Made by a program: the position numbers and the translations under genes | From: Gemmobacter lanyuensis | Lineage (GTDB): Bacteria > Pseudomonadota > Alphaproteobacteria > Rhodobacterales > Rhodobacteraceae | NCBI RefSeq assembly: GCF_014652355.1 | Contig: NZ_BMYQ01000011.1 | Coordinates: forward strand, 62,001 to 126,000 | Length of the DNA: 64,000 nt | Direction: 5' to 3' | Notes under the pieces: generated by a model | Seen by the model: the letters and a program-made list of their open reading frames with translations, nothing else | What the model was told of the DNA's origin: nothing | Database searches by the model: none | In this document: one piece after another, positions 1-64,000 of the stretch | Position numbering within the stretch: the stretch's first letter is position 1 | Layout: every line of letters starts with the position of its first letter

Positions 1-144
1 TTCCAGGACGTGCGCGCCCAAGGTACCAGCGCTGTCGACATGGCAATCAGCCTTGCCAAGGGCGAGAAGGTCGAGTCGCCCCACTGGATCCCCTATCAGT
101 TGGTCACGCCCGAGAACGTGGAAGAATATCTCGCGAAGTACTGA
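1..144 (+). CDS. Sugar ABC transporter substrate-binding protein, C-terminal end (partial)
   Basis: The window opens inside a reading frame that gives 47 residues ending in NVEEYLAKY and a TGA stop. The stretch [18 protein letters not shown] and the ending [10 protein letters not shown] are typical of the tail of periplasmic binding proteins of ribose/xylose-type ABC importers. The ATPase and permease genes that follow in the same direction support this. Only the tail is present, so the substrate cannot be judged. Confidence 0.75.
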
Positions 145-212
145 CCGGCAAAGCCTCGGGGGTGCATCCACTTGGATGCACCCATCGGGTTGGCATCGCA
201 GAGGGACCCTCC

Positions 213-1757
213 ATGACAGAGCCATCCATCGCGGCCGCGACGCGGCCGACTAAAATCACGACCGACCGCGAAGGACCGGCACTGCTGAGTGTCAGGGGTA
301 TCCGGAAAGAGTTCGCCGGTGTCGTCGCCTTGAATGACGTTTCTTTCGAGCTTCGGGCCGGAACGGTCCATGCCTTGATGGGCGAAAACGGCGCAGGCAA
401 ATCCACGTTGATGAAGGTCATCTCGGGGATCTACCGGCCCGACGGCGGCACGATCCTGTTGAACGGGCGCGAAGTCGAACTGACGACCCCGCTTGCGGCG
501 CTGGATCTGGGGATCGCCATGATCCACCAGGAACTCAATCTGATGGCGCCGATGACGGTGGCCGAAAACATCTGGATCCGCCGCGAGCCGCGCAACCGCC
601 TCGGTCTGATCGACCATGCGGAACTCAACCGCCGCACCGCGGCGCTCTTTGCCGAGTTGGATATCCGGATCGATCCCGACCGTCTGGTCGGCGACCTGAG
701 CGTAGCGAACCGCCAGATGGTCGAAATCGCCAAGGCGGTGTCCTACAACTCGCAGGTTCTCATCATGGATGAACCGACCTCGACCCTGACTGAACGCGAG
801 GTCGAACACCTCTTCCGTATCATCAATACGCTGCGGGCCAAGGGTACGGGTATCATCTACATCACCCACAAGATGAACGAGCTGTTCGAGATCGCGGACG
901 AGGTCTCGGTCTTTCGCGACGGCGAACACATCGCGACGCGCGCTTCAAGCGATCTGACCCGCGATGACGTGATCCGCATGATGGTTGGTCGCGACATCTC
1001 GCAGATGTTCCCCAAGGTTCCCGCGGAAATCGGCGATGTGGTCCTCAGCGTCCGCAACCTGACCTTGCGCGGCGTGTTTGACGATATCTCGTTCGATCTT
1101 CGCGCGGGCGAAATTCTGGGCGTGGCCGGGTTGGTGGGGGCGGGCCGGTCCAATATCGCCGAAACGATTTTTGGGGTGACCCCGGCGACCTCCGGGTCGA
1201 TGCTTGTGGACGGGCGGCATGTGGTGATCGATACGCCGCGCACCGCGATGCAACAGGGCATGGCCTTCCTGACCGAAGACCGCAAGGATACCGGCTGTTT
1301 CCTGAACCTGACAATCCAGGAAAACATGCAGATTGCGGCGCTGCAAAGCGGCTTTCACCGCAACGGTTTTGTCGAGCAGCGTCGTCTGGGTCAGGAATGC
1401 CAGACCCTGAGAGAGGCGCTCCGCGTCAAGACGCCTTCGATGGAGCAGAAGATCGTCAACCTTTCGGGGGGAAATCAGCAAAAGGCGCTGATCGGACGCT
1501 GGCTTCTGACAAAGCCGCGGATTCTCATCCTGGATGAACCGACGCGCGGCATCGACGTCGGCGCGAAGGCCGAGATTCACCGCATGATCTCTTCCCTCGC
1601 GGCCGAGGGGCTCGCCGTGATCATGATCTCCTCCGAACTGCCCGAAATTCTGGGGATGAGCGACCGGGTCATGACGATCCGCCAAGGCAAATTGACCGGA
1701 ATTCTGGATCGCGCCGAGGCCGATCAGATCAAGATAATGGAGCTTGTAGCACAATGA
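213..1757 (+). CDS. Ribose/galactose-type sugar ABC transporter ATP-binding protein
   Basis: This 514-residue protein has the double nucleotide-binding domain layout of RbsA/MglA. The first half has Walker [10 protein letters not shown] and Walker [10 protein letters not shown]. The second half has the degenerate Walker [10 protein letters not shown], then signature LSGGNQQK and Walker [15 protein letters not shown]. Such proteins drive sugar import from the cytoplasmic face of the inner membrane. I chose ATG 213 because gagggac lies just upstream; an in-frame ATG at 162 would add 17 residues unlike the family. It follows the binding-protein tail by 68 bases and overlaps the permease gene by four bases, so the three form one operon. 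The substrate is unknown; family length and motifs are normal. Confidence 0.93.
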
Positions 1758-2800
1758 CTGCGCGCGCAATCGACCCCGGCGCCCTTGAGACGACGGCGTC
1801 GAAATCGAAATACCAGAATGAGCTGTCGATGGCACTGGTCCTTGTCGGGATCGCCATCATGTTCGAAATCCTCGGCTGGATTTTCGTGGGGGATTCCTTC
1901 CTTGCGAACCAGCAGCGGTTGTCGATCATCATCCTGCAGGTATCCGTGATCGGGATTCTGGCGGTCGGGGTGACGCAGGTCATCATCACCGGCGGGATCG
2001 ACCTGTCCTCGGGTTCGGTCGTGGGTCTTTCTGCAATGGTGGCGGCCTCGCTCGCACAAAGCTCGACCGATCCGCGGGCGCTCTTTCCGGCCCTGACCGA
2101 TCTCATGCCGGTGTGGCCGATCCTTGCGGGGGTTCTTGCAGGGCTTGTGGTGGGGGTGATCAATGGCGGGCTGCTGGCCAAGACCAATATCCCGCCCTTC
2201 ATCGCGACGCTGGGTACGATGGTCTGCGTTCGTGGCATTGCCAAATGGTACACGCTGGGCCAGCCCATTGGTCTGCTCACGCCCGAATTCAGCTGGATCG
2301 GGCGCAGCTTCAACGTGCTGGGCTTTCCGGTGCCGCTGCCGGTGCTGATCTTCCTTTTTGTCGCGCTGATCTTCCATGTTGCGCTTGGCTATACCCGGTA
2401 CGGCAAGTTCACCTATGCCATCGGCGCCAATCCGCAGGCGGCGCGCGTGTCCGGCATCAATATCGGCAGCCACCTGATCAAGGTCTATGCGATTGCGGGG
2501 CTTTTGTCGGGCCTTGCAGGTGTGGTGACGGCGGCCCGCGCGGCTTCCGCCCAACCGACCATGGGTACCGCCTACGAGCTGGACGCCATCGCCGCGGCAG
2601 TGATCGGAGGCACCTCTCTGGCTGGTGGGTCCGGGCGCATCCTCGGCACGGTGATCGGGACGCTGATCCTTGGCGTGATCATGTCGGGGTTCACCTTCCT
2701 CAAGATCGGATCTTATTACCAAGAGATCATGAAAGGCGCGATCATCGTGGCGGCCGTCGTGATCGACCAATACCGCCGGTCGCGCAAGGATCGCGTCTGA
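1754..2800 (+). CDS. Ribose-type sugar ABC transporter permease
   Basis: This 348-residue membrane protein belongs to the RbsC/XylH family. It has many hydrophobic segments and the family signatures [16 protein letters not shown] (about residues 77-92) and the C-terminal [16 protein letters not shown]. It would form the inner-membrane channel for the preceding ATPase. The start ATG overlaps the ATPase stop in ATGA, which indicates translational coupling. A strong hairpin follows about 45 bases after the stop, so the transporter operon may end here and the downstream genes may have their own promoter. It looks intact. Confidence 0.93.
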
Positions 2801-2842
2801 CAGGGCGGGGCGGGCGGGCCTCCTCTCGCCGTCCGCCAGAAC

Positions 2843-2880
2843 CGGGCCTGCCGGCAGGTTTCCTTGGGCAGGCCCGTCTT
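2843..2880 (+). terminator. Probable Rho-independent terminator after the sugar transporter
   Basis: A 10-base arm cgggcctgcc (2843-2852) pairs perfectly with ggcaggcccg (2867-2876), with a 14-base loop, and a pyrimidine-rich stretch tcttcatttccc follows. It lies between the permease stop and the pxpA start. Confidence 0.65.
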
Positions 2881-2944
2881 CATTTCCCTTTGGTTCTTCA
2901 CCCTCATGCCGATGCCACTTTGCATCGCCTGACGTCTGTGCCCC

Positions 2945-3718
2945 ATGACCCTGACAATCGACATCAACAGCGACCTCGGCGAAGGCTATGGCATCTGGCA
3001 GATGGGCGATGATGCCCGGATGCTCGACCTGGTCAGCTCGGCCAATGTGGCTTGCGGTTTCCATGCCGGCGATCCCCAGACCATCCTGACCACGGTGCGC
3101 GCTGCCGCCGCACGGGGCGTGGCGATCGGGGCCCATATCTCTTACCCGGACCGCGTCGGATTTGGGCGCCGCCCGATGGACCTGTCGCAGGCGGAGCTCT
3201 GCGCTGATGCAATTTATCAGATCGGGGCGCTGCAGGGGATCTGCACCGCCGCCGGAACCCGCCTGCGCTATGTCAAACCGCATGGCGCGCTTTACAACAC
3301 CATCGCCATCAATGCCCGTCAGGGTGCTGCCGTGATCGAAGCGATCTGCGCCGTGGATCCCGATCTGATCCTGATGGGACTGGCCGGGGCGCCGATCTTG
3401 CGGCAGGCGGCAGAGGCCGGGCTTGCCACGGTCGCCGAAGCCTTCGCCGACCGCGCCTATGCGCCTACGGGGCAACTCGTCTCTCGAAGAGAGCCGGGTG
3501 CCGTGCTGCACGACCCCGAGATGATCGCCCGGCGCATGCTCCGTCTTGCAACCGAGGGGGTGATCGAGGCCATCGACGGATCCCCCTTGCGCCTCCATGC
3601 CGATAGCATCTGCGTCCACGGCGACAGCCCCGACGCCGTATCCGTCGCCGCCCGCATCCGTGCGGTGCTGCAAATAGGCGGCGTCTCCATCCGCTCTTTC
3701 ACCGAGGTATCCGCATGA
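2945..3718 (+). CDS. pxpA: 5-oxoprolinase subunit A (LamB/YcsF family)
   Basis: This 257-residue protein begins with the hallmark [14 protein letters not shown] and contains [12 protein letters not shown] and [11 protein letters not shown], all diagnostic for the LamB/YcsF family. The family member PxpA works with PxpB and PxpC in ATP-dependent opening of 5-oxoproline (pyroglutamate) to glutamate. Here its stop overlaps the start of the next gene in ATGA, and the PxpB/PxpC fusion lies one gene further on. The length is normal. No clear ribosome binding site is visible ahead of ATG 2945, but the conserved N-terminus fixes the start. The true substrate may be a related lactam rather than 5-oxoproline. 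Confidence 0.9.
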
Positions 3719-4509
3719 CCTGTCTGCTTCCTGACCCCGCGCAGGCCGCGCTGGCGCGGTTGTCCTACCGTCAGGGCCAGATCGTCCCTACCGCGGGCGT
3801 AGCGCCGGGATTGACCCAGTGCAATATGATCTCGCTGCCCAGGGATTGGGCATGGGACTTTCTGCTGTTCGCGCAGCGTAACCCGAAGCCCTGCCCGGTG
3901 CTGGACGTGACCGACCCCGGCAGTTTCCGCAGCACCCTTGCACCAGATGCCGATCTCCGAACGGATCTGCCGCTCTATCGCATCTGGCGCGACGGTGTTC
4001 TGGCCGAGGAAACGCCGGATGCCAGCGCCGCCTGGGCCGAATGCCCGGATCTGGTGACATTTCTGATTGGCTGTTCCTTTACCTTCGAAACCTCGCTGCA
4101 ACAGGCTGGGATCGAGGTCCGCCACATCACGCAGGGGTGCAATGTGCCCATGTTCCGTACGAACTGTGCCTGTCGTCCGGCGGGTCGGCTCCATGGCGAG
4201 ATGGTCGTCTCCATGCGCCCAATTCTGGCAGGCCGTGTGGCCGAGGCCGCCATGATCAGCGGCCGGACCCCGGCGGTGCATGGTGCACCCGTGCATATCG
4301 GCGATCCGGCGGCCCTCGGGATCCATGATCTCGCGCGCCCGGATTTTGGTGATGCGGTAGAGGTGCGCGCGGGCGAGATTCCGGTGTTCTGGGCCTGTGG
4401 TGTCACACCGCAGGCGGCGGTTATGGCCTCAAAACCGCCTTTTGCAATCAGCCATGCACCCGGCCACATGTTCATCACCGACATTCCCGATACCCATTGG
4501 CAGGTTTGA
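3715..4509 (+). CDS. YcsI/DUF1445-type putative hydro-lyase (D-glutamate cyclase-like)
   Basis: This 264-residue protein matches the YcsI/DUF1445 family. It has [18 protein letters not shown] near the N-terminus, [14 protein letters not shown] in the middle and the C-terminal [13 protein letters not shown]. The related mammalian enzyme is a D-glutamate cyclase that interconverts D-glutamate and 5-oxo-D-proline; many bacterial homologues are annotated only as putative hydro-lyases. Its place between pxpA and the pxpBC fusion, overlapping pxpA by four bases, fits a role in supplying or removing 5-oxoproline. The exact reaction is inferred from the family and neighbours. Confidence 0.82.
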
Positions 4510-4511
4510 TC

Positions 4512-6068
4512 ATGCGTGTGCTTCCCATCGGGCCGCGGACCCTTTTGGTTGAGCTTCTCGACCTTGACGAGACTTTGGCCCTGTTTGCGGCGCTGACGAC
4601 CGCCGATCTTCCGGAGATCGCCGAGATCGTGCCCGCCGCCCGCACCCTGATGATCCGTACCGCGCCCGGTGTCGCGGCCGATAGCTCTTTGGCCAACCGG
4701 ATCGCCGCCCTCCAACCTGCGTCCGGACTGCGGCCCAAGGTCGAAGGCGGGGCGGTCGTCGAAATCCCGATGTCTTACGATGGCGCTGATCTGGCAGACG
4801 TGGCGGATCATCTGGGGCTGACGGTGGCCGAGGTGATTGCAGCCCATCAGGCGGCGAATTGGCAGGTGGCCTTTTGTGGTTTCGCCCCCGGCTTTGCGTA
4901 TCTGAATGGTGATGACCCCCGGTTCGACCTGCCGCGCCGCGCCGTGCCCCGAACCCGCATTCCTGCCGGGTCGGTCGCGCTGGCCGCACGCTTCTGCGGC
5001 GTCTATCCGCAGGATATGCCCGGCGGCTGGCAGATCATCGGCACCACACGTCTGCCGATGTGGGATCTGGCGCGCGATCCGCCCGCCATGCTGCGACCGG
5101 GTCTGCAGGTCCGGTTTGTTGAGGGTCATGCCACCGTCTACCCATCAGTCGTCCCGCCCCCGCCGCCGGTGGATCCCGCGCTGACCCTGATCTCTTCCGC
5201 CTTTCCGGTGCTGTTTCAGGATGATGGCCGTCCCGGTCTGGCGCAGCAGGGAGTATCGGCCTCGGGCGCGCTGGACCATGGGGCCTTGCACCTGGCGAAC
5301 CGGGCCGTGGGCAACCCCGCGACTGCAGCGGCGCTCGAGCTGACCCTTGGCCCCGTGCGGCTGCGCGCTGTGGCGCCGGTCACTCTCGCGCTCACGGGTG
5401 CGGGGCGGGCGCAGGTTGCGGGCCAGCGGATTGCGCCGGGCGCGCCCTTTGCAATGGATGCGGGCGATGAGTTGGTCATCGATCTTCCGGCCGCCGGAAT
5501 GCGCAGTTATCTGGCGCTACGGGGGGGGTATGCCTTGGCCCCGGTGCTGGGTTCGTGCGCCACGGATACTCTGGCGCGCATCGGCCCTGATCCGCTGCGG
5601 CCGGGGGCGTCAATCGGCTGCGCCCATCGACCAGCGCAGGCAACCCGCGCCCCGGAACCCCAGCCCGCGCTGCCCAAGGTGGGCGAGGTGCTGGTGCTGC
5701 CCGTCACGCTCGGCCCCCGGGCCGACTGGTTCCCACCCGACGTCCTGACCCGTTTCCTCACGCAAGAGTGGCTCGTTACGCCCCAAAGTTCGCGCGTTGG
5801 GGCGCGGTTGGAGGGGGCGGTGCCGCTCTTCCGTCCCGAGGCGCGCGAACTTGCCTCCGAGGGGACGGAAACAGGTGCAATTCAAGTCCCCCATTCCGGG
5901 CAACCGGTGCTGTTTCTTGCCGATCACCCGCTGACCGGGGGCTACCCGGTCATTGCGACGCTGCTGCCATCGGCACTCGATCTGGCCGGGCAAGCCCCAC
6001 CCGGCGCCCTGATCCGCTTTTCCGCCGCCGCTCCATTTGCGCCCCTTTCTGTCCCGAGGCCCCAATGA
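4512..6068 (+). CDS. Fused PxpB-PxpC (KipI-KipA) carboxyltransferase/5-oxoprolinase protein
   Basis: This 518-residue protein joins two families that are usually separate. The first half (to about residue 215) is KipI/PxpB-like, with [13 protein letters not shown] and [18 protein letters not shown]. The second half is KipA/PxpC-like, with [21 protein letters not shown] and the late [18 protein letters not shown]. The same pair forms the carboxyltransferase region of urea carboxylase. ATG 4512 lies two bases after the previous stop and is a better start than TTG 4497. The stop overlaps the biotin carboxylase start in ATGA, so both products are probably made together. Fusion of the two halves is known but less common than separate genes. 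Confidence 0.87.
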
Positions 6069-7837
6069 CCCTTTTTGCCACTGGCCCGACGCGGCCCATC
6101 CGTCGCCTGCTGATTGCCAACCGGGGGGAAATCGCCGTCCGCGTGATCCGCGCCTGCCGCGATGAAGGCATCACCAGCATTGCCGTCTACGCCGACAGCG
6201 ACCGTGATGCACTCTTCGTCCGCATGGCTGATGAGGCCCATCCCCTGCACGGGGAACGCCCCGCGGAAACCTATCTTGATGCGGCCAAGATCATCGCCCT
6301 TGCGCGCACTGCCGGGGCTGAGGCGATCCACCCCGGTTATGGCTTTCTGTCCGAACGTGCGGATTTTGCGCAGGCGGTGATCGATGCGGGACTGATCTGG
6401 ATCGGCCCGGATCCGCAGGTGATCGAGGTTCTCGGGGACAAGATCAAAGCCCGCCGCATTGCCGAAGCTGTGGGCGCCCCACTGGTTGCGGGAACACCCG
6501 GCCCGGTCGAAACCCCCGCCGAGGCGCTGGCCTTTGCCAAGACCCATGGCCTACCCATCGCGATCAAGGCGGCCTTTGGTGGCGGTGGACGCGGAATGAA
6601 GGTGGCCTGGCGGCTGGAAGAGGTCGAAGAGCTGTTCGAAAGCGCCACGCGCGAGGCGCTGGTGGCTTTCGGGCGCGGTGAGTGCTTCATCGAACAGTTC
6701 CTCGACCGTCCCCGCCATGTCGAAGCCCAGGTGCTGGCCGACCGTCACGGCATGGTCAAGGTGATCGGCACCCGCGACTGTTCCCTGCAGCGTCGCAACC
6801 AGAAGCTGGTTGAGGAAGCCCCGGCCCCCTTCCTGACGGCCGATCAGCGCGCGCGCATCCATGCTTCGGCCCGCGCAATCTGCGCCCATGCAGGCTATAG
6901 CGGGGCGGGCACGGTGGAATACCTTCTCTCCGCCAATGGCACGATTTCCTTTCTTGAGGTGAATACACGCCTGCAGGTCGAACATCCGGTGACCGAGGAA
7001 ACCAGCGGCATCGACCTGGTGCGCGCGATGATCCGCGTGGCGCAGGGGGCGCAACTGGCCGATGACACGGTCCCTGAACCGCGCGGCCATGCCATCGAAT
7101 TCCGCATCAATGCGGAAGATCCGGGCCGTGGGTTTCTGCCGACCCCCGGTGCTGTGCAGATCTTTGACGCGCCGTCTGGCCCCGGCATCCGCGTGGATAG
7201 CGGTGTGGTCGCAGGCTCGGTCGTGCCGGGCAGCTTCGATTCCCTCATGGCCAAGCTCATCGTGACCGGCGCCACCCGCGAGGAGGCGCTGGACCGGGCC
7301 GCCCGCGCCCTGCGTGAATTCCGGATCGAAGGGGTTGCCTCGGTCCTGCCCTTTGACCGGGCGGTTCTGGAACACGCCGATTTCCGCGCGCCTGAGGGTG
7401 ACTTTCGGGTGCATACCCGCTGGATCGAAACCGACTTCGCCGAGGCGCTCGCCCGTGCGGTTGCCCCACATGGGCGTGTGACCCCAGCGCACCCTGCGCC
7501 GATGCTGCGCCTGACGGTCGAGATTGATGGCAAACGGCACGAACTGGGCCTGCCTGCGGGTCTGCTGGCATCGCTCCCGGCCGCGGGTGCCGTGCCCGAG
7601 GCTTCCCCTCAGCCAGAAGAGGACGCGGCCGCCGTTCTGGCGCCGGTTGCCGGCACATTGACGCTCTGGCAGGTCGACGAAGGGACCGTTGTCGAGCCGG
7701 GTCAGGTCATTGCGGTTGTCGAGGCGATGAAGATGGAAACCCGGATCGAGGCCCATCGCGCCGGTCGCCTGACAATCACGGCACAGGCGGGCGCAACCGT
7801 GATGTCGGGGTCCCTTCTTGCGCGTATTCTGCCCTAG
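6065..7837 (+). CDS. Biotin carboxylase with C-terminal biotin carrier domain
   Basis: This 590-residue protein carries a complete biotin carboxylase: [15 protein letters not shown] at the N-terminus, the glycine-rich GGGGRGMKV, and [15 protein letters not shown] near the active site. A biotinyl carrier domain follows, with the lysine in VVEAMKMET near the C-terminus. It would carboxylate its own biotin using ATP and bicarbonate in the cytoplasm. No acetyl-CoA-type carboxyltransferase subunit is present. The partner encoded just upstream is the PxpB-PxpC fusion, the type of carboxyltransferase found in urea carboxylase. I start at ATG 6065, which overlaps the previous stop and begins ahead of the conserved N-terminus; the frame is open upstream to 5768 but overlaps pxpBC. 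Confidence 0.92.
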
Positions 7838-8007
7838 CGCGCTTTCCCTCGCGCGCCGATCCCGCCATGCCTGAGATGCCGCAGTGACAAGCCAGCTTGA
7901 CGCGGGCAGCGCGGATTCTAGAGGGTTGGGACTATAAGCAAACAAAACACCGCGGCCAGAGGCGAAAAAGCCACATCTCAAAACAAAATCAATGACATGG
8001 GGATTGT

Positions 8008-8210
8008 CTAGGGCGAACTAAGTCGGTCGGCCTCAAAGCGTCCGGTTGCAGAAAAGGACATCGCATCCAGCAGGCGCGTCATTAGACGCTTTGCGGGAAC
8101 GTCCTTGCCAGTTTCCCATTTCGAAACCGCGGTCTGCGAAACGCCCAGCATTTCGGCCAAGGTCTGCTGGATGGTCCGCACACACAATCAAGTGCATCCC
8201 CTCCAGACAT
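8008..8210 (-). pseudogene. Small Cro/CI-type helix-turn-helix protein, frameshifted
   Basis: On the minus strand a frame ending at 8008 encodes RTIQQTLAEMLGVSQTAVSKW, then ETGKDVPAKR, a clear XRE-type DNA-binding helix-turn-helix. The frame is closed upstream by a stop at 8188-8190. Reading from ATG 8210 in another frame gives MSGGDALDCV. The two join perfectly if one repeat is removed from a (CA)4 run at 8179-8186 (TG on the coding strand). The gene is therefore probably a roughly 65-residue regulator inactivated by a 2-base slip. It lies just downstream of another damaged gene next to an IS110 element. Confidence 0.6.
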
Positions 8211-8260
8211 CGTGGCAGGGCGCTGGTCAATCGGTCTGGACAGTCTGCTGTAACGATCAT

Positions 8261-8667
8261 TCAGGCCGATCGCGCGAGAGCATCCGTAAGTGCGATGCCT
8301 TGTTGACGCAGTGCTGCGCGAACGCGTTGGATGAGCCTTTCAGTGCCCTCCGGCGCAAACAGCTCTGCCAGCGGCACGATCCAATATGCTCCGACAGCAT
8401 AGCCGCCCGGGATTTCATCCCAGCGGCCTTCCTCGACGTTCTGGTCTTGATCTGCGTGCCAGACGTCACTCGGCTTCTTCTGTGGACCCGGTTGTCTGAC
8501 GACGTGATAGAGGTAGAGACGAAGCTCGCTATCAGTCTCGTCCAGCGGCGGCATTTTGAGTGGATCCGGTCCTGAAAAAGACCGGCTCATCAAGGTCTGC
8601 TCCGGAGCAAAGCCGTCGACGGCACAGACCCTGAGGATGTTGATTTTCACCCAGAAGTGATGGGGTG
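8261..8667 (-). pseudogene. Unknown protein, 3' part left by an IS110-type insertion
   Basis: About 130 codons on the minus strand read as an ordinary soluble protein, with KINILRVCAVDGFAPEQ, DSELRLYLYHVV and the C-terminal IQRVRAALRQQGIALTDALA. Composition becomes implausible upstream of about 8667, where the 5' flank of the IS110-type transposase gene begins. No start codon fits. I do not recognise the family. The stop at 8261 is immediately followed by an ATG, and the HTH remnant lies downstream, so the two may once have been co-transcribed. Confidence 0.45.
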
Positions 8668-9504
8668 GATACCCCCTCCCGACGGCATCGCAATGTGCCA
8701 AGGTGATGTTGGGTAACGTCACGGGAGGGAGGGAATATCCATGGAAGATGTTAGCATCGTTGGGCTGGATCTGGCAAAGCGGGTTTTTCAGGTTCACGGC
8801 GCCGCGTTGGACGGTCGCGTTGTGTGTCGCAAGAAGCTGTCTCGAGGCCAGCTCCGCACTTTCTTTGCGCAACTGCCGCCGTGTGTCGTCGCTATGGAAG
8901 CCTGTGCGTCAGCGGACGCAATCGATCAACGCACTGCGCGCCCATCTGGCGGAGCATGGGATTATTGCCCCGCAGGGGGTGTGGAACCTGCCAGGTATCC
9001 AACGGCTGATCAATGAGGCCGGTAAAGATATCGAGCCGTTGGTGATCGAGATGTCGCGGCTCTATCTTGCGCAGATCGCGACCTTGTCGGCTCAGATCAC
9101 CTCACTGGAGGCGGTCTTGAAGAAAGAAGCCGCGCAGTCTGATGCGTCATCGCGGATGATGACGATGCCGGGCCTTGGAGCAATCACTGCCATGGCCATC
9201 GAAGCTTTTGCCCCCACGTTGAAGGTATTCCAGAAGAGCCGGGATTTTGCCGCCTGGCTGGGGCTTGTGCCGCGCCAACATTCCAGCGGAGGGAAGCAGG
9301 TTTTGGGGCGCACCTCCAAAATGGGCCAGCGTGACATCCGACGCCTTTTGATCACGGGCGCAATGTCGGTCATTCGTTGGGCGAGCCGAAAGGGCGCGAC
9401 CCCGGGATCCTGGCTTCATGCCATGCTGTTGCGCAAGCCTCGCATGGTTGTCGCCATCGCGCTCGCCAACAAGATGGCCCGCATGCTTTGGGCCATGGAG
9501 ACTA

Positions 9505-10342
9505 GGGCCTGTTGAAGTTCACCGCAGGCGAATGATGGTGGCCGCGATGGCGATGAATGCGGCGAAGCTGGTGTCGGTTTTGCAGCAGCGCGTAGCGATG
9601 CCTCTGTATTCCTTGAGCTTTCCGAAGAAGTTTTCGATCAGATGGCGCCACTTGTAGGTGTCGCGGTCGAACTCTGCCGGGAAGCGGCGGTTTGATTTGG
9701 GCGGGATCACCGCCTCGGTTCCTGCCTCGGCCAAGGTCTCGCGCAGCCAGTTCGCGTCAAACGCACGATCCGCAAGCAGCTGTCCGCCCGAAAGCCCCTC
9801 GATCAACGCCGGAGTGCCGCGCAGGTCGTGCGCCTGACCGGGCAGCAGGCGGAAGTCGATCAGGTTACCAAGGGCGTCGGTCAGCGCCATGATTTTCGTC
9901 GTCATGCCGCCGCGAGAACGACCGATGGCCTGGCCTTCAGTCCCCCTTTTGCGCCTTGGCCATGGCGGTGGACCTTGACGATGGTGCCGTCGACCATCAC
10001 GTATTCGAAGTCGGTGTCTTCGGCTAACGCCCTGAACATGATGCAGAATGCGTCGGCTTTCACCCAGCGGCGGAACCGCTTGAATACGGTATTCCACTTC
10101 CCAAACTCGGACGGCAGGTCGCGCCAAGGGCAGCCGGTGCGCGCGATCCAAAGCACCGCTTCGACGAACAGCCGTGGATCGGGGCCAGTGCGCCCGGGAT
10201 CGCACTCCCGGCCAAGACAATGCGGAGCAATGGCCGCCCATTGGGCGTCGGTCAGAACGGTGCGGATCAAGCTTGCCTCCCCTGTTGGCAAGCTTGAATC
10301 AGACAGAGGCCGACTTGGGAATCCTCAAACGTCAACAGGCCC
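9505..10342 (-). mobile_element. IS5-family (IS427-type) insertion sequence, apparently complete
   Basis: The element is 838 bp, with terminal inverted repeats gggcctgttga (9505-9515) and tcaacaggccc (10332-10342), flanked on both sides by TA, the expected target duplication. The repeat symmetry extends through the TA to 13 bp. It carries one transposase gene in two overlapping frames. It sits near the 3' end of an IS110-type transposase gene, so it arrived later than that element. Confidence 0.88.
9519..10291 (-). CDS. IS427-type transposase, orfA/orfB with programmed frameshift
   Basis: OrfA runs from 10291 to 9902 and contains LTDAQWAAIAPHCLG and GCPWRDLPSEFGKWNTV. OrfB continues to 9519 in another frame with LLADRAFDANWLRE and the DDE-region FFGKLKEYRGIATR. 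The two overlap at AAAAGGGGGA (9941-9950 on the plus strand complement), the slippery site usual for this group, so a -1 shift is likely to produce the full transposase. The DDE residues are spread over both frames. Nothing suggests damage. Confidence 0.85.
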
Positions 10343-10412
10343 TAACACGGGCTTCAAGGATAGGAGCATCCTCAGCATGTGCGAACGTGCACACAAAGAA
10401 AGGCAACGCTGA

Positions 10413-10769
10413 TGCAATTGCCGCTGACCTGCCCCCCGGTCGTCCCTCGTTCATAACGAGAGTCCTTGGTGTTGATAGGCCTCAGTTTCGGGTGTGGCAA
10501 GCGCGCCGGGCGCATTGCCATCACGTAGCTCAAGCGTCCCGCGCGCTAGTGCGATGGACGGAAGGCCGCTTGACGGCATTATGGCATCCCGATCTCTACG
10601 CTATACTTGGTATCAGTTCGTGTTTGCCCAAATGTTGGCCATCCGAGCTTTTGCAAGGCACGACCTCCGAGCGATTGGTCGCATCTCGCTCGAGTTAGTC
10701 TGTGAGATCAATGCGGGCCAAGTCAGATGGTCTACAACAGTTTTGAGAAGATCATTTTCCTGCGCCTTA
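10413..10769. other. Intergenic stretch with no recognisable gene
   Basis: It lies between the end of the IS110 remnant and the C-terminus of an unknown gene on the minus strand. Small open frames exist here but none has family features or a convincing start. It may include the 3' non-coding end of the IS110-type element. Confidence 0.4.
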
Positions 10770-11366
10770 TCAAGGTGCGACAAGTTCGGAGTGGAGGCGG
10801 GCGCGAAAAACGTCCGGCATCATCCAGTTGGGTTGGTGCCCAAGCAGCAACTGCAGAAAGCCCGCTGAAAAACTGGCATCCTGCGCGATGTTTTCCTTGA
10901 ACGACCACCAGTGACGCAGATCATCAATGGCAGGATCAAGCGCTGTTTGATCCTGAAACTCTTGTTGCATTGCGGCAGCATGCACAGAGAGACAAAACAT
11001 CGTGCAGCAATAACCTTCAGGCCAGAAGGCAGCAGCAGAATTGGCAGCGGCGCGTGTGGTTGGTCCTAGAACCTTCAGGGGAGCATCGGCAATCAATTCC
11101 CGCAGCATCAACGCAGCGGCAAACTCAAAAAACGCTTTGCGCTCGGCCTTGTCAGTCGGTCTTTGTATTTCAATAGCGTCCAGCCAGCGCATGAAGGCCG
11201 CAGCCAATTTCACTTCGTCAATCTCGAAGGTGCAGCCGATATCGCGGGCGGTTGCCTCGGAAAAGCGCTGAAACGCAAGTTTGAACCAGCGCAACCGCCG
11301 CACTGCTATACGTAGTGGTTCGTTGGAAGGTGGAAGCGCCCCGGTGTTCAGCTTGATTTCAGACAT
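10770..11366 (-). CDS. Unknown protein in a sugar-uptake operon
   Basis: The frame gives 198 residues from ATG 11366 (MSEIKLNTGALPPSNEP), which overlaps the end of the preceding gene by eight bases. A start ten codons earlier (11396) is possible but less likely. It is soluble and rich in alanine, arginine and tryptophan, with FMRWLDAIEIQRP and AFWPEGYCCTMFCL. I do not recognise a family. It is the last gene of a seven-gene operon of sugar ABC importer, kinase and another unknown protein, so it may take part in the same pathway or assemble with its neighbour. Confidence 0.7.
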   Translation of the reverse strand: MSEIKLNTGALPPSNEPLRIAVRRLRWFKLAFQRFSEATARDIGCTFEIDEVKLAAAFMRWLDAIEIQRPTDKAERKAFFEFAAALMLRELIADAPLKVLGPTTRAAANSAAAFWPEGYCCTMFCLSVHAAAMQQEFQDQTALDPAIDDLRHWWSFKENIAQDASFSAGFLQLLLGHQPNWMMPDVFRARLHSELVAP

Positions 11367-12078
11367 GGGACACGTACTTTCGATAAAGTGCCGCAATCTG
11401 GTCGGTGTTTTTCTGGTGGACTGCCATCGAAATCTCTGGTGCCAGGGCGACGGCCATATCGCATGCTGCCATCAGGGCTGCTTCATTTTCATCTTCTGAT
11501 CGCACGGCTTGCAGCCAAAGCAATACGGCAAAGAGACTCACGGCCTCAAGGCCCGCACCCGGAACCAGCGCTGCCTGCTGTGCGGTAGTACCGCGCAAGA
11601 CCCGCGAATCCAATAAGCGAAACGTCAGTCGGGCAGCCCGGCTTTCAACCGTCTCGTCTGGGTTCGCCACCGCCATACCCTCTAACGCACTCCTCGCGGC
11701 GGCTTCACTCACCAGAACGCCCGGGGCACCCAGATGCCGCAAGACAGCCGTTAGGGCGACATAGAATGCCACTGCAAATTCGGCACTACTGCTCTCACTG
11801 CCTATGAAGTCCTGTAGTGGTGCCGAAGACTGTGTGGTTCCTCCAAGGACGGTCTTGGCCACATCTGATGCGATGTCGTCAACCGAGCGCACGATACCCC
11901 CCGCTTCGCGCAAGGCGACTGTAGCCAGATCAAAGGCGGGCTTGGGCAGGGACGCGAGATCAATGGTTTCAGCGAGTGTTTCGCCACCACGGCGCAAAAA
12001 AAACCTCAGGCCGCGCAAGGCTTCGCGCAACGGCATGACGTCAGGTCTAGGGAACGTCTGATTGGACAAAGGCATCAT
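11359..12078 (-). CDS. Unknown protein in a sugar-uptake operon
   Basis: This protein has 239 residues and is mostly alpha-helical in composition, with LREALRGLRFFLRRGGETL near the N-terminus and FLFAVLLWLQ-like hydrophobic stretches (SLFAVLLWLQAVRSEDENEAA) near residue 205. There is no signal peptide and no motif I can name. It starts 21 bases after the PfkB kinase gene and overlaps the next unknown gene, which places it firmly in the sugar operon. Two adjacent methionines (12078, 12075) are possible starts. It may be a partner of the following gene product. Confidence 0.72.
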   Translation of the reverse strand: MMPLSNQTFPRPDVMPLREALRGLRFFLRRGGETLAETIDLASLPKPAFDLATVALREAGGIVRSVDDIASDVAKTVLGGTTQSSAPLQDFIGSESSSAEFAVAFYVALTAVLRHLGAPGVLVSEAAARSALEGMAVANPDETVESRAARLTFRLLDSRVLRGTTAQQAALVPGAGLEAVSLFAVLLWLQAVRSEDENEAALMAACDMAVALAPEISMAVHQKNTDQIAALYRKYVSHV

Positions 12079-12099
12079 CCTCTTTCAGCCTAGCATACC

Positions 12100-13080
12100 C
12101 TAGCCGAACGAGGATACCAATGTGTCCTTTGCCGCGCCATGTGGCGTTGCCTGAATAAATGCCATGGTAGTAGCGAAATCTTTGACCCCGGCCTGACTGC
12201 CAAGACCCGTCGCGTTCTGCGCCGACGAGGCCTGAGCGATCTGAATGGCTTCAGGCATGGACACGCCCTTGATCAGGCCTGTCGCAAGACCGCCGTTGAA
12301 GCAATCGCCGCAACCACAGGTGCATTTCACATCCACGCAGAAGGCCGGGGTGTGAAACTCGGTCCCGTTGCGGTGGCGGTAATAAGCGCCGTCTGCGCCA
12401 AGTGTCAGAATGACACAACCTGCTCCCCGGTCGATCAGGAACTGGGCCAGATCTCGGTTTTCATATAGGCCAGACAGAGCGCGTGCCTCTTCCTCGGACG
12501 GCAGAAAGTAATCGGTGTGCGGCAATAGCCGTGCGACCTTGGGCAAGTCGTCGGGGGTCGAGGCAAAGACATCCAACGTTGTAATGACGCCACGCCGCTT
12601 GGCCTCGGCCATGATTTCTTCGGTTCGGCCCTGATCCATCCTGTTCATCAAGCCAACGCCGCCCACATGCAGGATGCGGGTGTCCAGAAGATCGTCAATC
12701 TGGGAATCCTCGATGTAAAAGCCATCCGTTGCGCCGCGTTTGTGCAAGGCGGGCCGCACCCCGTCGGGCCGTGTGGTCACGATGGAAGACGAGGTGGTGA
12801 ACCCCTCGCACCGCGCCATCATCGAAATGTCGATGCCGAATTTCGCCAGCTTCATCAGCACCCAGTCGCCCATGTCGTCATGGCCCACTCCGCCTACAGC
12901 GCGGGCGCGAAGACCGTGCTTTGCCGCGACAATGACGGCACTGCCCGCTGCGCCGGACACAGCCAGCGTGTAGTCCTCGACAAAATAGGTGTCTCCGCCC
13001 GGCGGAATCTGGGTCACCGGGCGGCAGAGGGCGTCGAATGTTATGAAGCCCATCGATGTATAATCAAACTTCGTGCTCAT
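12100..13080 (-). CDS. PfkB-family sugar kinase
   Basis: This 326-residue protein has the ribokinase fold features: an N-terminal glycine pair region AVSGAAGSAVIVAAKHGL, the central TLDVFASTPDDL, and the C-terminal catalytic signature CTCGCGDCFNGGL. In most family members this last motif reads DTxGAGD. Here the first D is replaced and the middle A is C, while the catalytic D is kept. It would phosphorylate the sugar brought in by the adjacent ABC importer. The start ATG overlaps the ATPase stop by four bases. The acceptor sugar cannot be told from sequence. Confidence 0.88.
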   Translation of the reverse strand: MSTKFDYTSMGFITFDALCRPVTQIPPGGDTYFVEDYTLAVSGAAGSAVIVAAKHGLRARAVGGVGHDDMGDWVLMKLAKFGIDISMMARCEGFTTSSSIVTTRPDGVRPALHKRGATDGFYIEDSQIDDLLDTRILHVGGVGLMNRMDQGRTEEIMAEAKRRGVITTLDVFASTPDDLPKVARLLPHTDYFLPSEEEARALSGLYENRDLAQFLIDRGAGCVILTLGADGAYYRHRNGTEFHTPAFCVDVKCTCGCGDCFNGGLATGLIKGVSMPEAIQIAQASSAQNATGLGSQAGVKDFATTMAFIQATPHGAAKDTLVSSFG

Positions 13081-14123
13081 GCTGCGCCCCGGATGCGCTG
13101 GCCATCTTCGCCAAAGAAGTAGAGATGCGCCGGATCAAAATGGATCGCCACAGGGACGTCGATATCAGAGCGATACTCGCGCGCGGCCTTGACCTCGATC
13201 TTTTTGGTCCCTGCAAGGACGGTCAGATAGGTCGTGTCGCCGGTGGGTTCGACGCCGTAGACCATACCTTGCACATTGTCGCCGCCAACATGGCAGTCTT
13301 CGGGACGAACACCCAAGGTGACCTTGCCGCGCACATATTCGGGACAAGGAGCCGTGACGCCTGGAGCGACGAAGGTGCCATTTTGCGCTGTGCCCTCGAT
13401 CAGGTTCATTGGCGGGCTGCCGATGAAGCCTGCCACAAAGGTATTTGCCGGATCGGAATAGATTTGATCCGGAGTGCCGACCTGCTGGATGGCACCCTTG
13501 TTCATGATGACGATGCGATCGGCGAGAGTCATCGCCTCGATCTGGTCGTGGGTAACGTAAACCGTGGTCACCTTGAGTTGCCGCTGCATATGCTTGATTT
13601 GGACCCGCATCGACTGACGCAGCTTGGCATCGAGGTTCGACAGCGGTTCGTCCATCAGGAAGACCTGTGGCTGACGCACCACGGCGCGAGCCAGTGCTGC
13701 CCGTTGGCGCTGGCCGCCCGACAAGGCGCCGGGTTTGCGGTCAAGGAAGCCGCCCAGTTCCACCATGTCGGCAGCCTGGCGAATGCGAGCGTCATGCTCG
13801 GATGCCGGAACGCCGCGCATCCTCAACGGGAAACGGATATTCTCGTAAATCGACATGTTGGGATAAAGAGCATAGCCCTGAAACACCATCGCCACGTCGC
13901 GGTCACGGGCGTCGATTTCGGTCATTTCTTCGCCGCCGATGACGATCTTACCGCCCGTCGGAAGTTCAAGCCCGGCAATCATTCGCATCGTGGTGGTCTT
14001 GCCACAGCCCGAAGGCCCCAGCAGCACCAGAAACTCCTCATCCGCGATTTCCAGCGACATATTTTGCACGCCGACAAAACCGCCATAGCGCTTTTCGATG
14101 TTTTGCAGGTGGATCGAAGCCAT
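13077..14123 (-). CDS. Carbohydrate ABC transporter ATP-binding protein (UgpC/MalK type)
   Basis: This 348-residue ATPase has Walker A GPSGCGKTT, signature LSGGQRQR, Walker B VFLMDEPLSNLD and a C-terminal TOBE/OB region typical of the MalK/UgpC/SmoK group. It energises the two permeases encoded immediately upstream (three bases after the second permease gene). The length is slightly short for the group but complete. Confidence 0.93.
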   Translation of the reverse strand: MASIHLQNIEKRYGGFVGVQNMSLEIADEEFLVLLGPSGCGKTTTMRMIAGLELPTGGKIVIGGEEMTEIDARDRDVAMVFQGYALYPNMSIYENIRFPLRMRGVPASEHDARIRQAADMVELGGFLDRKPGALSGGQRQRAALARAVVRQPQVFLMDEPLSNLDAKLRQSMRVQIKHMQRQLKVTTVYVTHDQIEAMTLADRIVIMNKGAIQQVGTPDQIYSDPANTFVAGFIGSPPMNLIEGTAQNGTFVAPGVTAPCPEYVRGKVTLGVRPEDCHVGGDNVQGMVYGVEPTGDTTYLTVLAGTKKIEVKAAREYRSDIDVPVAIHFDPAHLYFFGEDGQRIRGAA

Positions 14124-14126
14124 GGT

Positions 14127-14969
14127 TCAGCCTTTCACTGCGCCCATCGTCAGGCCACGCGACAAGTGCTTCTGGATCAGGATCACCAGGATCAGGATCG
14201 GCACAAAGGCGATGAACGAGACAAGGGCAATTGCGTTATAGATGATGCCGTCAGAGCCGCCGGTGAAATTCGCCAGTGCCACCGACATGGTATAGGCGTT
14301 CGAGGTCGAGGCGATGAGCAGCGTGAACAGAAATTCGTTGATCGCGAAGATGGCTGCGATCACGGCAGCGGTGATGATGCCGGGCAGACAGGCCGGAACG
14401 ATGATTTCGCGCAGGATCGTCAGATCGCCTGCGCCATCGGTGCGGGCGGCATCTTCAAGCTCTTTCGGAATATCCAGCATGTAGCTGCGGATGATCCAAG
14501 TGACCAATGACAGATTGATCGCGGCATAGATCAGCATCAGCGCCCAGACAGAGTCCAGCAAGCCCAACGTCTTGAACAGAAAGAAGATAGGGACGGCAAC
14601 AATAGCCGGTGCCATCATGCGGGTGGACAGGATGTAGAACCCGATGTCCTCACGCCCTTTGAACTCATACCGCGCCAGCGCATAGGCGGCGGGAATGGCC
14701 AGAACCAAGTCAATGACGACCGATCCGGCCACCGCGATGACCGAGTTGCGCAGATATTGCGCGATGGGCCAATCGCTCATCAACAAATGCCAGGCATCAA
14801 GACTGAAGGTCGGCCAGTAGATCGGTTGCGGGGTGATGACTTCGGTCCGGGGGCGAAAGCCAATGGACAAGAACCAAAGGATGGGGAGCAGGCAGACCGC
14901 AGCCCAACCCCCAAGAACAAGGTAACGCACAAGCATGCTTTCGCCGCGGGATTTACGAGCTTTGGCCAT
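14127..14969 (-). CDS. Carbohydrate ABC transporter permease (MalG type)
   Basis: This 280-residue inner-membrane protein has about six hydrophobic segments and the EAA loop DIPKELEDAARTDGAG, followed by a C-terminal cytoplasmic tail (KHLSRGLTMGAVKG) as in MalG/UgpE. It begins directly after the stop of the partner permease gene with no gap. Together they make the transmembrane channel of a binding-protein-dependent sugar importer. Confidence 0.92.
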   Translation of the reverse strand: MAKARKSRGESMLVRYLVLGGWAAVCLLPILWFLSIGFRPRTEVITPQPIYWPTFSLDAWHLLMSDWPIAQYLRNSVIAVAGSVVIDLVLAIPAAYALARYEFKGREDIGFYILSTRMMAPAIVAVPIFFLFKTLGLLDSVWALMLIYAAINLSLVTWIIRSYMLDIPKELEDAARTDGAGDLTILREIIVPACLPGIITAAVIAAIFAINEFLFTLLIASTSNAYTMSVALANFTGGSDGIIYNAIALVSFIAFVPILILVILIQKHLSRGLTMGAVKG

Positions 14970-15908
14970 TTATTTCTTCCCCGAATGGAAGGCACGTTTC
15001 ACGACCGTTTGAGCGATGATCACCGTCAGGACCAGCATCAGAACTGATGCCGCCGAGGCATAGCCAAAGTTGAACATGCGGAACCCCTGCCGGTAGATGA
15101 AATAGCTCATCGTTTCGGTCGCACCGCCGGGTGTGCCTTGGGTCATGACGAAGACGTTGGTGAACATGGTGGTGATGTCGATCCCCCGCAGCGTGATGGC
15201 AACCACGATCACCGGGCGCATCATTGGCAGCGAGATGTTCCAGAAGATGCTGGGCCAGCTTGCGCCGTCCAGACGGGCGGCCTCCTCGATCTCTTGGTCC
15301 TGCCCCTGAAGGGCGGCGACAAAGATGATGAACAGAAATGGAGTCCACTGCCAGACATCGGCTACAATCAGCGTCATGCGGGCCAGTGGGATGCTGCCCA
15401 GCCAGTCCATGTTGCCTTCGATCAGGCCCAAACGTCCCAGAAGGTCAGAAATCACACGCCCATCGTTGAAGGCGAGCTTCCAGATGAAGGCGACGGCCGA
15501 GGGCATAAACAGCATCGGCATCAGATAAACAATCCGCCAGCCGCGGATGAACGGGTCGCGGTAGGCGAAGTAGGCGATGGCCAACGCGATGCCGGTCTGC
15601 AAAGACAATGAAATTGCACCGATCAGCGCGGTATTGCCGAGGGCCGCCCAAAACTCGCGATCCTGCAAGATCGACGAATAGTTGCCAAGCCCGGCCCATT
15701 CCCAATTCAAGAACTTCACCACGAACAGGCTTTGATAGATCGCAAAGATACCCGGATAAAGCGTGATAACCAGAAGATAGACCAGCGCTGGGGCCAGCAA
15801 AAGATAGGGGAACGCCTTGCGCAGCGCAGGGCTGCGGCGGCGCGGCGCGGGCTTGGGGGTGGCTGTTGCCACCCCGTTCGCCGAAACTGAGGGAGCGTCA
15901 GTTCTCAT
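14970..15908 (-). CDS. Carbohydrate ABC transporter permease (MalF type)
   Basis: This 312-residue membrane protein starts at ATG 15908, four bases after the binding-protein gene; the frame is open further upstream only because it overlaps that gene. A proline/alanine-rich leader precedes the first segment FPYLLLAPALVYLLVITLYP, and the EAA loop reads QEIEEAARLDGASWPS. It pairs with the following MalG-type permease. Confidence 0.92.
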   Translation of the reverse strand: MRTDAPSVSANGVATATPKPAPRRRSPALRKAFPYLLLAPALVYLLVITLYPGIFAIYQSLFVVKFLNWEWAGLGNYSSILQDREFWAALGNTALIGAISLSLQTGIALAIAYFAYRDPFIRGWRIVYLMPMLFMPSAVAFIWKLAFNDGRVISDLLGRLGLIEGNMDWLGSIPLARMTLIVADVWQWTPFLFIIFVAALQGQDQEIEEAARLDGASWPSIFWNISLPMMRPVIVVAITLRGIDITTMFTNVFVMTQGTPGGATETMSYFIYRQGFRMFNFGYASAASVLMLVLTVIIAQTVVKRAFHSGKK

Positions 15909-15912
15909 CGGA

Positions 15913-17475
15913 TCAGAACGGCAAGGCTTTGCCGCCGCCCACATAGAGGCCGGGTGCTGCATCCGCATAGGCCACCGGGCCGCCGCCATCCTTGAAGCCG
16001 TTCTTGGCCATGATGGCAGCCCAAGCGGCCTGACCATTGTCCAGCGCCTCTTTGGCGGTGATCTGACCGGTGATCGCACGGTTGATCTCGTTTCCAAGGG
16101 CCTGTTCCATTTCGAACATGCCGGGAAGGCGCGGAGAGCACCAGGCATGGTCAAGGCTGTCAGCCCAGACCTTCATCGGCTGCGAAACGGTCCGGAGTTT
16201 CTCATTGCCCAGAACCGAACGATAGCCGGGCGCCACACCATTGGCGTTGGCTTCGTTCATCGCCATGATCGACGAGGTGGTCAGGAAGGCCAGCATCAGG
16301 AACGCGCCTTCGGGGTTCTGGCTGGTCGCGGTGACCACGGACGTCGAGCCCGCGATGTTCGGCGGAGCAAAGACACCGCCCGCGATACGGGGTTCATAGA
16401 TCGTGACAAAGTCATCGACGATCTGGGATTGGTCGGGACGCATCGCCTGCGTACCCGAGTCCTGCCACGAGATGTTGGCCGCGACCTGACCGCCCAGCCA
16501 GGCGGCACGGTTTTCACCCCAGCCTGCGCCCGAAACGCCTTCGATCGCGTTCTTCGACAAGGCCAGCAGCGTTTCCAGACCCTTGATACCCGCATCCGTA
16601 TTCAGCGTCGGATTCCAGTTCGCGTCGAAGAGCTGCATCCCAGCTTGCGCCGCGATGTGTTCCCACGAATAGGTCGACCAGAAGCCACGGGCGCCCAAAA
16701 GGCCAATACCGGCCACGCCGCCGCCCAGTTTGTTGGCTTCGGCAGTAATGCGGATCAGTTCATCGTAGGTCGGCACCGAATTGGCCAGATCAATCGACCC
16801 GCCAAGAATCTTTTCCATCGACGACTTGCGCAGGTGAACCATCTGGATGTCGCAGTCGAAAGGAATGCCAACCAGTTTGCCACCGAAGTAGCCATAGTTC
16901 AGGCGATAGGTGTCATAGAAATCGTCAAGCGGCAGCGCCCATTTGGCGGCATAGTCATCCAGCGGAGCAAGGAAGCCCGGTGCAGCGAAGTCACCCAGCC
17001 AAGCCGAGAAGAACTGCAGCGCGTCAAAAGAGGCATTGCCCGAGATGAATTCGGAAATCGCCTTGTCATAGATGCTATCGTCCGGGATCGGAACCAGTTC
17101 AACCTTGATGCCCGACAGGGCTTCGAACGGCTTCAGGCCCTCGGCAGCAGATTCCTGGTCGGCTGCACCGACGGCGAAGCGCACAGTGGTTCCGCCAAGC
17201 TCGGTGCGAACCTTGTCCCAATCGACGGTGCGAATCCAGTCTTTGGCCGGATCCCACAACGGGGTGTTATCAAGGCCGTAAAGCTTACGATAATCCTCGC
17301 GGACATACTTCTCGACCGAAATGCTGTCGAGAGTTGCTTGGATGTCCGGCAGGCCCGACTGGGCAAAAGCCGGTGTTTTCAGCCCGATAACGCCCGTGGC
17401 AGCGCCAAAAGCCGCCCCCGTGCGCAAGAACGAACGGCGGGACATTCCCCCCAAACGATTGGTCATTATTGTCAT
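15913..17475 (-). CDS. Sugar ABC transporter substrate-binding protein with Tat signal
   Basis: This 520-residue periplasmic protein has a twin-arginine leader MSRRSFLRTGAAFG (from about residue 11) ending near TPAFA. The body has features of the large MalE/UgpB-like class, such as KPFEALSGIKVELVPIPDDS (GLKPFEALSGIKVELV), and a C-terminal NRAITGQITAKEALDNGQAA. It is the first gene of the operon and reads away from the shared control region at 17476-17728. Its length, above 500 residues, is at the upper end for sugar binding proteins. The ligand is unknown. Confidence 0.9.
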   Translation of the reverse strand: MTIMTNRLGGMSRRSFLRTGAAFGAATGVIGLKTPAFAQSGLPDIQATLDSISVEKYVREDYRKLYGLDNTPLWDPAKDWIRTVDWDKVRTELGGTTVRFAVGAADQESAAEGLKPFEALSGIKVELVPIPDDSIYDKAISEFISGNASFDALQFFSAWLGDFAAPGFLAPLDDYAAKWALPLDDFYDTYRLNYGYFGGKLVGIPFDCDIQMVHLRKSSMEKILGGSIDLANSVPTYDELIRITAEANKLGGGVAGIGLLGARGFWSTYSWEHIAAQAGMQLFDANWNPTLNTDAGIKGLETLLALSKNAIEGVSGAGWGENRAAWLGGQVAANISWQDSGTQAMRPDQSQIVDDFVTIYEPRIAGGVFAPPNIAGSTSVVTATSQNPEGAFLMLAFLTTSSIMAMNEANANGVAPGYRSVLGNEKLRTVSQPMKVWADSLDHAWCSPRLPGMFEMEQALGNEINRAITGQITAKEALDNGQAAWAAIMAKNGFKDGGGPVAYADAAPGLYVGGGKALPF

Positions 17476-17667
17476 CCTCCCTTTGGCGATACTTGATCGG
17501 TTACCCGCATGCCGCGCAAGCCATACGTCAGTGCGATCTCCTCAGACGCCATGACGGCCCAGACTACGGTGCGTGAACTTTCGTTTCGCAAGATTAGCAT
17601 GTGTGCAGTCATTTATTCTGTCAATAGGCTTTGTTTGGCGGATTGTGCCGCAATGCGGCGTGAACTC

Positions 17668-17708
17668 TTGATTGACAACAGAACATAAGTTCACGTATTG
17701 TCGATCAA
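17668..17708. promoter_or_regulatory. Inverted-repeat operator between two divergent sugar operons
   Basis: Two 11-bp half sites, TTGATTGACAA (17668-17678) and TTGTCGATCAA (17698-17708), form an inverted repeat with 10 of 11 positions matching and 19 bases between them. It lies 20 bases ahead of the rightward gene start and about 190 bases ahead of the leftward operon. The leftward side also has a TTGACA box near 17625. A SorC-type regulator encoded at the end of the rightward operon is the natural candidate to bind here. Confidence 0.55.
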
Positions 17709-17728
17709 ACACGCAATGGAGGAACCCG

Positions 17729-19048
17729 ATGCCTACGAATGTCGCCCTTACCGGATTGGCCAAGGATCTGGCCGGACGCGCCGAAAGCGGCAAGCCGATT
17801 CGTGTCGGCTTGGTGGGCGCGGGAGAGATGGGAACTGACATCGTCAGCCGGGTCGCCCACATGCGCGGCATCGAAATCGGCGCGATCAGCGAGTTGAAGG
17901 CGGGGGCGGCCGCCAAGTCGGTCGAAATTGCTTATGGCGATGCTGACAGGGTGCAGGAGGTTTCCACCGCTGACGCAGCAAACGCCGCGATGGAGCAGGG
18001 CAAGATTGCCGTCACCAACAACGTCAGCGCCTTGCTGGAGGCGGGTCTGATCGACGTGGTGGTGGATGCCACGGGTGTGCCTGCGGTCGGCGCTGAAATT
18101 GGCTTGCAGGCCATGGAGCGCGGCAAACATCTGGTGATGATGAACGTCGAAGCGGATGTGACGATCGGAGCCTATCTGCGCGCCGAAGCTGAACGCCTCG
18201 GGGTCGTGTATTCGCTTGGCGCGGGCGACGAGCCGTCGTCCTGCATGGAATTGATCGAGTTTGTAAGCGCCATGGGGCACCGCATAATTTCAGCGGGCAA
18301 GGGCAAGAACAACCCGCTGAACATCGACGCTACCCCGGATGCTTACACCGAAGAGGCAATCCGCCGTCACATGAACCCGCGGATGTTGGTCGAATTTGTC
18401 GATGGGTCGAAAACCATGGTGGAAATGGCCGCCATCGCTAATGCCACTGGCCTTATCCCGGACAAGCCGGGGATGCACGGCCCCGCAGCGGGCCGCGATG
18501 AGCTGAACAAGGTGTTGGTCCCCGAATCGGCGGGTGGGCTTCTGTCCTCTGCCGAGGGACGGGTGGACTATACCATCGGCAAAGGGGTGGCGCCGGGTGT
18601 GTTCGTGGTGGCCGAGATGGACCATCCCCGGATTTGGGAGCGCATGGAAGATTTGAAGATGGGCAAAGGCCCCTATTTCACCTTCTTCCGCCCCTATCAC
18701 CTGACCTCGCTTGAGGTGCCGCTGACCTGTGCCCGTGTTGTTCTTTACGGTAAGGCGGACATGGTTCCCATGGCGCGACCAGTAGCCGAGGTTTGCGCCG
18801 TGGCCAAGAAGGACCTCGCCGTTGGCGACATGCTCGACCAGATCGGCGAGTATTGCTACCGCGCCTGGATTATGGAGGCAGGTGAAGCACGCCATGCGGC
18901 GGCTATTCCCTGTGGCCTGCTGGCAGGGGCCAAAGTGACGGCGCCGATTCGCAAAGGTGAACTGATCACCTATGCCAACACGACTGTTCCTGCGGGCAGC
19001 AAGATTGCCGCCTTGCGGGCGCAGCAAGACGCAATGCTGGGCCTGTAA
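17729..19048 (+). CDS. NAD(P)-dependent oxidoreductase with C-terminal SAF domain
   Basis: This 439-residue protein starts at ATG 17729 behind a good ggagg. It has a Rossmann start PIRVGLVGAGEMGTDIV and a homoserine-dehydrogenase-like body (MNVEADVTIGAYLRAEAE). The C-terminal SAF region (VAKKDLAVGDMLDQIGEY) resembles the antifreeze-like/flagellar-base domain found in several sugar acid enzymes. It is the first gene of the rightward operon and is followed by a TPP-dependent dehydrogenase complex. A plausible role is oxidation of a sugar or sugar acid intermediate before cleavage, but the substrate is unknown. Confidence 0.82.
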   Translation: MPTNVALTGLAKDLAGRAESGKPIRVGLVGAGEMGTDIVSRVAHMRGIEIGAISELKAGAAAKSVEIAYGDADRVQEVSTADAANAAMEQGKIAVTNNVSALLEAGLIDVVVDATGVPAVGAEIGLQAMERGKHLVMMNVEADVTIGAYLRAEAERLGVVYSLGAGDEPSSCMELIEFVSAMGHRIISAGKGKNNPLNIDATPDAYTEEAIRRHMNPRMLVEFVDGSKTMVEMAAIANATGLIPDKPGMHGPAAGRDELNKVLVPESAGGLLSSAEGRVDYTIGKGVAPGVFVVAEMDHPRIWERMEDLKMGKGPYFTFFRPYHLTSLEVPLTCARVVLYGKADMVPMARPVAEVCAVAKKDLAVGDMLDQIGEYCYRAWIMEAGEARHAAAIPCGLLAGAKVTAPIRKGELITYANTTVPAGSKIAALRAQQDAMLGL

Positions 19049-19051
19049 GCC

Positions 19052-20050
19052 ATGACACAGCCCGACAATCGCCCCTTCGCCATCCGTACCTACGCGCCCG
19101 ATCAGTTGCGCGAAGCGCTCAAGCGCATGTATTTGATCCGCCGGTTCGAAGAAGGCGCCGAGGACAGCTATATGCGCGGGCTGATCCACGGCACAATGCA
19201 CCTTTCCATCGGACAAGAGGCCAGCGCCATGGCCTCCTGCATGGAACTTACGGACGATGACAAGATTACCTCTACCCACCGCGGTCATGGCCATTGCATC
19301 GCCAAGGGGGCCGAGGTTGGCCGGATGTTCGCCGAGTTCTTCGGCAAGGAAACCGGCTATTGCCACGGGCGCGGCGGGTCGATGCACATTGCCGATGTAA
19401 AGACTGGAAACCTTGGAGCAAACGGGATTGTCGGGGGCGGTCTGCCGATTGCAGTTGGCGCGGCCTTGTCTGCGAAGCGTCTGGGCAAATCTGACGTGAC
19501 GATCTGCTTCTTTGGCGACGGAGCCAACAATGAAGGCGCATTTCACGAAGCACTGAACATGGCGTCCGTCTGGAAACTTCCCGTAGTTTTCATTTGCGAG
19601 AACAACGGCTACGGCATGTCTACTTCGATTGCTCGATCAACTTCCGTCAAGCATATCGCTGACCGGGCTGTCGCCTATTCGATGCCCGGCGTGACCGTAG
19701 ATGGCAATGATTTCTCAGCCGTGGCGGAGGCCGTGCACCATGCGGTTGCGCGGGCGCGGGCGGGAGAAGGGCCGTCATTGGTCGAGAACCTGACCTATCG
19801 TTGGCGCGGTCACTCCAAATCGGACCGCAACCGCTATCGCACCAAGGAAGAAATCGAAGAGTGGATGACGCGTGATCCGATCGCCCGCTTCCGTGCCGAA
19901 TTGATCGCCCATGGTGTGTTAGATGAAGCAAGTGCAGACGCAATCGAAGCTGCGGCCATCGCGGATATGGAGGCAGGGATCGAGTTCGCCAAAGCCAGCC
20001 CTGCGCCCAGCATTTCGGACGTGACCCGCTATGTTTATGCGGAGAATTGA
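19052..20050 (+). CDS. TPP-dependent dehydrogenase E1 component, alpha subunit (acetoin/pyruvate type)
   Basis: This 332-residue protein has the E1-alpha fold marks: [36 protein letters not shown], and the thiamine diphosphate motif beginning [16 protein letters not shown] and ending with ENNGYG. It would form the heterotetrameric E1 with the next gene product, decarboxylating or cleaving a 2-oxo or acetoin-like substrate. It lies three bases after the SAF oxidoreductase gene. Acetoin, pyruvate and branched-chain enzymes look alike at this level. Confidence 0.92.
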
Positions 20051-20051
20051 G

Positions 20052-21080
20052 ATGAACGCCATGACAGACAAGCCGTCAAGCCAGCCGCAAAATCTTCGCA
20101 CTCTGTCCTATTCCGAGGCAATCCGCGAAGCCATGGCCATCGCCATGGAGGCCGATCCGACCGTCATCCTGATGGGCGAAGACATCGGGGTTTACGGTGG
20201 CGCTTTTCAGGTGACGCTGGATCTGGTCGATCGATTCGGGACGGACCGCGTGATGGATACGCCAATCTCGGAGTTGGGGGGCGCGGGTGTGGCTGTTGGT
20301 GCCGCGCTGACCGGGTTGAAGCCGATCTTCGAATTTCAGTTTTCCGATTTTGCCATGCTGGCGATGGAGCAGATTGTCAATCAGGCTGCCAAGCTGCGCT
20401 ACATGTTGGGCGGTGAGGCCTCGGTTCCGGTGGTTTTTCGTCTGCCTGCGGGATCGGGCACCGGGGCCGCGGCTCAGCATAGCCAGTCGATCGAGGCGTG
20501 GTTCGGCCATGTACCGGGCCTGAAGGTCCTGCAACCCGCGACGCCCGAAGATGCCAAGGGGATGCTTCTGGCCGCGCTTGCCGATCCTGACCCGGTGATG
20601 ATCTTTGAACACAAGCTACTTTACAAAATGAAGGGGCATGTGCCCGAGGGGAGCTATCTGACGCCCGTCGGCAAGGCGCTGGTGCGTCGAGAGGGAACTG
20701 ATGTCACCATCGTTGCAGGCTCTATCATGCTGCATCGCGCGCTTGAGGCGGCGGAACAGCTGACGAAAGACGGCATCAATGCAGAAGTGATTGATCTGCG
20801 CTGCATCCGCCCGATTGATCACGAAACCATTCTGGCGTCTGTCCGCAAGACCGGAAAGCTGATGGTGGTTTACGAAGGTGTCAAAGCCTTTGGCGTCGGG
20901 GCCGAGATCAGCGCAATGGTGGCCGAAAGTGATGCTTTCGATTTTCTTGATGCGCCAATCCTGCGCCTCGGCGCAGCGGACGCACCCGTGCCCTATAACC
21001 CTGATCTAGAGCGCGCCTCTGTGCCACAGGTTGACTCCATCGAGGCCGCCGCCCGCCGCCTGACGCGCCGCGAGGTTTGA
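20052..21080 (+). CDS. TPP-dependent dehydrogenase E1 component, beta subunit
   Basis: This 342-residue protein begins at ATG 20052, directly after the E1-alpha stop. Typical motifs are [33 protein letters not shown] and [16 protein letters not shown], followed by the C-terminal transketolase half with [14 protein letters not shown]. It pairs with the alpha subunit and binds the thiamine cofactor at their interface. It is complete and of normal length. Confidence 0.93.
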
Positions 21081-21083
21081 TCC

Positions 21084-22718
21084 ATGCCCGTCGAAGTGAT
21101 CCTGCCCAAGGTCGATATGGATATGACCCATGGCACACTTGCCGTCTGGCATGTGGCCCCTGGCGATCAAGTTGCCAAAGGGGCCGCCCTGTTCGACATC
21201 GAAACCGATAAGGCTGCGATGGAGGTGGAATCGCCCGCTTCTGGCAGGCTACATGCGGTAACGGCCAAGCCCGGTGACAAAGTCGCGGTCGGTACGGTGG
21301 TTGCCCTGATCTACACCGAAGGCGAGAGCGTGGCCGAAGTTCCAGCTCCGCCCGTGGCGGAGGTCCCCTCAAGCGGGCCGCAACCCATCGAGGTTATCCT
21401 GCCCAAAGTCGACATGGATATGTCGCATGGCACCCTGGCCGCCTGGCATGTGGCCGAAGGCGGCAGTGTGACCAAAGGGACTGCGCTTTTCGACATTGAA
21501 ACCGACAAGGCGGCGATGGAGGTTGAAGCTCCGGCCACCGGAACTTTACATCATCTCATGGCCGCTCCGGGTGACAAAGTGCCGGTCGGGGATGTTGTCG
21601 CCCATATCTACCCACCTGGTATGGCAGTTGGCCCCCGCCCCGCGCGAGCCGCAATTGCAACGCCTGCTGAGCTGCCGCCCACTCCATCGGACCCAGCGCC
21701 GATGCCCGCGCCGATGATGGCAGCCAAATCGATTGCACATTCAGGCATCGATGGAAACGTGCGCGCTACGCCCGCAGCTCGAGCCTCGGCACGTCAGGCC
21801 GGGCTGACCTTGGCAGAGGTTAAGGGCACCGGCCCCATGGGCCGCATTCAGAGCGACGATGTTACTATGCATCTGGAAGGGCAATCCGGTGAGATCTGTG
21901 GCAGCACTCCTGTCGGCCCAGCGATCTGGTCCCCCCAACCCGGCCCGCTGCATGTTAGTCATCGCATGGGGGCAGGCATCCCGCTGGTTTTGCTTCATGG
22001 CTTTACCGCCGACAGCCAGAGCTGGGCACCCTTTGAAAAGGCGCTTGGCCCTGATCAGCCGCTGATCCGCATTGACTTGCCAGGCCATGGCCGTTCGCCA
22101 CGACGCAGATTGCGCAGCTTTGCCGATCTGGCCCGTATGTTGGTCGAGGCTTTTGACGAGGCAACGCGGACGCACGATCGCGTGCATCTTCTTGGCCACT
22201 CGCTTGGTGGCGCGCTGGCGCTTGCAATCGCTGATATCCGTGCGCGCAATGTGGCCAGCCTGACCCTGATCGCACCCGCCGGTCTTGGCCCAGAAATTGA
22301 TGGTGCATCCCTTCTGGGCATCACCCGTGCATCGCGCGCGGAAAGCCTTGCACCTTGGCTGCGGCGATTGACGGCCACCCCTGAGGGGATCAGTGATGAC
22401 TATGCCCGTGCTGCGATGAAGCAGCGAAACGACCCCGCGCTTCGGGCGACTCAAGCTGATATGGCCGAGATTCTCTTCCCTGATGGCGTGCAGCCGTTTG
22501 ACCTGCGTCCGGCTCTTGCGCGAGTCGAATGCCCAACGGCGCTGATCTGGGGGCGCAAAGACCATATCCTGCCCTATCGGCATTCCCTTGCTGCGGGCGG
22601 AGATTTTGCTATTCATCTGTTGTCCGATGCGGGTCATGTTCCGCAGATCGAATGTCCTGATAGAGTCGCCCGCATCGTCGAGCGGCACCAATCCGGCGCT
22701 TTGGCGGGCAAGAGATGA
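21084..22718 (+). CDS. Dehydrogenase E2 with two lipoyl domains and an alpha/beta-hydrolase catalytic domain
   Basis: This 544-residue protein has two lipoyl domains in tandem (lysines in ETDKAAMEVES near residue 43 and ETDKAAMEVEA near 145). These are followed by a proline/alanine linker, a peripheral-subunit-binding domain (TPAARASARQAGLTLAEVKG) and, instead of the usual acyltransferase core, an alpha/beta-hydrolase domain with nucleophile motif GHSLGG and late histidine in DAGHVPQIE. This matches AcoC of acetoin dehydrogenase, which usually has one lipoyl domain. It starts three bases after E1-beta. No E3 gene is present; a shared dihydrolipoyl dehydrogenase from elsewhere is needed. Confidence 0.9.
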   Translation: MPVEVILPKVDMDMTHGTLAVWHVAPGDQVAKGAALFDIETDKAAMEVESPASGRLHAVTAKPGDKVAVGTVVALIYTEGESVAEVPAPPVAEVPSSGPQPIEVILPKVDMDMSHGTLAAWHVAEGGSVTKGTALFDIETDKAAMEVEAPATGTLHHLMAAPGDKVPVGDVVAHIYPPGMAVGPRPARAAIATPAELPPTPSDPAPMPAPMMAAKSIAHSGIDGNVRATPAARASARQAGLTLAEVKGTGPMGRIQSDDVTMHLEGQSGEICGSTPVGPAIWSPQPGPLHVSHRMGAGIPLVLLHGFTADSQSWAPFEKALGPDQPLIRIDLPGHGRSPRRRLRSFADLARMLVEAFDEATRTHDRVHLLGHSLGGALALAIADIRARNVASLTLIAPAGLGPEIDGASLLGITRASRAESLAPWLRRLTATPEGISDDYARAAMKQRNDPALRATQADMAEILFPDGVQPFDLRPALARVECPTALIWGRKDHILPYRHSLAAGGDFAIHLLSDAGHVPQIECPDRVARIVERHQSGALAGKR

Positions 22719-22739
22719 GTTTGAAGCCAAGGATCCCGC

Positions 22740-23699
22740 ATGCAGCCTGCAAAACAGGCCACGATCGCGCAAAGTGAAACCGACCGCCTGCGGGCGCGGG
22801 CGGTCTGGCTGTATCACGTCGAAGGCAGCACCCAGAACGACATTGCGACACAACTGGGTATAAGTAGGGTCATGGTCGTGCGGTTGCTGGCCGACGCGCG
22901 CAGGCGGAACGAAGTCCGGGTCACGGTTTCTGCGCCGCTTGCTGAACTGATCGAACTGGAGCGTCGCCTTGAAACCCGCTTCAACATTGCTCGTGTCATA
23001 ATCGCGCCCTTCGCCGACGCAGATGAAGACCCAGTCAAGGTCATCGCGGCAGCTGCCGGAAACTTCATATCCAGTCAGATGAAGTCTGGTATGACCGTTG
23101 GTGTGGGCTGGGGGCGAACACTCTACAACACTTTACCGTTCATCACGGGCGAGACGCTGGACGATTTTCGGGTCGTCTCTCTGCTCGGCGGGATCGCCGC
23201 CGCGCGCCGTTTCAATCCTGCGGAATTTGCGTGGCAATTTGCGGAACTGTTTCAAGGCGAGGGCTTTCTAATCCCCGCCCCCGCTGTTGTCGACAGCGCC
23301 GAAACCAAACACGCATTGCTCGAAAGGTGTGGTCTTTCTGCAACTTTCGAAATGGCAACCAAACTGGACGTCGCTCTTCTTTCCGTCGGCGGGATCACCA
23401 ATCTGACAACAAGTTACCGAACCGGCTACATCACTGAAGCAGACCGCCGTTCTTTGATCGACGCCGGGGCCGTGGGGGACGTACTTTACAATTTCATAGA
23501 TGAAAACGGCAATCTCGTACCGCACGACGTCAACGAACGAGTGATCTCGGTCAACCTTTCCATCCTGCGCCGGACTGCCGAGCGGGTATTGATCTCGGGG
23601 GGCAAGGAAAAGCGGGTTGCGGTGCGCGGGGCTATCAAGATTCTGAACCCGACAACATTCATCACTGATGAACAAACGGCCAAGGCCCTGGTGTCGTAA
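22740..23699 (+). CDS. SorC/DeoR-type sugar-binding transcriptional regulator
   Basis: This 319-residue protein has an N-terminal helix-turn-helix (EGSTQNDIATQLGISRVMVV) and a C-terminal SorC-type sugar-binding domain with VGVGWGRTLYNTLPFI and GDVLYNFIDENGN. Such regulators respond to phosphorylated sugars. It closes the rightward operon, 21 bases after E2. The inverted repeat at 17668-17708 is a likely target, which would let it control import, phosphorylation and oxidation together. Confidence 0.9.
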   Translation: MQPAKQATIAQSETDRLRARAVWLYHVEGSTQNDIATQLGISRVMVVRLLADARRRNEVRVTVSAPLAELIELERRLETRFNIARVIIAPFADADEDPVKVIAAAAGNFISSQMKSGMTVGVGWGRTLYNTLPFITGETLDDFRVVSLLGGIAAARRFNPAEFAWQFAELFQGEGFLIPAPAVVDSAETKHALLERCGLSATFEMATKLDVALLSVGGITNLTTSYRTGYITEADRRSLIDAGAVGDVLYNFIDENGNLVPHDVNERVISVNLSILRRTAERVLISGGKEKRVAVRGAIKILNPTTFITDEQTAKALVS

Positions 23700-24166
23700 C
23701 GGGCATCGAAGTCAGGAACAATTTGAACATCGGGCTTGGACACTGGCATAAGTAGTGCGTCGCCACAAAACCGACAAACGCTTCCGGCGACTTGGCCACT
23801 TGAGAGCTTTTGGCAGGCTGCTGATTCCTCAACAGCATATTGCAGGCAGATCTAGCCAAACATGTAGCCAAACATGACTTGACGTCCGCTTCACAGATGA
23901 TTTGCCGCAGCGAAGAGAAGCTTTTGTTATCCGGTATGGGCCGATCTTTTCATTTACTGCACTAATTCTTGCACCTTTTGACGCGCCACAAGCCCGGGGG
24001 GAATTGAGGGGCACCTTTCCTCTGCGGTCATCGTGGATCCTGGCGACCCGTTGGTCCTCGCTGTCTGCCCTGTGAGGGAGGACCAGAGCAGGGGTTCACA
24101 GAGCAAACCCCAGCGTATATGTGCAGGGCGAAAAGTGCCGCGTGTAGGGCATGTTGGGAAGAAAGC
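23700..24166. other. Intergenic region with a 12-bp tandem duplication
   Basis: No gene is recognisable. The 12-base unit tagccaaacatg occurs twice head to tail at 23853-23864 and 23865-23876. The region is AT-richer than its surroundings between 23880 and 23980 and may hold the promoter for the acyl carrier protein operon. Confidence 0.4.
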
Positions 24167-24421
24167 ATGGGCGGACAGGCAACTTTGGAGACGGTCCTCA
24201 GTGCGGTTGCGCGGCAGATGGGGCAGGGGACGGAAGACCTGACCCCGGAGACAGTGCTTGGCCCAGAAGGGCTAGGCATCGATTCCATCGGGCTTCTCGA
24301 ACTTTTGCTCGGGATCGAGGCTGAAACTGGCCTGCCTTTGCGCAGTGAAACCCTGACCGCGGACGCGCTGGCCACTATCGGGCACCTGGCGGCCTATTTG
24401 GATGGTCTGGCGCATGACTGA
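24167..24421 (+). CDS. Acyl carrier protein
   Basis: This 84-residue acidic protein has the phosphopantetheine attachment motif LGIDSIGLLELLLGIE, with the serine near residue 43, and the helical layout of acyl carrier proteins. ATG 24167 gives the usual length; an earlier in-frame start would add a cysteine-rich tail unlike the family. It overlaps the acyltransferase gene by eight bases, so it is a dedicated carrier for this small gene set rather than the fatty acid synthase carrier. Confidence 0.87.
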   Translation: MGGQATLETVLSAVARQMGQGTEDLTPETVLGPEGLGIDSIGLLELLLGIEAETGLPLRSETLTADALATIGHLAAYLDGLAHD

Positions 24422-25253
24422 CCCCGCCTATTCGGCGCCGCATCACGCAGGCGCGATGGGATCGCTTGTCGAAAAGCTAGACTGGCTGCGCGAGCACGCA
24501 CGAGAGCGCCAGCCTGACGCCCGGCTGGTCGACTGGGGGCGCCGTCATCTTGACCTGACTGGGGATGACCTTGCGCCCTGGGTTGCGCGCGCCTGGTGGG
24601 GCATTGCTGCTGGTGAGTTGTTGCGGGTCTACCTCTACACTCGGAAGCAGCGGCACGAGGCTTTGGCCCTTCTGGAAAACCCGGACTGGTCCGACATTGA
24701 GCACGCGCAGGCGTCGGGCGGCGTGATCCTTGCAGCCTCTCATCTGGGGCCACCAAAGTTTGGCATGAATGCGCTTCTGACCCGATCTGGCAACCCCCTC
24801 ATCTTGACCAACCGCCGGGATATGCCGGACTGGTTGCCCGACCTGTCAGATCTGCTGATCGACCCGGCCACCGCTGATCGGGCGCAGATCATGCTGCGGG
24901 CGGCGCTGCATTTGCGGCAGGGCGGGCTGGTCTATGCCGCGCCCGACGGTGGCTTCAGCGGAGCCATCATTGAGCTTCAGGCCTTCAATCGCAGCTGGCG
25001 ATTTTCGCCGGGTCTCGCGGCGCTCGCGCGTATTATCAGGCGACCCGCCTTCACGACACTCGCGCTCTGGGAGGGGAACGCAATCCGTCTTCGGACGCGA
25101 CCGGTTCCGGCCCCCGATGATGACTTGCCCCCAGATGCCTGGCACCGCGCCTGGATCGAGAGCCACTGGCAGCACGCGGCAGAAATCATACGCTCCTCGC
25201 CCGAGAATTTGCGGTTTCTCTGCAGCATGTTCCGCAAGGAATTTGGCACATGA
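24414..25253 (+). CDS. LpxL/LpxM-like acyltransferase
   Basis: This 279-residue protein resembles the lysophospholipid/lauroyl acyltransferase family. It has an N-terminal hydrophobic helix (WVARAWWGIAAGELLRVYLY), the block ILAASHLGPPKFGMNALL where the catalytic H(x4)D/E motif is expected, and GGLVYAAPDGGFSGA. In the usual motif an acidic residue follows four positions after the histidine; here the sequence is HLGPPK, so catalysis may be altered. It overlaps the carrier protein and ligase genes on both sides. It probably moves an acyl group from the adjacent carrier protein to an unknown acceptor at the membrane. Confidence 0.68.
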   Translation: MTDPAYSAPHHAGAMGSLVEKLDWLREHARERQPDARLVDWGRRHLDLTGDDLAPWVARAWWGIAAGELLRVYLYTRKQRHEALALLENPDWSDIEHAQASGGVILAASHLGPPKFGMNALLTRSGNPLILTNRRDMPDWLPDLSDLLIDPATADRAQIMLRAALHLRQGGLVYAAPDGGFSGAIIELQAFNRSWRFSPGLAALARIIRRPAFTTLALWEGNAIRLRTRPVPAPDDDLPPDAWHRAWIESHWQHAAEIIRSSPENLRFLCSMFRKEFGT

Positions 25254-26647
25254 TCTGGCAGGCGTTTCTCGCCCGTGCCGCCGAAATCCCTGACCGGCCG
25301 GCGGTGCTGTGGGACGGGGGGCGGCTAAGCTATGGCGAAATGGTCGCTACTGTACGGGCGCGGGCGATGCCGCTTCCCGAGGCAGGCGATCAGGGCGCGG
25401 CGCGCGTTCTGCTGACACAGGCAGAGCCGCTCGAGTTGCTACTTAACCTTCTTGCCTGTTGGAGCCGCGGTCTGGTCCCCGTCATCCTACGGGAAGGGCG
25501 CACCGCCGAAAGCATCGCAGACCTCTGTCGTTTCCTGCATCCCGCCGCACGGATGGACGGCGCGGCCGTCACGCGGATCGGGCCGCAGGTGGGGGAGGCG
25601 CCGCCCCGCAGCCTTGGCCCGAGGGACGAGGCGCTGGTGATCTGCACCTCGGGCAGCACGGCCGCGCCGAAGCTGGTCGCCCTTCCGGCCGAGGCCATCA
25701 CCCGCAACGCTGCCGAGATCAGCGCCCGTCTCGGCCTTCAGCCCCAAGACCGGGTCGCGGTGCCGACGCCTCTCACCTATATGTACGGGCTGATGGGCGG
25801 CGCGATGAGCGCGCTGTGGGCTGGGGCCTCTGTGCGCCTTTTTGGCCCGGCTGCCCCGCCCACGGAAATTCAGGCGGCCCTCCGCAGCGAGGATCTGACC
25901 GTGCTGCAAGGGCCACCCTCTTTCCTGCGGCTGTTTCTGGCCTACTGGAATGGGCAACCCTTCGATGGGGTCCGGCTTGTCACCACGGGTGGCGAACAGA
26001 TGAGCCAGGATCTGCCCCGCCAGCTGAACGCGGCCTTTCCGGCCTGCCGTCTGGAATATCTCTATGGGATGACCGAGGCTGGCCCGCGCATCAGCCACCG
26101 GCGAATTGATCCCGATGCCTTTGTCGAGGGGAATGTGGGACACCCCTTCGCCCATCTCGACTGGCGGATCGCGCCGGTCGACACCCCCGGCCTTCCTGCC
26201 GGAACGGGGCGGCTGCTGATCCGTGGACCCACGGTCTTTCTGGGCTACATCTGTGCCGATGGTGGCTACGAGGGGCTGGATGCGGAAGGTTATTTCCATT
26301 CGACCGATCTGGTTCGGGCGGATGCCGACGGCACGCTGCACTACGTCGCACGGCTGGACCGGCTGTTCAAATCGGGGGGCAAACTTGTCAACCCTGCTGA
26401 AGTCGAGGCTGTTCTCCTCAGTCATTCTGCCGTTGCCGAGGCGCGTTGCATCCGGCAGGCCCATCCGCTGCTTGGATTTGTTCCGGTCGCTGAGGTCGTG
26501 CTGAGAGACGGCTCGTCTTCTGTTGTAGCTGATCTGCGGGAACACTGTCGCGCGGCGTTGGAAAGCCATGCGAGGCCTCGTCAGATCGAGGTACGGTCCG
26601 ACTTCCCGATAGCGCCATCCGGCAAGCAGGCAATTTCGCCTCACTGA
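25250..26647 (+). CDS. AMP-forming acyl/aryl-acid ligase
   Basis: This 465-residue protein belongs to the ANL superfamily, with phosphate-binding loop VICTSGSTAAPKLVALP, adenine motif EYLYGMTEAGP, the STDLVRADADGTLHYVARLDR region and C-terminal PSGKQAI lysine motif. It would load an acid onto the neighbouring acyl carrier protein. It overlaps the acyltransferase gene by four bases. The frame ends only five residues after the lysine motif, close to IS remnants, so the last residues may have been replaced by the insertion events. Confidence 0.83.
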   Translation: MIWQAFLARAAEIPDRPAVLWDGGRLSYGEMVATVRARAMPLPEAGDQGAARVLLTQAEPLELLLNLLACWSRGLVPVILREGRTAESIADLCRFLHPAARMDGAAVTRIGPQVGEAPPRSLGPRDEALVICTSGSTAAPKLVALPAEAITRNAAEISARLGLQPQDRVAVPTPLTYMYGLMGGAMSALWAGASVRLFGPAAPPTEIQAALRSEDLTVLQGPPSFLRLFLAYWNGQPFDGVRLVTTGGEQMSQDLPRQLNAAFPACRLEYLYGMTEAGPRISHRRIDPDAFVEGNVGHPFAHLDWRIAPVDTPGLPAGTGRLLIRGPTVFLGYICADGGYEGLDAEGYFHSTDLVRADADGTLHYVARLDRLFKSGGKLVNPAEVEAVLLSHSAVAEARCIRQAHPLLGFVPVAEVVLRDGSSSVVADLREHCRAALESHARPRQIEVRSDFPIAPSGKQAISPH

Positions 26648-26754
26648 GCTCGCCCGAGGTCTCGCCGCCATTTGCATGCCCGCCGTATGGGGTGCGCTAG
26701 CCCGTGCGCGTGGTGATCCAGTGCAACCGACCGGCAGTTGCAACGCGCCGTATG

Positions 26755-26949
26755 AACCGCGATAAGGGATATCGAGCGCAGCTTCTGCGTGCAGAATTCA
26801 AATTCAATATCGCGCCGGTGCATCATCGTCTGCCTGATCGCATCCGCAGCCAAGCCACGATCTGTTTCCAGGCTCTCGTCCTCTACGGCGTCATGCGCAT
26901 GCCGCTGAAGGCGAAAGGCCACAGCGCAAGCCCGCACACCGCCGTACTA
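26755..26949 (+). pseudogene. C-terminal fragment of an IS1634-type transposase
   Basis: The frame encodes HHRLPDRIRSQATICFQALV and LRMxLKAKG-like sequence (VMRMPLKAKGHSASPHTA), the conserved end of IS4/IS1634 transposases. No upstream part of the gene is present and the fragment is cut at 26949 by an IS427-type element. The left edge is approximate. Confidence 0.65.
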
Positions 26950-27790
26950 GGCTCCAGACCCATTGATTTCAGGCGTTTGGCATGATTGAGGCTCCGCAAG
27001 GAGACCTGATCGATGAGCAATCTTTACTGGCTGAGCGATGCCCAGATGGAACGCCTGAAGCCGTTCTTTCCCAAGCGTCATGGCAAGCCCCGCGTCGATG
27101 ATCGCCGCGTTCTCAGCGGCATAATCTTCGTCAACCGCAATGGGTTGCGGTGGTGTGATGCGCCGAAGGAATATGGGCCCGCCAAGACCCTCTACAACCG
27201 TTGGAAGCGCTGGAGTGACAACGGGGTCTTCGCCAGGATCATGGTCGGCCTGGCCGCTGAGAGCGCCGATCACAAGACGATCATGATCGATGCGACCTAT
27301 CTCAAGGCACACCGCACGGCGTCGAGCCTGTGCGTGAAAAAGGGGGGCGCGCACGCCAGATCGGGCGGACAAAAGGCGGCATGAACACCAAACTGCACGC
27401 CGTTGCCGATGCCACGGGGCGGCCGATCGGGTTCTTCATGTCGGCCGGCCAGGTCAGCGACTACACAGGCGCCGCGGCTCTTCTGGGCAGTCTGCCGAAG
27501 GCGGGTTGGCTGCTGGCTGACAGGGGCTACGACGCTGATTGGTTCAGAGAAGCGTTGAAAGACAGCGGGATAAAGGTCTGCATCCCCGGTCGAAAGTCCC
27601 GCAGGAAGGCCGTCAAATACGACAAGCGGCGCTACAAACGGCGCAACCGCATCGAGATCATGTTCGGCCGTCTGAAGGATTGGCGGCGCGTCGCCACCCG
27701 ATACGACCGCTGCCCGGAAACCTTCTTCTCCGCGATCATGCTCGCCGCAACCGTCTTGTTCTGGCTGTGAAATTCAATGAGGCTGGACCC
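26950..27790 (+). mobile_element. IS5-family (IS427-type) insertion sequence, second element
   Basis: The element is 841 bp, bounded by imperfect terminal inverted repeats: ggctccagacccattgattt from 26950, and the matching end aaattcaatgaggctggacc finishing at 27790. TA flanks both sides as target duplication. It differs from the element at 9505, but both share length, TA target and a two-frame transposase. It interrupts an IS1634-type remnant. Confidence 0.85.
27013..27770 (+). CDS. IS427-type transposase, orfA/orfB with programmed frameshift
   Basis: OrfA (27013-27384) starts MSNLYWLSDAQMERLKPFF and has GIIFVNRNGLRWCDAPKEYG and the first aspartate in IMIDATYLKAH. OrfB ends at 27770 and has WLLADRGYDADWFREAL and the glutamate region RIEIMFGRLKDWRRVATRYD. 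The frames overlap at AAAAAGGGGGG (27337-27347), a typical slippery run. All DDE positions are present in the joined product. Confidence 0.87.
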
Positions 27791-27792
27791 TA

Positions 27793-28145
27793 ATCATCTG
27801 AAATCATTTTGCTCTGCTTTGTCAGTTTGGCGTCGGCGTGGCGCACGACACGAGCCTTTGGGCCGGTGGACTTTGCCCTTTCGTGTTTGAGGCCTTCGGC
27901 TTTCATCAACTTCAGAATTCGGGACACTTCTTTATCACTTCAAATCTGCCGCTCCGAACCATCACGGAAAATTGAACATGGGAGTGGACCATCCCGTCAA
28001 TGATCCAAAAGACGGTAAGTGATCTCTTCTGGTTGTTGCGGCCGTCCGCCGACGGCTCGGGGCTCAGGTTGTTCCGCGGCGGTGACAGAGGAGGGCATTC
28101 AATTCATGATTGCCCATTACCGCACTGCCATCGCGGCGCGCCTGA
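27793..28145. other. Region with a short minus-strand remnant
   Basis: On the minus strand about 48 codons between roughly 27792 and 27938 read DKEVSRILKLMKAEGLKHER and continue to KQSKMISDD and a stop, which looks like the end of a real protein whose 5' part is missing. I cannot name the family. The remainder holds nothing I can support. Confidence 0.35.
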
Positions 28146-29756
28146 TCAACCCCAGAATTCGAAATTGGCCGCCGTCAGACTGTTGACCCCAACCAGAACT
28201 ACAATCGCAACTTGTGCTGCACCGCCCGCGCCATCGGAATCCCAGAATAGCGTGTCATTCGCGGTGTTGAACACGAAGGTTCCAACCCCCGTAACCGTGG
28301 CCGCGGTGCCATTCACCAAAGTCAGGTCGGTGGTCATTCCGGTAATCCCGGGGGTATCGAAGGCCAGACGGTCTGCGGAGGGACCGGTGGTCTGGAAGTC
28401 TGTAATGCGATCACCATCTCCGAGTTCATCCGCCGCTTCCCAGACGAAGCTGTCACTGCCCCCGCCGCCGGTCATGGTGTCACGTCCCTCTCCCAGCCAG
28501 AACTCCTCGACACGCGCATTGCCCTTGACCCAATCATTCATCGAGGTGCCCCAGACACCTTCAATGTTTCGCGCCGTTTCGATATTGCCGTAGCCGTCAT
28601 TCCTGATCTGCCCTGAGGTCAGAGTGAAGTTCACTACAATCCCGACTCCGGGACCGGCATCGCCCGTGTTGCGGTCGAAGTTGATGCTGTCGAAACCGGC
28701 TTGTCCATCGTAACTGTCAACCCCTTGCCCTCCGGCGAAGACGTTTCTGACTTGCGAACCGACAAAGCTGTCGTTGAACCGCGTCCCGGTCACCCGCTCG
28801 ATATCGCGCAACGTGTCCAGATTTCCGAAGCCGTCACGGGCCGTTCCTGTGATCGAATTATTGTCGAAATTGGTTTCGAGATCGACGACGATGCCGCGCC
28901 GCCCCCCGTCCCTGGCATCCTGATCATAGCGCACCTCGTCGCGGCGATCCTCGTCGATATCACCGGAAAGCGTGAAAGTGTTCGCTCCACCGTCAAGTGT
29001 GTCGCGCCCGCGTAGCCCCATCAGGTTCGAACGATCGCGGTTCTGACCAATCAGCACATCGCTAAACCGCGATCCCTGCACGGCTTCGATATTGGACAGG
29101 GTATCGGTACCACCCCAGGGATCCTGCGCCATGCCGGTCTGAAGATTGACGATGGCCCCGCGGAAAGCGATGCCCCCCATGATGTAATTGCTTTCGGTCA
29201 GGGCATAGGTATCGAACCCGTCCCCTCCGTCGATCGTGTCGTTGCCCATGCCAGCGGTGATCCAGTCATCGCCGCCGCGCATGAAATAGACGTCATCGCC
29301 AAGGTCAAAGCCGATCACACCCTGACCATCCTCGCCCTCTGATCCGGTGACCGTGTCATTTCCGGCCGTGAGCAGACTGGCTGCGACATAAGGATTGGCT
29401 GTGATGCCGTGACCATCATCACCCACCGTGCCGAAGATGCTGGTGCAAAACTGGTCGAAGTCACGCGATATCGGATGCGATCCGAGATTGCTGTAAGTCA
29501 GGATGGCATTCCCGGACGGATCGAGCACCCGGACGCGGTTCATCGTACCGCCGACCGGCTCGCCACGGTCATAGCTGAACCCCGTGCCCGTCATTTCGAC
29601 CTGAAAGCCCGCGAACTCCCCCGCGGGACCTTCAAACTCGTAAACGAAGCGGGTGCTGGTCCGTGTGATAATTGCAGCATCTGCATCCGCCCGGAACAAC
29701 TGCCCAGGCCAATCCTGGAAAAAGCCGAAGGCTTCGTTGAGGGTAACTGTTGCCAT
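28146..29756 (-). CDS. RTX-type calcium-binding repeat protein
   Basis: This 536-residue acidic protein has several nonapeptide-like repeats (GGDDWITAGMGNDTIDGGDG, LRGRDTLDGGAN, GRDTMTGGGGSDSF), as in hemolysin-type calcium-binding proteins secreted by type I systems. ATG 29756 has aggag 11 bases upstream and gives MATVTLNEAFGFFQDW with no Sec signal, as expected for type I substrates. Secretion would use a C-terminal signal; the tail GGAAQVAIVVLVGVNSLTAA fits. No ABC exporter or membrane fusion gene lies in the window. The repeats alternate with SRFSDVLIGQNRD-like segments. The role outside the cell is unknown. Confidence 0.82.
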   Translation of the reverse strand: MATVTLNEAFGFFQDWPGQLFRADADAAIITRTSTRFVYEFEGPAGEFAGFQVEMTGTGFSYDRGEPVGGTMNRVRVLDPSGNAILTYSNLGSHPISRDFDQFCTSIFGTVGDDGHGITANPYVAASLLTAGNDTVTGSEGEDGQGVIGFDLGDDVYFMRGGDDWITAGMGNDTIDGGDGFDTYALTESNYIMGGIAFRGAIVNLQTGMAQDPWGGTDTLSNIEAVQGSRFSDVLIGQNRDRSNLMGLRGRDTLDGGANTFTLSGDIDEDRRDEVRYDQDARDGGRRGIVVDLETNFDNNSITGTARDGFGNLDTLRDIERVTGTRFNDSFVGSQVRNVFAGGQGVDSYDGQAGFDSINFDRNTGDAGPGVGIVVNFTLTSGQIRNDGYGNIETARNIEGVWGTSMNDWVKGNARVEEFWLGEGRDTMTGGGGSDSFVWEAADELGDGDRITDFQTTGPSADRLAFDTPGITGMTTDLTLVNGTAATVTGVGTFVFNTANDTLFWDSDGAGGAAQVAIVVLVGVNSLTAANFEFWG

Positions 29757-29948
29757 GACAAGGACGCTCCTGCTGAAAATTTTCATGCGGCGCGACATGC
29801 TGGTGGTCCGCGCTGACATACAGCGCCAAGGTCCTTCAAAAAGGACGATCCGGTCAAACTGTCCAAACGGACTTATCTGGCGGTGTCATTCGTCTGGGTC
29901 CTGTTGAAGCATGGCGCGACAATCCGCGACGTCGGCTGTTGAGGTCCC

Positions 29949-30065
29949 AACGGGACGGTTTCGAAAATCGATGCCATCGTGCCTTGGGAGGAATTTCGCC
30001 CGGTGCTGGAGCGGGTCTGGCGCAAGGCCGAGCGGAGTGGAAATCGCGGCCTGGCGCAGGCCTGA
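29949..30065 (+). pseudogene. N-terminal fragment of an IS5-family transposase
   Basis: The frame encodes SKIDAIVPWEEFRPVLERVW and RKAERSG, the conserved N-terminus of one IS5 transposase group, and stops at 30065. The rest of the gene is missing. It lies between the RTX gene and an IS21 element. Confidence 0.62.
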
Positions 30066-30117
30066 AAACCACCAGCGTATCGGTCCGGCCGCAATCGCAG
30101 ACGCAAATTCGAAGCGC

Positions 30118-30184
30118 ACGCGGTGTTGGGCCTGTTCCTCCAGTCGGGCTACGCCCTCCTTCCGTCACAGGCCCAACACCGCGT
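30118..30184. repeat. Perfect 18-bp inverted repeat
   Basis: acgcggtgttgggcctgt (30118-30135) is followed after 31 bases by its exact reverse complement (30167-30184). It lies between an IS5-type fragment and the outer end of the IS21-type element. It may be the end of a lost element or a transcription terminator. Confidence 0.7.
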
Positions 30185-30305
30185 CCCATCCTGATTGACG
30201 CTGAGTCTCAACTTGTTTGTCGCGCCGCACATATAGCGCGACAATCTGGGTGAGATGCGCGCGTCAATCTGGATGAGATTCTACGTCGCGGTGTTAGGGA
30301 CGGTA

Positions 30306-31153
30306 TCAGCCTGATTGTCGCGGAGTTGATTGACGCTCCGCGACAATCTGGGGCGTGTTGTTGATTGTCGCGAATGCGGCTGGCCTGCCACGGGATCGCT
30401 TTGCCTCCATCGCGGCGCGTCGTCGGTAGCTTTCGACGTTCATCTCGAAGATGGTCGCATGATGAACGAGCCTGTCGACGGCGGCGAGGGTCATGGCCGG
30501 GTCCGGGAAGACCCTGTTCCATTCGCCGAAGGGCTGGTTTGCGGTGATCAGGATGGACCGGCGCTCGTAACGAGTGGAGATCAGTTCGAACAGCACGCTG
30601 GTTTCGGCCTGATCCTTGGTGACGTAGGCCAGGTCATCCAGGATAAGCAGATCGAACTTGTCGAGCTTTGCGATGGCCGCTTCCAGCTGCAATTCGCGGC
30701 GGGCGACCTGGAGCTTCTGGACCAGATCGGTCGTTCTGGTGAAGAGAACGCGCCAGCCGTTCTCGATCAAAGCCAGGCCGATAGCCGCTGCGAGATGGCT
30801 TTTGCCACCCCCCGGAGGGCCGAACATCAGCACGTTGGCACCCTTGGCCAGCCAACTGTCCCCGGCGGCCATGGCCATGACCTGTGCTTTCGAGATCATA
30901 GGCACCGCCTCGAAGGCGAAGCTGTCGAAGGTCTTTCCCGGCGGCAGATGTGCCTCAGCCAGGTGGCGTTCGATCCTGCGGTTGGCGCGCTCGGCCAGTT
31001 CATGCTCCGCGATGGCAGCCAGGAAGCGCGCTGCGGGCCAGCCCTCCCGGTCGGCCGTTTCGGCGAACCGGGGCCAAAGGGTCTTGATGGTGGGCAGGCG
31101 CAGCTCGTTCAGCATGATGCCAAGACGGGCCTCGTCGATGGGATGCGCGGTCT

Positions 31154-31157
<4 letters not shown>
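30306..31157 (-). CDS. istB: IS21-type helper ATPase IstB
   Basis: This 283-residue protein has Walker A MFGPPGGGKSHLAAAIG, Walker B FDLLILDDLAYV and the family N-terminus EARLGIMLNELRLPTIKTLW. IstB forms an AAA+ ring that selects target DNA and activates the IstA transposase. ATG 31157 overlaps the istA end by four bases. Downstream, copies of gcgacaatctgg or tcaatctgg (about 30230-30360) resemble the multiple terminal repeats of IS21 ends, so the outer edge is near 30190. Its partner istA is broken. Confidence 0.88.
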
Positions 31158-32485
<1,328 letters not shown>

Positions 32486-32498
32486 ATAAAGATTGCAC

Positions 32499-32855
32499 AT
32501 GGGCAGCACCGGGATTCGCGGGGGCGGGGAGGCAAGAACATTACCAGAACACTGGCCGCGTTGGAAGACCCACTCGCTGCGCCTTGATGCGCCAAGCCGG
32601 TCAGCCAGCTCCAATGCGCTGGTCCCCGACCTACGGGTCTCGGGCGAGAAGGCGCCCTCTCACCGGGTCCTGGTCGGCCGCGCCGAGATCGGCGCCGCCT
32701 GGACGAAGACGTCGAACGAAGGCCGCGAATACCCGGGCCTGAAGCTGGACGATCCGAGCTTTGCGGCCCCGATCTACGCCAACCTTTTCGATGACGAAGA
32801 CGGCGAGGGCTCGACCATTATGTGGTCCCGCCCCAACTCCCGCCGCGGCGACTGA
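32499..32855 (+). pseudogene. DUF736-family protein, damaged at the 5' end
   Basis: From about 32620 the frame reads VGRAEIGAAWTKTSNEGREY and KLDDPSFAAPIYANLFDDED, then IMWSRPNSRRGD: the well-conserved C-terminal two thirds of the DUF736 family, small proteins common on conjugative and mobilizable plasmids of alphaproteobacteria. The expected N-terminus (around GxFTGxIRTL) is not found, and the sequence upstream turns into IS debris. It is therefore a remnant from a plasmid backbone. Confidence 0.7.
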
Positions 32856-32872
32856 TCGCCAAAGCAAAAGGC

Positions 32873-32890
32873 CCCGGTTGAAAGACCGGG
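32873..32890 (-). terminator. Hairpin terminator after the AbiE operon
   Basis: cccggt (32873-32878) pairs with accggg (32885-32890). In the minus direction the stem is followed by cttttgcttt. It lies about 55 bases after the stop of the minus-strand toxin gene and also separates it from the DUF736 remnant. Confidence 0.5.
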
Positions 32891-32943
32891 ACCGATGGCT
32901 TCTTCCAGATCCGCGATAACCGATGTTCGGCGCCCGATGGGTC

Positions 32944-34008
32944 TCAGCGGTTCACATCGTCCTGGAACTGCCTGATCCGTGCCAGGATTTCGTCGAAGGC
33001 TGGAGCCTTCGCATCGAACATCATCGGAGCCATGGCCCGATAGTCGGCGCGGAGGTCCTTGATCCTCGCCTCGCTGGGCAGGAGTCGCAACGATCCGGGT
33101 TTTGCAGCGCCATAGCTTGCCCATGCTGATCGGAAGAAAATCGACTTGTGCTGCGCGACCTGTGCCAGGAGGTCGAAATCCTGCGCGGCGGCCTTCCCCT
33201 CGACGGTCTCAAGCAGCATCACGATGTCGTAGAAGTGCCGCGAGAAATACTGCGGCGTGGGTGAGCCGTCGGGCCGATGGGCCTCTGCGTGAAGTGCCGT
33301 GACCTTCTCCCAGAAGGTGCGTTGCGCGGAGAGAACGGTCACGGTTGTGTCGTGCTCCTCGAAGAAGGCGGGGAAGTCCTCAGCCGCATAGGGCCGGATC
33401 ACCTTTTCTTCAGTGGGCCAGGGATCGCCTCGCGCTCCGAGTTCGAGTTTCACGCGGGGGGTGATGTAGGACATTCCGGCATAGTCGGCGCCGGTGAACG
33501 CCGCCGGATAGTGGAAGTTCACTGTCTGAGCATCGGCAGGATCGATGACCAGCGACCATTCACCCTCGGAAGGTTCTCCCAACGCGCTGACGAAGGCGCT
33601 CTGCGGGGCGGGGAGAAGCTTGGCTGCAATATGCGCAGCGACATCGACGCCCAGATCGTCGATCAGTTTCTCCGCCTTCTTTCGGCCTAGGCCTTCCTTC
33701 TCGGGGTCACGCTCGCCTGCGTATCCGAGGTCGGCGCGGTCAAATGACAGGTCGATGTCTTCGGAAAACCGCCGGATTGCGTTGTATGCCTTGGAAAGCG
33801 AAGTCCCGCCCTTGAAGACAAGGGAGGCCGTCTCGCCCTTTGGCAATGCAAAGATGCGCCTCAGGGTCCAGCAGACCCAGAAGTCCTTCTCGATGATCGT
33901 GTTGGCGACCCCGCGAGCTGCGGCGCTTTCTCCGAAGAGCGCGGCCCGTTCGGCGGTGGGGAGACGGGCGAACTTATCCACGAAGGTCGCCCAATCCGTG
34001 ACCGGCAA
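32944..34008 (-). CDS. AbiEii-type nucleotidyltransferase toxin
   Basis: This protein has about 354 residues and the AbiEii nucleotidyltransferase core VFKGGTSLSKAYNAIRRFSE followed by DIDLSF, preceded by NTIIEKDFWVCWTLRRIF. These toxins transfer nucleotides to tRNA or other targets and act in phage exclusion. The family N-terminus matches VTDWATFVDKF, so I prefer TTG 34008; ATG 34080 would add 24 unlikely residues. It overlaps the antitoxin gene by 35 bases. The length is near the long end for the family. The residues expected for activity are present. Confidence 0.85.
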   Translation of the reverse strand: MPVTDWATFVDKFARLPTAERAALFGESAAARGVANTIIEKDFWVCWTLRRIFALPKGETASLVFKGGTSLSKAYNAIRRFSEDIDLSFDRADLGYAGERDPEKEGLGRKKAEKLIDDLGVDVAAHIAAKLLPAPQSAFVSALGEPSEGEWSLVIDPADAQTVNFHYPAAFTGADYAGMSYITPRVKLELGARGDPWPTEEKVIRPYAAEDFPAFFEEHDTTVTVLSAQRTFWEKVTALHAEAHRPDGSPTPQYFSRHFYDIVMLLETVEGKAAAQDFDLLAQVAQHKSIFFRSAWASYGAAKPGSLRLLPSEARIKDLRADYRAMAPMMFDAKAPAFDEILARIRQFQDDVNR

Positions 34009-34603
34009 TCGACAGAAGTGTTGCGCGCATCCAGGCAGGCGCTTGAGCTGCGCTCTTGCTGAGGATTCTCTTGTCGCCATCCGACAGGGTGCGGGCGGCC
34101 ACTTGTGCCACATCTGCCGCGCGGGAAGCCCCTACATGGCGCAGCGCCTGAACGACGGTTCCGGCTGGGCTGCCGGGCGCAATCAGATGCTTGGGCGAGG
34201 CATGGCGAAGGTCCACGACGCGCTTGCCCAGCACGACGCGCCGGGAGGGGCCATCGGTGAGCCAGGAGCTTTGTGCGGCAACCTGCGTCGAAAGGCCGAG
34301 CGCGTTTGCAGCGCGGGCGCCATCGATCTGCAGATGCGAGCCGGTTTCCCGGGCGAGGGCCTGTGCCACATCATCCGGCGCAGGGGACAGAGGCCCCAGT
34401 TTGGGGTGTAGCTTCGGAAAATCATAAAGCCCGCGGGCAAGCCTTCGCAGTTGGCCGGACTTCGCCAGACGCGAAAGTGCCTGGTCGACAGCGGCCCGGG
34501 CGGCGATGTCGAGGAAATCGCGCGGCGTGAAGACGCTGCCGCGTCCGTTTGCACGGACACGCTTCATGACCCGATCGGCAACAGAGGAGGATGGCGTCAT
34601 CAT
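33974..34603 (-). CDS. AbiEi-type antitoxin with DNA-binding N-terminus
   Basis: This 209-residue protein has an N-terminal winged-helix region (RGSVFTPRDFLDIAARAAVD, LSRLAKSGQLRRLARGLYDF) and an AbiEi/DUF6088-type C-terminal part. In studied AbiE systems the antitoxin does not contact the toxin but represses the operon by binding inverted repeats. A palindrome at 34605-34634 directly abuts the start codon, in keeping with this. Two adjacent ATGs (34603, 34600) are possible. With so little room for a ribosome binding site, a leaderless or short-leader mRNA is possible. Confidence 0.85.
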   Translation of the reverse strand: MMTPSSSVADRVMKRVRANGRGSVFTPRDFLDIAARAAVDQALSRLAKSGQLRRLARGLYDFPKLHPKLGPLSPAPDDVAQALARETGSHLQIDGARAANALGLSTQVAAQSSWLTDGPSRRVVLGKRVVDLRHASPKHLIAPGSPAGTVVQALRHVGASRAADVAQVAARTLSDGDKRILSKSAAQAPAWMRATLLSIAGHGLGDLRG

Positions 34604-34604
34604 G

Positions 34605-34634
34605 TGTCAGAAAATAGGCTATATTTTTCTGACA
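34605..34634 (-). promoter_or_regulatory. Palindromic operator of the AbiE operon
   Basis: tgtcagaaaata (34605-34616) and tatatttttctgaca (34620-34634) form an AT-rich inverted repeat, the arms differing by one extra A/T. It lies within two bases of the antitoxin start. Binding here would cover the promoter and start region. Confidence 0.6.
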
Positions 34635-35639
34635 ATCAAGTGTGGCGATCTTAGGCTTGGATGAGTGAGGCGTACGGGCAAAAGCGTTCCAGCAATTGAA
34701 TATGGCACATCCCGGCAGGGCCGGGACCGGGCTCTGGTCGAGCCGACTGGAGCCTGCCGGGCAGTCTCCCCCCATCCGGGTAACGATCTCTTGCGCGACG
34801 GCCAGTCTGGCCGGAAGGAAAACGGTGCCGACAGGTTCGGCGCTTCCGCCTGATGCCAGAGATTTCCAGGTGGCGGGCAGGCCCGCCGGTATTCATCAGT
34901 TGCAGCGTTCCGCTGTTACTTTCTGGCCTGAAACCCACCGATCTTTGAGACCCGCATGGCGGCAGGGCTAGCGAGCGGTGGGCATCCTCGGACGGGGCAG
35001 GGGCTCCAGTTCTGGGTCGAAGCCCCATCCCCCGCTTCCATTCGCTGACCTTGGTCTGATCCGTCTCTTTGACACTCAACCCCGATTTCCCATCAGGCTG
35101 GGGGGGTCGGCTACGCGGGCGTGCCGCCCTCGCGGATTCGGCCCCGAACAGAAAGGACTGGGCCAAACGCACGAGGGTGATTGCAGATCCGGTCAGACAC
35201 TTCGGGCGCCTGTCGCGCGGGGGATGGTCCTCTGCCCTCAAAGATGGGAGCCGCCCCCATGTCTTGGAAGGATGCCACAGCTTACGCCGCCAGCCGGGCA
35301 TCGTGGCTCTGCGGCATTGACCCGATAGGGCTTTGGGTACGCACCACGCGCTGGCACAAGCTGGTCCGCTGAACATGCCTTTCCGGGTTGGATGCGGTCT
35401 ATCTTGATGGACTGCCGTCCTGACTATCCGGCCGGTCATGGTCATGGTCATGGTCATGGTCATCGCCAAAGCCGATGGCAACCGGCTGCAGGAACGGTGA
35501 GGGCGATGTGCGCCCTCATTATGGTCCTTGCTTCGACCAAAGTTCCGAAGCGGTCTTGACTGGCTGAATTTCTGGCTGCCGTTCTTCTTTGAGGAATCTG
35601 TCCCCGCCAAATGGCGTGGCGCCATCTCAGTCTCGAGGT
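34635..35639. other. One-kilobase region without a convincing gene, with ggtcat repeats
   Basis: Open frames cross this region on both strands but their translations are rich in arginine, proline and serine, with no start, family or domain I can support. A perfect 6-bp tandem repeat, ggtcat five times, lies at 35434-35463. The position between the toxin-antitoxin pair and the stb-like operon suggests plasmid maintenance sequence, possibly part of a replication origin, but no initiator gene is visible nearby. Confidence 0.4.
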
Positions 35640-36449
35640 TTACCTCTGCGCCATCCAGCGCCGGAGCTTGCGCGGCAGGGGCCGCAGGACCGCCCCGAGC
35701 AAAAGACCGACCGCGAGAAGGACGAAAGAGGACGCCCGGGTCTGCAAGGACGTCAGGTGATCCGTGGTAAAATCGGTGACGGTCAGGGGGCCGTGCGTCG
35801 GCACGTCCGGGGCATCGAGCCAGAGCGGGACATGGCAGGCCCGTCTGCCTTCCGGGGTCACGACGAACCCGGAGCCACCGGGTGTGCAGGCTTCAGACAT
35901 ATTCTGGTCCAGATTTCCGTTGGAAGTCAGCAGGCTGATCCAGGTCACCGCATCGGCACGCGTGGCAAAAGCGGCGAACCGGGTTTCCAACTCGGCGGTG
36001 TCGTGACGTCCCCAGATGTATCCGCCGGTCCCTGTGACTAGCGTGACGAAGGCCAAGGTCAGCACGAGGCGCTGCGCGGTGCGGCGATGAAGGGTCCTTT
36101 CGAAGCGCGGCAGGGCGGCCTGCAGCGCCGCCGTCGTATCTTGGGCCACCTGCTCGGCAATGGCCTGGCGATCTGCCTTGGCGGCGCGGGCGCGCGCGGC
36201 CTCGACCTTGTCCAGAGCGGACTGAACAGCCCGGTCAAGTTGCCCAGGCAAAGCCGCCATCTTGGCGCCGAAGCTGTCCATCCGGCTTTCCTGGATCGTA
36301 TCATGGGCAATCTGGAGGCTCATCGGATCATCGGGCGACCAGCCCGCTCGAAAGACCCGGTCCCAAATTCTGGCCTCGAGCTCTTTCTCGAGGGGAGCGT
36401 ACCCCTCGAGAAGATGTGCCAGCCGCGTCTGCTTCACTTCGGGAACCAT
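35640..36449 (-). CDS. Membrane protein of the stb-like operon
   Basis: This 269-residue protein has a helical, charged first half with an alanine/arginine-rich coiled-coil stretch (LDKVEAARARAAKADRQA). Two membrane segments follow, RLVLTLAFVTLVTGTGGYI near residue 150 and SFVLLAVGLLLGAVLRPL near the C-terminus, enclosing a roughly 85-residue loop with two cysteines. ATG 36449 lies two bases after the ATPase stop. I do not recognise a family. Its place as third gene after an HTH protein and a Walker ATPase, facing a relaxase operon, parallels stbABC of plasmid R388, though StbC there is smaller. Confidence 0.72.
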   Translation of the reverse strand: MVPEVKQTRLAHLLEGYAPLEKELEARIWDRVFRAGWSPDDPMSLQIAHDTIQESRMDSFGAKMAALPGQLDRAVQSALDKVEAARARAAKADRQAIAEQVAQDTTAALQAALPRFERTLHRRTAQRLVLTLAFVTLVTGTGGYIWGRHDTAELETRFAAFATRADAVTWISLLTSNGNLDQNMSEACTPGGSGFVVTPEGRRACHVPLWLDAPDVPTHGPLTVTDFTTDHLTSLQTRASSFVLLAVGLLLGAVLRPLPRKLRRWMAQR

Positions 36450-36451
36450 GG

Positions 36452-37267
36452 TTAGAGCCCGATCAACTGGCGCACATCGGCGGTCATCGCTTCGTCGAAA
36501 TCCTGGCGGAAAATGCTGATGCGCTGCTGATCGATCAGCGAGAGGCCGCGATCGCGGCAGGCTTGCGCGAAGGGGAGCCCCAGATCTTTGAGCAAGACCA
36601 TCGTGCGCTCGTTCAAGGCGGGCAAATGCATCTCGGCCCCACCGTTTTCGAGGAGGCGCTGGCGGGTCTTGCCGCCCCGCATCTCGCCTTGTCGGTTGGT
36701 GTATCCGTACCATACGGGGAAATCCTGATCGCTGCGATTGCCTTGCATGTTCAGGACCGCAATATGGCGGAAATAGGCCGCCAGATCGCCAAGATCGTCC
36801 GTCAACTTCATATGACGTGCGACGGATTCGATGGTGCTGATGTCCGGCGTCACGAGGTGAAAAAAGACAACGCAGGTCTCACAGTCCCGCAAGGCCCGGG
36901 CGAAATTCCGCAGGCTGTCCCGGTCGGCGAAGAGCCGTTGAAGCTCGACCAGGGCGCCGCCCGCCACGTCGTGCAAGATGTGCTGATGGCCAAAGTCCAG
37001 CGAATTGATGAGCTCCGCCCTGCTTTCATCGCGGATGTTGTAACCGGCCACGCCCTCCAGGGCGTCCTGCTTGTCCAACTTGCGGCCGTGTTCATCTCGC
37101 CGGGCATGCATGTCGCTCAGCGACCCGATGGCGCCATCAGCATCATAGGCAGCGGTCGGGATGCCGTGGTCGCGCATGTTATCGAGGAGGGCGCAGGCAA
37201 AGGTACTCTTGCCGCCCCCGCCCTTGAGGCTCGTTGTGAGCATCAGATAGCTCTTGAAGGATTTCAT
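36452..37267 (-). CDS. ParA/StbB-like Walker ATPase
   Basis: This 271-residue protein begins MKSFKSYLMLTTSLKGGGGK and continues STFACALLDNM, a deviant Walker A motif (KGGGGKST) as in ParA/MinD ATPases. AAYDADGAIGSL and ILHDVAGGALVEL follow in the positions of the A' and B motifs. Such proteins in stb operons affect plasmid positioning and conjugation. The neighbouring HTH gene upstream and membrane protein downstream are spaced 14 and 2 bases away. No ParB gene is present, so it is unlikely to be a classical parAB system. Confidence 0.83.
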   Translation of the reverse strand: MKSFKSYLMLTTSLKGGGGKSTFACALLDNMRDHGIPTAAYDADGAIGSLSDMHARRDEHGRKLDKQDALEGVAGYNIRDESRAELINSLDFGHQHILHDVAGGALVELQRLFADRDSLRNFARALRDCETCVVFFHLVTPDISTIESVARHMKLTDDLGDLAAYFRHIAVLNMQGNRSDQDFPVWYGYTNRQGEMRGGKTRQRLLENGGAEMHLPALNERTMVLLKDLGLPFAQACRDRGLSLIDQQRISIFRQDFDEAMTADVRQLIGL

Positions 37268-37281
37268 CTCGGTTTTGTCCT

Positions 37282-37770
37282 TTACAGGTCTCGATCTGGA
37301 TTGCGGTTGACGGAGGATCGCGCCGGGGGCGGCGACAGATCCGGGCGGGTCGGCGTACTTTGCTGTGCACCGAAGTGGGCAGGGGCAGACGGCAGCGGTT
37401 TTTGGGGCAGGGGCCGCATCCGGGACGGCGCTGCGCGCCCCGCGTTCCCAGGTGCATAGAGAGCGGCGTGGATTTCCTTGTCCGTCGGATCGGGATTGCC
37501 CTTGGCCCGCAAGGCGGCTTCGGCAATGCCGATCATACGCGCGTAGTTGCGCAATGTTCCTTCCGACAGATTGACACCTTCCTCTTCCAGGAGGCGGGTC
37601 AGCGCGGCCCAGGACAGCCCCCGCAATCGCTGTTCGGCAATCACACACCGGGCTTCGATGATCTTGAAAATGGTGGCGGTAGCCTTGTCGGGCTCCAGGT
37701 CTTCCGCCCGCATTTTCAGCCGTTCGCTCAGGGGTCGTCCGCGTTCCATTCGTGGTATTCTCGTCGGCAT
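37282..37770 (-). CDS. Small DNA-binding protein of the stb-like operon
   Basis: This 162-residue protein starts MPTRIPRMERGRPLSERLKM. Its middle contains a helix-turn-helix-like stretch LSWAALTRLLEEEGVNLSEG and LRNYARMIG, and a proline-rich tail follows. As first gene of the operon, reading away from the probable oriT region, it is a good candidate for the DNA-binding partner (StbA role) and autoregulator. ATG 37749 is an alternative start. The family is not recognised with certainty. Confidence 0.65.
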   Translation of the reverse strand: MPTRIPRMERGRPLSERLKMRAEDLEPDKATATIFKIIEARCVIAEQRLRGLSWAALTRLLEEEGVNLSEGTLRNYARMIGIAEAALRAKGNPDPTDKEIHAALYAPGNAGRAAPSRMRPLPQKPLPSAPAHFGAQQSTPTRPDLSPPPARSSVNRNPDRDL

Positions 37771-38132
37771 TTCTGGGTGTTCACTTGCGCAACATGATGC
37801 CGGAAAAAGGGTCTCCTCCAAATATAAAATCGTGCAACGCATTGATAATAAATAGTTTTGCGTTTTCGCGAGTCGCCCTTACGCTGGGCGCATTGGGGCG
37901 CAACCCCGAAGGGTTTGGCATGATGCAGCGATCATGCGGAGATGTTGACCCGCGCTGCGCCACCAGGGTCTCACCGATGCAAAACTGTGCGGTCGATGTG
38001 CAGGGTTAATGCAATTTTGATGCATGCTGATGTGGGGGAAAGACGTGCTTGTGCGGTTCGGATCGGCCACCCTGGAGCAAGACACCTCGCACCACCGGGG
38101 TAAAACTCCCCCCTGAACTGGACCTATTGGCT
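37771..38132. promoter_or_regulatory. Divergent control region, candidate oriT
   Basis: The region separates the leftward stb-like operon from the rightward mobilization genes, the usual place of oriT. It has small inverted repeats such as aaccc-cgaa-gggtt (near 37902-37915) and, next to the mobilization genes, ccggggtaaaactcccccct (38095-38114). That recalls the nic-region pattern of RSF1010-type origins (ccggtaaa followed by a C-rich run). The nick site itself is not proven. Confidence 0.45.
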
Positions 38133-38507
38133 ATGGCGCGGCCCCGGAAAGCTGCTGATGACATGCGGACCCGCTGGGACGCCCTCTATGTGACCAAGGC
38201 CGAGCGCGCGGAAGTGACCGCTGCGGCGGAGAGGGCAGGGCAGTCGGTTAGCCAGTATTTGCTTGCGGCACATCGCGGCGCGCCCCGCAACACATCCTCC
38301 GAAACCGTTCGGATCATGCAGGCTCTGGTGATGGCCGAGCGGCAATTGGCATCTCTTGCCCGCCAGATCCAACACCAAGAGGCGGCCATGGATGCGCTCC
38401 TGCTGCAGGCGCATCTTGTAGCGATCGAGCGGGCGTTTCGGCATGTGGCCATGCCATGGTCGCTCGTCCTTGATGATGCTTGCGATCATGGCGCGCCGCC
38501 ATGCTGA
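38133..38507 (+). CDS. Ribbon-helix-helix mobilization protein (MobC/TraJ-like)
   Basis: This 124-residue protein has an N-terminal ribbon-helix-helix pattern, DALYVTKAERAEVTAAAERA followed by GQSVSQYLLAAHRG, and a helical tail with QALVMAERQLASLARQI. These small relaxosome proteins bind oriT and help the relaxase. ATG 38133 gives the family start; upstream codons are unlike it. Its TGA overlaps the relaxase ATG in TGATG, so the two are translationally coupled. Confidence 0.82.
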   Translation: MARPRKAADDMRTRWDALYVTKAERAEVTAAAERAGQSVSQYLLAAHRGAPRNTSSETVRIMQALVMAERQLASLARQIQHQEAAMDALLLQAHLVAIERAFRHVAMPWSLVLDDACDHGAPPC

Positions 38508-40612
38508 TGAGCTTTTCGAAATATGCGAAAGATCCTGAGGGGCCGTCTGCCCAAGACGCCGTGGAATACCCATCCGCCCATGCCGTGCCCAAGCCGACGT
38601 TTGGGGGTGTCATCATGGTACGCCGCGATCCGGTTCCAGAAATCCTGATGGGCGATCCGGCCCTGGCGCGCGCCGCCATTCGCATGGCACCCGGCCAGTT
38701 GAAATACCGGTCGGCCGTGCTGACCTTCGCGACCGAAGATGTCGATGTCGCCGCGTTCAACCGGGGCGATCCTTCGGCACGCGGTGCGATCGATCTGGCT
38801 GTGGGGCTTTGGTGCGAGATCGCCTTTGCCGGCGTCCCGCCCCGGTGTCGACCCCCGGTCTTTGCTACGACGCACACGCATCTCGGCCGGCTTGAGGTCA
38901 ATCTATTGGTGGCGCGCTGGGTAACGCGACCCGACGGGTCCCTGCGGTCCTTCAATATCGATCCGCCGGGTCCGGCAAGCCGCGCCATGTGGGATGCGTT
39001 CGAGGATCTGCTCAACTTCCGTTTTGCCTGGGCGGATCCCCGCGATCCGGCGAGGCGCCGTCTCGTGCATGTCCCCGACTGGCATATCAAACAGCAAAAG
39101 ACGGCCGAACGCGCCGGAGACATCTGGACACCTGACCTGCGGTCACAGCTGGTCACCGAGCTCTCCGACGCCGCTTCTGCGGGCCATCTCTGCAATCGCG
39201 CGACAGTCTTGGCACATGTGCGGGACCTTTGTCGGCGCCACGGACTGGTCCTGCATGGCGTCGGGCGAGATCACATGACAATTACCGCTCCGGGTGCCCC
39301 AGCCGCGCAGCGGATCCGCCTGACGGGTCGGATGTTTGCCGAGGATTTCGCCGGCGCTGGGGTCGTTCCTCCCGAGGCGGTCGCCGCACGTGCGGCAGAG
39401 TTGACCTCCGCGAACACGCGGCTTGAAACAGCCTGGCGCAAACGCGCGCTATTCAATGCGAGCCGCTATGGTCTGGGGGCTTGGCCGGAGCCGGGTTTCC
39501 ACGCGCGCGACTGGTCCGCCGGGCCATTGGCTTGGCCCCCCCGATGGATTCCCGCCAACCGTCTGTCCCCCATATCCTTGGAACCCGCCCATGCTGCAGC
39601 CGCCACCGACTTTGACCGCGATGGAGCGTCAGCTCCTGCAACAGATTCAGACCCTCTCGCAGTCGCTTTTGGCGCGGGTATCGGAGCAGGACCTCAAAAT
39701 CGCGGCTCTGGAAGCGGAGGTTCGGGCGCGCGACGAGGCGATCCACAGCTTGACCGATACGCTCGGACGCTTGCTGGGCCCGCCGGCCCGGGCCGAATTC
39801 TCGCCGCGTTGACGGTGCGGTTTCTGGCGGTCTTGCCGCGTCTGGGTGCCCGGCTGAGCCTGCTGCGGTTCGCGCGCGCCATCCCTGATAGCCTGTCCAC
39901 CTTGCCGCGACTTGTCCGAACTCTGGAGATCCTGAATGCAAGCCTTGCCCGCCGCGAACATCGCGCCAAACCTGTCGCAGGCCCAGTTCGATACCCTGAC
40001 GACTATGGTGGAGAGACTGATGAGCCTGATCCTGCCGCTGCACCAGTTGCTGGAGGCGCAGGAAGGGATGGACAGCACGATCACGGAGCGCATGGAAGCA
40101 ATGATGCATTCCCTTGGTACGATCGCGACGAGCTTGCAGACCACGGCCGAAGCCATGTCTCAAATGCTGGACCAGGAGACGTCGGTGTCCACCTTGGCGG
40201 AAGCAGTGCAGAAGATGGAGGTGCGGATGCGGCAGCAAGCATTGGGCATCACCGCCATCGACCAGAACATGAAGCTTTTGATCGATTGGCTCGGCGCTCC
40301 GCTCCCCCGGGCAGCCGGGCCGAATTCCTGAGGAACCTGCGCCAAGTCTGCGCGCGGGCTGCCCCCGGCCGTTCCATCAGTCTCAGGATCTTGCAGGCAG
40401 ATGGCGCGCAGGCCGCCCTGAGTTCTTCAGAATATGTGCAGGGTAGGGAGATCCATATCCTCATGTCGCCGGGGGAATACTGTTGTCTCAGCGGACCCGC
40501 TGACGCGATGGCGATCCTGGGCGCGCATATCGTGCCGGATGCCCCTGATGCCGGAGATCCAGATACCATGAGCGATCTGGACCATTCGTCCGGGCCGGAT
40601 ATTTTTGGTTAA
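38507..40612 (+). CDS. Relaxase (mobilization nuclease) with long variable tail
   Basis: This 701-residue frame begins MSFSKYAKDPEGP. It shows the pattern of a plasmid relaxase: EILMGDPALARAAIRM, LKYRSAVLTFATEDVDV and the metal-site motif THTHLGRLEVNLLV with histidines at residues 123 and 125. It would nick oriT and lead strand transfer. From about residue 370 to 610 the translation becomes low in complexity (His/Asp/Gly-rich), while two other frames encode ordered helical proteins there. The last 100 residues (RSISLRILQADGAQAALSSS onwards) look like ordinary coding sequence again. No stop interrupts the frame. The C-terminal third may therefore be overprinted or a separate product. Confidence 0.72.
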   Translation: MSFSKYAKDPEGPSAQDAVEYPSAHAVPKPTFGGVIMVRRDPVPEILMGDPALARAAIRMAPGQLKYRSAVLTFATEDVDVAAFNRGDPSARGAIDLAVGLWCEIAFAGVPPRCRPPVFATTHTHLGRLEVNLLVARWVTRPDGSLRSFNIDPPGPASRAMWDAFEDLLNFRFAWADPRDPARRRLVHVPDWHIKQQKTAERAGDIWTPDLRSQLVTELSDAASAGHLCNRATVLAHVRDLCRRHGLVLHGVGRDHMTITAPGAPAAQRIRLTGRMFAEDFAGAGVVPPEAVAARAAELTSANTRLETAWRKRALFNASRYGLGAWPEPGFHARDWSAGPLAWPPRWIPANRLSPISLEPAHAAAATDFDRDGASAPATDSDPLAVAFGAGIGAGPQNRGSGSGGSGARRGDPQLDRYARTLAGPAGPGRILAALTVRFLAVLPRLGARLSLLRFARAIPDSLSTLPRLVRTLEILNASLARREHRAKPVAGPVRYPDDYGGETDEPDPAAAPVAGGAGRDGQHDHGAHGSNDAFPWYDRDELADHGRSHVSNAGPGDVGVHLGGSSAEDGGADAAASIGHHRHRPEHEAFDRLARRSAPPGSRAEFLRNLRQVCARAAPGRSISLRILQADGAQAALSSSEYVQGREIHILMSPGEYCCLSGPADAMAILGAHIVPDAPDAGDPDTMSDLDHSSGPDIFG
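39591..39812 (+). CDS. Coiled-coil protein nested in the relaxase gene (first)
   Basis: This 73-residue frame lies wholly inside the relaxase gene, in a different frame. It starts MLQPPPTLTAMERQLLQQIQ and is almost entirely helical, with heptad-like IAALEAEVRARDEAIHSL. Codon composition here favours this frame over the relaxase frame, which reads as low-complexity. In ColE1, mbeB and mbeD are likewise nested in mbeA and encode small helical mobilization proteins. A start at ATG 39621 is also possible. Confidence 0.5.
   Translation: MLQPPPTLTAMERQLLQQIQTLSQSLLARVSEQDLKIAALEAEVRARDEAIHSLTDTLGRLLGPPARAEFSPR
39936..40331 (+). CDS. Coiled-coil protein nested in the relaxase gene (second)
   Basis: This 131-residue frame, also inside the relaxase gene, reads MQALPAANIAPNLSQAQFDT and then long amphipathic helices (MVERLMSLILPLHQLLEAQE, AEAVQKMEVRMRQQALGI) ending near LLIDWLGAPLP. 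The helix pattern with leucine, methionine and glutamine at heptad positions is what a real oligomeric protein shows and is unlikely by chance. It may be the counterpart of a nested mobilization protein such as MbeB/MbeD of ColE1. Confidence 0.55.
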   Translation: MQALPAANIAPNLSQAQFDTLTTMVERLMSLILPLHQLLEAQEGMDSTITERMEAMMHSLGTIATSLQTTAEAMSQMLDQETSVSTLAEAVQKMEVRMRQQALGITAIDQNMKLLIDWLGAPLPRAAGPNS

Positions 40613-40683
40613 ACGCCGCAAGACCGTATTTCTGCGGGTAAGTACAAGCCTGTGGACAACGGGTCCAACCCGGCTTCGCGGGT

Positions 40684-43461
40684 GTGTCCTCGTGGGGTAG
40701 AATAGGCAGATCATCCGATCCCTCTTACCCTGGGTACGCCAGCAGCGTGTCACGCCATTTCTCCTTCGACTGTCACGAGGACTACACCGAGGCAGCACAC
40801 ATAGAAGCCCTGCTGCTCCTGCGCGGCGGGCGGATTCTTGACGCTGCCTCTGGTGTTGCGCTCGCTCTTTTGGATGAACGCCCGGTCGTCGTCCGGTTGG
40901 AAGGGCGACGGTCCGGCAACTACGCCCTGCTGTCGAAGACCGGCCCAGGCACGATCAAGCAACTGTCCGACCAGCAATTTCTCGAGTGGGCGGAGGCCGA
41001 CGGAGGTGCGGCCTCCGCGCGGCCGGATCAGCAGGTGGTGGATCTTGCCGAGGGCGAAGCACGCTTGTGCGAGGTCATGCAGGCGATCCAGGACGAGGTG
41101 GTTCCGCAAGTTTCTGCACTGATTGCCGCGCGCGCCCAGGAGCTTAACGCGACTGAAGAGGGCAGGGAGACCAAGCCTGAGCCCCCCAGCAGATCCGCCT
41201 GCTTCGAGGCACTGGCGGCGTTTTTCGCCATGGGCGGGTATTCTGGATCTTTTCCAGCCATGGCCGGGATCGTTCAGGGGCTGCTGAAAGATGTCCCCGG
41301 CATCACCCTTGATCTCCTTCCCGCTGTAACCGGATCTGCGGATTCTGCCACAGCGCACCTCGCCCTCGCCACGCCAGGTACCGGAAAGACCCGGTCTGTC
41401 GTGGGTCTGATCGACGCTCTCCCCACTGAGGCGGTCGTGGCGGTCTTCCAACCCACTTTGAAAAAGGCCGATGAATTTGCGCGGGATATGGCGGCATCGT
41501 CCCGCCCCGTCCATGTGTTTCGGGGCAGGGGGGCGCCTGTGCAGGAGGGCGCGAGCGAGCGGATGTGCCGACGTCACGCGGCCGCTGCAGAGCTGGCTGG
41601 GAAAGGGTATCCCGTCAAATCCATCCTCTGTGGCAGCTCGGAGCCCGGAGCGGTTGCCATCTGCCCGCATGCCGCGGGGTGCGCCTATCTCGCCCAGATG
41701 AAGACGCTGAAAGATCACGTCGGAGGCGGTGTGTTCATCCTGACGCATGCCAGCCTCACGCAGCTGCCCGCCTTCCCTGCGCCGCATCTTGTCATCATTG
41801 ATGAGGATCCGTCCGCGAGCTTGCCACAAGCTATTACAATCCAGGTCGAGGCGCTGGGGATGGCAGCGGACTGGGCAACCCTGCTACCGGACGATGGCGA
41901 TGAGCCCAAACCGCGAAAGTCACTGCAGGAGTGTGACTGCGCGGTATCTGACGAGACGGACGACGCAACGCCAAGCTCGGTAATGGACCTGCTCGAGAGG
42001 CTGCGCGATGGCTTGGCTTGCCCGGCTCCCTTGCAGGAAATCGCAACGAGCATCATGGTCGAAGAAATTGAAGCTGCGCTGAAAATGCTGCGTGGTCTGG
42101 AGCGCAAGCTGCGCGGCGGGCTCAAGCCGGGCCTTCCGGAACAGGCCTTGCGAGAGCATCTCGCGGTCACGGCCTTGCCGGACCTGCAATCCCTGCTGGT
42201 GGTCCTTTCTGCCATCCTCGAGGAAGTCCGGCTGTTCGTTTCCGGGGTGATCGACCGGTCCGACTTCAACGGGCTCAGCTTTCGCAGGGACGCGACTGGC
42301 GAACTTCGATCCATCACGGCGCACCGTCTTGCGCGGCCCGCGATCAAGGCTGACGTGCCGATGATCGTGCTCGACGGGACGGCCGATCCGGTTCTGGTGG
42401 GTCGGGCATTGCGGCGGCGGATGGTGGTGTCAAAGATCGATCTGCGGCGGCAGGGCGAGGTCGTGCAGTGCATTGGGCGAGGGTTCGGCACCGGATCTCT
42501 CGTTCCGATCCCAGGGTATCAGGTTTCGGCAAAGATAGCTGCGGAACGGGAGCAGCTTTGGCAGGGGCTGGACACAGTCTTGAGGCGGGAGGTCGCAGCC
42601 GCGCCTGCAGGCGTGCTGGTGGTGTCCACGCTTGCCGTCGACGAGGAGGCGCGGCGGCGGGGCTGCTGCGACGACCTTCTGGGGATGCCTCTGGCATGGA
42701 CCCACTTCGGCGCCGTGCGTGGTATCAACGCTTTCACCAACCGGCAAACGATCATCCTGATCGGACGCAAACAACCGCCCGCTTCTGCCGTCGAGGCGAT
42801 CGCCCGGGCTTATTTCGCACTCGATGCTCGACCGTTCGATCTGGGCGACGGGAGCTATGATGTCCGCCGCAGAGCCTTGCAGGACAAGATGGGCAGGGCG
42901 CATTCAGTGACGACCCAGGTGCATCTGGATTCTCGGATCAACAGGATCCTGTGGCAGGTGCGCGAGGCTGAAGTCATTCAGGCCCTCGATCGGGTCCGGG
43001 CCGTCCGATTTCCCCGAAGGGTTCTTCTTCTCAACGCACTGGACTTGCGCAGGCTTGATGATGATCCCGCGACCGAGGAGCTCGGTGTACCTGCTGACCG
43101 GTGCATGTCTTGGCCGGAGATTCGTAATGGTGGAAACCGGGCTGAAGCCGTGCTGGAGGCCAGCGGTGGCTTCCTGCCCGTCGCGCCCAAGGCGCTGGTG
43201 CAGATCGCTCCGGAAATATTTCCCAGCCTCGAAGCCGCGAAAAAATGGCTGCAGCGCACGGATATTTCCGAGGCGCTGGTCCATCATGCCGAACATCTGA
43301 CCTATCTGCAGGTTCGACCCATTGGGCAGCGGGGGAAGCCATGGCCTTTGATTGTTGATCGGCGGCGGCAGAAGAACCTTTCTGCGGCCCGCGCAGACTT
43401 CGAGGCCATGATCGGCATGGAGATGGCAGTTTGGCAAGTGGATGACGGCAGTCGGCTTTGA
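40684..43461 (+). CDS. Large plasmid helicase with DEDP box and cysteine cluster
   Basis: This 925-residue protein has Walker A LATPGTGKTRSVVGL (residue 232 on) and a Walker B-like box HLVIIDEDPSAS (DEDP at 373). Between them lie four cysteines in MCRRHAAA, SILCGSS, AICPHAAGCAY, a layout like the Fe-S cluster domain of DinG/XPD helicases. A later MIVLDGTADPVLVGRAL marks the second helicase half. It follows the relaxase by 71 bases and may unwind plasmid DNA in transfer or replication. The start is uncertain: GTG 40684 is the longest, and GTG 40747 (VSRHFSFDCHED) is plausible. Confidence 0.65.
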   Translation: MSSWGRIGRSSDPSYPGYASSVSRHFSFDCHEDYTEAAHIEALLLLRGGRILDAASGVALALLDERPVVVRLEGRRSGNYALLSKTGPGTIKQLSDQQFLEWAEADGGAASARPDQQVVDLAEGEARLCEVMQAIQDEVVPQVSALIAARAQELNATEEGRETKPEPPSRSACFEALAAFFAMGGYSGSFPAMAGIVQGLLKDVPGITLDLLPAVTGSADSATAHLALATPGTGKTRSVVGLIDALPTEAVVAVFQPTLKKADEFARDMAASSRPVHVFRGRGAPVQEGASERMCRRHAAAAELAGKGYPVKSILCGSSEPGAVAICPHAAGCAYLAQMKTLKDHVGGGVFILTHASLTQLPAFPAPHLVIIDEDPSASLPQAITIQVEALGMAADWATLLPDDGDEPKPRKSLQECDCAVSDETDDATPSSVMDLLERLRDGLACPAPLQEIATSIMVEEIEAALKMLRGLERKLRGGLKPGLPEQALREHLAVTALPDLQSLLVVLSAILEEVRLFVSGVIDRSDFNGLSFRRDATGELRSITAHRLARPAIKADVPMIVLDGTADPVLVGRALRRRMVVSKIDLRRQGEVVQCIGRGFGTGSLVPIPGYQVSAKIAAEREQLWQGLDTVLRREVAAAPAGVLVVSTLAVDEEARRRGCCDDLLGMPLAWTHFGAVRGINAFTNRQTIILIGRKQPPASAVEAIARAYFALDARPFDLGDGSYDVRRRALQDKMGRAHSVTTQVHLDSRINRILWQVREAEVIQALDRVRAVRFPRRVLLLNALDLRRLDDDPATEELGVPADRCMSWPEIRNGGNRAEAVLEASGGFLPVAPKALVQIAPEIFPSLEAAKKWLQRTDISEALVHHAEHLTYLQVRPIGQRGKPWPLIVDRRRQKNLSAARADFEAMIGMEMAVWQVDDGSRL

Positions 43462-43618
43462 TCTCGTTGAGGGAAGAGGCTGCTAGCTCGGACGCGCCTC
43501 TGATATTGGCTGCCCGCCCATCCGGTTTTGACAGGGACAAATGCCTTAAAGAAAAGGGGCAGTCGACTGGAAGACGCAAGCACTGACGGGAAGCTCACCG
43601 GGCACCGGTCTTGTCCAG

Positions 43619-44107
43619 GGCAGTTCCGCTGACCATGTCAGCAAAAATCTGCGCTGCGGCGCCGCGCTTTATGGCTGCATCGGCACCCCGCCGGATTTCG
43701 CGCCGGTGCTGTCGCTCTACGGCAGAGTGGCAATGGTGGCAGAGTTTCCGGCTGGCAGCACAGTGGGTTATGACCGCACCACCCGGCTGGCCCGCGATAC
43801 CCGGCTGGCCAATATCCCGCTAGGCTATGCCAATGGCTATCGGCGGAGCTTTTCCAATCTCGGGCAGGTGCTGATCCGCGGATGCCGCGCCCCGGTGATG
43901 GGCAAGGTGTCGATGAATGCCATCATGGCCGATGTCACCGACATTCCTGCAGTGCAGGGCGGCGATGTGGCGGTGGCCTTTGGCGCGCAGGGCGCAGAGG
44001 CGATCGCCGCCGCCGAGGTGGAGCGCATCTCGGGCCGCGTCCTGGCCGATCTGTTCTGCAGCTGGGGCCGGTTGAACGACCGGCTCTGCCTGCACGGGGG
44101 CAGCTGA
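43619..44107 (+). pseudogene. Alanine racemase, C-terminal fragment
   Basis: The frame reads NLRCGAALYGCIGTPPDFAP, SLYGRVAMVAEFPAGSTVGY and APVMGKVSMNAIMADVTD: the second half of a PLP-dependent alanine racemase, including the SMN region near the second active-site tyrosine. The first half, with the PLP lysine, is missing, and sequence before about 43619 is unrelated. It probably belonged with the arginine/ornithine genes that follow and was cut when the plasmid block was joined here. Confidence 0.8.
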
Positions 44108-44109
44108 TG

Positions 44110-44535
44110 TCAGACCGAGCTGAGCAGAATGCTGGTCTCGCTGTTGGTGATGCCCTCGATGGTGCGCACCTCGCGCAGCACCCGGTCGAAATCATGCAGG
44201 TTTTCGGCCCGGAGCTGGGCGACGAGATCCCATTTGCCATTGGTCGTGTGCAGCGAATGCAGTTCCGGCATGCCGCGCAACTGGCGAATGACTGCGGTGG
44301 TCGACCGGCCATTCACCTCGATCAGCATCATGGCGCGGATGCTGTTGTCGCTGTGATCCTCGCGCGCGCGGATGGTGAAGCCCAGCACCGCGCCGGTATC
44401 CAGCAGCCGGTCCAGCCGCGCCTGCGCGGTGGCCCGCGACACGCCAAGAATGGTCGCCAGATTGGAGATCGGCACCCGCCCGTCTTCGCGCAGCATGGCG
44501 ATCAGTCGGCGGTCAAGGTCATCAAAGATGTGCAT
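44110..44535 (-). CDS. Lrp/AsnC-family transcriptional regulator
   Basis: This 141-residue protein has an N-terminal helix-turn-helix (LDRRLIAMLREDGRVPISNL, GVSRATAQARLDRLL) and a C-terminal RAM ligand-binding domain (AMMLIEVNGRSTTAVIRQL). It is divergent from the ornithine cyclodeaminase gene, with a 127-base control region between, and probably senses an amino acid and controls that pair. Its stop abuts the racemase remnant. Confidence 0.92.
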   Translation of the reverse strand: MHIFDDLDRRLIAMLREDGRVPISNLATILGVSRATAQARLDRLLDTGAVLGFTIRAREDHSDNSIRAMMLIEVNGRSTTAVIRQLRGMPELHSLHTTNGKWDLVAQLRAENLHDFDRVLREVRTIEGITNSETSILLSSV

Positions 44536-44662
44536 GACAAACTGTTAGCCGAAGCCGGGCAAATTGTACAGTTTCGGCGCGGCTTTCAGTAATAACCACA
44601 ATTTATGCCAACTATCGTCGGAAGCTATCCTTTGCCGGAGCTTCCGCAACCGGAGAAGATCC

Positions 44663-45733
44663 ATGCAAGCCCAAGCGAAAATCTGCCAGACGGTGCCCTA
44701 TCTCGGGGTCGGGAACATGCTGCGCCTGCTGGCGCATCAGGGCCTTGAACCCACGATCCGGGGCATGGCGGCCTATATCGAGGAAGATTTCCGCCGCTGG
44801 CCGCTGTTCGACAAATGCCCGCGCGTCGCCAGCCATTCGGCGGAAGGGGTGATCGAGCTGATGCCCACCTCGGACGGCACGCTTTACGGGTTCAAATATG
44901 TGAACGGCCACCCGAAGAACACCCATGACGGGCTGCAGACCGTCACCGCCTTCGGCCTGCTGTCGGATGTGGCCACCGGCTATCCGCGCTTCCTGTCGGA
45001 AATGACGATCACCACCGCGATCCGCACCGCCGCAACCTCGGCCCTGGCGGCGAAATATCTGGCGCGGCCGGATGCGCAGGTGATGGCGATGATCGGGCTG
45101 GGCGCGCAATCGGAATTCCAGGCGCTGGCCTTCCGCGCACTTTGCGGCATCGACAGGCTGCGCGTCCATGACATCGCCCCCGCGGCGACAGCCAAGTTCA
45201 TCGCCAATATGGCGGATCAGGGCCTGACGATCACCGCCTGCGCCTCCGCGGCCGAAGCGGTGCTCGGCGCCGATATCATCACCACGGTCACCGCCGACAA
45301 GCTGAATGCCACGGTGCTGAACGACAACATGGTCGGCGCGGGCGTGCATATCAACGCGGTCGGTGGCGATTGCCCCGGCAAGACCGAACTGCAGGCCGAT
45401 ATCCTGCACCGGGCGGCGGTTTTCGTCGAATTCCCCGAGCAGACCCGGATCGAGGGCGAGATCCAGCAGATGGCGCCGGATTTCCCGGTGACCGAACTCT
45501 GGCGCGTGATCGCGGGTGAATTGCCGGGGCGCACGAGCCGCGACCAGATCACGCTGTTCGATTCGGTTGGCTTTGCCACCGAAGACTTGTCGGCCCTGCG
45601 CTATCTGCGCGATGTGGTGCAAGGCACACCCTTTGTTGAAGATATCGACCTTGTGGCGGCCCCCACCGATCCGCGCAACCTCTACGGGCTGATCCGCGCC
45701 GCCGCCCCTGCCCCCCTGATGGAGACCCTGTGA
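44663..45733 (+). CDS. Ornithine cyclodeaminase
   Basis: This 356-residue protein belongs to the ornithine cyclodeaminase/mu-crystallin family. The NAD-binding loop is MAMIGLGAQSEFQALAFRAL, and ITTAIRTAATSALAAKYLAR contains conserved substrate-site residues. It converts L-ornithine to L-proline and ammonia. ATG 44663, preceded by cggagaag, gives the conserved start. The stop overlaps the next gene, a CtlX-like hydrolase that can supply ornithine or citrulline, so the pair forms a short arginine degradation route. Confidence 0.9.
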   Translation: MQAQAKICQTVPYLGVGNMLRLLAHQGLEPTIRGMAAYIEEDFRRWPLFDKCPRVASHSAEGVIELMPTSDGTLYGFKYVNGHPKNTHDGLQTVTAFGLLSDVATGYPRFLSEMTITTAIRTAATSALAAKYLARPDAQVMAMIGLGAQSEFQALAFRALCGIDRLRVHDIAPAATAKFIANMADQGLTITACASAAEAVLGADIITTVTADKLNATVLNDNMVGAGVHINAVGGDCPGKTELQADILHRAAVFVEFPEQTRIEGEIQQMAPDFPVTELWRVIAGELPGRTSRDQITLFDSVGFATEDLSALRYLRDVVQGTPFVEDIDLVAAPTDPRNLYGLIRAAAPAPLMETL

Positions 45734-46686
45734 TGACCCCGACCCGTTCCGCCGCGTCCAGCGTTCAGGCCCCGCGCGGCGTGGTGATGATCCGCCCGCA
45801 CCACTTCACCCCCAATCCGCAAACCGCAGTGGACAACGCCTTTCAGGGCACCGATTCAGCGCGCAGCGCCCGCGCAATTGCGCAGGCCGCATATGACGAG
45901 GCAACCAAGGCCGCTGAAAGCCTGCAGGCCGCCGGGGTGCGGGTGCATCTGTTTGACGACGCGGGCACCACCACGCCGGATTCCTGTTTCCCCAACAACT
46001 GGTTTTCCACCCATGCGGGCGGCCATGTCGCGATCTATCCGATGTACTCTCCCAACCGGCGGCTGGAGCGCCGGGCCGATGTGATCGAAATGCTGAAGCA
46101 CAATTACCGCGTTCAGGACGTGATCGACTATTCCGGGCTGGAACAAGACGATGTGTTTCTAGAGGGTACCGGGGCAATGGTGCTGGACCATGTCGAGCGT
46201 GTGGCCTACGCTGCGCGATCACATCGCACCAATGAAGTGGCGCTGGAGCGGTTCTGCACGCATTTCAACTTCGAACCCATTGTCTTCGATGCCGCGGATG
46301 GCGCAGGCAAGCCAGTCTATCACACAAATGTGCTGATGTGCATTGGCACCGGCTTTGCGCTGATCGGGCTGGACACGATCCGCCTGCCCGCCCGCCGGGC
46401 AGAAATCGAGCAACGCCTAGCGGATAGCGGTCGCGATATCCTGGACCTGTCGCATCGCCAGATCACGGAGTTTGCCGGCAATGCCATCGAACTGACCGGC
46501 GATCAGGGACCAGTCCTGGCGATTTCGGCCCGCGCGCTGCGGGCGTTGGAACCGGACCAGAAGGCGCGGCTGGAAGCCCATGTAGCGCTACTGCCGCTGG
46601 ATATTCCCACCATCGAACTGGCAGGCGGATCCGTGCGCTGCATGCTGGCGGGTGTTCACCTGACCCCGCGCCCAAGTGCCCGATGA
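45730..46686 (+). CDS. ctlX: CtlX-like arginine deiminase-related hydrolase
   Basis: This 318-residue protein of the guanidine-modifying superfamily has PDSCFPNNWFSTHAGGH, FLEGTGAMVLDHV, the catalytic histidine in VYHTNVLMCIG and the catalytic cysteine in GSVRCMLAGVHL near the C-terminus. CtlX hydrolyses citrulline or arginine to ornithine. It overlaps the ornithine cyclodeaminase gene by four bases. Two adjacent ATGs (45730, 45733) could be used. It is complete. Confidence 0.87.
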   Translation: MMTPTRSAASSVQAPRGVVMIRPHHFTPNPQTAVDNAFQGTDSARSARAIAQAAYDEATKAAESLQAAGVRVHLFDDAGTTTPDSCFPNNWFSTHAGGHVAIYPMYSPNRRLERRADVIEMLKHNYRVQDVIDYSGLEQDDVFLEGTGAMVLDHVERVAYAARSHRTNEVALERFCTHFNFEPIVFDAADGAGKPVYHTNVLMCIGTGFALIGLDTIRLPARRAEIEQRLADSGRDILDLSHRQITEFAGNAIELTGDQGPVLAISARALRALEPDQKARLEAHVALLPLDIPTIELAGGSVRCMLAGVHLTPRPSAR

Positions 46687-46922
46687 CGCGACTTCTCTGC
46701 CATGATCAACCCGCAGAATCCGAACTTTCTCCATGGACAAATCTGGCACTTCGGGCTGAGAGGCGGATGAGAGCAGCAATTTATACGTGCGGCTCGGCAC
46801 AATACGTTTTGACCGAACTGCCGGCACGTTGAGCCGGATTGCCATCGGTCGCGGGCGCAACCTGCGTTTGGGCCCACTCCCTGAAGACCGTCATTTTACA
46901 GCGCATAGTCTTGAACAAAGGC

Positions 46923-46951
46923 GCCTCCCCGGTCTGATGAACCGGGGAGGC
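46923..46951 (-). terminator. Strong hairpin terminator of the LysR gene
   Basis: gcctccccggt (46923-46933) and accggggaggc (46941-46951) form a perfect 11-bp stem with a 7-base loop. It lies nine bases beyond the minus-strand LysR stop and is followed in that direction by gcgcctttgttc. It may also serve the ctlX transcript from the other side. Confidence 0.75.
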
Positions 46952-46959
46952 ACGCGGGC

Positions 46960-47345
46960 TCAGTCGAACGCCACGACGAACTCGGCGACGATGGCTTTGA
47001 CGAGCCGCTCGGTGATCCGGTCCCTCTGCCAAAGGGCTGTCATCTCGATGGGCGTGGGCTCCCAGTCGGGAAATAGCCGCACCAAGCTGCCCGACTGGCA
47101 AGCAGCATCCACCAGGAAGGTCGGCAGATTCGCGACGCCAAGCCCGGCGATGGCAGCTTCGACCAGAATGGATTGCCGGTTGGCCGCGAAGTCGATTTTC
47201 GGCAGCACGGTGACGGACGCCCCGCTACCATGGTGCAACTGCCACTCGATCAGGTCACGCCGGATTGCCAATCTGTTCCGTTCTGGCGGCAGTTGGGGCG
47301 TCGCGCTGGACGTCGAGGTTCTGGTCCCGCGTTGCAACCCGAGTG
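46960..47345 (-). pseudogene. LysR-type regulator, C-terminal half only
   Basis: The frame covers most of a LysR substrate-binding domain: ASVTVLPKIDFAANRQSILV, EAAIAGLGVANLPTFLVDAA and SGSLVRLFPDWEPTPIEM. The DNA-binding N-terminus is absent. Homology fades at about 47345, where sequence belonging to an IS21-type element begins, so the gene was cut by that insertion or a later rearrangement. Confidence 0.8.
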
Positions 47346-47520
47346 CTGCCCAAGAGTATGGACAAAACTTTCCCAAAACTCGACTGATTTTGACATGGGT
47401 TTATGTTCTGGCCAACCACCCGCACTCAGGGCTGAAAATGCGCGCGCCCCGCGAGTTTATGGCAGCTCAAACCGCAACCGCTGTGAGTGCTGGATGAAAT
47501 TTCCCCAGTTTGGCGCTGAT

Positions 47521-47559
47521 GCCGATGGTCAGGGGGGGCATGCCCCCCTGACCATCGGC
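47521..47559. repeat. Perfect 17-bp inverted repeat with 5-base loop
   Basis: The arm gccgatggtcagggggg (47521-47537) pairs without mismatch with ccccccctgaccatcggc from its second base (47543-47559). It lies some 45-80 bases ahead of the IstA-like start. It could be a terminal structure of the element or a terminator shielding it from outside transcription. Confidence 0.75.
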
Positions 47560-47602
47560 GGCGCAGAATTCCCCCTGTTGATGCCAAGAGAAGGGCGCGC
47601 AG

Positions 47603-48505
47603 GTGGTAGGACTGAGGGAGATCGTGATGATCTTGGAATTGAATCGTCAGGGCCTGGGCGTGAGCGCGATCGCGCGGCAGACGGGTCTCGATCGCAAGAC
47701 GGTGCGGAAATATCTCGAGCGTGGCCTGGAGGCGCCGGTCTATGGGCCCCGAGAGCCGGGCGAACGGCTGGCGCTTCGGTTCCGGTCGTATCTGACGGAA
47801 CGGCTGGAAGCGTTCCCTGGACTTTCGGGACGCAGGTTGCATCGTGAAATCAGGGCGATGGGCTATGAGGGGGCTTATTCGACGCTGACGGAATACCTGC
47901 GCCTGATCCGTCCGGCGGTCCCGCGACAGTTCGAACGACGCTTCGAGACCGAGCCAGGTCAGCAGGCGCAGGTTGACTTTGCGGATGCGGAGGCAAGGGT
48001 GGAGCGTCTGACGGGCCAGATCGCGGATCTTTTGCCGACCTGGAGCCTCGCACCGGTCGTTGACGCAGTTCAGGCGATGCGCGGTGTCGGGTTCATCGTC
48101 GCAGTGACGGTGGTGGCCGAGGTAGGGGACTTCCAGCGTTTCGACAATCCGCGGCAACTGATGGCCTACCTCGGCCTGACGCCGTCGGAGCATTCCAGCG
48201 GTGCAAGTGTCCGGCGGGGCGGGATCACCAAGGCGGGTAGCGGTCTTGCCCGGCGCGCACTTGTCGAGGGCGCCTGGAATTACCGCATGCAGGCCCGCGT
48301 CAGCCCGAAGCTCCTTGCCCGACTGGCGTCGCTGCCGCAGGCGGTCCGCGACATTGCCTGGAAAGGACAGCTCAGGATGTGCCAGCGCTATCGCCATCTG
48401 GTTGCGGCCGGAAAGGCCAAGGTGGTGGTCATCACGGCCATCGCGCGCGAGATGGCAGGCTTCATCTGGGCGATCGCCCGCGCCACCACGCCAGCCAAGG
48501 CTTGA
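47603..48505 (+). pseudogene. Chimeric open frame: IS21 IstA N-terminus fused to IS110 C-terminus
   Basis: The first roughly 127 residues are the DNA-binding N-terminus of an IS21-type IstA: MILELNRQGLGVSAIARQTG, LDRKTVRKYLERGLEAPVYG, and FETEPGQQAQVDFA. The frame then passes without a break into the second half of an IS110-type transposase: VQAMRGVGFIVAVTVVAEVG, LGLTPSEHSSGASVRRGGIT and CQRYRHLVAAGKAKVVV. The junction is near 47985-47990. Each half lacks the other element's catalytic core, so this is a recombination product in frame, not a known transposase. It could still be translated. Confidence 0.85.
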
Positions 48506-48904
48506 GAAAGCCACGACCAACGACACTCGACCCTGTCTGATGCGCAGGGTTGGGGACGGAACGCGGTGGGGAACCCTCGTGCCTGTTATGGGCCGACCTG
48601 TCGATGCCCGATCCTTAGAGCGAGGCAGCCCCAAGACGAAACCACGGTCATGCGGTACCCAACCCGCGCATGAGAGCTTGCTCAACCGTCGTCTCAGTTC
48701 CGTCTCCTACCCTGCGCGTCTCCATCACGCTGCGCCCGGCTCCGCCGGATTATTCGCTATGAAACAAGGGGTTGACAGCGATCATGAGAATAGGCCGCTG
48801 AAATAGTCGCCGAGCCGGAACAGTTTTCTGTCGTTGCAGGCTTGGCAGCCCGCCTCTGGCTTTCGTGTCCGGAAGGCGTGTGTGCCTCACGCGGTTTTTC
48901 ATCG
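48506..48904. other. IS-flanking sequence without a recognised gene
   Basis: This stretch follows the IS110-type C-terminus and precedes a decayed IS5-type gene on the other strand. It probably contains the 3' end of the IS110-type element. I see no coding sequence I can support. Confidence 0.4.
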
Positions 48905-49780
48905 TCAGGCGGCCAGCAGTCGTGGCAACCGTGCCAGGTTGTTGGCGGTCATTGTAAGGATGAAGCGGGAGCGCGCCCGTTCGAGGCCGCGATAGACGGT
49001 CTGGGCCATGCCTCCGACGGTCTTGGCCCAGCCGAAGGCCTCCTCGATCCGTTTGCGGTTCTTGATCGACAAGGCATAACCCTCATGCCGGGTGGTGCGG
49101 CCGTCGATTGCTGAATATCGGGATTTCTGCGCGACATGCGGGGTCGCGCAGGCCTGCCTGAGATCAGCTACGAACTCGGCCACGTCAAAGCCCTTGTCCG
49201 CGCCCAGTGTCAGTTGTCGTGTCGATCCGGGGGAATGGCGATGGATCATGTCCGTCGCCGCGCGCCGTTCCGCATGACCGTTGGCCTGCGTCAGGTCGCC
49301 TTAGACGATCAGACCGGAGCGGTTCTCCATCAGCGCATGGCCGATGAAGCACAGCAGCGCGCCGGTGCCGGGGGATTTCTTGTAGAGCCGCGCGTCTGGG
49401 TCGGTGGTCGAGGCATGAGTGGCATTCGAGCGTTTCTCACCCCGGAAGTCGACTTCGGCATTGCGGTTCTGACGGTTTGGGCGGGACATCAGGTCGGTCT
49501 CAGTCATGTGGGGTTGATCCTCGGCGGGGGGGGACAGGTCCGGGCGGGCTGCCCGTGCCGTCATCGGGCGGCGTGTCATCAGCCTTCGGCTGGAAGCTCT
49601 TCATCGACGCCCAGGCCGTGACCAGCGTGCCGTCGACCGAGAAGTGATCATCCGTCAGAAGCGGCGCGACCTCGCGGTGCGCTAGGATCGCTGCCATCAC
49701 CTTGCGGGACATGTCGGTCGTGAGCAGCCGGTCGCGGTTCAACGAGCTGACCACGATCACGGAAGACGTCGTCGAGGTCG
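48905..49780 (-). pseudogene. IS5-type transposase gene with several frameshifts
   Basis: Pieces of one transposase lie in three frames on the minus strand. The N-proximal part is NRDRLLTTDMSRKVMAAILA and DDHFSVDGTLVTAWASMKSF near 49750-49590. A middle part is NAEVDFRGEKRSNATHASTT and ALLCFIGHALMENRSGL. The C-terminal part is TLGADKGFDVAEFVADLRQ and RIEEAFGWAKTVGGMAQTVY down to 48905. Each change of frame marks a base loss or gain, and the first 100 or so residues are missing. Confidence 0.82.
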
Positions 49781-49962
49781 CCGCCGCTGCCCTCGTTATC
49801 GGCCACGCCACATAGCGATCGAGAAACCCCGCCACTTATCGGTCAAGGTCACATGGTCGCTGCAGTACCGTTATTCTTGACCGGTCTCTTTGCGCACGCC
49901 AAACAGCAGAGTGACCATAACATGGCTGGTCTTGATTTTTATACTCCACTGGAGTATATGTT

Positions 49963-50280
49963 CTGCAGAAGAAAGACATCGCCTACTATCTGCTTGATGA
50001 TGGATCGCAAGGTGAGCTCGCGACTATCGCGATCGAAGTGCCGGGAGCGATGATCATGGTCATGGGGGAACTCATGGATGTAGACGGCGGCCTTGTCGTG
50101 GATCGCACGCACATATCAATCTCGCCGCCGGACGCACGCGTCCTGACGCGAAGGATGATGGGCATGATCGCCAAAAGAATATTGGAGGATACCAGTTATG
50201 GTTACATCATCGTTCGGGGAGCGGCTCGCACAACAGGGGCGCGTCCAGGTCATACCCCGCGTGTCCTCCGGTTCCCCTGA
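49963..50280 (+). CDS. Small unknown protein upstream of an XRE-type regulator
   Basis: The frame reads KKDIAYYLLDDGSQGELATI, AIEVPGAMIMVMGELMDVDG and GLVVDRTHIS, and ends IIVRGAARTTGARPGHTPR then VLRFP. It looks like a real protein of about 100 residues. No standard start lies at its natural beginning; GTG 50038 is the first conventional one, and a one-base loss near 49960 may have separated an ATG (49958) from it. It overlaps the following regulator gene by 83 bases. I do not recognise the family. Confidence 0.45.
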   Translation: MQKKDIAYYLLDDGSQGELATIAIEVPGAMIMVMGELMDVDGGLVVDRTHISISPPDARVLTRRMMGMIAKRILEDTSYGYIIVRGAARTTGARPGHTPRVLRFP

Positions 50281-50719
50281 AGAAATCGTACTGAAGCTCG
50301 GTCGCGCCTCACCTGATGTCATCGCTGCGACGCTTGCCATGGTACGGCGCGGGACAACGATGCTCAAAGCAAAGCGCGCAGTGGAGAAGGCGCTGCAGGA
50401 GGGTGATGCAGTGATCGATCTGCCGATGGTAGACGATAAGAAAGCACTGGCTGACGATCTTGAATCGGCAGGAATGTCGGTCACCTTCCGTAGCGTTCTA
50501 GACCGTGATCTTAAGGAAAACTTTGCCACCCGCCTGAAGGAGCTCCGTATCCGCCTTCACATGTCTCAGGAAGAGTTCGCCCGGGATTACAATCTTCAGA
50601 AGAAAACTCTGCAAGGGTGGGAGCTTGGCAATAAGATCCCCGACCACGGAAACCGGCTCCTGATCAGTCTGATCGAGAAAGATCCAGTTACGACAAAGCG
50701 TCTGGTGAACGCAGGCTGA
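50198..50719 (+). CDS. XRE-type regulator with an N-terminal L7/L12-like domain
   Basis: This 173-residue protein starts at ATG 50198 behind ggagg (50184-50188). The C-terminal half is an XRE helix-turn-helix: LKELRIRLHMSQEEFARDYN and LQKKTLQGWELGNKIPD. The part before it (ASPDVIAATLAMVRRGTTML, KAKRAVEKALQEGDAVIDLP, ADDLESAGMSV) follows the pattern of the ribosomal protein L7/L12 C-terminal fold, ending in the usual LESAG-beta strand. It overlaps the preceding small gene, which suggests a pair resembling toxin-antitoxin or regulator modules. Confidence 0.7.
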   Translation: MVTSSFGERLAQQGRVQVIPRVSSGSPEEIVLKLGRASPDVIAATLAMVRRGTTMLKAKRAVEKALQEGDAVIDLPMVDDKKALADDLESAGMSVTFRSVLDRDLKENFATRLKELRIRLHMSQEEFARDYNLQKKTLQGWELGNKIPDHGNRLLISLIEKDPVTTKRLVNAG

Positions 50720-50798
50720 TCAGTTCGTTAACACTAATCTCGGTAAGGATCGGCGGGCCGACGAAACGTGCCGCAACTTGGTGGCGAGGTCAGACAAG

Positions 50799-51266
50799 AT
50801 GAAGACATCTAGGACTGCAGGCGGTATCGGACGTACCGTCAGCCTTCTCGGCGGTGAGACGGTAGTTCAAGCCAAGGTTTGCAATGCACTTGACGCGCAC
50901 GAGCTACTCCTGAGAGGCCTGCCTGTCGGCGCACTGGAGCATCTTGCTTCGAAAGCCGAAGTACTGAAGGAACGCGACGCTTTGAATCGGGCGATCGGAA
51001 TGAGCCTCACGACGCTCCGGCGCCGTAAGGCCAAGATCGCCCCTCCACGTCTCAGCGTTGATCAAGGTAGCCGGTGCTGGCGCGTAGCAAAAATATTTGC
51101 GCACGCCATCGACGTCATCGGGTCTGAAGAAGCTGCAGGGGCTTGGATGACGAAACCCGCTATAGGGCTCGAGAACCGAAAACCTGTCGATCTCCTCGCG
51201 ACTTATCCCGGAATGGAGCTGGTCGAGCAGTACCTGACCCAGATCGAGTATGGGGTGTACATCTGA
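50799..51266 (+). CDS. DUF2384 (MbcA/ParS/Xre) antitoxin, apparently without its toxin
   Basis: This 155-residue protein matches the antitoxin of RES-Xre systems: an N-terminal Xre-like helix region (AIGMSLTTLRRRKA, RCWRVAKIFAHAIDVIGSEE) and the C-terminal toxin-binding segment AAGAWMTKPAIGLENRKPVD with LLATYPGMELVEQYLTQIEY. Normally a RES-domain NAD-degrading toxin gene follows directly. Here the next gene is a thermonuclease on the opposite strand, ending 62 bases away, so the antitoxin is an orphan. ATG 50799 or 50778 may be the start. Confidence 0.82.
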   Translation: MKTSRTAGGIGRTVSLLGGETVVQAKVCNALDAHELLLRGLPVGALEHLASKAEVLKERDALNRAIGMSLTTLRRRKAKIAPPRLSVDQGSRCWRVAKIFAHAIDVIGSEEAAGAWMTKPAIGLENRKPVDLLATYPGMELVEQYLTQIEYGVYI

Positions 51267-51328
51267 TCCTGCCCGGTCGGGTGTGAACTTTCCTCCCACG
51301 TGCGCGTCGGCCGAAGGTATTCAATCCC

Positions 51329-51742
51329 TCAGCAGGTACCGTAGAAGCCACGCGAATATCGGCAATACTCGGTGGCCACACCCGAGCGGATCATCTCGGC
51401 GGCTACATCTTGGCCATCTGGAAGGAAGCACTGGGCGACAAGCCGTCCATAACGGTCGACATCCAGAACATCACAGTGAAGCTGGCTGCCAGAGATGAGT
51501 CCGCGCAGCACAGCAGTAGCCGCAGCACCACCTGGATGGTCCCATTCAGGCGCGTCGAGGCCCCAGACGCGGATCCGGCGTGACTCCCCGCGCAAAGTGA
51601 ATGTATCGCCATCGACCACCTTACTCACCTTGGCATCAAGTGCGCGCGGGTCCTCTGCGCGGGCACCTGACATCGGCACCAGCAGAAGGACGGCAAGGAC
51701 GGTTGCGAAAAACCGCAGGTTTCGGGCAAGGGCATGTTTCAT
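51329..51742 (-). CDS. Secreted thermonuclease-like protein (SNase fold)
   Basis: This 137-residue protein has a signal peptide (MKHALARNLRFFATVLAVLL, LVPMSGARA, cleavage before EDPRA). The SNase domain follows, with KVVDGDTFTLRG, RIRVWGLDAPEWDHPGG carrying the acidic metal-site residues, and DRYGRLVAQCFLPDGQDVAA. It ends in SGVATEYCRYSRGFYGTC with paired cysteines. It would act on nucleic acids in the periplasm or outside. ATG 51742 gives the leader; an earlier in-frame ATG at 51760 adds six residues. Family lengths are similar. Confidence 0.83.
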   Translation of the reverse strand: MKHALARNLRFFATVLAVLLLVPMSGARAEDPRALDAKVSKVVDGDTFTLRGESRRIRVWGLDAPEWDHPGGAAATAVLRGLISGSQLHCDVLDVDRYGRLVAQCFLPDGQDVAAEMIRSGVATEYCRYSRGFYGTC

Positions 51743-51789
51743 GACGCGACCATGCTGCACCCAAACAGCGCCACTTGCCAGTTACGATA

Positions 51790-52328
51790 TTTGCGAAAAA
51801 ACGAAACCTCACCAGCATGGATGGGGAGCCGGACGTCATCCGGCCTCAGTTTCTTTGCCGTCAGGAGAGCAAAAATCGGGGATGCTGTCCTTGCTGACGA
51901 CCCCTTTCAGCAGCCCGAGCCGGGTTGGCCGAGGTGTGAAAAGCGGGACCAAACGGACGGCGGGTGCCCCCTCCTTACAATAACAACCTCCTCGCCGCGT
52001 TCAGCAGCGGCGATGATTTCGGCAAATCTGGATTTCGCTTCTGCGACGTCAGCTGCATGGCCAGGTCCTTCGGTTTGCCCCTGACTCTGTAACAGATCGC
52101 CCGATTCGAACACAGAACAGACGAGCCGGCATCCAGGAAGGTCTCGACGGCCGCAGCGCGCCCAAGAGAACCGGAAATCCCGGTCAGGCCAATTTGCGAA
52201 AAAACGCGACTGAAGGCAGGCCTCCCTCGGATGGCGGGTCAAGGCCGGCCCGTATCTCCCTGATTTCGTTAAGGCCCCCCTCGAGCACCTCCGGTTGGGG
52301 GCATCTGGACCACGTTTGCGAAAAAACG
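51790..52328. repeat. Three exact copies of a 14-bp direct repeat
   Basis: tttgcgaaaaaacg occurs at 51790-51803, 52193-52206 and 52315-52328, all in the same orientation. Spacings are 389 and 108 bases. The last copy lies just before an AT-rich stretch with tataat (52334-52339), which could be the -10 element for the rightward operon starting at 52542. They may be operator sites or recombination ends. Confidence 0.75.
51836..52058 (-). pseudogene. Phd/YefM-type antitoxin gene with two frameshifts
   Basis: Read on the minus strand from ATG 52058 the start is MQL, then after a one-base shift DVAEAKSRFAEIIAAAERGE and EVVIVRRG. After a second shift in a G run it continues APAVRLVPLFTPRPTRLGLL and KGVVSKDSIPDF to a TGA at 51836. 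The joined product is a complete Phd-type antitoxin of about 74 residues. No PIN or Doc toxin gene follows. The lesions make it inactive. Confidence 0.7.
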
Positions 52329-52541
52329 GATTATATAATACAATCAATAACTTAGACTGGAATCATCTGGACGGCTGACGACATCAGGGCTAAAGCTGCC
52401 TCCACACAGGGGGGGCGCAAATCAACGTTACCGCCCACCAGTCAAGCCAGATGCCCGGGGCCATCGGTCCGTGATCCGGCAGAAGAGTTTAACGCGGCAC
52501 GGGGTCCAGACTGACCCCGGTGAGAGGGGGGAGGATCCGAA

Positions 52542-53423
52542 ATGGCAGACTTTTTCACCGCGGGGTGGCGCCTTGATCCGAGCCGACCCAAAGACAGCCA
52601 AGGACAGGAACGCAGACAGGCAGTGGAGCACGCCTTGGCCAGGCTCAGCCACGCGGACGACCTCTGGGTCCTTGGGAATGCTTTCAAGGCCACGGTCTCG
52701 GTCGAGGACATCGGCAACATTCTGAGCTGCACGACCGCACGCTGCCATCTTCTCAGGGGTGAGATCGATCCAGTTACTCCTGCCCATCTAGACCTTTGGA
52801 AGACCGTCGACCTTGCTAGTGAAGTTGTGGTCGATGGTCAGCTTGTTGTGATGTCACATTACCCGATGATGTCGTGGTGGGGTGCAGCGGGCGCCCCGCT
52901 GGAAGAGCAGGTGTCTGGCGGCAAGTCGCGCAAAATCTCGATGCACGTTTTCGGTGAGGGACGTGGCGGGTTCAGGGGGTGGTGGCGAGCCGTTTCCGTG
53001 GATTGGTCCGCGCAGGGGGGAGCCTTTCTCAGCATTGATCAGGTCCGTCGGCAGAGCGAGGACAACCTCTTCGCAACGCCTTGGCTTGAAGCCTATTACC
53101 CAGATCGCCGGCGATACCGATATTGCGAACTGTGCTCAGGAGCCATCGACTGCGGGCGCAAGGATGGTGGCTATCATTGGGACGGCGACCGCCTTGTCAC
53201 ATTCCGCGGCGCGCTTGTTCTGACGCGGATCTCCCCATTTCCGGATCGCGGCATGTCCGGTCTTGCAACCGCCACCGGAGACATCTGCACGGAATGCTTG
53301 GGCGTGGCGCTACAGTATTTCGATCTTCAGGAAGGAGTGCATTACAGGCTCGCTCCAGCTGTAACCTTGCAGGTGATCGACCGATCCGAAGTGCATCGTG
53401 TGAGTCTGGAGGGTCGCGCGTGA
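52542..53423 (+). CDS. Metallophosphoesterase-like protein lacking metal ligands, with cysteine cluster
   Basis: This 293-residue protein follows the block order of small calcineurin-like phosphoesterases, but nearly all metal-binding motifs are changed. The first reads FFTAGWRLDP (residues 4-13; family TADxHxGH). The second is WVLGNAF (G45-N46, family GD), the third LLRGEIDP (72-77, family GNHD) and the last HVFGEGRG (135-142, family GHxH). Only the MSHYPM block (104-109) keeps its histidine. The C-terminal part adds cysteines CELC (195, 198), C204 and CTEC (249, 252), a probable zinc site. A strong site gaggggggagg precedes ATG 52542. Its stop overlaps the next start in GTGA. It probably acts as a binding or regulatory partner rather than an enzyme. 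Confidence 0.7.
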   Translation: MADFFTAGWRLDPSRPKDSQGQERRQAVEHALARLSHADDLWVLGNAFKATVSVEDIGNILSCTTARCHLLRGEIDPVTPAHLDLWKTVDLASEVVVDGQLVVMSHYPMMSWWGAAGAPLEEQVSGGKSRKISMHVFGEGRGGFRGWWRAVSVDWSAQGGAFLSIDQVRRQSEDNLFATPWLEAYYPDRRRYRYCELCSGAIDCGRKDGGYHWDGDRLVTFRGALVLTRISPFPDRGMSGLATATGDICTECLGVALQYFDLQEGVHYRLAPAVTLQVIDRSEVHRVSLEGRA

Positions 53424-55498
53424 CCACACTTTTCATCCCATTTAAGACCGGTCGCCTCTTGATCCTTGCCGATCTGCATCATGAAGAGGGGCTCGACCCC
53501 TTTGTGATGTTTGGCCTCGATGGGCTGGATTGGGACTCCTTCGATGCCGTCATCATTGCTGGCGACATCGCGGATGACGCCGCCAGAAACTGGGTGCCGG
53601 CCATAGATTTCTTGAGCCGCTACATCATGCGGGAACGTCTATGCATCCTGCCGGGCAACCATGACTATTTTTGCATGCACCTTCAGGCAGATGACGATCT
53701 GCATCGCATCGCGGCGGCGGCCGATGTCCAGTTTTTGCAAAAATCAGAGCTGCATCATGGGGCGACCCGCATTCTGGCCAGCACGCTGTGGACAGATTTC
53801 GCCCTTCTCGGGCCGGATAGCGTGCCACAGTCTACGGCAGTCGCCCAACCCTGGATGCCGGATTACCGCAGCATATTTCAGGCACGGGAGGGCGCCGATG
53901 GGAATGGCAGCCTGCCTGAGTTCATCACCCCGGAAGATACCGTCGAGGTGCACCGCGATCACCGGGCCTGGTTGGAGCAAAAGCTGGCGCAGCCGCATTT
54001 TGCCGGGCCAGACGGTGAAACGATCGTCATCACGCATCACGGGCCTTCTATGTTGACTGCGGGAAAACTGACCCCTCAAAGCCCTGCTTTTCATTCGGAC
54101 CTGAGCGATTTGATCGCGCGTTTCAACCCGAGTCGATGGTATTTTGGCCATTCGCACCGCCGTCTGCGTGCAGTCCAAGGCAGCACTGTGATCTGCAATG
54201 TGTCCCTCGGATACCCCGAGGATTCACGCGTCCCAGGCGAGCACCCGCTTTCGGAACTCTGTCTGTTTGAGAGCAAACCACACTGGCCGTCTGCAGCAGA
54301 GATGGAGGGGAAGGTTGGGATCGAAGCTATGCCGGTTGCCGACACCAAGGTGGACGTAGACCACCCTTCCACCAGACTTCCCGTTTCACAGTCCCTGGGA
54401 ATGTCCCGGATCCAGATCATTCATGCCCGCTTCTTCCCTGTCTCTGAGACCCAATCGGTTCTGGAACAAAGACTTACAGGCTTCCTCAAAAGGTGGCGTC
54501 GGCGACCGCAGTCCGGCCCGGGCAGCGAAAGCGGTACCCTGTCTGGATCCCAGGATATCAAAGAAAACCAGCAGCCTCTGACGGCTTTGAGTAATCGTGA
54601 CTACCAGCGGATCACTGCGCGGGCAGAGCGGTTCCTCGAATGCCGACGTCGCGCATCAAACCTGGGGCATCTCAAAGACGCCGACCGAGAACGCCTGCGC
54701 CCGCTTGCCGCGGGGGTGGATGTTTCCACGATACCTAGCCGAGATCTCGCCGACGAAATCGCTGCCACTGTCCATGCCGCGATGCCATGGATGGCGGGCG
54801 CGACCCAAGTGATTTGGGAAGCATTTCATGACTGCGCTCGATCGGGAAGGCCCCTTCATTTCCCTCCTATTCTTCTAAACGGCCCCCACGGCATCGGCAA
54901 AACTGTCTGGGCCAGGTTGGTCAGCGACCAGATCGGTGTGCCTGCCGAAGTGGTGAACGCCGGCTCCGAAAACGCAGGGTTCGGCGTCGCCGGCGTGCAG
55001 AGGGGCTGGAGCAACGCACGGCCCGGTAAACTTATTGAATGCATCCTGCGGCATCGAATGGGAAACCCAATGTTTTTTGTCGATGAAATCGACAAGGCGG
55101 GCACCGCGACCAGCGACAAGGGCCTCAGTTTTAGCCTCGAGGCAGCGCTTCTGTCTCTCCTTGAACCCGCCTCAAACAGCATGTGGGCATGCCCGTTTTT
55201 CGAGGTGGCGTTCGATGTCCGCCATGTCAGCTGGCTCTTCGCCACAAACGACATAAGCAAAATTTCCCCACCTTTCCTGGATCGCTGCAGGGTGGTTCAC
55301 GTCGAGGCCCCTACCCTGGAGCAGCTCCGAGAGTTTGTGCGGCGCGTGGGGACAGAGCGGGGCCTATCGGAGGACTCGATCTGGGCCGTGCTCGCCGCCC
55401 TTGACCAGGTGGCAACGAGGCACCGTCCAAGTTTGCGCACGGTGCTGCGGCTGATCGACAAAGCCGTATGGCTGCAGAGCAGACCGAGGCCGAATTGA
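53420..55498 (+). CDS. Metallophosphoesterase fused to a Lon/ClpX-like AAA+ ATPase
   Basis: This 692-residue protein starts at GTG 53420 behind ggaggg. Residues 1-290 are an intact calcineurin-like phosphoesterase: LADLHH (D18, H20), AGDIADD (G48-D49), LPGNHDYF (79-82), ITHHGPS (near 206) and FGHSHRRL (243-246). A linker of about 170 residues follows, rich in charged residues. The AAA+ module has Walker A NGPHGIGKTVWARL (488-495), Walker B FFVDEIDKAG (D555, E556), sensor FATND and DRCRVVHVE. The ATPase resembles Lon/ClpX but no protease or ClpP-binding part follows. Coupling to the upstream pseudo-phosphoesterase gene implies a complex. I know of no described system with this pair. Confidence 0.82.
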   Translation: MTTLFIPFKTGRLLILADLHHEEGLDPFVMFGLDGLDWDSFDAVIIAGDIADDAARNWVPAIDFLSRYIMRERLCILPGNHDYFCMHLQADDDLHRIAAAADVQFLQKSELHHGATRILASTLWTDFALLGPDSVPQSTAVAQPWMPDYRSIFQAREGADGNGSLPEFITPEDTVEVHRDHRAWLEQKLAQPHFAGPDGETIVITHHGPSMLTAGKLTPQSPAFHSDLSDLIARFNPSRWYFGHSHRRLRAVQGSTVICNVSLGYPEDSRVPGEHPLSELCLFESKPHWPSAAEMEGKVGIEAMPVADTKVDVDHPSTRLPVSQSLGMSRIQIIHARFFPVSETQSVLEQRLTGFLKRWRRRPQSGPGSESGTLSGSQDIKENQQPLTALSNRDYQRITARAERFLECRRRASNLGHLKDADRERLRPLAAGVDVSTIPSRDLADEIAATVHAAMPWMAGATQVIWEAFHDCARSGRPLHFPPILLNGPHGIGKTVWARLVSDQIGVPAEVVNAGSENAGFGVAGVQRGWSNARPGKLIECILRHRMGNPMFFVDEIDKAGTATSDKGLSFSLEAALLSLLEPASNSMWACPFFEVAFDVRHVSWLFATNDISKISPPFLDRCRVVHVEAPTLEQLREFVRRVGTERGLSEDSIWAVLAALDQVATRHRPSLRTVLRLIDKAVWLQSRPRPN

Positions 55499-55616
55499 AA
55501 TCAGTCGGAAGGATGCGCACGTGACCGGCGCTTTTCCAAGGCGGGTCGGGCATGAAAAGCCATTCATCTTCGTCCAAACGCACTTCATCGCCCAAAAATC
55601 AAGGACAAGTCGCAAA

Positions 55617-55899
55617 GATGACTACGGAAGACCTCGTCGCGGCGATGAGGCTCGGCTGATTGGCACGCCCGCTGGACATCCGACCTGCACAGGCAAAACG
55701 ATGCGCAGCTCGCCTTTGTGCGGACTTGACTCAAAGCTCGCTGGGCCCGGACCATTTCTCGGTGGTTTGCGTTGTCCGACCCGATGACGCGACTGCAGTT
55801 CGTGGCGCTGCACGGCCCGGACGCGGCGATAGTATCAAAGGGCGCAATAAGTATCGAAGAAGCACTCGAAATCATCGCTGACAATCGACGCCGCCATTC
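55617..55899 (+). pseudogene. Possible decayed small gene
   Basis: From ATG 55617 (MTTEDLVAAMRL), a one-base shift leads into WHARWTSDLHRQNDAQLAFV, then a stop. The same frame resumes with ISRWFALSDPMTRLQFVALH and ISIEEALEIIADNRRRHS to 55899. Joined, it would give about 93 residues with ordinary composition. The last 38 codons (from ATG 55783) could be read alone. The family is unknown. Confidence is low because two lesions must be assumed. Confidence 0.35.
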
Positions 55900-55984
55900 T
55901 TGACCTCCCCCCCACACACTTCGACTCCCATCGCTTCCCATGGGCGGTTGGAAGCATGCTGCAGTAATAATCAAGGGCAGATAA

Positions 55985-57112
55985 ATGGACGATTTTACGG
56001 CTGTGAGTTCGATACTCGAAGTTCCCTCGGCTTCGTCGCCGGTACAATTTGAATATCTGAAAAATAGCTCGATACACCAGCTTCCGATCCTTCGGTGGCC
56101 GTATCCAAAGGCCCGCAAGCCTTTGGTGATCGTGATTGTCCTCGACGAGAGTAGAAGAGAGGAAAGCCAAGAAGAAAGGCTGTCTGCATCCAAATTTCTC
56201 CGTGCCATTTTGGATGAGTTCTGCCGCCTTCCAGGCTTCAACGGCATGGCCTACAAGATGCGAAACGCCAATTTTCCTGAAATTGGGAAAATAGGGCAAA
56301 CAAATGGTAATGCATTTGTACGCTTGGCAAGGAGCCCTTGGGCAAAGGAGTTTGGACGCACATCACATGCTGACCGTAGGGTCGACATGGTACTGGTCTG
56401 TTTGGACATCACCGCCAAGGTGGTGGAAACCACACTACACAAGGCCTTTTCAAAGCAACAGGTTAGCCTCGGATGGGGCAGAGAATGGTTCAAACTCGAT
56501 TTCAACTCTTTTTATGAGAAAATTTTAGAGTGGACTGAAAAATTGGATGTTCAAATCTGGCTGGAGCCACAAAAGCCCTTCCTACCAGAATATTTCACGT
56601 CGGCAGACAATGGGCATGCTTTGATCACGGCAATCAAACGCGACAATCCAATCGGAACCTTCTTTGGATTAGGAAAACCCAAATACCTATCTAAGCTATC
56701 AGGAAAATACACTGTTGTTTCGGATGTTTGGCTGCAAGTGCGTTTCAGGTTCCCCAAAGGGGATCTGCCGCAGCCATATTTTGAACTACCCTTTGGTCTC
56801 GACGTAGGGGGAGATTCATACTTAATTAATGAGCTTGGCAAAGTTGAGCCAAACGAGTTTGATATGATCCCTGATCTCATGCATGTTGGGAGAAGGCTTG
56901 AATGTCGCGATCCAAAACAAAAACTTCATCAGGTAGAATTCATAGGTAATATTGGTGACTATGAGATCGATCCGACGAACGACGAGTGGGAGGTCGCAGG
57001 GAAAATATATCGAGTTACGTTTTCGTCATTGGTGCGGATCAGTGAGAGTTTTCAGCGCGATCGGAATGGAAAATGGGAGCGGAGCGGCTCCAAGATCGAC
57101 ACTTTGTACTGA
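55985..57112 (+). CDS. AT-rich unknown gene with a GIY-YIG (T5orf172)-like region
   Basis: This 375-residue protein is from a gene clearly richer in A and T than its neighbours, a sign of transfer. Residues about 85-190 follow the order of the T5orf172/GIY-YIG nuclease-like domain: MAYKMRNANFPEIGKIGQTN where the tyrosine/lysine-IG motif is expected, an RLARS segment, and ETTLHKAFSKQQVSLGWGRE then WFKL. The remaining two thirds (LPQPYFELPFGLDVGGDSYL) is not recognised. It lies 490 bases after the phosphoesterase-AAA gene in the same direction. It may be a nuclease arm of the same island or an independent cargo gene. Confidence 0.5.
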   Translation: MDDFTAVSSILEVPSASSPVQFEYLKNSSIHQLPILRWPYPKARKPLVIVIVLDESRREESQEERLSASKFLRAILDEFCRLPGFNGMAYKMRNANFPEIGKIGQTNGNAFVRLARSPWAKEFGRTSHADRRVDMVLVCLDITAKVVETTLHKAFSKQQVSLGWGREWFKLDFNSFYEKILEWTEKLDVQIWLEPQKPFLPEYFTSADNGHALITAIKRDNPIGTFFGLGKPKYLSKLSGKYTVVSDVWLQVRFRFPKGDLPQPYFELPFGLDVGGDSYLINELGKVEPNEFDMIPDLMHVGRRLECRDPKQKLHQVEFIGNIGDYEIDPTNDEWEVAGKIYRVTFSSLVRISESFQRDRNGKWERSGSKIDTLY

Positions 57113-57294
57113 TCGCCGAGAACATTTCGTCGGCACCTTGGGAAAGGTCGCGCAAGTGTTTCCGCATGAAAAGACTGGTGCTTCCAGCTCAAATCCCGCA
57201 TTGCCGGATGCCTTGCCTGTGCGCCCCAGGACCAGTTCTGCGGTTGTGTGCTGACAGAACGCGCCTGTAACGTAGCGAAGGCAGGGCAGAGGGC

Positions 57295-60200
57295 TTGGGC
57301 GTGCAACTTGGACTGGAACGATTTTTCGACAGCGCGAGCCTTGCGAAGGGCATCGCCTATGCGCGGGAAGGTCGCGTCGTCAAACTCTCCGAGCGCGCGC
57401 CCGATGGCGTCGTGACTGCCGAAGTTGCGGGATCGGGCCGGCAAATCTATGGGGTGCAGCTGAGGCTGACATTCGCCGACAACCTTCGTCTTCTACGGCT
57501 TGGTGGAGCCTGTTCCTGCCCGGTTGGTGCCTTGTGCAAACATATGGCTGCGGCAGCGATCACATGGCACGTCCGCGTAGCCCAAGGGTTGACACCCTTG
57601 CCGGTGGATCAAGGTGAAGAGGTCCCGGCCGCGCCCTCCCGACCTTTGCCCTATCCGGTTACGCAGTGGCTTGAGGCGCTGACGGTCTCTTCCCAAAAGG
57701 GCTCTGGCCCGGCCACGGATTATCCTCCTGCCGTGCGAGATCGGCTGGTTTATGTTCTGGCTGTATCTGCGGGAAAGCCGCAGATCACTGTGATGAAAGC
57801 GACGGTGCAGGCCGATGGGCGGGTCTCGGATCGGGCAACGCGCTATGATGTCGAAAAGCTGAAACGGCAGGATAACCGGCCCCAGTTCATCTTGCGCAAA
57901 GATCTCGAGATTTTGCGCGATCTTGAGGCTGTGGGTGTGCCTGCGAATGGTGGTAGCGGGGTCGGTCATTCGTGGCGCCCAAAATTCCTGGAAGATGGCC
58001 CGCCGGATCTCTTGCCGATCTTGAGCCGTATCGCGGCAACCGGGCGAGGCCGCTGGGAGGAGCGGAACGGGCCGTTCCTGCATGAGGGTGGGCCGCGACG
58101 TGCCGAGTTTCACTGGCAGGGAGAAGAAGGCGGCACTCAGGAACTGCAACTGACCTGCGCCAGCACCGGCGCGCGGCTGGTGGCCTTGCCGCTGGCGACC
58201 CCGGCCTTTGTGGACCCAACCACCGGGGCCTTCGGGCGACTGGGATCTGACATGGACCCTGCGCAATTGCAGGTCCTGATGCGGGCCCCGAAAATTTCGG
58301 CCGAAATCGCCGCAGAAGTGGCAGCACGGTTGTCGGGGTTCTCGGACCATACCATTCCGATGCCGACAGCGATGGGGGTCGAACTGCGGCAGGGCAGAAA
58401 CCCCGTGCCCGTCCTGCGCCTGTTCGGGATTCGCGGTCAGCGTAAATTCGGCGAGGCATGGCGGCAGTGGAAGGAAGCCGTGGTACAGCCCGCGCTGCGA
58501 CTGGCCTTTGACTATGATGGTCAAGTAGCGCCCGCCCGCGGTTCCGAGGCTCTGCGGTTCAAGGAAGGAGACACAATCGTTACCCTCAAACGCGATCTGG
58601 CGGCAGAATTCGCGGCTGTCCAAATGCTTGCAGGGCAGGGTGCCCTCCTCCCAGAAACCCTCGAACATCACAGCTTCGGCAAACAGGCGGAGGCGGCAGA
58701 CCGCGTCTTTGTCGATGGCGAATGGGATCACGAGCTTTTCGATCTGTCAGAGGCCATGACCCCGGCACTGCAATTCCTGGGCGAGGTTGTGCCGGACCTG
58801 TCCGCTGCTGGCTGGCGGGTCGTTGTCGAGGACACCTGGCCCTTCCCGTTGATCGCTGACCCGATTCAGGTGACGGCCCGGATCGGCCAAGGCGACACCA
58901 ACGGTTTCTTTGATTTCGGGCTGATGGTTGAGGCGGGCGGCCAGCGAGCCGACATGGCACCGCTGATCGCGGATATTCTCTCGGCCCTTCCGCCCGACCT
59001 GACCGATGAAGATATCGCAGCGCCGGATTTTGAGGCTTTGGTGGCAGCAACGCCCTGCTACGTGCAGATGCCCGATGGGCGACATGCCCAAGTTGATCTG
59101 CGGCAGCTGACTGACCTTTTGAGGGTCCTGCTTCGCTCTCTGGGCCTCATGACCAAGGTCCACCCGGCGGAAGCAGGCCAGCTTGTCACCTTGGCAGAGG
59201 CCTTGGCGGGCTGCGGCATCCCGTTCCAGGGGGGCAGGGGGTTGTTAGAACTCGGCCAACGCCTGAATGATTTGAAAGCGCAAGCTGCGGTAACTCCGCC
59301 TGCCGGCTTGCGCGCCGTGCTGCGACCGTATCAAGCGATCGGCTATGGCTGGCTGTCGGCCCTGTCGGACACCGGCTTTGGCGGTCTTTTGGCCGATGAC
59401 ATGGGACTGGGCAAGACATTGCAAACCCTGGCCCTTCTGGCCAAATGCCATCTCGAAAAACAGGCGCCAAATCCCAGCCTGCTGATTGTGCCCACCAGTC
59501 TGGCCCGGGCCTGGGCGCGTCAGGCGGCAGAGTTTCTGCCCGATCTCAAAGTTCTGGTCCTGCAGGGCAATACGCGCAAAGGGCTTTTCGATCAGATCTC
59601 CACGTCCCATCTGGTGATATCGACCTATCCGCTTCTGCACAGGGACCATGACATCCTTCTGGCCCGCGACTGGGAACTGGCCATCCTCGACGAGGCGCAG
59701 GCGGTCAAGAACCCGGCCTCGACGGCCGCCAAGCGCATCCGCGACATCCGCGCCCGGATGCGGCTCGCACTGACCGGCACGCCGATGGAAAACACCCTGA
59801 CTGATCTTTGGGCATTGTTCGACTGGCTGGTCCCGGGTCTTCTGGGTGACCGAAAGACCTTCCGTGCGCAGGTCATGCTGCCCATCGAGAAGGAAGGCAA
59901 CACACTGGCCCAAGCCCGCCTCAATCGCCGCATCGAACCCTTTCTTCTGCGTCGCAGGAAGGATCAGGTGGCGCTCGATCTGCCCGCCAAAACCGAAATC
60001 ACCGACCTCATCCCGCTCGGTGCCAAACAGCAGGCGCTGTACGAGACGGTCCGAATGGCGATGGATACCCGCGTGCGTGAGGCCATTGCCAAGCGCGGCG
60101 TTCAGGGAGCGCAGATCACCATTCTGGATGCCCTCCTGCGTATGAGGCAGGTCTGCTGCGATCCCCAGCTTCTGCAGGACGGCCCAGCATCGGTCGACAG

Positions 60201-60726
60201 CGCCAAACGCGAGCGCCTGTTGGAAATGCTGGAATCCCTTGTGCAAGAGGGCCGCAAGGTTCTGGTCTTCTCGCAATTCGTCGAAATGCTACGCCTGATT
60301 GAAGCCGATGTGTCCGCGCGCGGCTGGCGCTACGAGTGGCTGACTGGCGACACCCTTGACCGCGATGGCGCAGTCACCCGGTTCCAACAGGGGTCAGCAC
60401 AGATCTTCCTGATCAGCCTGAAGGCCGGAGGCGTCGGCCTGACCTTGACCGCCGCCGACACGGTGATCCTCTATGACCCCTGGTGGAACCCTGCCGTCGA
60501 GCGCCAGGCCATGGACCGTGCTCACCGCATCGGCCAGACCAAGGCCGTGTTCGTCTACCGCCTTGTTGCCGAAGGCACGGTCGAGGAGGCAATCCTTGGC
60601 CTTCAGACCCGCAAGCAAGCCCTAGCTGACGCGCTCTTTGAAGGAAGATCCACCGAAGGTTTCGCCTTCGATCAGGATGCCATTGCAGAACTGTTCCAAC
60701 CGTTGAAGGCGAGTGGCGACAGCTGA
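57295..60726 (+). CDS. SWIM-domain SNF2-family DEAD/DEAH helicase
   Basis: This 1143-residue protein has an N-terminal SWIM zinc finger (GGACSCPVGALCKHMAAAAI, near residue 70). A long middle region follows, then a SNF2 helicase core: ADDMGLGKTLQTLALL (Walker A), LAILDEAQAVKNPASTAAKR (DEAQ box), ALTGTPMENTLTDLWALFDW and, in the second lobe, LISLKAGGVGLTLTAADTVI and DRAHRIGQTKAVFVYRL. The family remodels protein-DNA or RNA polymerase complexes. It is common in bacterial chromosomes and need not belong to the neighbouring island. TTG 57295 and GTG 57301 are both possible starts behind gagggc. Confidence 0.9.
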   Translation: MGVQLGLERFFDSASLAKGIAYAREGRVVKLSERAPDGVVTAEVAGSGRQIYGVQLRLTFADNLRLLRLGGACSCPVGALCKHMAAAAITWHVRVAQGLTPLPVDQGEEVPAAPSRPLPYPVTQWLEALTVSSQKGSGPATDYPPAVRDRLVYVLAVSAGKPQITVMKATVQADGRVSDRATRYDVEKLKRQDNRPQFILRKDLEILRDLEAVGVPANGGSGVGHSWRPKFLEDGPPDLLPILSRIAATGRGRWEERNGPFLHEGGPRRAEFHWQGEEGGTQELQLTCASTGARLVALPLATPAFVDPTTGAFGRLGSDMDPAQLQVLMRAPKISAEIAAEVAARLSGFSDHTIPMPTAMGVELRQGRNPVPVLRLFGIRGQRKFGEAWRQWKEAVVQPALRLAFDYDGQVAPARGSEALRFKEGDTIVTLKRDLAAEFAAVQMLAGQGALLPETLEHHSFGKQAEAADRVFVDGEWDHELFDLSEAMTPALQFLGEVVPDLSAAGWRVVVEDTWPFPLIADPIQVTARIGQGDTNGFFDFGLMVEAGGQRADMAPLIADILSALPPDLTDEDIAAPDFEALVAATPCYVQMPDGRHAQVDLRQLTDLLRVLLRSLGLMTKVHPAEAGQLVTLAEALAGCGIPFQGGRGLLELGQRLNDLKAQAAVTPPAGLRAVLRPYQAIGYGWLSALSDTGFGGLLADDMGLGKTLQTLALLAKCHLEKQAPNPSLLIVPTSLARAWARQAAEFLPDLKVLVLQGNTRKGLFDQISTSHLVISTYPLLHRDHDILLARDWELAILDEAQAVKNPASTAAKRIRDIRARMRLALTGTPMENTLTDLWALFDWLVPGLLGDRKTFRAQVMLPIEKEGNTLAQARLNRRIEPFLLRRRKDQVALDLPAKTEITDLIPLGAKQQALYETVRMAMDTRVREAIAKRGVQGAQITILDALLRMRQVCCDPQLLQDGPASVDSAKRERLLEMLESLVQEGRKVLVFSQFVEMLRLIEADVSARGWRYEWLTGDTLDRDGAVTRFQQGSAQIFLISLKAGGVGLTLTAADTVILYDPWWNPAVERQAMDRAHRIGQTKAVFVYRLVAEGTVEEAILGLQTRKQALADALFEGRSTEGFAFDQDAIAELFQPLKASGDS

Positions 60727-60904
60727 CCGAGATCATACCGGCGGCGTGCCTTTGGTCTGGCGTCATTTTCTTTTCTGGGGTTGTGGTGCTCCGGGTTGGG
60801 TTCGGGCCAGTCGCCGGGACGGAAGCCGGCTCAGTAGCGGACCTCGACGAAGCCGTGGGTGCGCCTGGCTCTGCGCTTCACACCAGAATTCCCCGAAATC
60901 AAAG

Positions 60905-61774
60905 TCACAGACCACCGCGAAACGCCTTCCTGTAAGCCGTGGGTGTCACACCGCGCGCCTGCCGGAAGCGTCTTGCGAATTCGGCCGCATCGGGGAAACC
61001 GCTATCCTGGGCGATCTGGCCAATGGGCGCTTCGGTCTGTGCCAGCATTTGGCATGCGCGTCCTAACCGCAGCTGCGCGACATAGGCGGTAATCGACATT
61101 CGTGTGCTGCGCTTAAATACCCTCTGCAACTGGCTCTCGGTCAGATGCACGAGGTCGCAGATCGGCCGCAGCCGCAGGGGCTGGTCATAAGTGGCATGAA
61201 GGTGGTCCAGTACCTTTTGCAATCGCAACCTGTCGTGGGGCAGATTGCTAACCAGAACTTCGCCGCTGGCGAGAGGCGTGCGATCCGAGGCAGCCAGTTC
61301 CGCCAAGAGTCCTTGCAGGCCCATCACCTGCTCCAAAGGGGCCAATGCGCCCAGCGACAGGATGCGTGCCCGCAGTCGCCCGGCAGTCTCGGGGGCGAAG
61401 CGCAACCCCCGTCGGGCTTCCGCCAGAAGACCCGCAACCTGGCTCAGTTCGGGAACGAGCCGGATCAGCCCCTCGATCCAGCCTTGCGCAAACCACGAGA
61501 CGACCGCACGGTGCTCGCTGGCACCGCGCAGCAGCTCTTGGGACTGGAATGCGTGAGGCACGTTCGGCGCAATAAGAACCAGATCGCAGTCGTCGTATTG
61601 ACCGACATCATCACCCACGAAGCGCATTCCCCGGCTGCCGACCGTCAGCGTCAGCTCGAACTCGGGATGATAGTGCCAGTTGAACGGGAACTCCGGGAGG
61701 CGGCGATCGAAGACCAGAAGCGAGCGATCCTGCGGGATCGCCACGGTTTCGAAGAAGGGCGGACATATGGGCAT
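60905..61774 (-). CDS. AraC-family transcriptional regulator
   Basis: This 289-residue protein has an N-terminal cupin region (FPFNWHYHPEFELTLTVGSR) and a C-terminal pair of helix-turn-helix motifs (VHLTESQLQRVFKRSTRMS, APIGQIAQDSGFPDAAEFAR then RFRQARGVTPTAYRKAF). It is divergent from the GMC oxidoreductase gene with about 100 bases between starts and probably controls it in response to a small ligand. Confidence 0.92.
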   Translation of the reverse strand: MPICPPFFETVAIPQDRSLLVFDRRLPEFPFNWHYHPEFELTLTVGSRGMRFVGDDVGQYDDCDLVLIAPNVPHAFQSQELLRGASEHRAVVSWFAQGWIEGLIRLVPELSQVAGLLAEARRGLRFAPETAGRLRARILSLGALAPLEQVMGLQGLLAELAASDRTPLASGEVLVSNLPHDRLRLQKVLDHLHATYDQPLRLRPICDLVHLTESQLQRVFKRSTRMSITAYVAQLRLGRACQMLAQTEAPIGQIAQDSGFPDAAEFARRFRQARGVTPTAYRKAFRGGL

Positions 61775-61875
61775 TGCGTGTCCATAAGAATGTAGAGCGC
61801 GGTAATACTACAAGAATGTGCGGTGCCGGGGAATATCGCATCACCCTTCGCCTTGGCATGACAGGGGAAAGGGAG

Positions 61876-63369
61876 ATGAACATGCAGACGATCAAGGCCG
61901 ATATTGCGATCATTGGGTCTGGGGTCGGCGGCTCGGCTGTGGCGCATCAGCTGGTGGGAAGCGGGGCCAAGGTGCTGATCTTGGAGCGCGGGGATTTCCT
62001 GCCAAAAGAGCCGCAAAACAGCGATGCCGAGGCGGTGTTTCTTCAAGCCCGCTACAAGACGCGCGACACATGGACGGATGCCGAGGGTAAGTCCTACCGC
62101 CCGGGGCAGTATTACTATGTCGGAGGTCATACGAAGTTTTACGGCACTGCAATGTTCCGCTTCCGCGAGAGTGATTTCCGCGAGGCGGTTATCGGAAGCG
62201 AGAGTTCGCCCGAGTGGCCCATCTCCTATGAGGATCTGGCCCCATTCTACGCCAAGGCCGAAGCGATTTACGGCGTGCGCGGTCAGGCGGGACTCGATCC
62301 GACCGATCCACCGCGCGAGGCTTTTCCCCATGCCCCTATCCCGCATGAGCCGGTCATTGCTCGTCTTGCCGCGCGACTTGCGGCGCAGGGGCTGCACCCG
62401 TTCCATATGCCCTCTGCCATTGATTACGGCGGAGCCTGCGTGCGCTGCGGCACCTGCGACGCCTTTCCCTGCAGCATAGATGCCAAGGGCGACGCCGAAA
62501 TCCGTGTCCTTCGCCCTCTGCTCAAGCATTCCGACCTACGCTTGGAACGCAGAACCGAGGTAACCCGGCTGATCGCCGATGGTCCGCGGATCGTCGCAGC
62601 CGAAGTGCGGCGTGACGGCGAACAGCTGCGGGTCGAGGCAAGGACTTTCGTCCTTTCGGCTGGCGCGATCAATTCGGCGCTGATCCTATTGCGCTCTGCC
62701 TGCGAGGCGGCACCGGAAGGGCTTGCCAACCGCTCGGGTGTTGTGGGGCGCCATCTGATGAACCACCACCTGACGGGGCTGATGGGTGTCCATCCCCTGC
62801 GGCGTAACGAGACGAAATTCCCCAAGACCCTGTCCGTCAATGATTTCTACCACGGCCTTTCTGATGATCCCGATGCGCGCGGCAATATGCAAATGCTGGG
62901 CAACATCCGCGGAGAGATGATCCGTTCGGCCTATCCTGCCACGCCGCGGATTGTTGCGGATTGGCTGGGGCGACATTCGGTCGACGTTCTGGCTATGTCC
63001 GAAGATCTGCCGAACCCGGAAAGCCGCGTCCGCCTGCGGGGCGATAGCGTCGAAATCGACTATCGCCCCGGGGGCCTGCCTGCGCATGAGCGTTTCGTGG
63101 CCCATGTCCGGGGTGTGTTGCAGCGGGCAGGCTTTCCTCTGGTCCTGCGTCACCGCTTCGGCATTGAGGCGCCCTCTCACCAATGTGGCACGGTGCGGAT
63201 GGGAACAGACCCCAGGAGTTCGGCCCTGGATGCGCTTTGCCGCGCACATGACCATCCGAACCTTTACGTGGTGGATGCTGGCTTCTTTCCCTCCTCCGCC
63301 GCCCTGAACCCCGCCCTGACCATCGCAGCCCAGGCGCTGCGCGTCGGTGCCCATCTGCGCACAATCTGA
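61876..63369 (+). CDS. GMC-family FAD-dependent oxidoreductase
   Basis: This 497-residue protein has an N-terminal FAD-binding Rossmann motif (DIAIIGSGVGGSAVAHQLVG), a cysteine group CVRCGTCDAFPCSIDAKGDA, HLMNHHLTGL and the C-terminal GMC signatures SHQCGTVRMGTDP with YVVDAGFFPSSAALNPALTI. It oxidises sugars, polyols or alcohols in glucose-methanol-choline enzymes. ATG 61876, preceded by gaaaggga, fits the family start. The shikimate-dehydrogenase-like gene follows ten bases later, so the two are probably used in one pathway. Confidence 0.9.
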   Translation: MNMQTIKADIAIIGSGVGGSAVAHQLVGSGAKVLILERGDFLPKEPQNSDAEAVFLQARYKTRDTWTDAEGKSYRPGQYYYVGGHTKFYGTAMFRFRESDFREAVIGSESSPEWPISYEDLAPFYAKAEAIYGVRGQAGLDPTDPPREAFPHAPIPHEPVIARLAARLAAQGLHPFHMPSAIDYGGACVRCGTCDAFPCSIDAKGDAEIRVLRPLLKHSDLRLERRTEVTRLIADGPRIVAAEVRRDGEQLRVEARTFVLSAGAINSALILLRSACEAAPEGLANRSGVVGRHLMNHHLTGLMGVHPLRRNETKFPKTLSVNDFYHGLSDDPDARGNMQMLGNIRGEMIRSAYPATPRIVADWLGRHSVDVLAMSEDLPNPESRVRLRGDSVEIDYRPGGLPAHERFVAHVRGVLQRAGFPLVLRHRFGIEAPSHQCGTVRMGTDPRSSALDALCRAHDHPNLYVVDAGFFPSSAALNPALTIAAQALRVGAHLRTI

Positions 63370-63379
63370 AGGATCAAAC

Positions 63380-64000
63380 ATGAATTTCCTCTTGCCCCTG
63401 ACGGGCTCCTTTGCCCAACCCGCCGCCGAGAATCCCACGGTCGCAATGATCGAGGCGGCCTTCGCCCACCATGGTCTGGATTGGCGCTATCTGAATGTCG
63501 AGGTCGCTCCCGAAGCCCTTGGCGACGCTGTCAAAGGCGCTCGGGCGATGGGATGGCGCGGGTTCAATTGTTCGATCCCGCACAAAGTGGCGGTCATCGA
63601 GCACTTGGACGGGCTTGGCCACTCAGCCGAGATTATCGGGGCGGTCAACACCATCGTCAGGCAGGGCGAACGGTTGATTGGCGAGAACACCGACGGCCGT
63701 GGCTTCGTTGCTGCCCTGCGCGAGGTTATCGACCCCAAGGGCAAGTCAGTGGTCCTGTTTGGTGCCGGTGGAGCTGCGCGGGCGGTAGGGGTTGAAATGG
63801 CGCTGGCCGGCGCGGCGCGGATCGTTGTCGTCAACCGTTCTGCCCGGCGGGGGCAAGAGCTTGCGACCCTCCTAAACGACCGCACACCTACGCAAGCGCA
63901 GTTCGCGCTATGGGACCAGCCCTTCGCTGTGCCGCAAGACACCGATATCGTCATCCATGCAACGTCGGTCGGCCTCTATCCCGACGTCCATGCGATGCCC
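63380..64000 (+). CDS. Shikimate dehydrogenase-like protein, cut by the window end
   Basis: The first 207 residues are present. FLLPLTGSFAQPAAENP is followed by NCSIPHKVAVIEHLDGL with the catalytic lysine, AVNTIVRQGERLIGENTDGR with the substrate-site asparagine and aspartate, and the NADP loop VVLFGAGGAARAVGVEMALA. This is the shikimate/quinate dehydrogenase fold; variants act on quinate or other cyclitols. Its position behind a GMC oxidoreductase and an AraC regulator favours a catabolic paralogue over the housekeeping enzyme. Confidence 0.88.
   Translation, partial: MNFLLPLTGSFAQPAAENPTVAMIEAAFAHHGLDWRYLNVEVAPEALGDAVKGARAMGWRGFNCSIPHKVAVIEHLDGLGHSAEIIGAVNTIVRQGERLIGENTDGRGFVAALREVIDPKGKSVVLFGAGGAARAVGVEMALAGAARIVVVNRSARRGQELATLLNDRTPTQAQFALWDQPFAVPQDTDIVIHATSVGLYPDVHAMP

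Follow-up and report, generated by a model that had tools for sequence, protein, structure and literature searches.

A ligand-depleted metallophosphoesterase beside a metallophosphoesterase–AAA+ fusion in Gemmobacter lanyuensis: a variant of a recurrent Rhodobacterales cassette

Introduction

In SbcCD and Mre11-Rad50, a calcineurin-like metallophosphoesterase (MPE) works together with an ATPase, which is of the ABC type with a coiled coil and not of the Lon-type AAA+ class. Here we describe two adjacent genes of Gemmobacter lanyuensis, located in a 64-kb stretch of DNA that was analysed as a whole (hereafter, the window) and that belongs to an assembly of 51 contigs. Gene A belongs to one MPE family (A-type) and carries a C-terminal Cys4 tail, and gene B fuses a member of a second, separate MPE family (B-type) to a Lon-type AAA+ ATPase. 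Mre11 is found among the fold matches of gene A, and SbcD and Mre11 are found among the weak profile matches of gene B.

The best sequence-profile match of the A-type family, and the best fold match of gene A, is the Aquifex protein aq_1665 (PDB 1xm7). It is a stand-alone protein of 195 residues, whereas gene A has a Cys4 tail and has lost metal ligands that its A-type relatives possess. Lon protease has an AAA+ domain like that of gene B, but gene B is devoid of the protease domain and is fused to an MPE. For the role that we propose for gene A, the parallels are MPE folds that act as scaffolds: Vps29, whose scaffold role appears in the title of a reference in PMC7539009, and the PDE-fold B-subunits of eukaryotic DNA polymerases, in which the loss of catalytic PDE motifs suggests a conversion to scaffolds, according to an excerpt of PMC4996933. 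These are eukaryotic proteins of other complexes, and the ligand loss in gene A bears no sign of common descent with theirs.

Closest in gene content are cassettes of Paracoccus and Ketogulonicigenium that contain DUF6634 (PF20339). In them, members of the A, B, and AAA+ families found here are neighbours, but B and AAA+ are separate genes, A is mostly intact, and DUF6634 and a small protein are present. Such a cassette unites two MPE families with a Lon-type motor that lacks the protease and with DUF6634, a domain of unknown function. The open-access literature, a scope in which absence is weak proof, yielded no description of DUF6634, of an MPE with an AAA protein, a pseudoenzyme or a defence role, of a bacterial inactive calcineurin-like phosphoesterase defined by its metal-binding residues, or of a Lon-like AAA+ protein with an MPE and phage, and no title on the topic of MPE and AAA genes on Paracoccus plasmids.

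Organization of the locus

The two genes encode proteins of 293 and 692 amino acids, respectively, and their features are listed in Table 1. The open reading frames reproduce the coordinates and the GTGA overlap of the original prediction. In this overlap, the GTG start of gene B shares bases with the TGA stop of gene A, which likely couples translation of the two genes. The start of gene B also matches those of its homologs (IPFKTGR vs. IPYRTGR in Cereibacter and Sulfitobacter). Gene A is preceded by an IS110-type transposase, a transposase remnant, and antitoxin-like genes, and gene B is followed by genes for a low-GC MUG113 protein and an SNF2 helicase.

Table 1. Positions of the described features within the window.
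Feature	Position	Strand	Basis
Gene A, pseudo-metallophosphoesterase (by sequence) with C-terminal Cys4 tail	52542..53423	+	GGAGG 7 bases 5' of ATG
Core of the gene A Cys4 tail, CxxC ... CxxC, residues 195-252	53124..53297	+	Alignment with relatives
GTGA, start of gene B over stop of gene A	53420..53423	+	Sequence
Gene B, fusion of B-type MPE and Lon-type AAA+ ATPase	53420..55498	+	Pfam, family profiles, alignments
MPE domain of gene B, every ligand residue present	53420..54280 (3' limit approximate)	+	Pfam, alignment
AAA+ part of gene B, from Met328	54401..55495	+	Alignment, profiles, fold model

The locus belongs to a recurrent plasmid-borne cassette

Genes A and B belong to a recurrent Rhodobacterales cassette. 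In annotated plasmid regions, it consists of a B-type MPE, an AAA+ ATPase, DUF6634, an A-type MPE, and a small hypothetical protein. The cassette is carried on Rhodobacterales plasmids, where its parts are split, fused, or reshuffled. Specifically, a protein search of plasmids recovered split relatives of B with approximately 40 per cent identity in Paracoccus yeei, P. aminovorans, and Ketogulonicigenium, and in Cereibacter the A-type gene lies opposite a B-DUF6634 fusion encoded on the other strand.

We surveyed linkage from the A-type gene in 66 loci, some of them short, 10 of which have a Cys-tailed A (broken in L079, L092, and L144). DUF6634 is present in all 10 loci with a tailed A, AAA+ in 8, and B-type MPE in 7. 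Other cassette members accompany a tail-less A in only 8 of 56 loci, compared with 10 of 10 for the tailed form, and the Cys tail therefore marks cassette membership. With DUF6634 as the anchor, the search of 390 genomes of the order gave a match in 43, above the curated cut-off in 39; in one locus of up to about 12 kb from each of these 39 genomes, A, B, or AAA+ occurs in 20, and at least two of the three occur in 9. Linkage of the A, B, AAA+, and DUF6634 families is thus conserved and their order is variable, and the profile searches uphold the expectation that homologs of the two genes co-occur.

At the Gemmobacter locus, the tailed A-type MPE, the B-type MPE, and the AAA+ ATPase are all present. 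Neither DUF6634 (by profile) nor the small protein of the cassette was detected in the window, and PF20339 had no match in the source genome at E 0.001 among the 9 of 22 first-look candidates that were scored.

Gene B combines an intact phosphoesterase site with a protease-less Lon-type ATPase

Pfam finds two domains in gene B, calcineurin-like phosphoesterase (E 1.5e-7) and AAA (E 4.5e-13). The ligand positions checked in the MPE domain are all kept (9 of 9), as they are in every one of the 41 aligned B-type rows, gene B included (41 of 44 rows; three weak rows were left out). The AAA+ half has G193, G195, and K196 (GPHGIGKT), D257 and E258 (FFVDEID), and N312, R324, and R375 in columns that are invariant in 27 rows; the last three we take to be sensor 1, the Arg finger, and sensor 2. 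No protease domain was matched by Pfam, and the protein stops about 65 residues past the AAA match. Both the full ligand set and the complete AAA+ ATPase without protease that had been read from the sequence alone are thereby borne out.

Lon is the best sequence-profile match of the AAA+ half (E about 1e-27) and also the best match of its fold model, which covers this half alone (pLDDT 86.2). The C-terminal half of gene B accordingly has the nucleotide-binding and hydrolysis residues of a Lon AAA+ domain and lacks the protease domain of Lon. Met328 aligns with the start methionines of stand-alone AAA+ genes, and gene B therefore has the look of neighbouring genes fused by read-through. MPE and AAA+ share a reading frame only in gene B and its own copies among the loci examined. 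This fusion and the B-DUF6634 fusion of Cereibacter suggest physical contact between the cassette parts, and gene B offers a handle showing that two of them probably touch. Decay of the whole locus is ruled out by the intact ligands and ATPase residues of gene B, which we regard as the putative active partner of the pair.

Gene A has the predicted fold of the family and has lost most of its metal ligands

Pfam has no credible match for gene A. The A-type family profile, for which gene A was one of the five training rows, covers it over positions 1–286 of 288, and a protein search of plasmids identified Cereibacter A as a full-length match (41 per cent identity, 95 per cent cover). A fold model of gene A (pLDDT 78.9, pTM 0.66) was computed from an alignment that contained intact relatives, and its first PDB match in Foldseek is 1xm7 (E 1.5e-7; TM by target 0.62; rmsd 8.6 over 197 columns). 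LpxH, Mre11, and Vps29 come next, and both Vps29 and a chain of the polymerase delta holoenzyme are among the weaker matches. By fold and family profile, gene A is a calcineurin-like MPE, as anticipated, with the reservation that intact relatives informed the model; it does not have the ligand set D-H, D, N-H, H, H-H.

Specifically, seven of the eight metal-ligand residues are replaced, across four of the five motifs, and the HYP motif is retained: the eight positions are G, R, N, E, I, H, E, R in gene A, against D, H, D, N, H, H, H, H in its relatives. The alignment with relatives hence agrees with the original prediction on the altered motifs and, at the level of sequence, on gene A being a pseudo-MPE. 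The predicted cluster of four to five cysteines holds for the four tail cysteines, which align with those of relatives; the fifth (AIDCGRK) is private to gene A, since Cereibacter A has an Arg at that place.

Among 102 distinct A-type ORFs (each covering at least 120 model positions), all eight ligands are present in 89. The other 13 comprise seven ORFs without an N-terminus (one of which, L069, also has Lys in place of the motif-III Asn), five in which the last ligand position, the one before it, or both are altered (including the broken genes L026 and L092), and gene A itself. In the same alignment, all 11 open, full-length, Cys-tailed relatives have the eight ligands intact, a finding that the original prediction had itself named as a refutation and that goes against the proposal that inactivity of A is part of the design of the system. 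No orthologue with the seven-fold loss was found among the sequences seen, and ligand loss is thus not conserved across orthologues in the manner of a Vps29-like pseudoenzyme scaffold.

We inspected 21 cassette loci, including that of gene A. An open, tailed, ligand-complete A is present in 11 and an open tail-less A with ligands in two (L085 and L086); A is broken by a stop, split frame, or truncation in six (L026, L079, L092, L144, L177, and L178), and the remaining two have an open A with changed ligands, namely gene A and the Paracoccus ferrooxidans gene at L224 (two ligands changed; TANPH and GNYD). The A-type gene is therefore often damaged in cassettes, and gene A is the only one of the 21 that is open yet thoroughly altered.

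A chance ORF is ruled out by homology. A frameshift artefact is likewise rejected as the source of the altered motifs, because none of the missing motifs turns up (by eye) in the listed ORFs of the other frames and both halves of gene A have an in-frame codon signature.

Decay or maintenance of gene A

The best-supported description of the locus is a mobile phosphoesterase-motor cassette in which, judging from the residues, A-type catalysis has been lost in this lineage and B and the motor are intact.

In both halves of gene A, codon usage gets its highest score in the reading frame, and the GC content of gene A by codon position (0.659, 0.488, and 0.655) is close to that of gene B (0.643, 0.468, and 0.663). 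We simulated neutral drift starting from two intact A genes, with 2000 runs at each of 8 divergences; only substitutions were modelled, and indels would make the outcome rarer. A frame free of stops that had lost at least seven ligands arose in none of the 16000 runs from one gene and in 1 of 16000 from the other. Simple neutral decay thus fits gene A poorly, and its frame was probably under selection while the ligands went. Such selection could act for the A protein or for coupling to gene B alone.

Some role for the A protein is favoured by the pattern of conservation, in which the tail part is more similar to Cereibacter A (68 of 144 residues; 47 per cent) than the N-terminal part is (44 of 132), and in which 22 of the 43 non-ligand columns conserved in at least 90 per cent of 94 relatives are kept. 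The corresponding figure for ligand columns is 1 of 8, a contrast that is not significant at this cut-off (Fisher P-value = 0.059) or at the looser ones of 80, 70, and 60 per cent (P-values of 0.13, 0.26, and 0.26, respectively). In the tree, gene A sits on a branch of length 7.72, compared with a median end branch of 0.1, and the rows nearest by path are Cereibacter and L079; the N-terminal domain is therefore under weak constraint, and the position of gene A in the tree is unsure.

We tentatively prefer the reading that gene A is a lineage-specific pseudoenzyme subunit, kept for its fold and tail, with gene B as the active partner in a putative complex. The locus would then be a local rewiring of a cassette that recurs in Alphaproteobacteria and whose products form one complex. 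An AAA+ ring may spend ATP on gripping or remodelling a substrate, either protein or nucleic acid, and present it to the B phosphoesterase, and the A-type subunit may dock via its zinc-type Cys4 tail. Gene A would have dropped catalysis in this lineage and remained as a structural or regulatory subunit, leaving gene B alone to carry out the chemistry. Support for this reading comes from the linkage, the fusions, the open, B-like frame, the conserved tail, the simulation, and the scaffold precedent. The natural ligand-less gene A hints at which enzyme may be dispensable. Against a kept subunit count the single sequence, with no second genome carrying the dead form; the very long branch, which relaxed selection would also give; the broken A in 6 of the 21 loci; the non-significant ligand-specific test; and the lack of a DUF6634-profile match in the window and of a PF20339 match among the scored candidates of the source genome.

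Almost as likely is that gene A is dying, a reading to which we give a substantial chance: it would be dispensable beside gene B, and its frame would be open solely because translation through A starts B at the GTG. The GTGA overlap, the very long branch, the six broken A genes, and the two changed ligands in P. ferrooxidans all agree with decay; under coupling, decay also accounts for the missing stops that the simulation found so rare, and the lack of a significant ligand-specific contrast agrees with it as well. Decay of this kind would purge stops and frameshifts but permit missense changes, yet about half of the highly conserved non-ligand columns still stand in gene A, as do the four cysteines of a tail that retains 47 per cent identity to Cereibacter A. 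Coupling constraint alone would not preserve the tail and these columns for long.

A role in defence or regulation

In the original prediction, genes A and B are an anti-phage or quality-control pair: the inactive A would gate B on sensing a nucleic acid or nucleotide, and the AAA+ motor would remodel the complex. We consider this unlikely, and an anti-phage function of genes A and B is unproven. PADLOC has no match for gene A and one partial candidate and two weak matches for gene B, so the genes match no known PADLOC system. The partial match is to PDC-S10, itself a candidate model, which aligns with part of the gene B MPE domain (E 8.2e-8; best stretch, residues 37–123). Defence genes adjoin some AAA+ relatives. 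A paralogue in the source genome (L214) adjoins a CBASS-type cyclase, a 4TM effector, and type I restriction genes; a relative on P. marcusii plasmid pMARC5 lies near DarG and the DISARM protein DrmA; restriction or methylase genes lie near relatives in Ketogulonicigenium and P. ferrooxidans; and a cytosine methylase lies beside a relative in a viral contig (L218). However, the cyclase, the effector, and one restriction match of the module set all come from L214 (among the matches listed), and the inactivity of A is not conserved.

Flanks of 47 module and 47 control loci were also compared, using random subsets of their ORFs (143 of 286 and 139 of 252, respectively), with long ORFs reduced to their middle 400 residues and the best 25 families listed. 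At E 1e-15, PADLOC matched 136 families among the module-flank ORFs vs. 130 among the control ORFs, and no enrichment is evident in these subsets.

We also give a low probability to a further reading, in which the dead A is a fixed regulatory subunit of an undescribed ATP-driven machine that consists of a Lon-type AAA+ ring fused to an active MPE and whose substrates are nucleic acids or nucleotides of phages or plasmids, with the zinc tail setting specificity. Least probable is that gene A has been re-purposed, with a vestigial MPE fold and a Cys4 domain acting alone (e.g. in nucleic-acid binding or regulation) and unrelated to B: the better conservation of the tail than of the N-terminal part would fit, but gene A overlaps gene B, and in other genomes tailed A genes are linked with the remaining cassette members.

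Occurrence of relatives

The source genome has no intact A paralogue at E 0.001 (44-row family profile; gene A is the sole match), and a scan of genome contigs with gene B alone gave no confirmed relative. Among 11 genomes of the genus, including the source, two others have an A-type match: one is weak, and the other (L230) is tail-less with all ligands present (by eye). At E 0.01, tailed relatives were matched in 34 of 394 genomes of the family, source included (nine candidates scored per row); the other 33 matches are weak (best E 3e-6), and most span the first 40-odd of 168 positions (by eye). The full-length pair was matched at E 1e-15 in 9 of 385 genomes of the class, source included (at most six candidates scored per row), and in the other eight the match extends no further than position 189 of 312. 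Three distant A matches and two AAA+ matches come from viral contigs. HAD-type hydrolases recur beside some cassettes (L085, L106, L208, and L218), and in Methylobacterium the gene order is exonuclease, MPE, A-type MPE, DUF6634, and MPE.

Rearranged cassettes

The cassette occurs in several other arrangements. B-type MPE genes stand in tandem, in two or three copies, next to an A-type MPE or DUF6634 gene at five of the loci compared (L106, L131, L113, L201, and L212), and on a Methylobacterium plasmid (L229) the gene order is 3'-5' exonuclease, MPE, A-type MPE, DUF6634, MPE. In Paracoccus binzhouensis, the small cassette protein shares a single reading frame with the A-type MPE, which makes a third kind of fusion within the cassette.

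The A gene of Paracoccus ferrooxidans has two altered ligands (Asp to Asn and His to Tyr) and is a candidate second pseudo-MPE, separate from gene A of the window. The B-type MPE had no match in the stretch fetched for this locus.

Locations of cassette relatives and neighbours
Locus	Positions	Feature
Window	55985-57112	MUG113 protein gene
L100, P. binzhouensis	5782-7110	A-type MPE/small-protein frame
L214, own genome (G000:C2:15000-32000)	7404-8519	Second AAA+ copy
L219, viral contig	5827-7083	AAA+ relative
L224, P. ferrooxidans	~9413-10240	A gene with altered ligands

Genomic neighbours and viral relatives

The second AAA+ copy in the G. lanyuensis genome (40% identity) has as neighbours a CBASS-type cyclase and a 4TM effector, together with a PDC-S11 candidate and type I restriction genes. 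On P. marcusii pMARC5 (L226), an AAA+ relative is flanked by a DUF4433/DarG pair with ubiquitin-like genes, and by DISARM DrmA. The GIY-YIG-like MUG113 protein of the window partially matches PADLOC PDC-S57 and is encoded in a low-GC stretch (0.47); a GIY-YIG protein is likewise encoded close to the AAA+ gene in Thioclava (L029).

The AAA+ relative on the viral contig adjoins a 1155-residue ORF that appears tail-protein-like by eye and had no match in a Pfam search. MPEs approximately 32% identical to the MPE domain of B are present in large Brevundimonas and Caulobacter phages.
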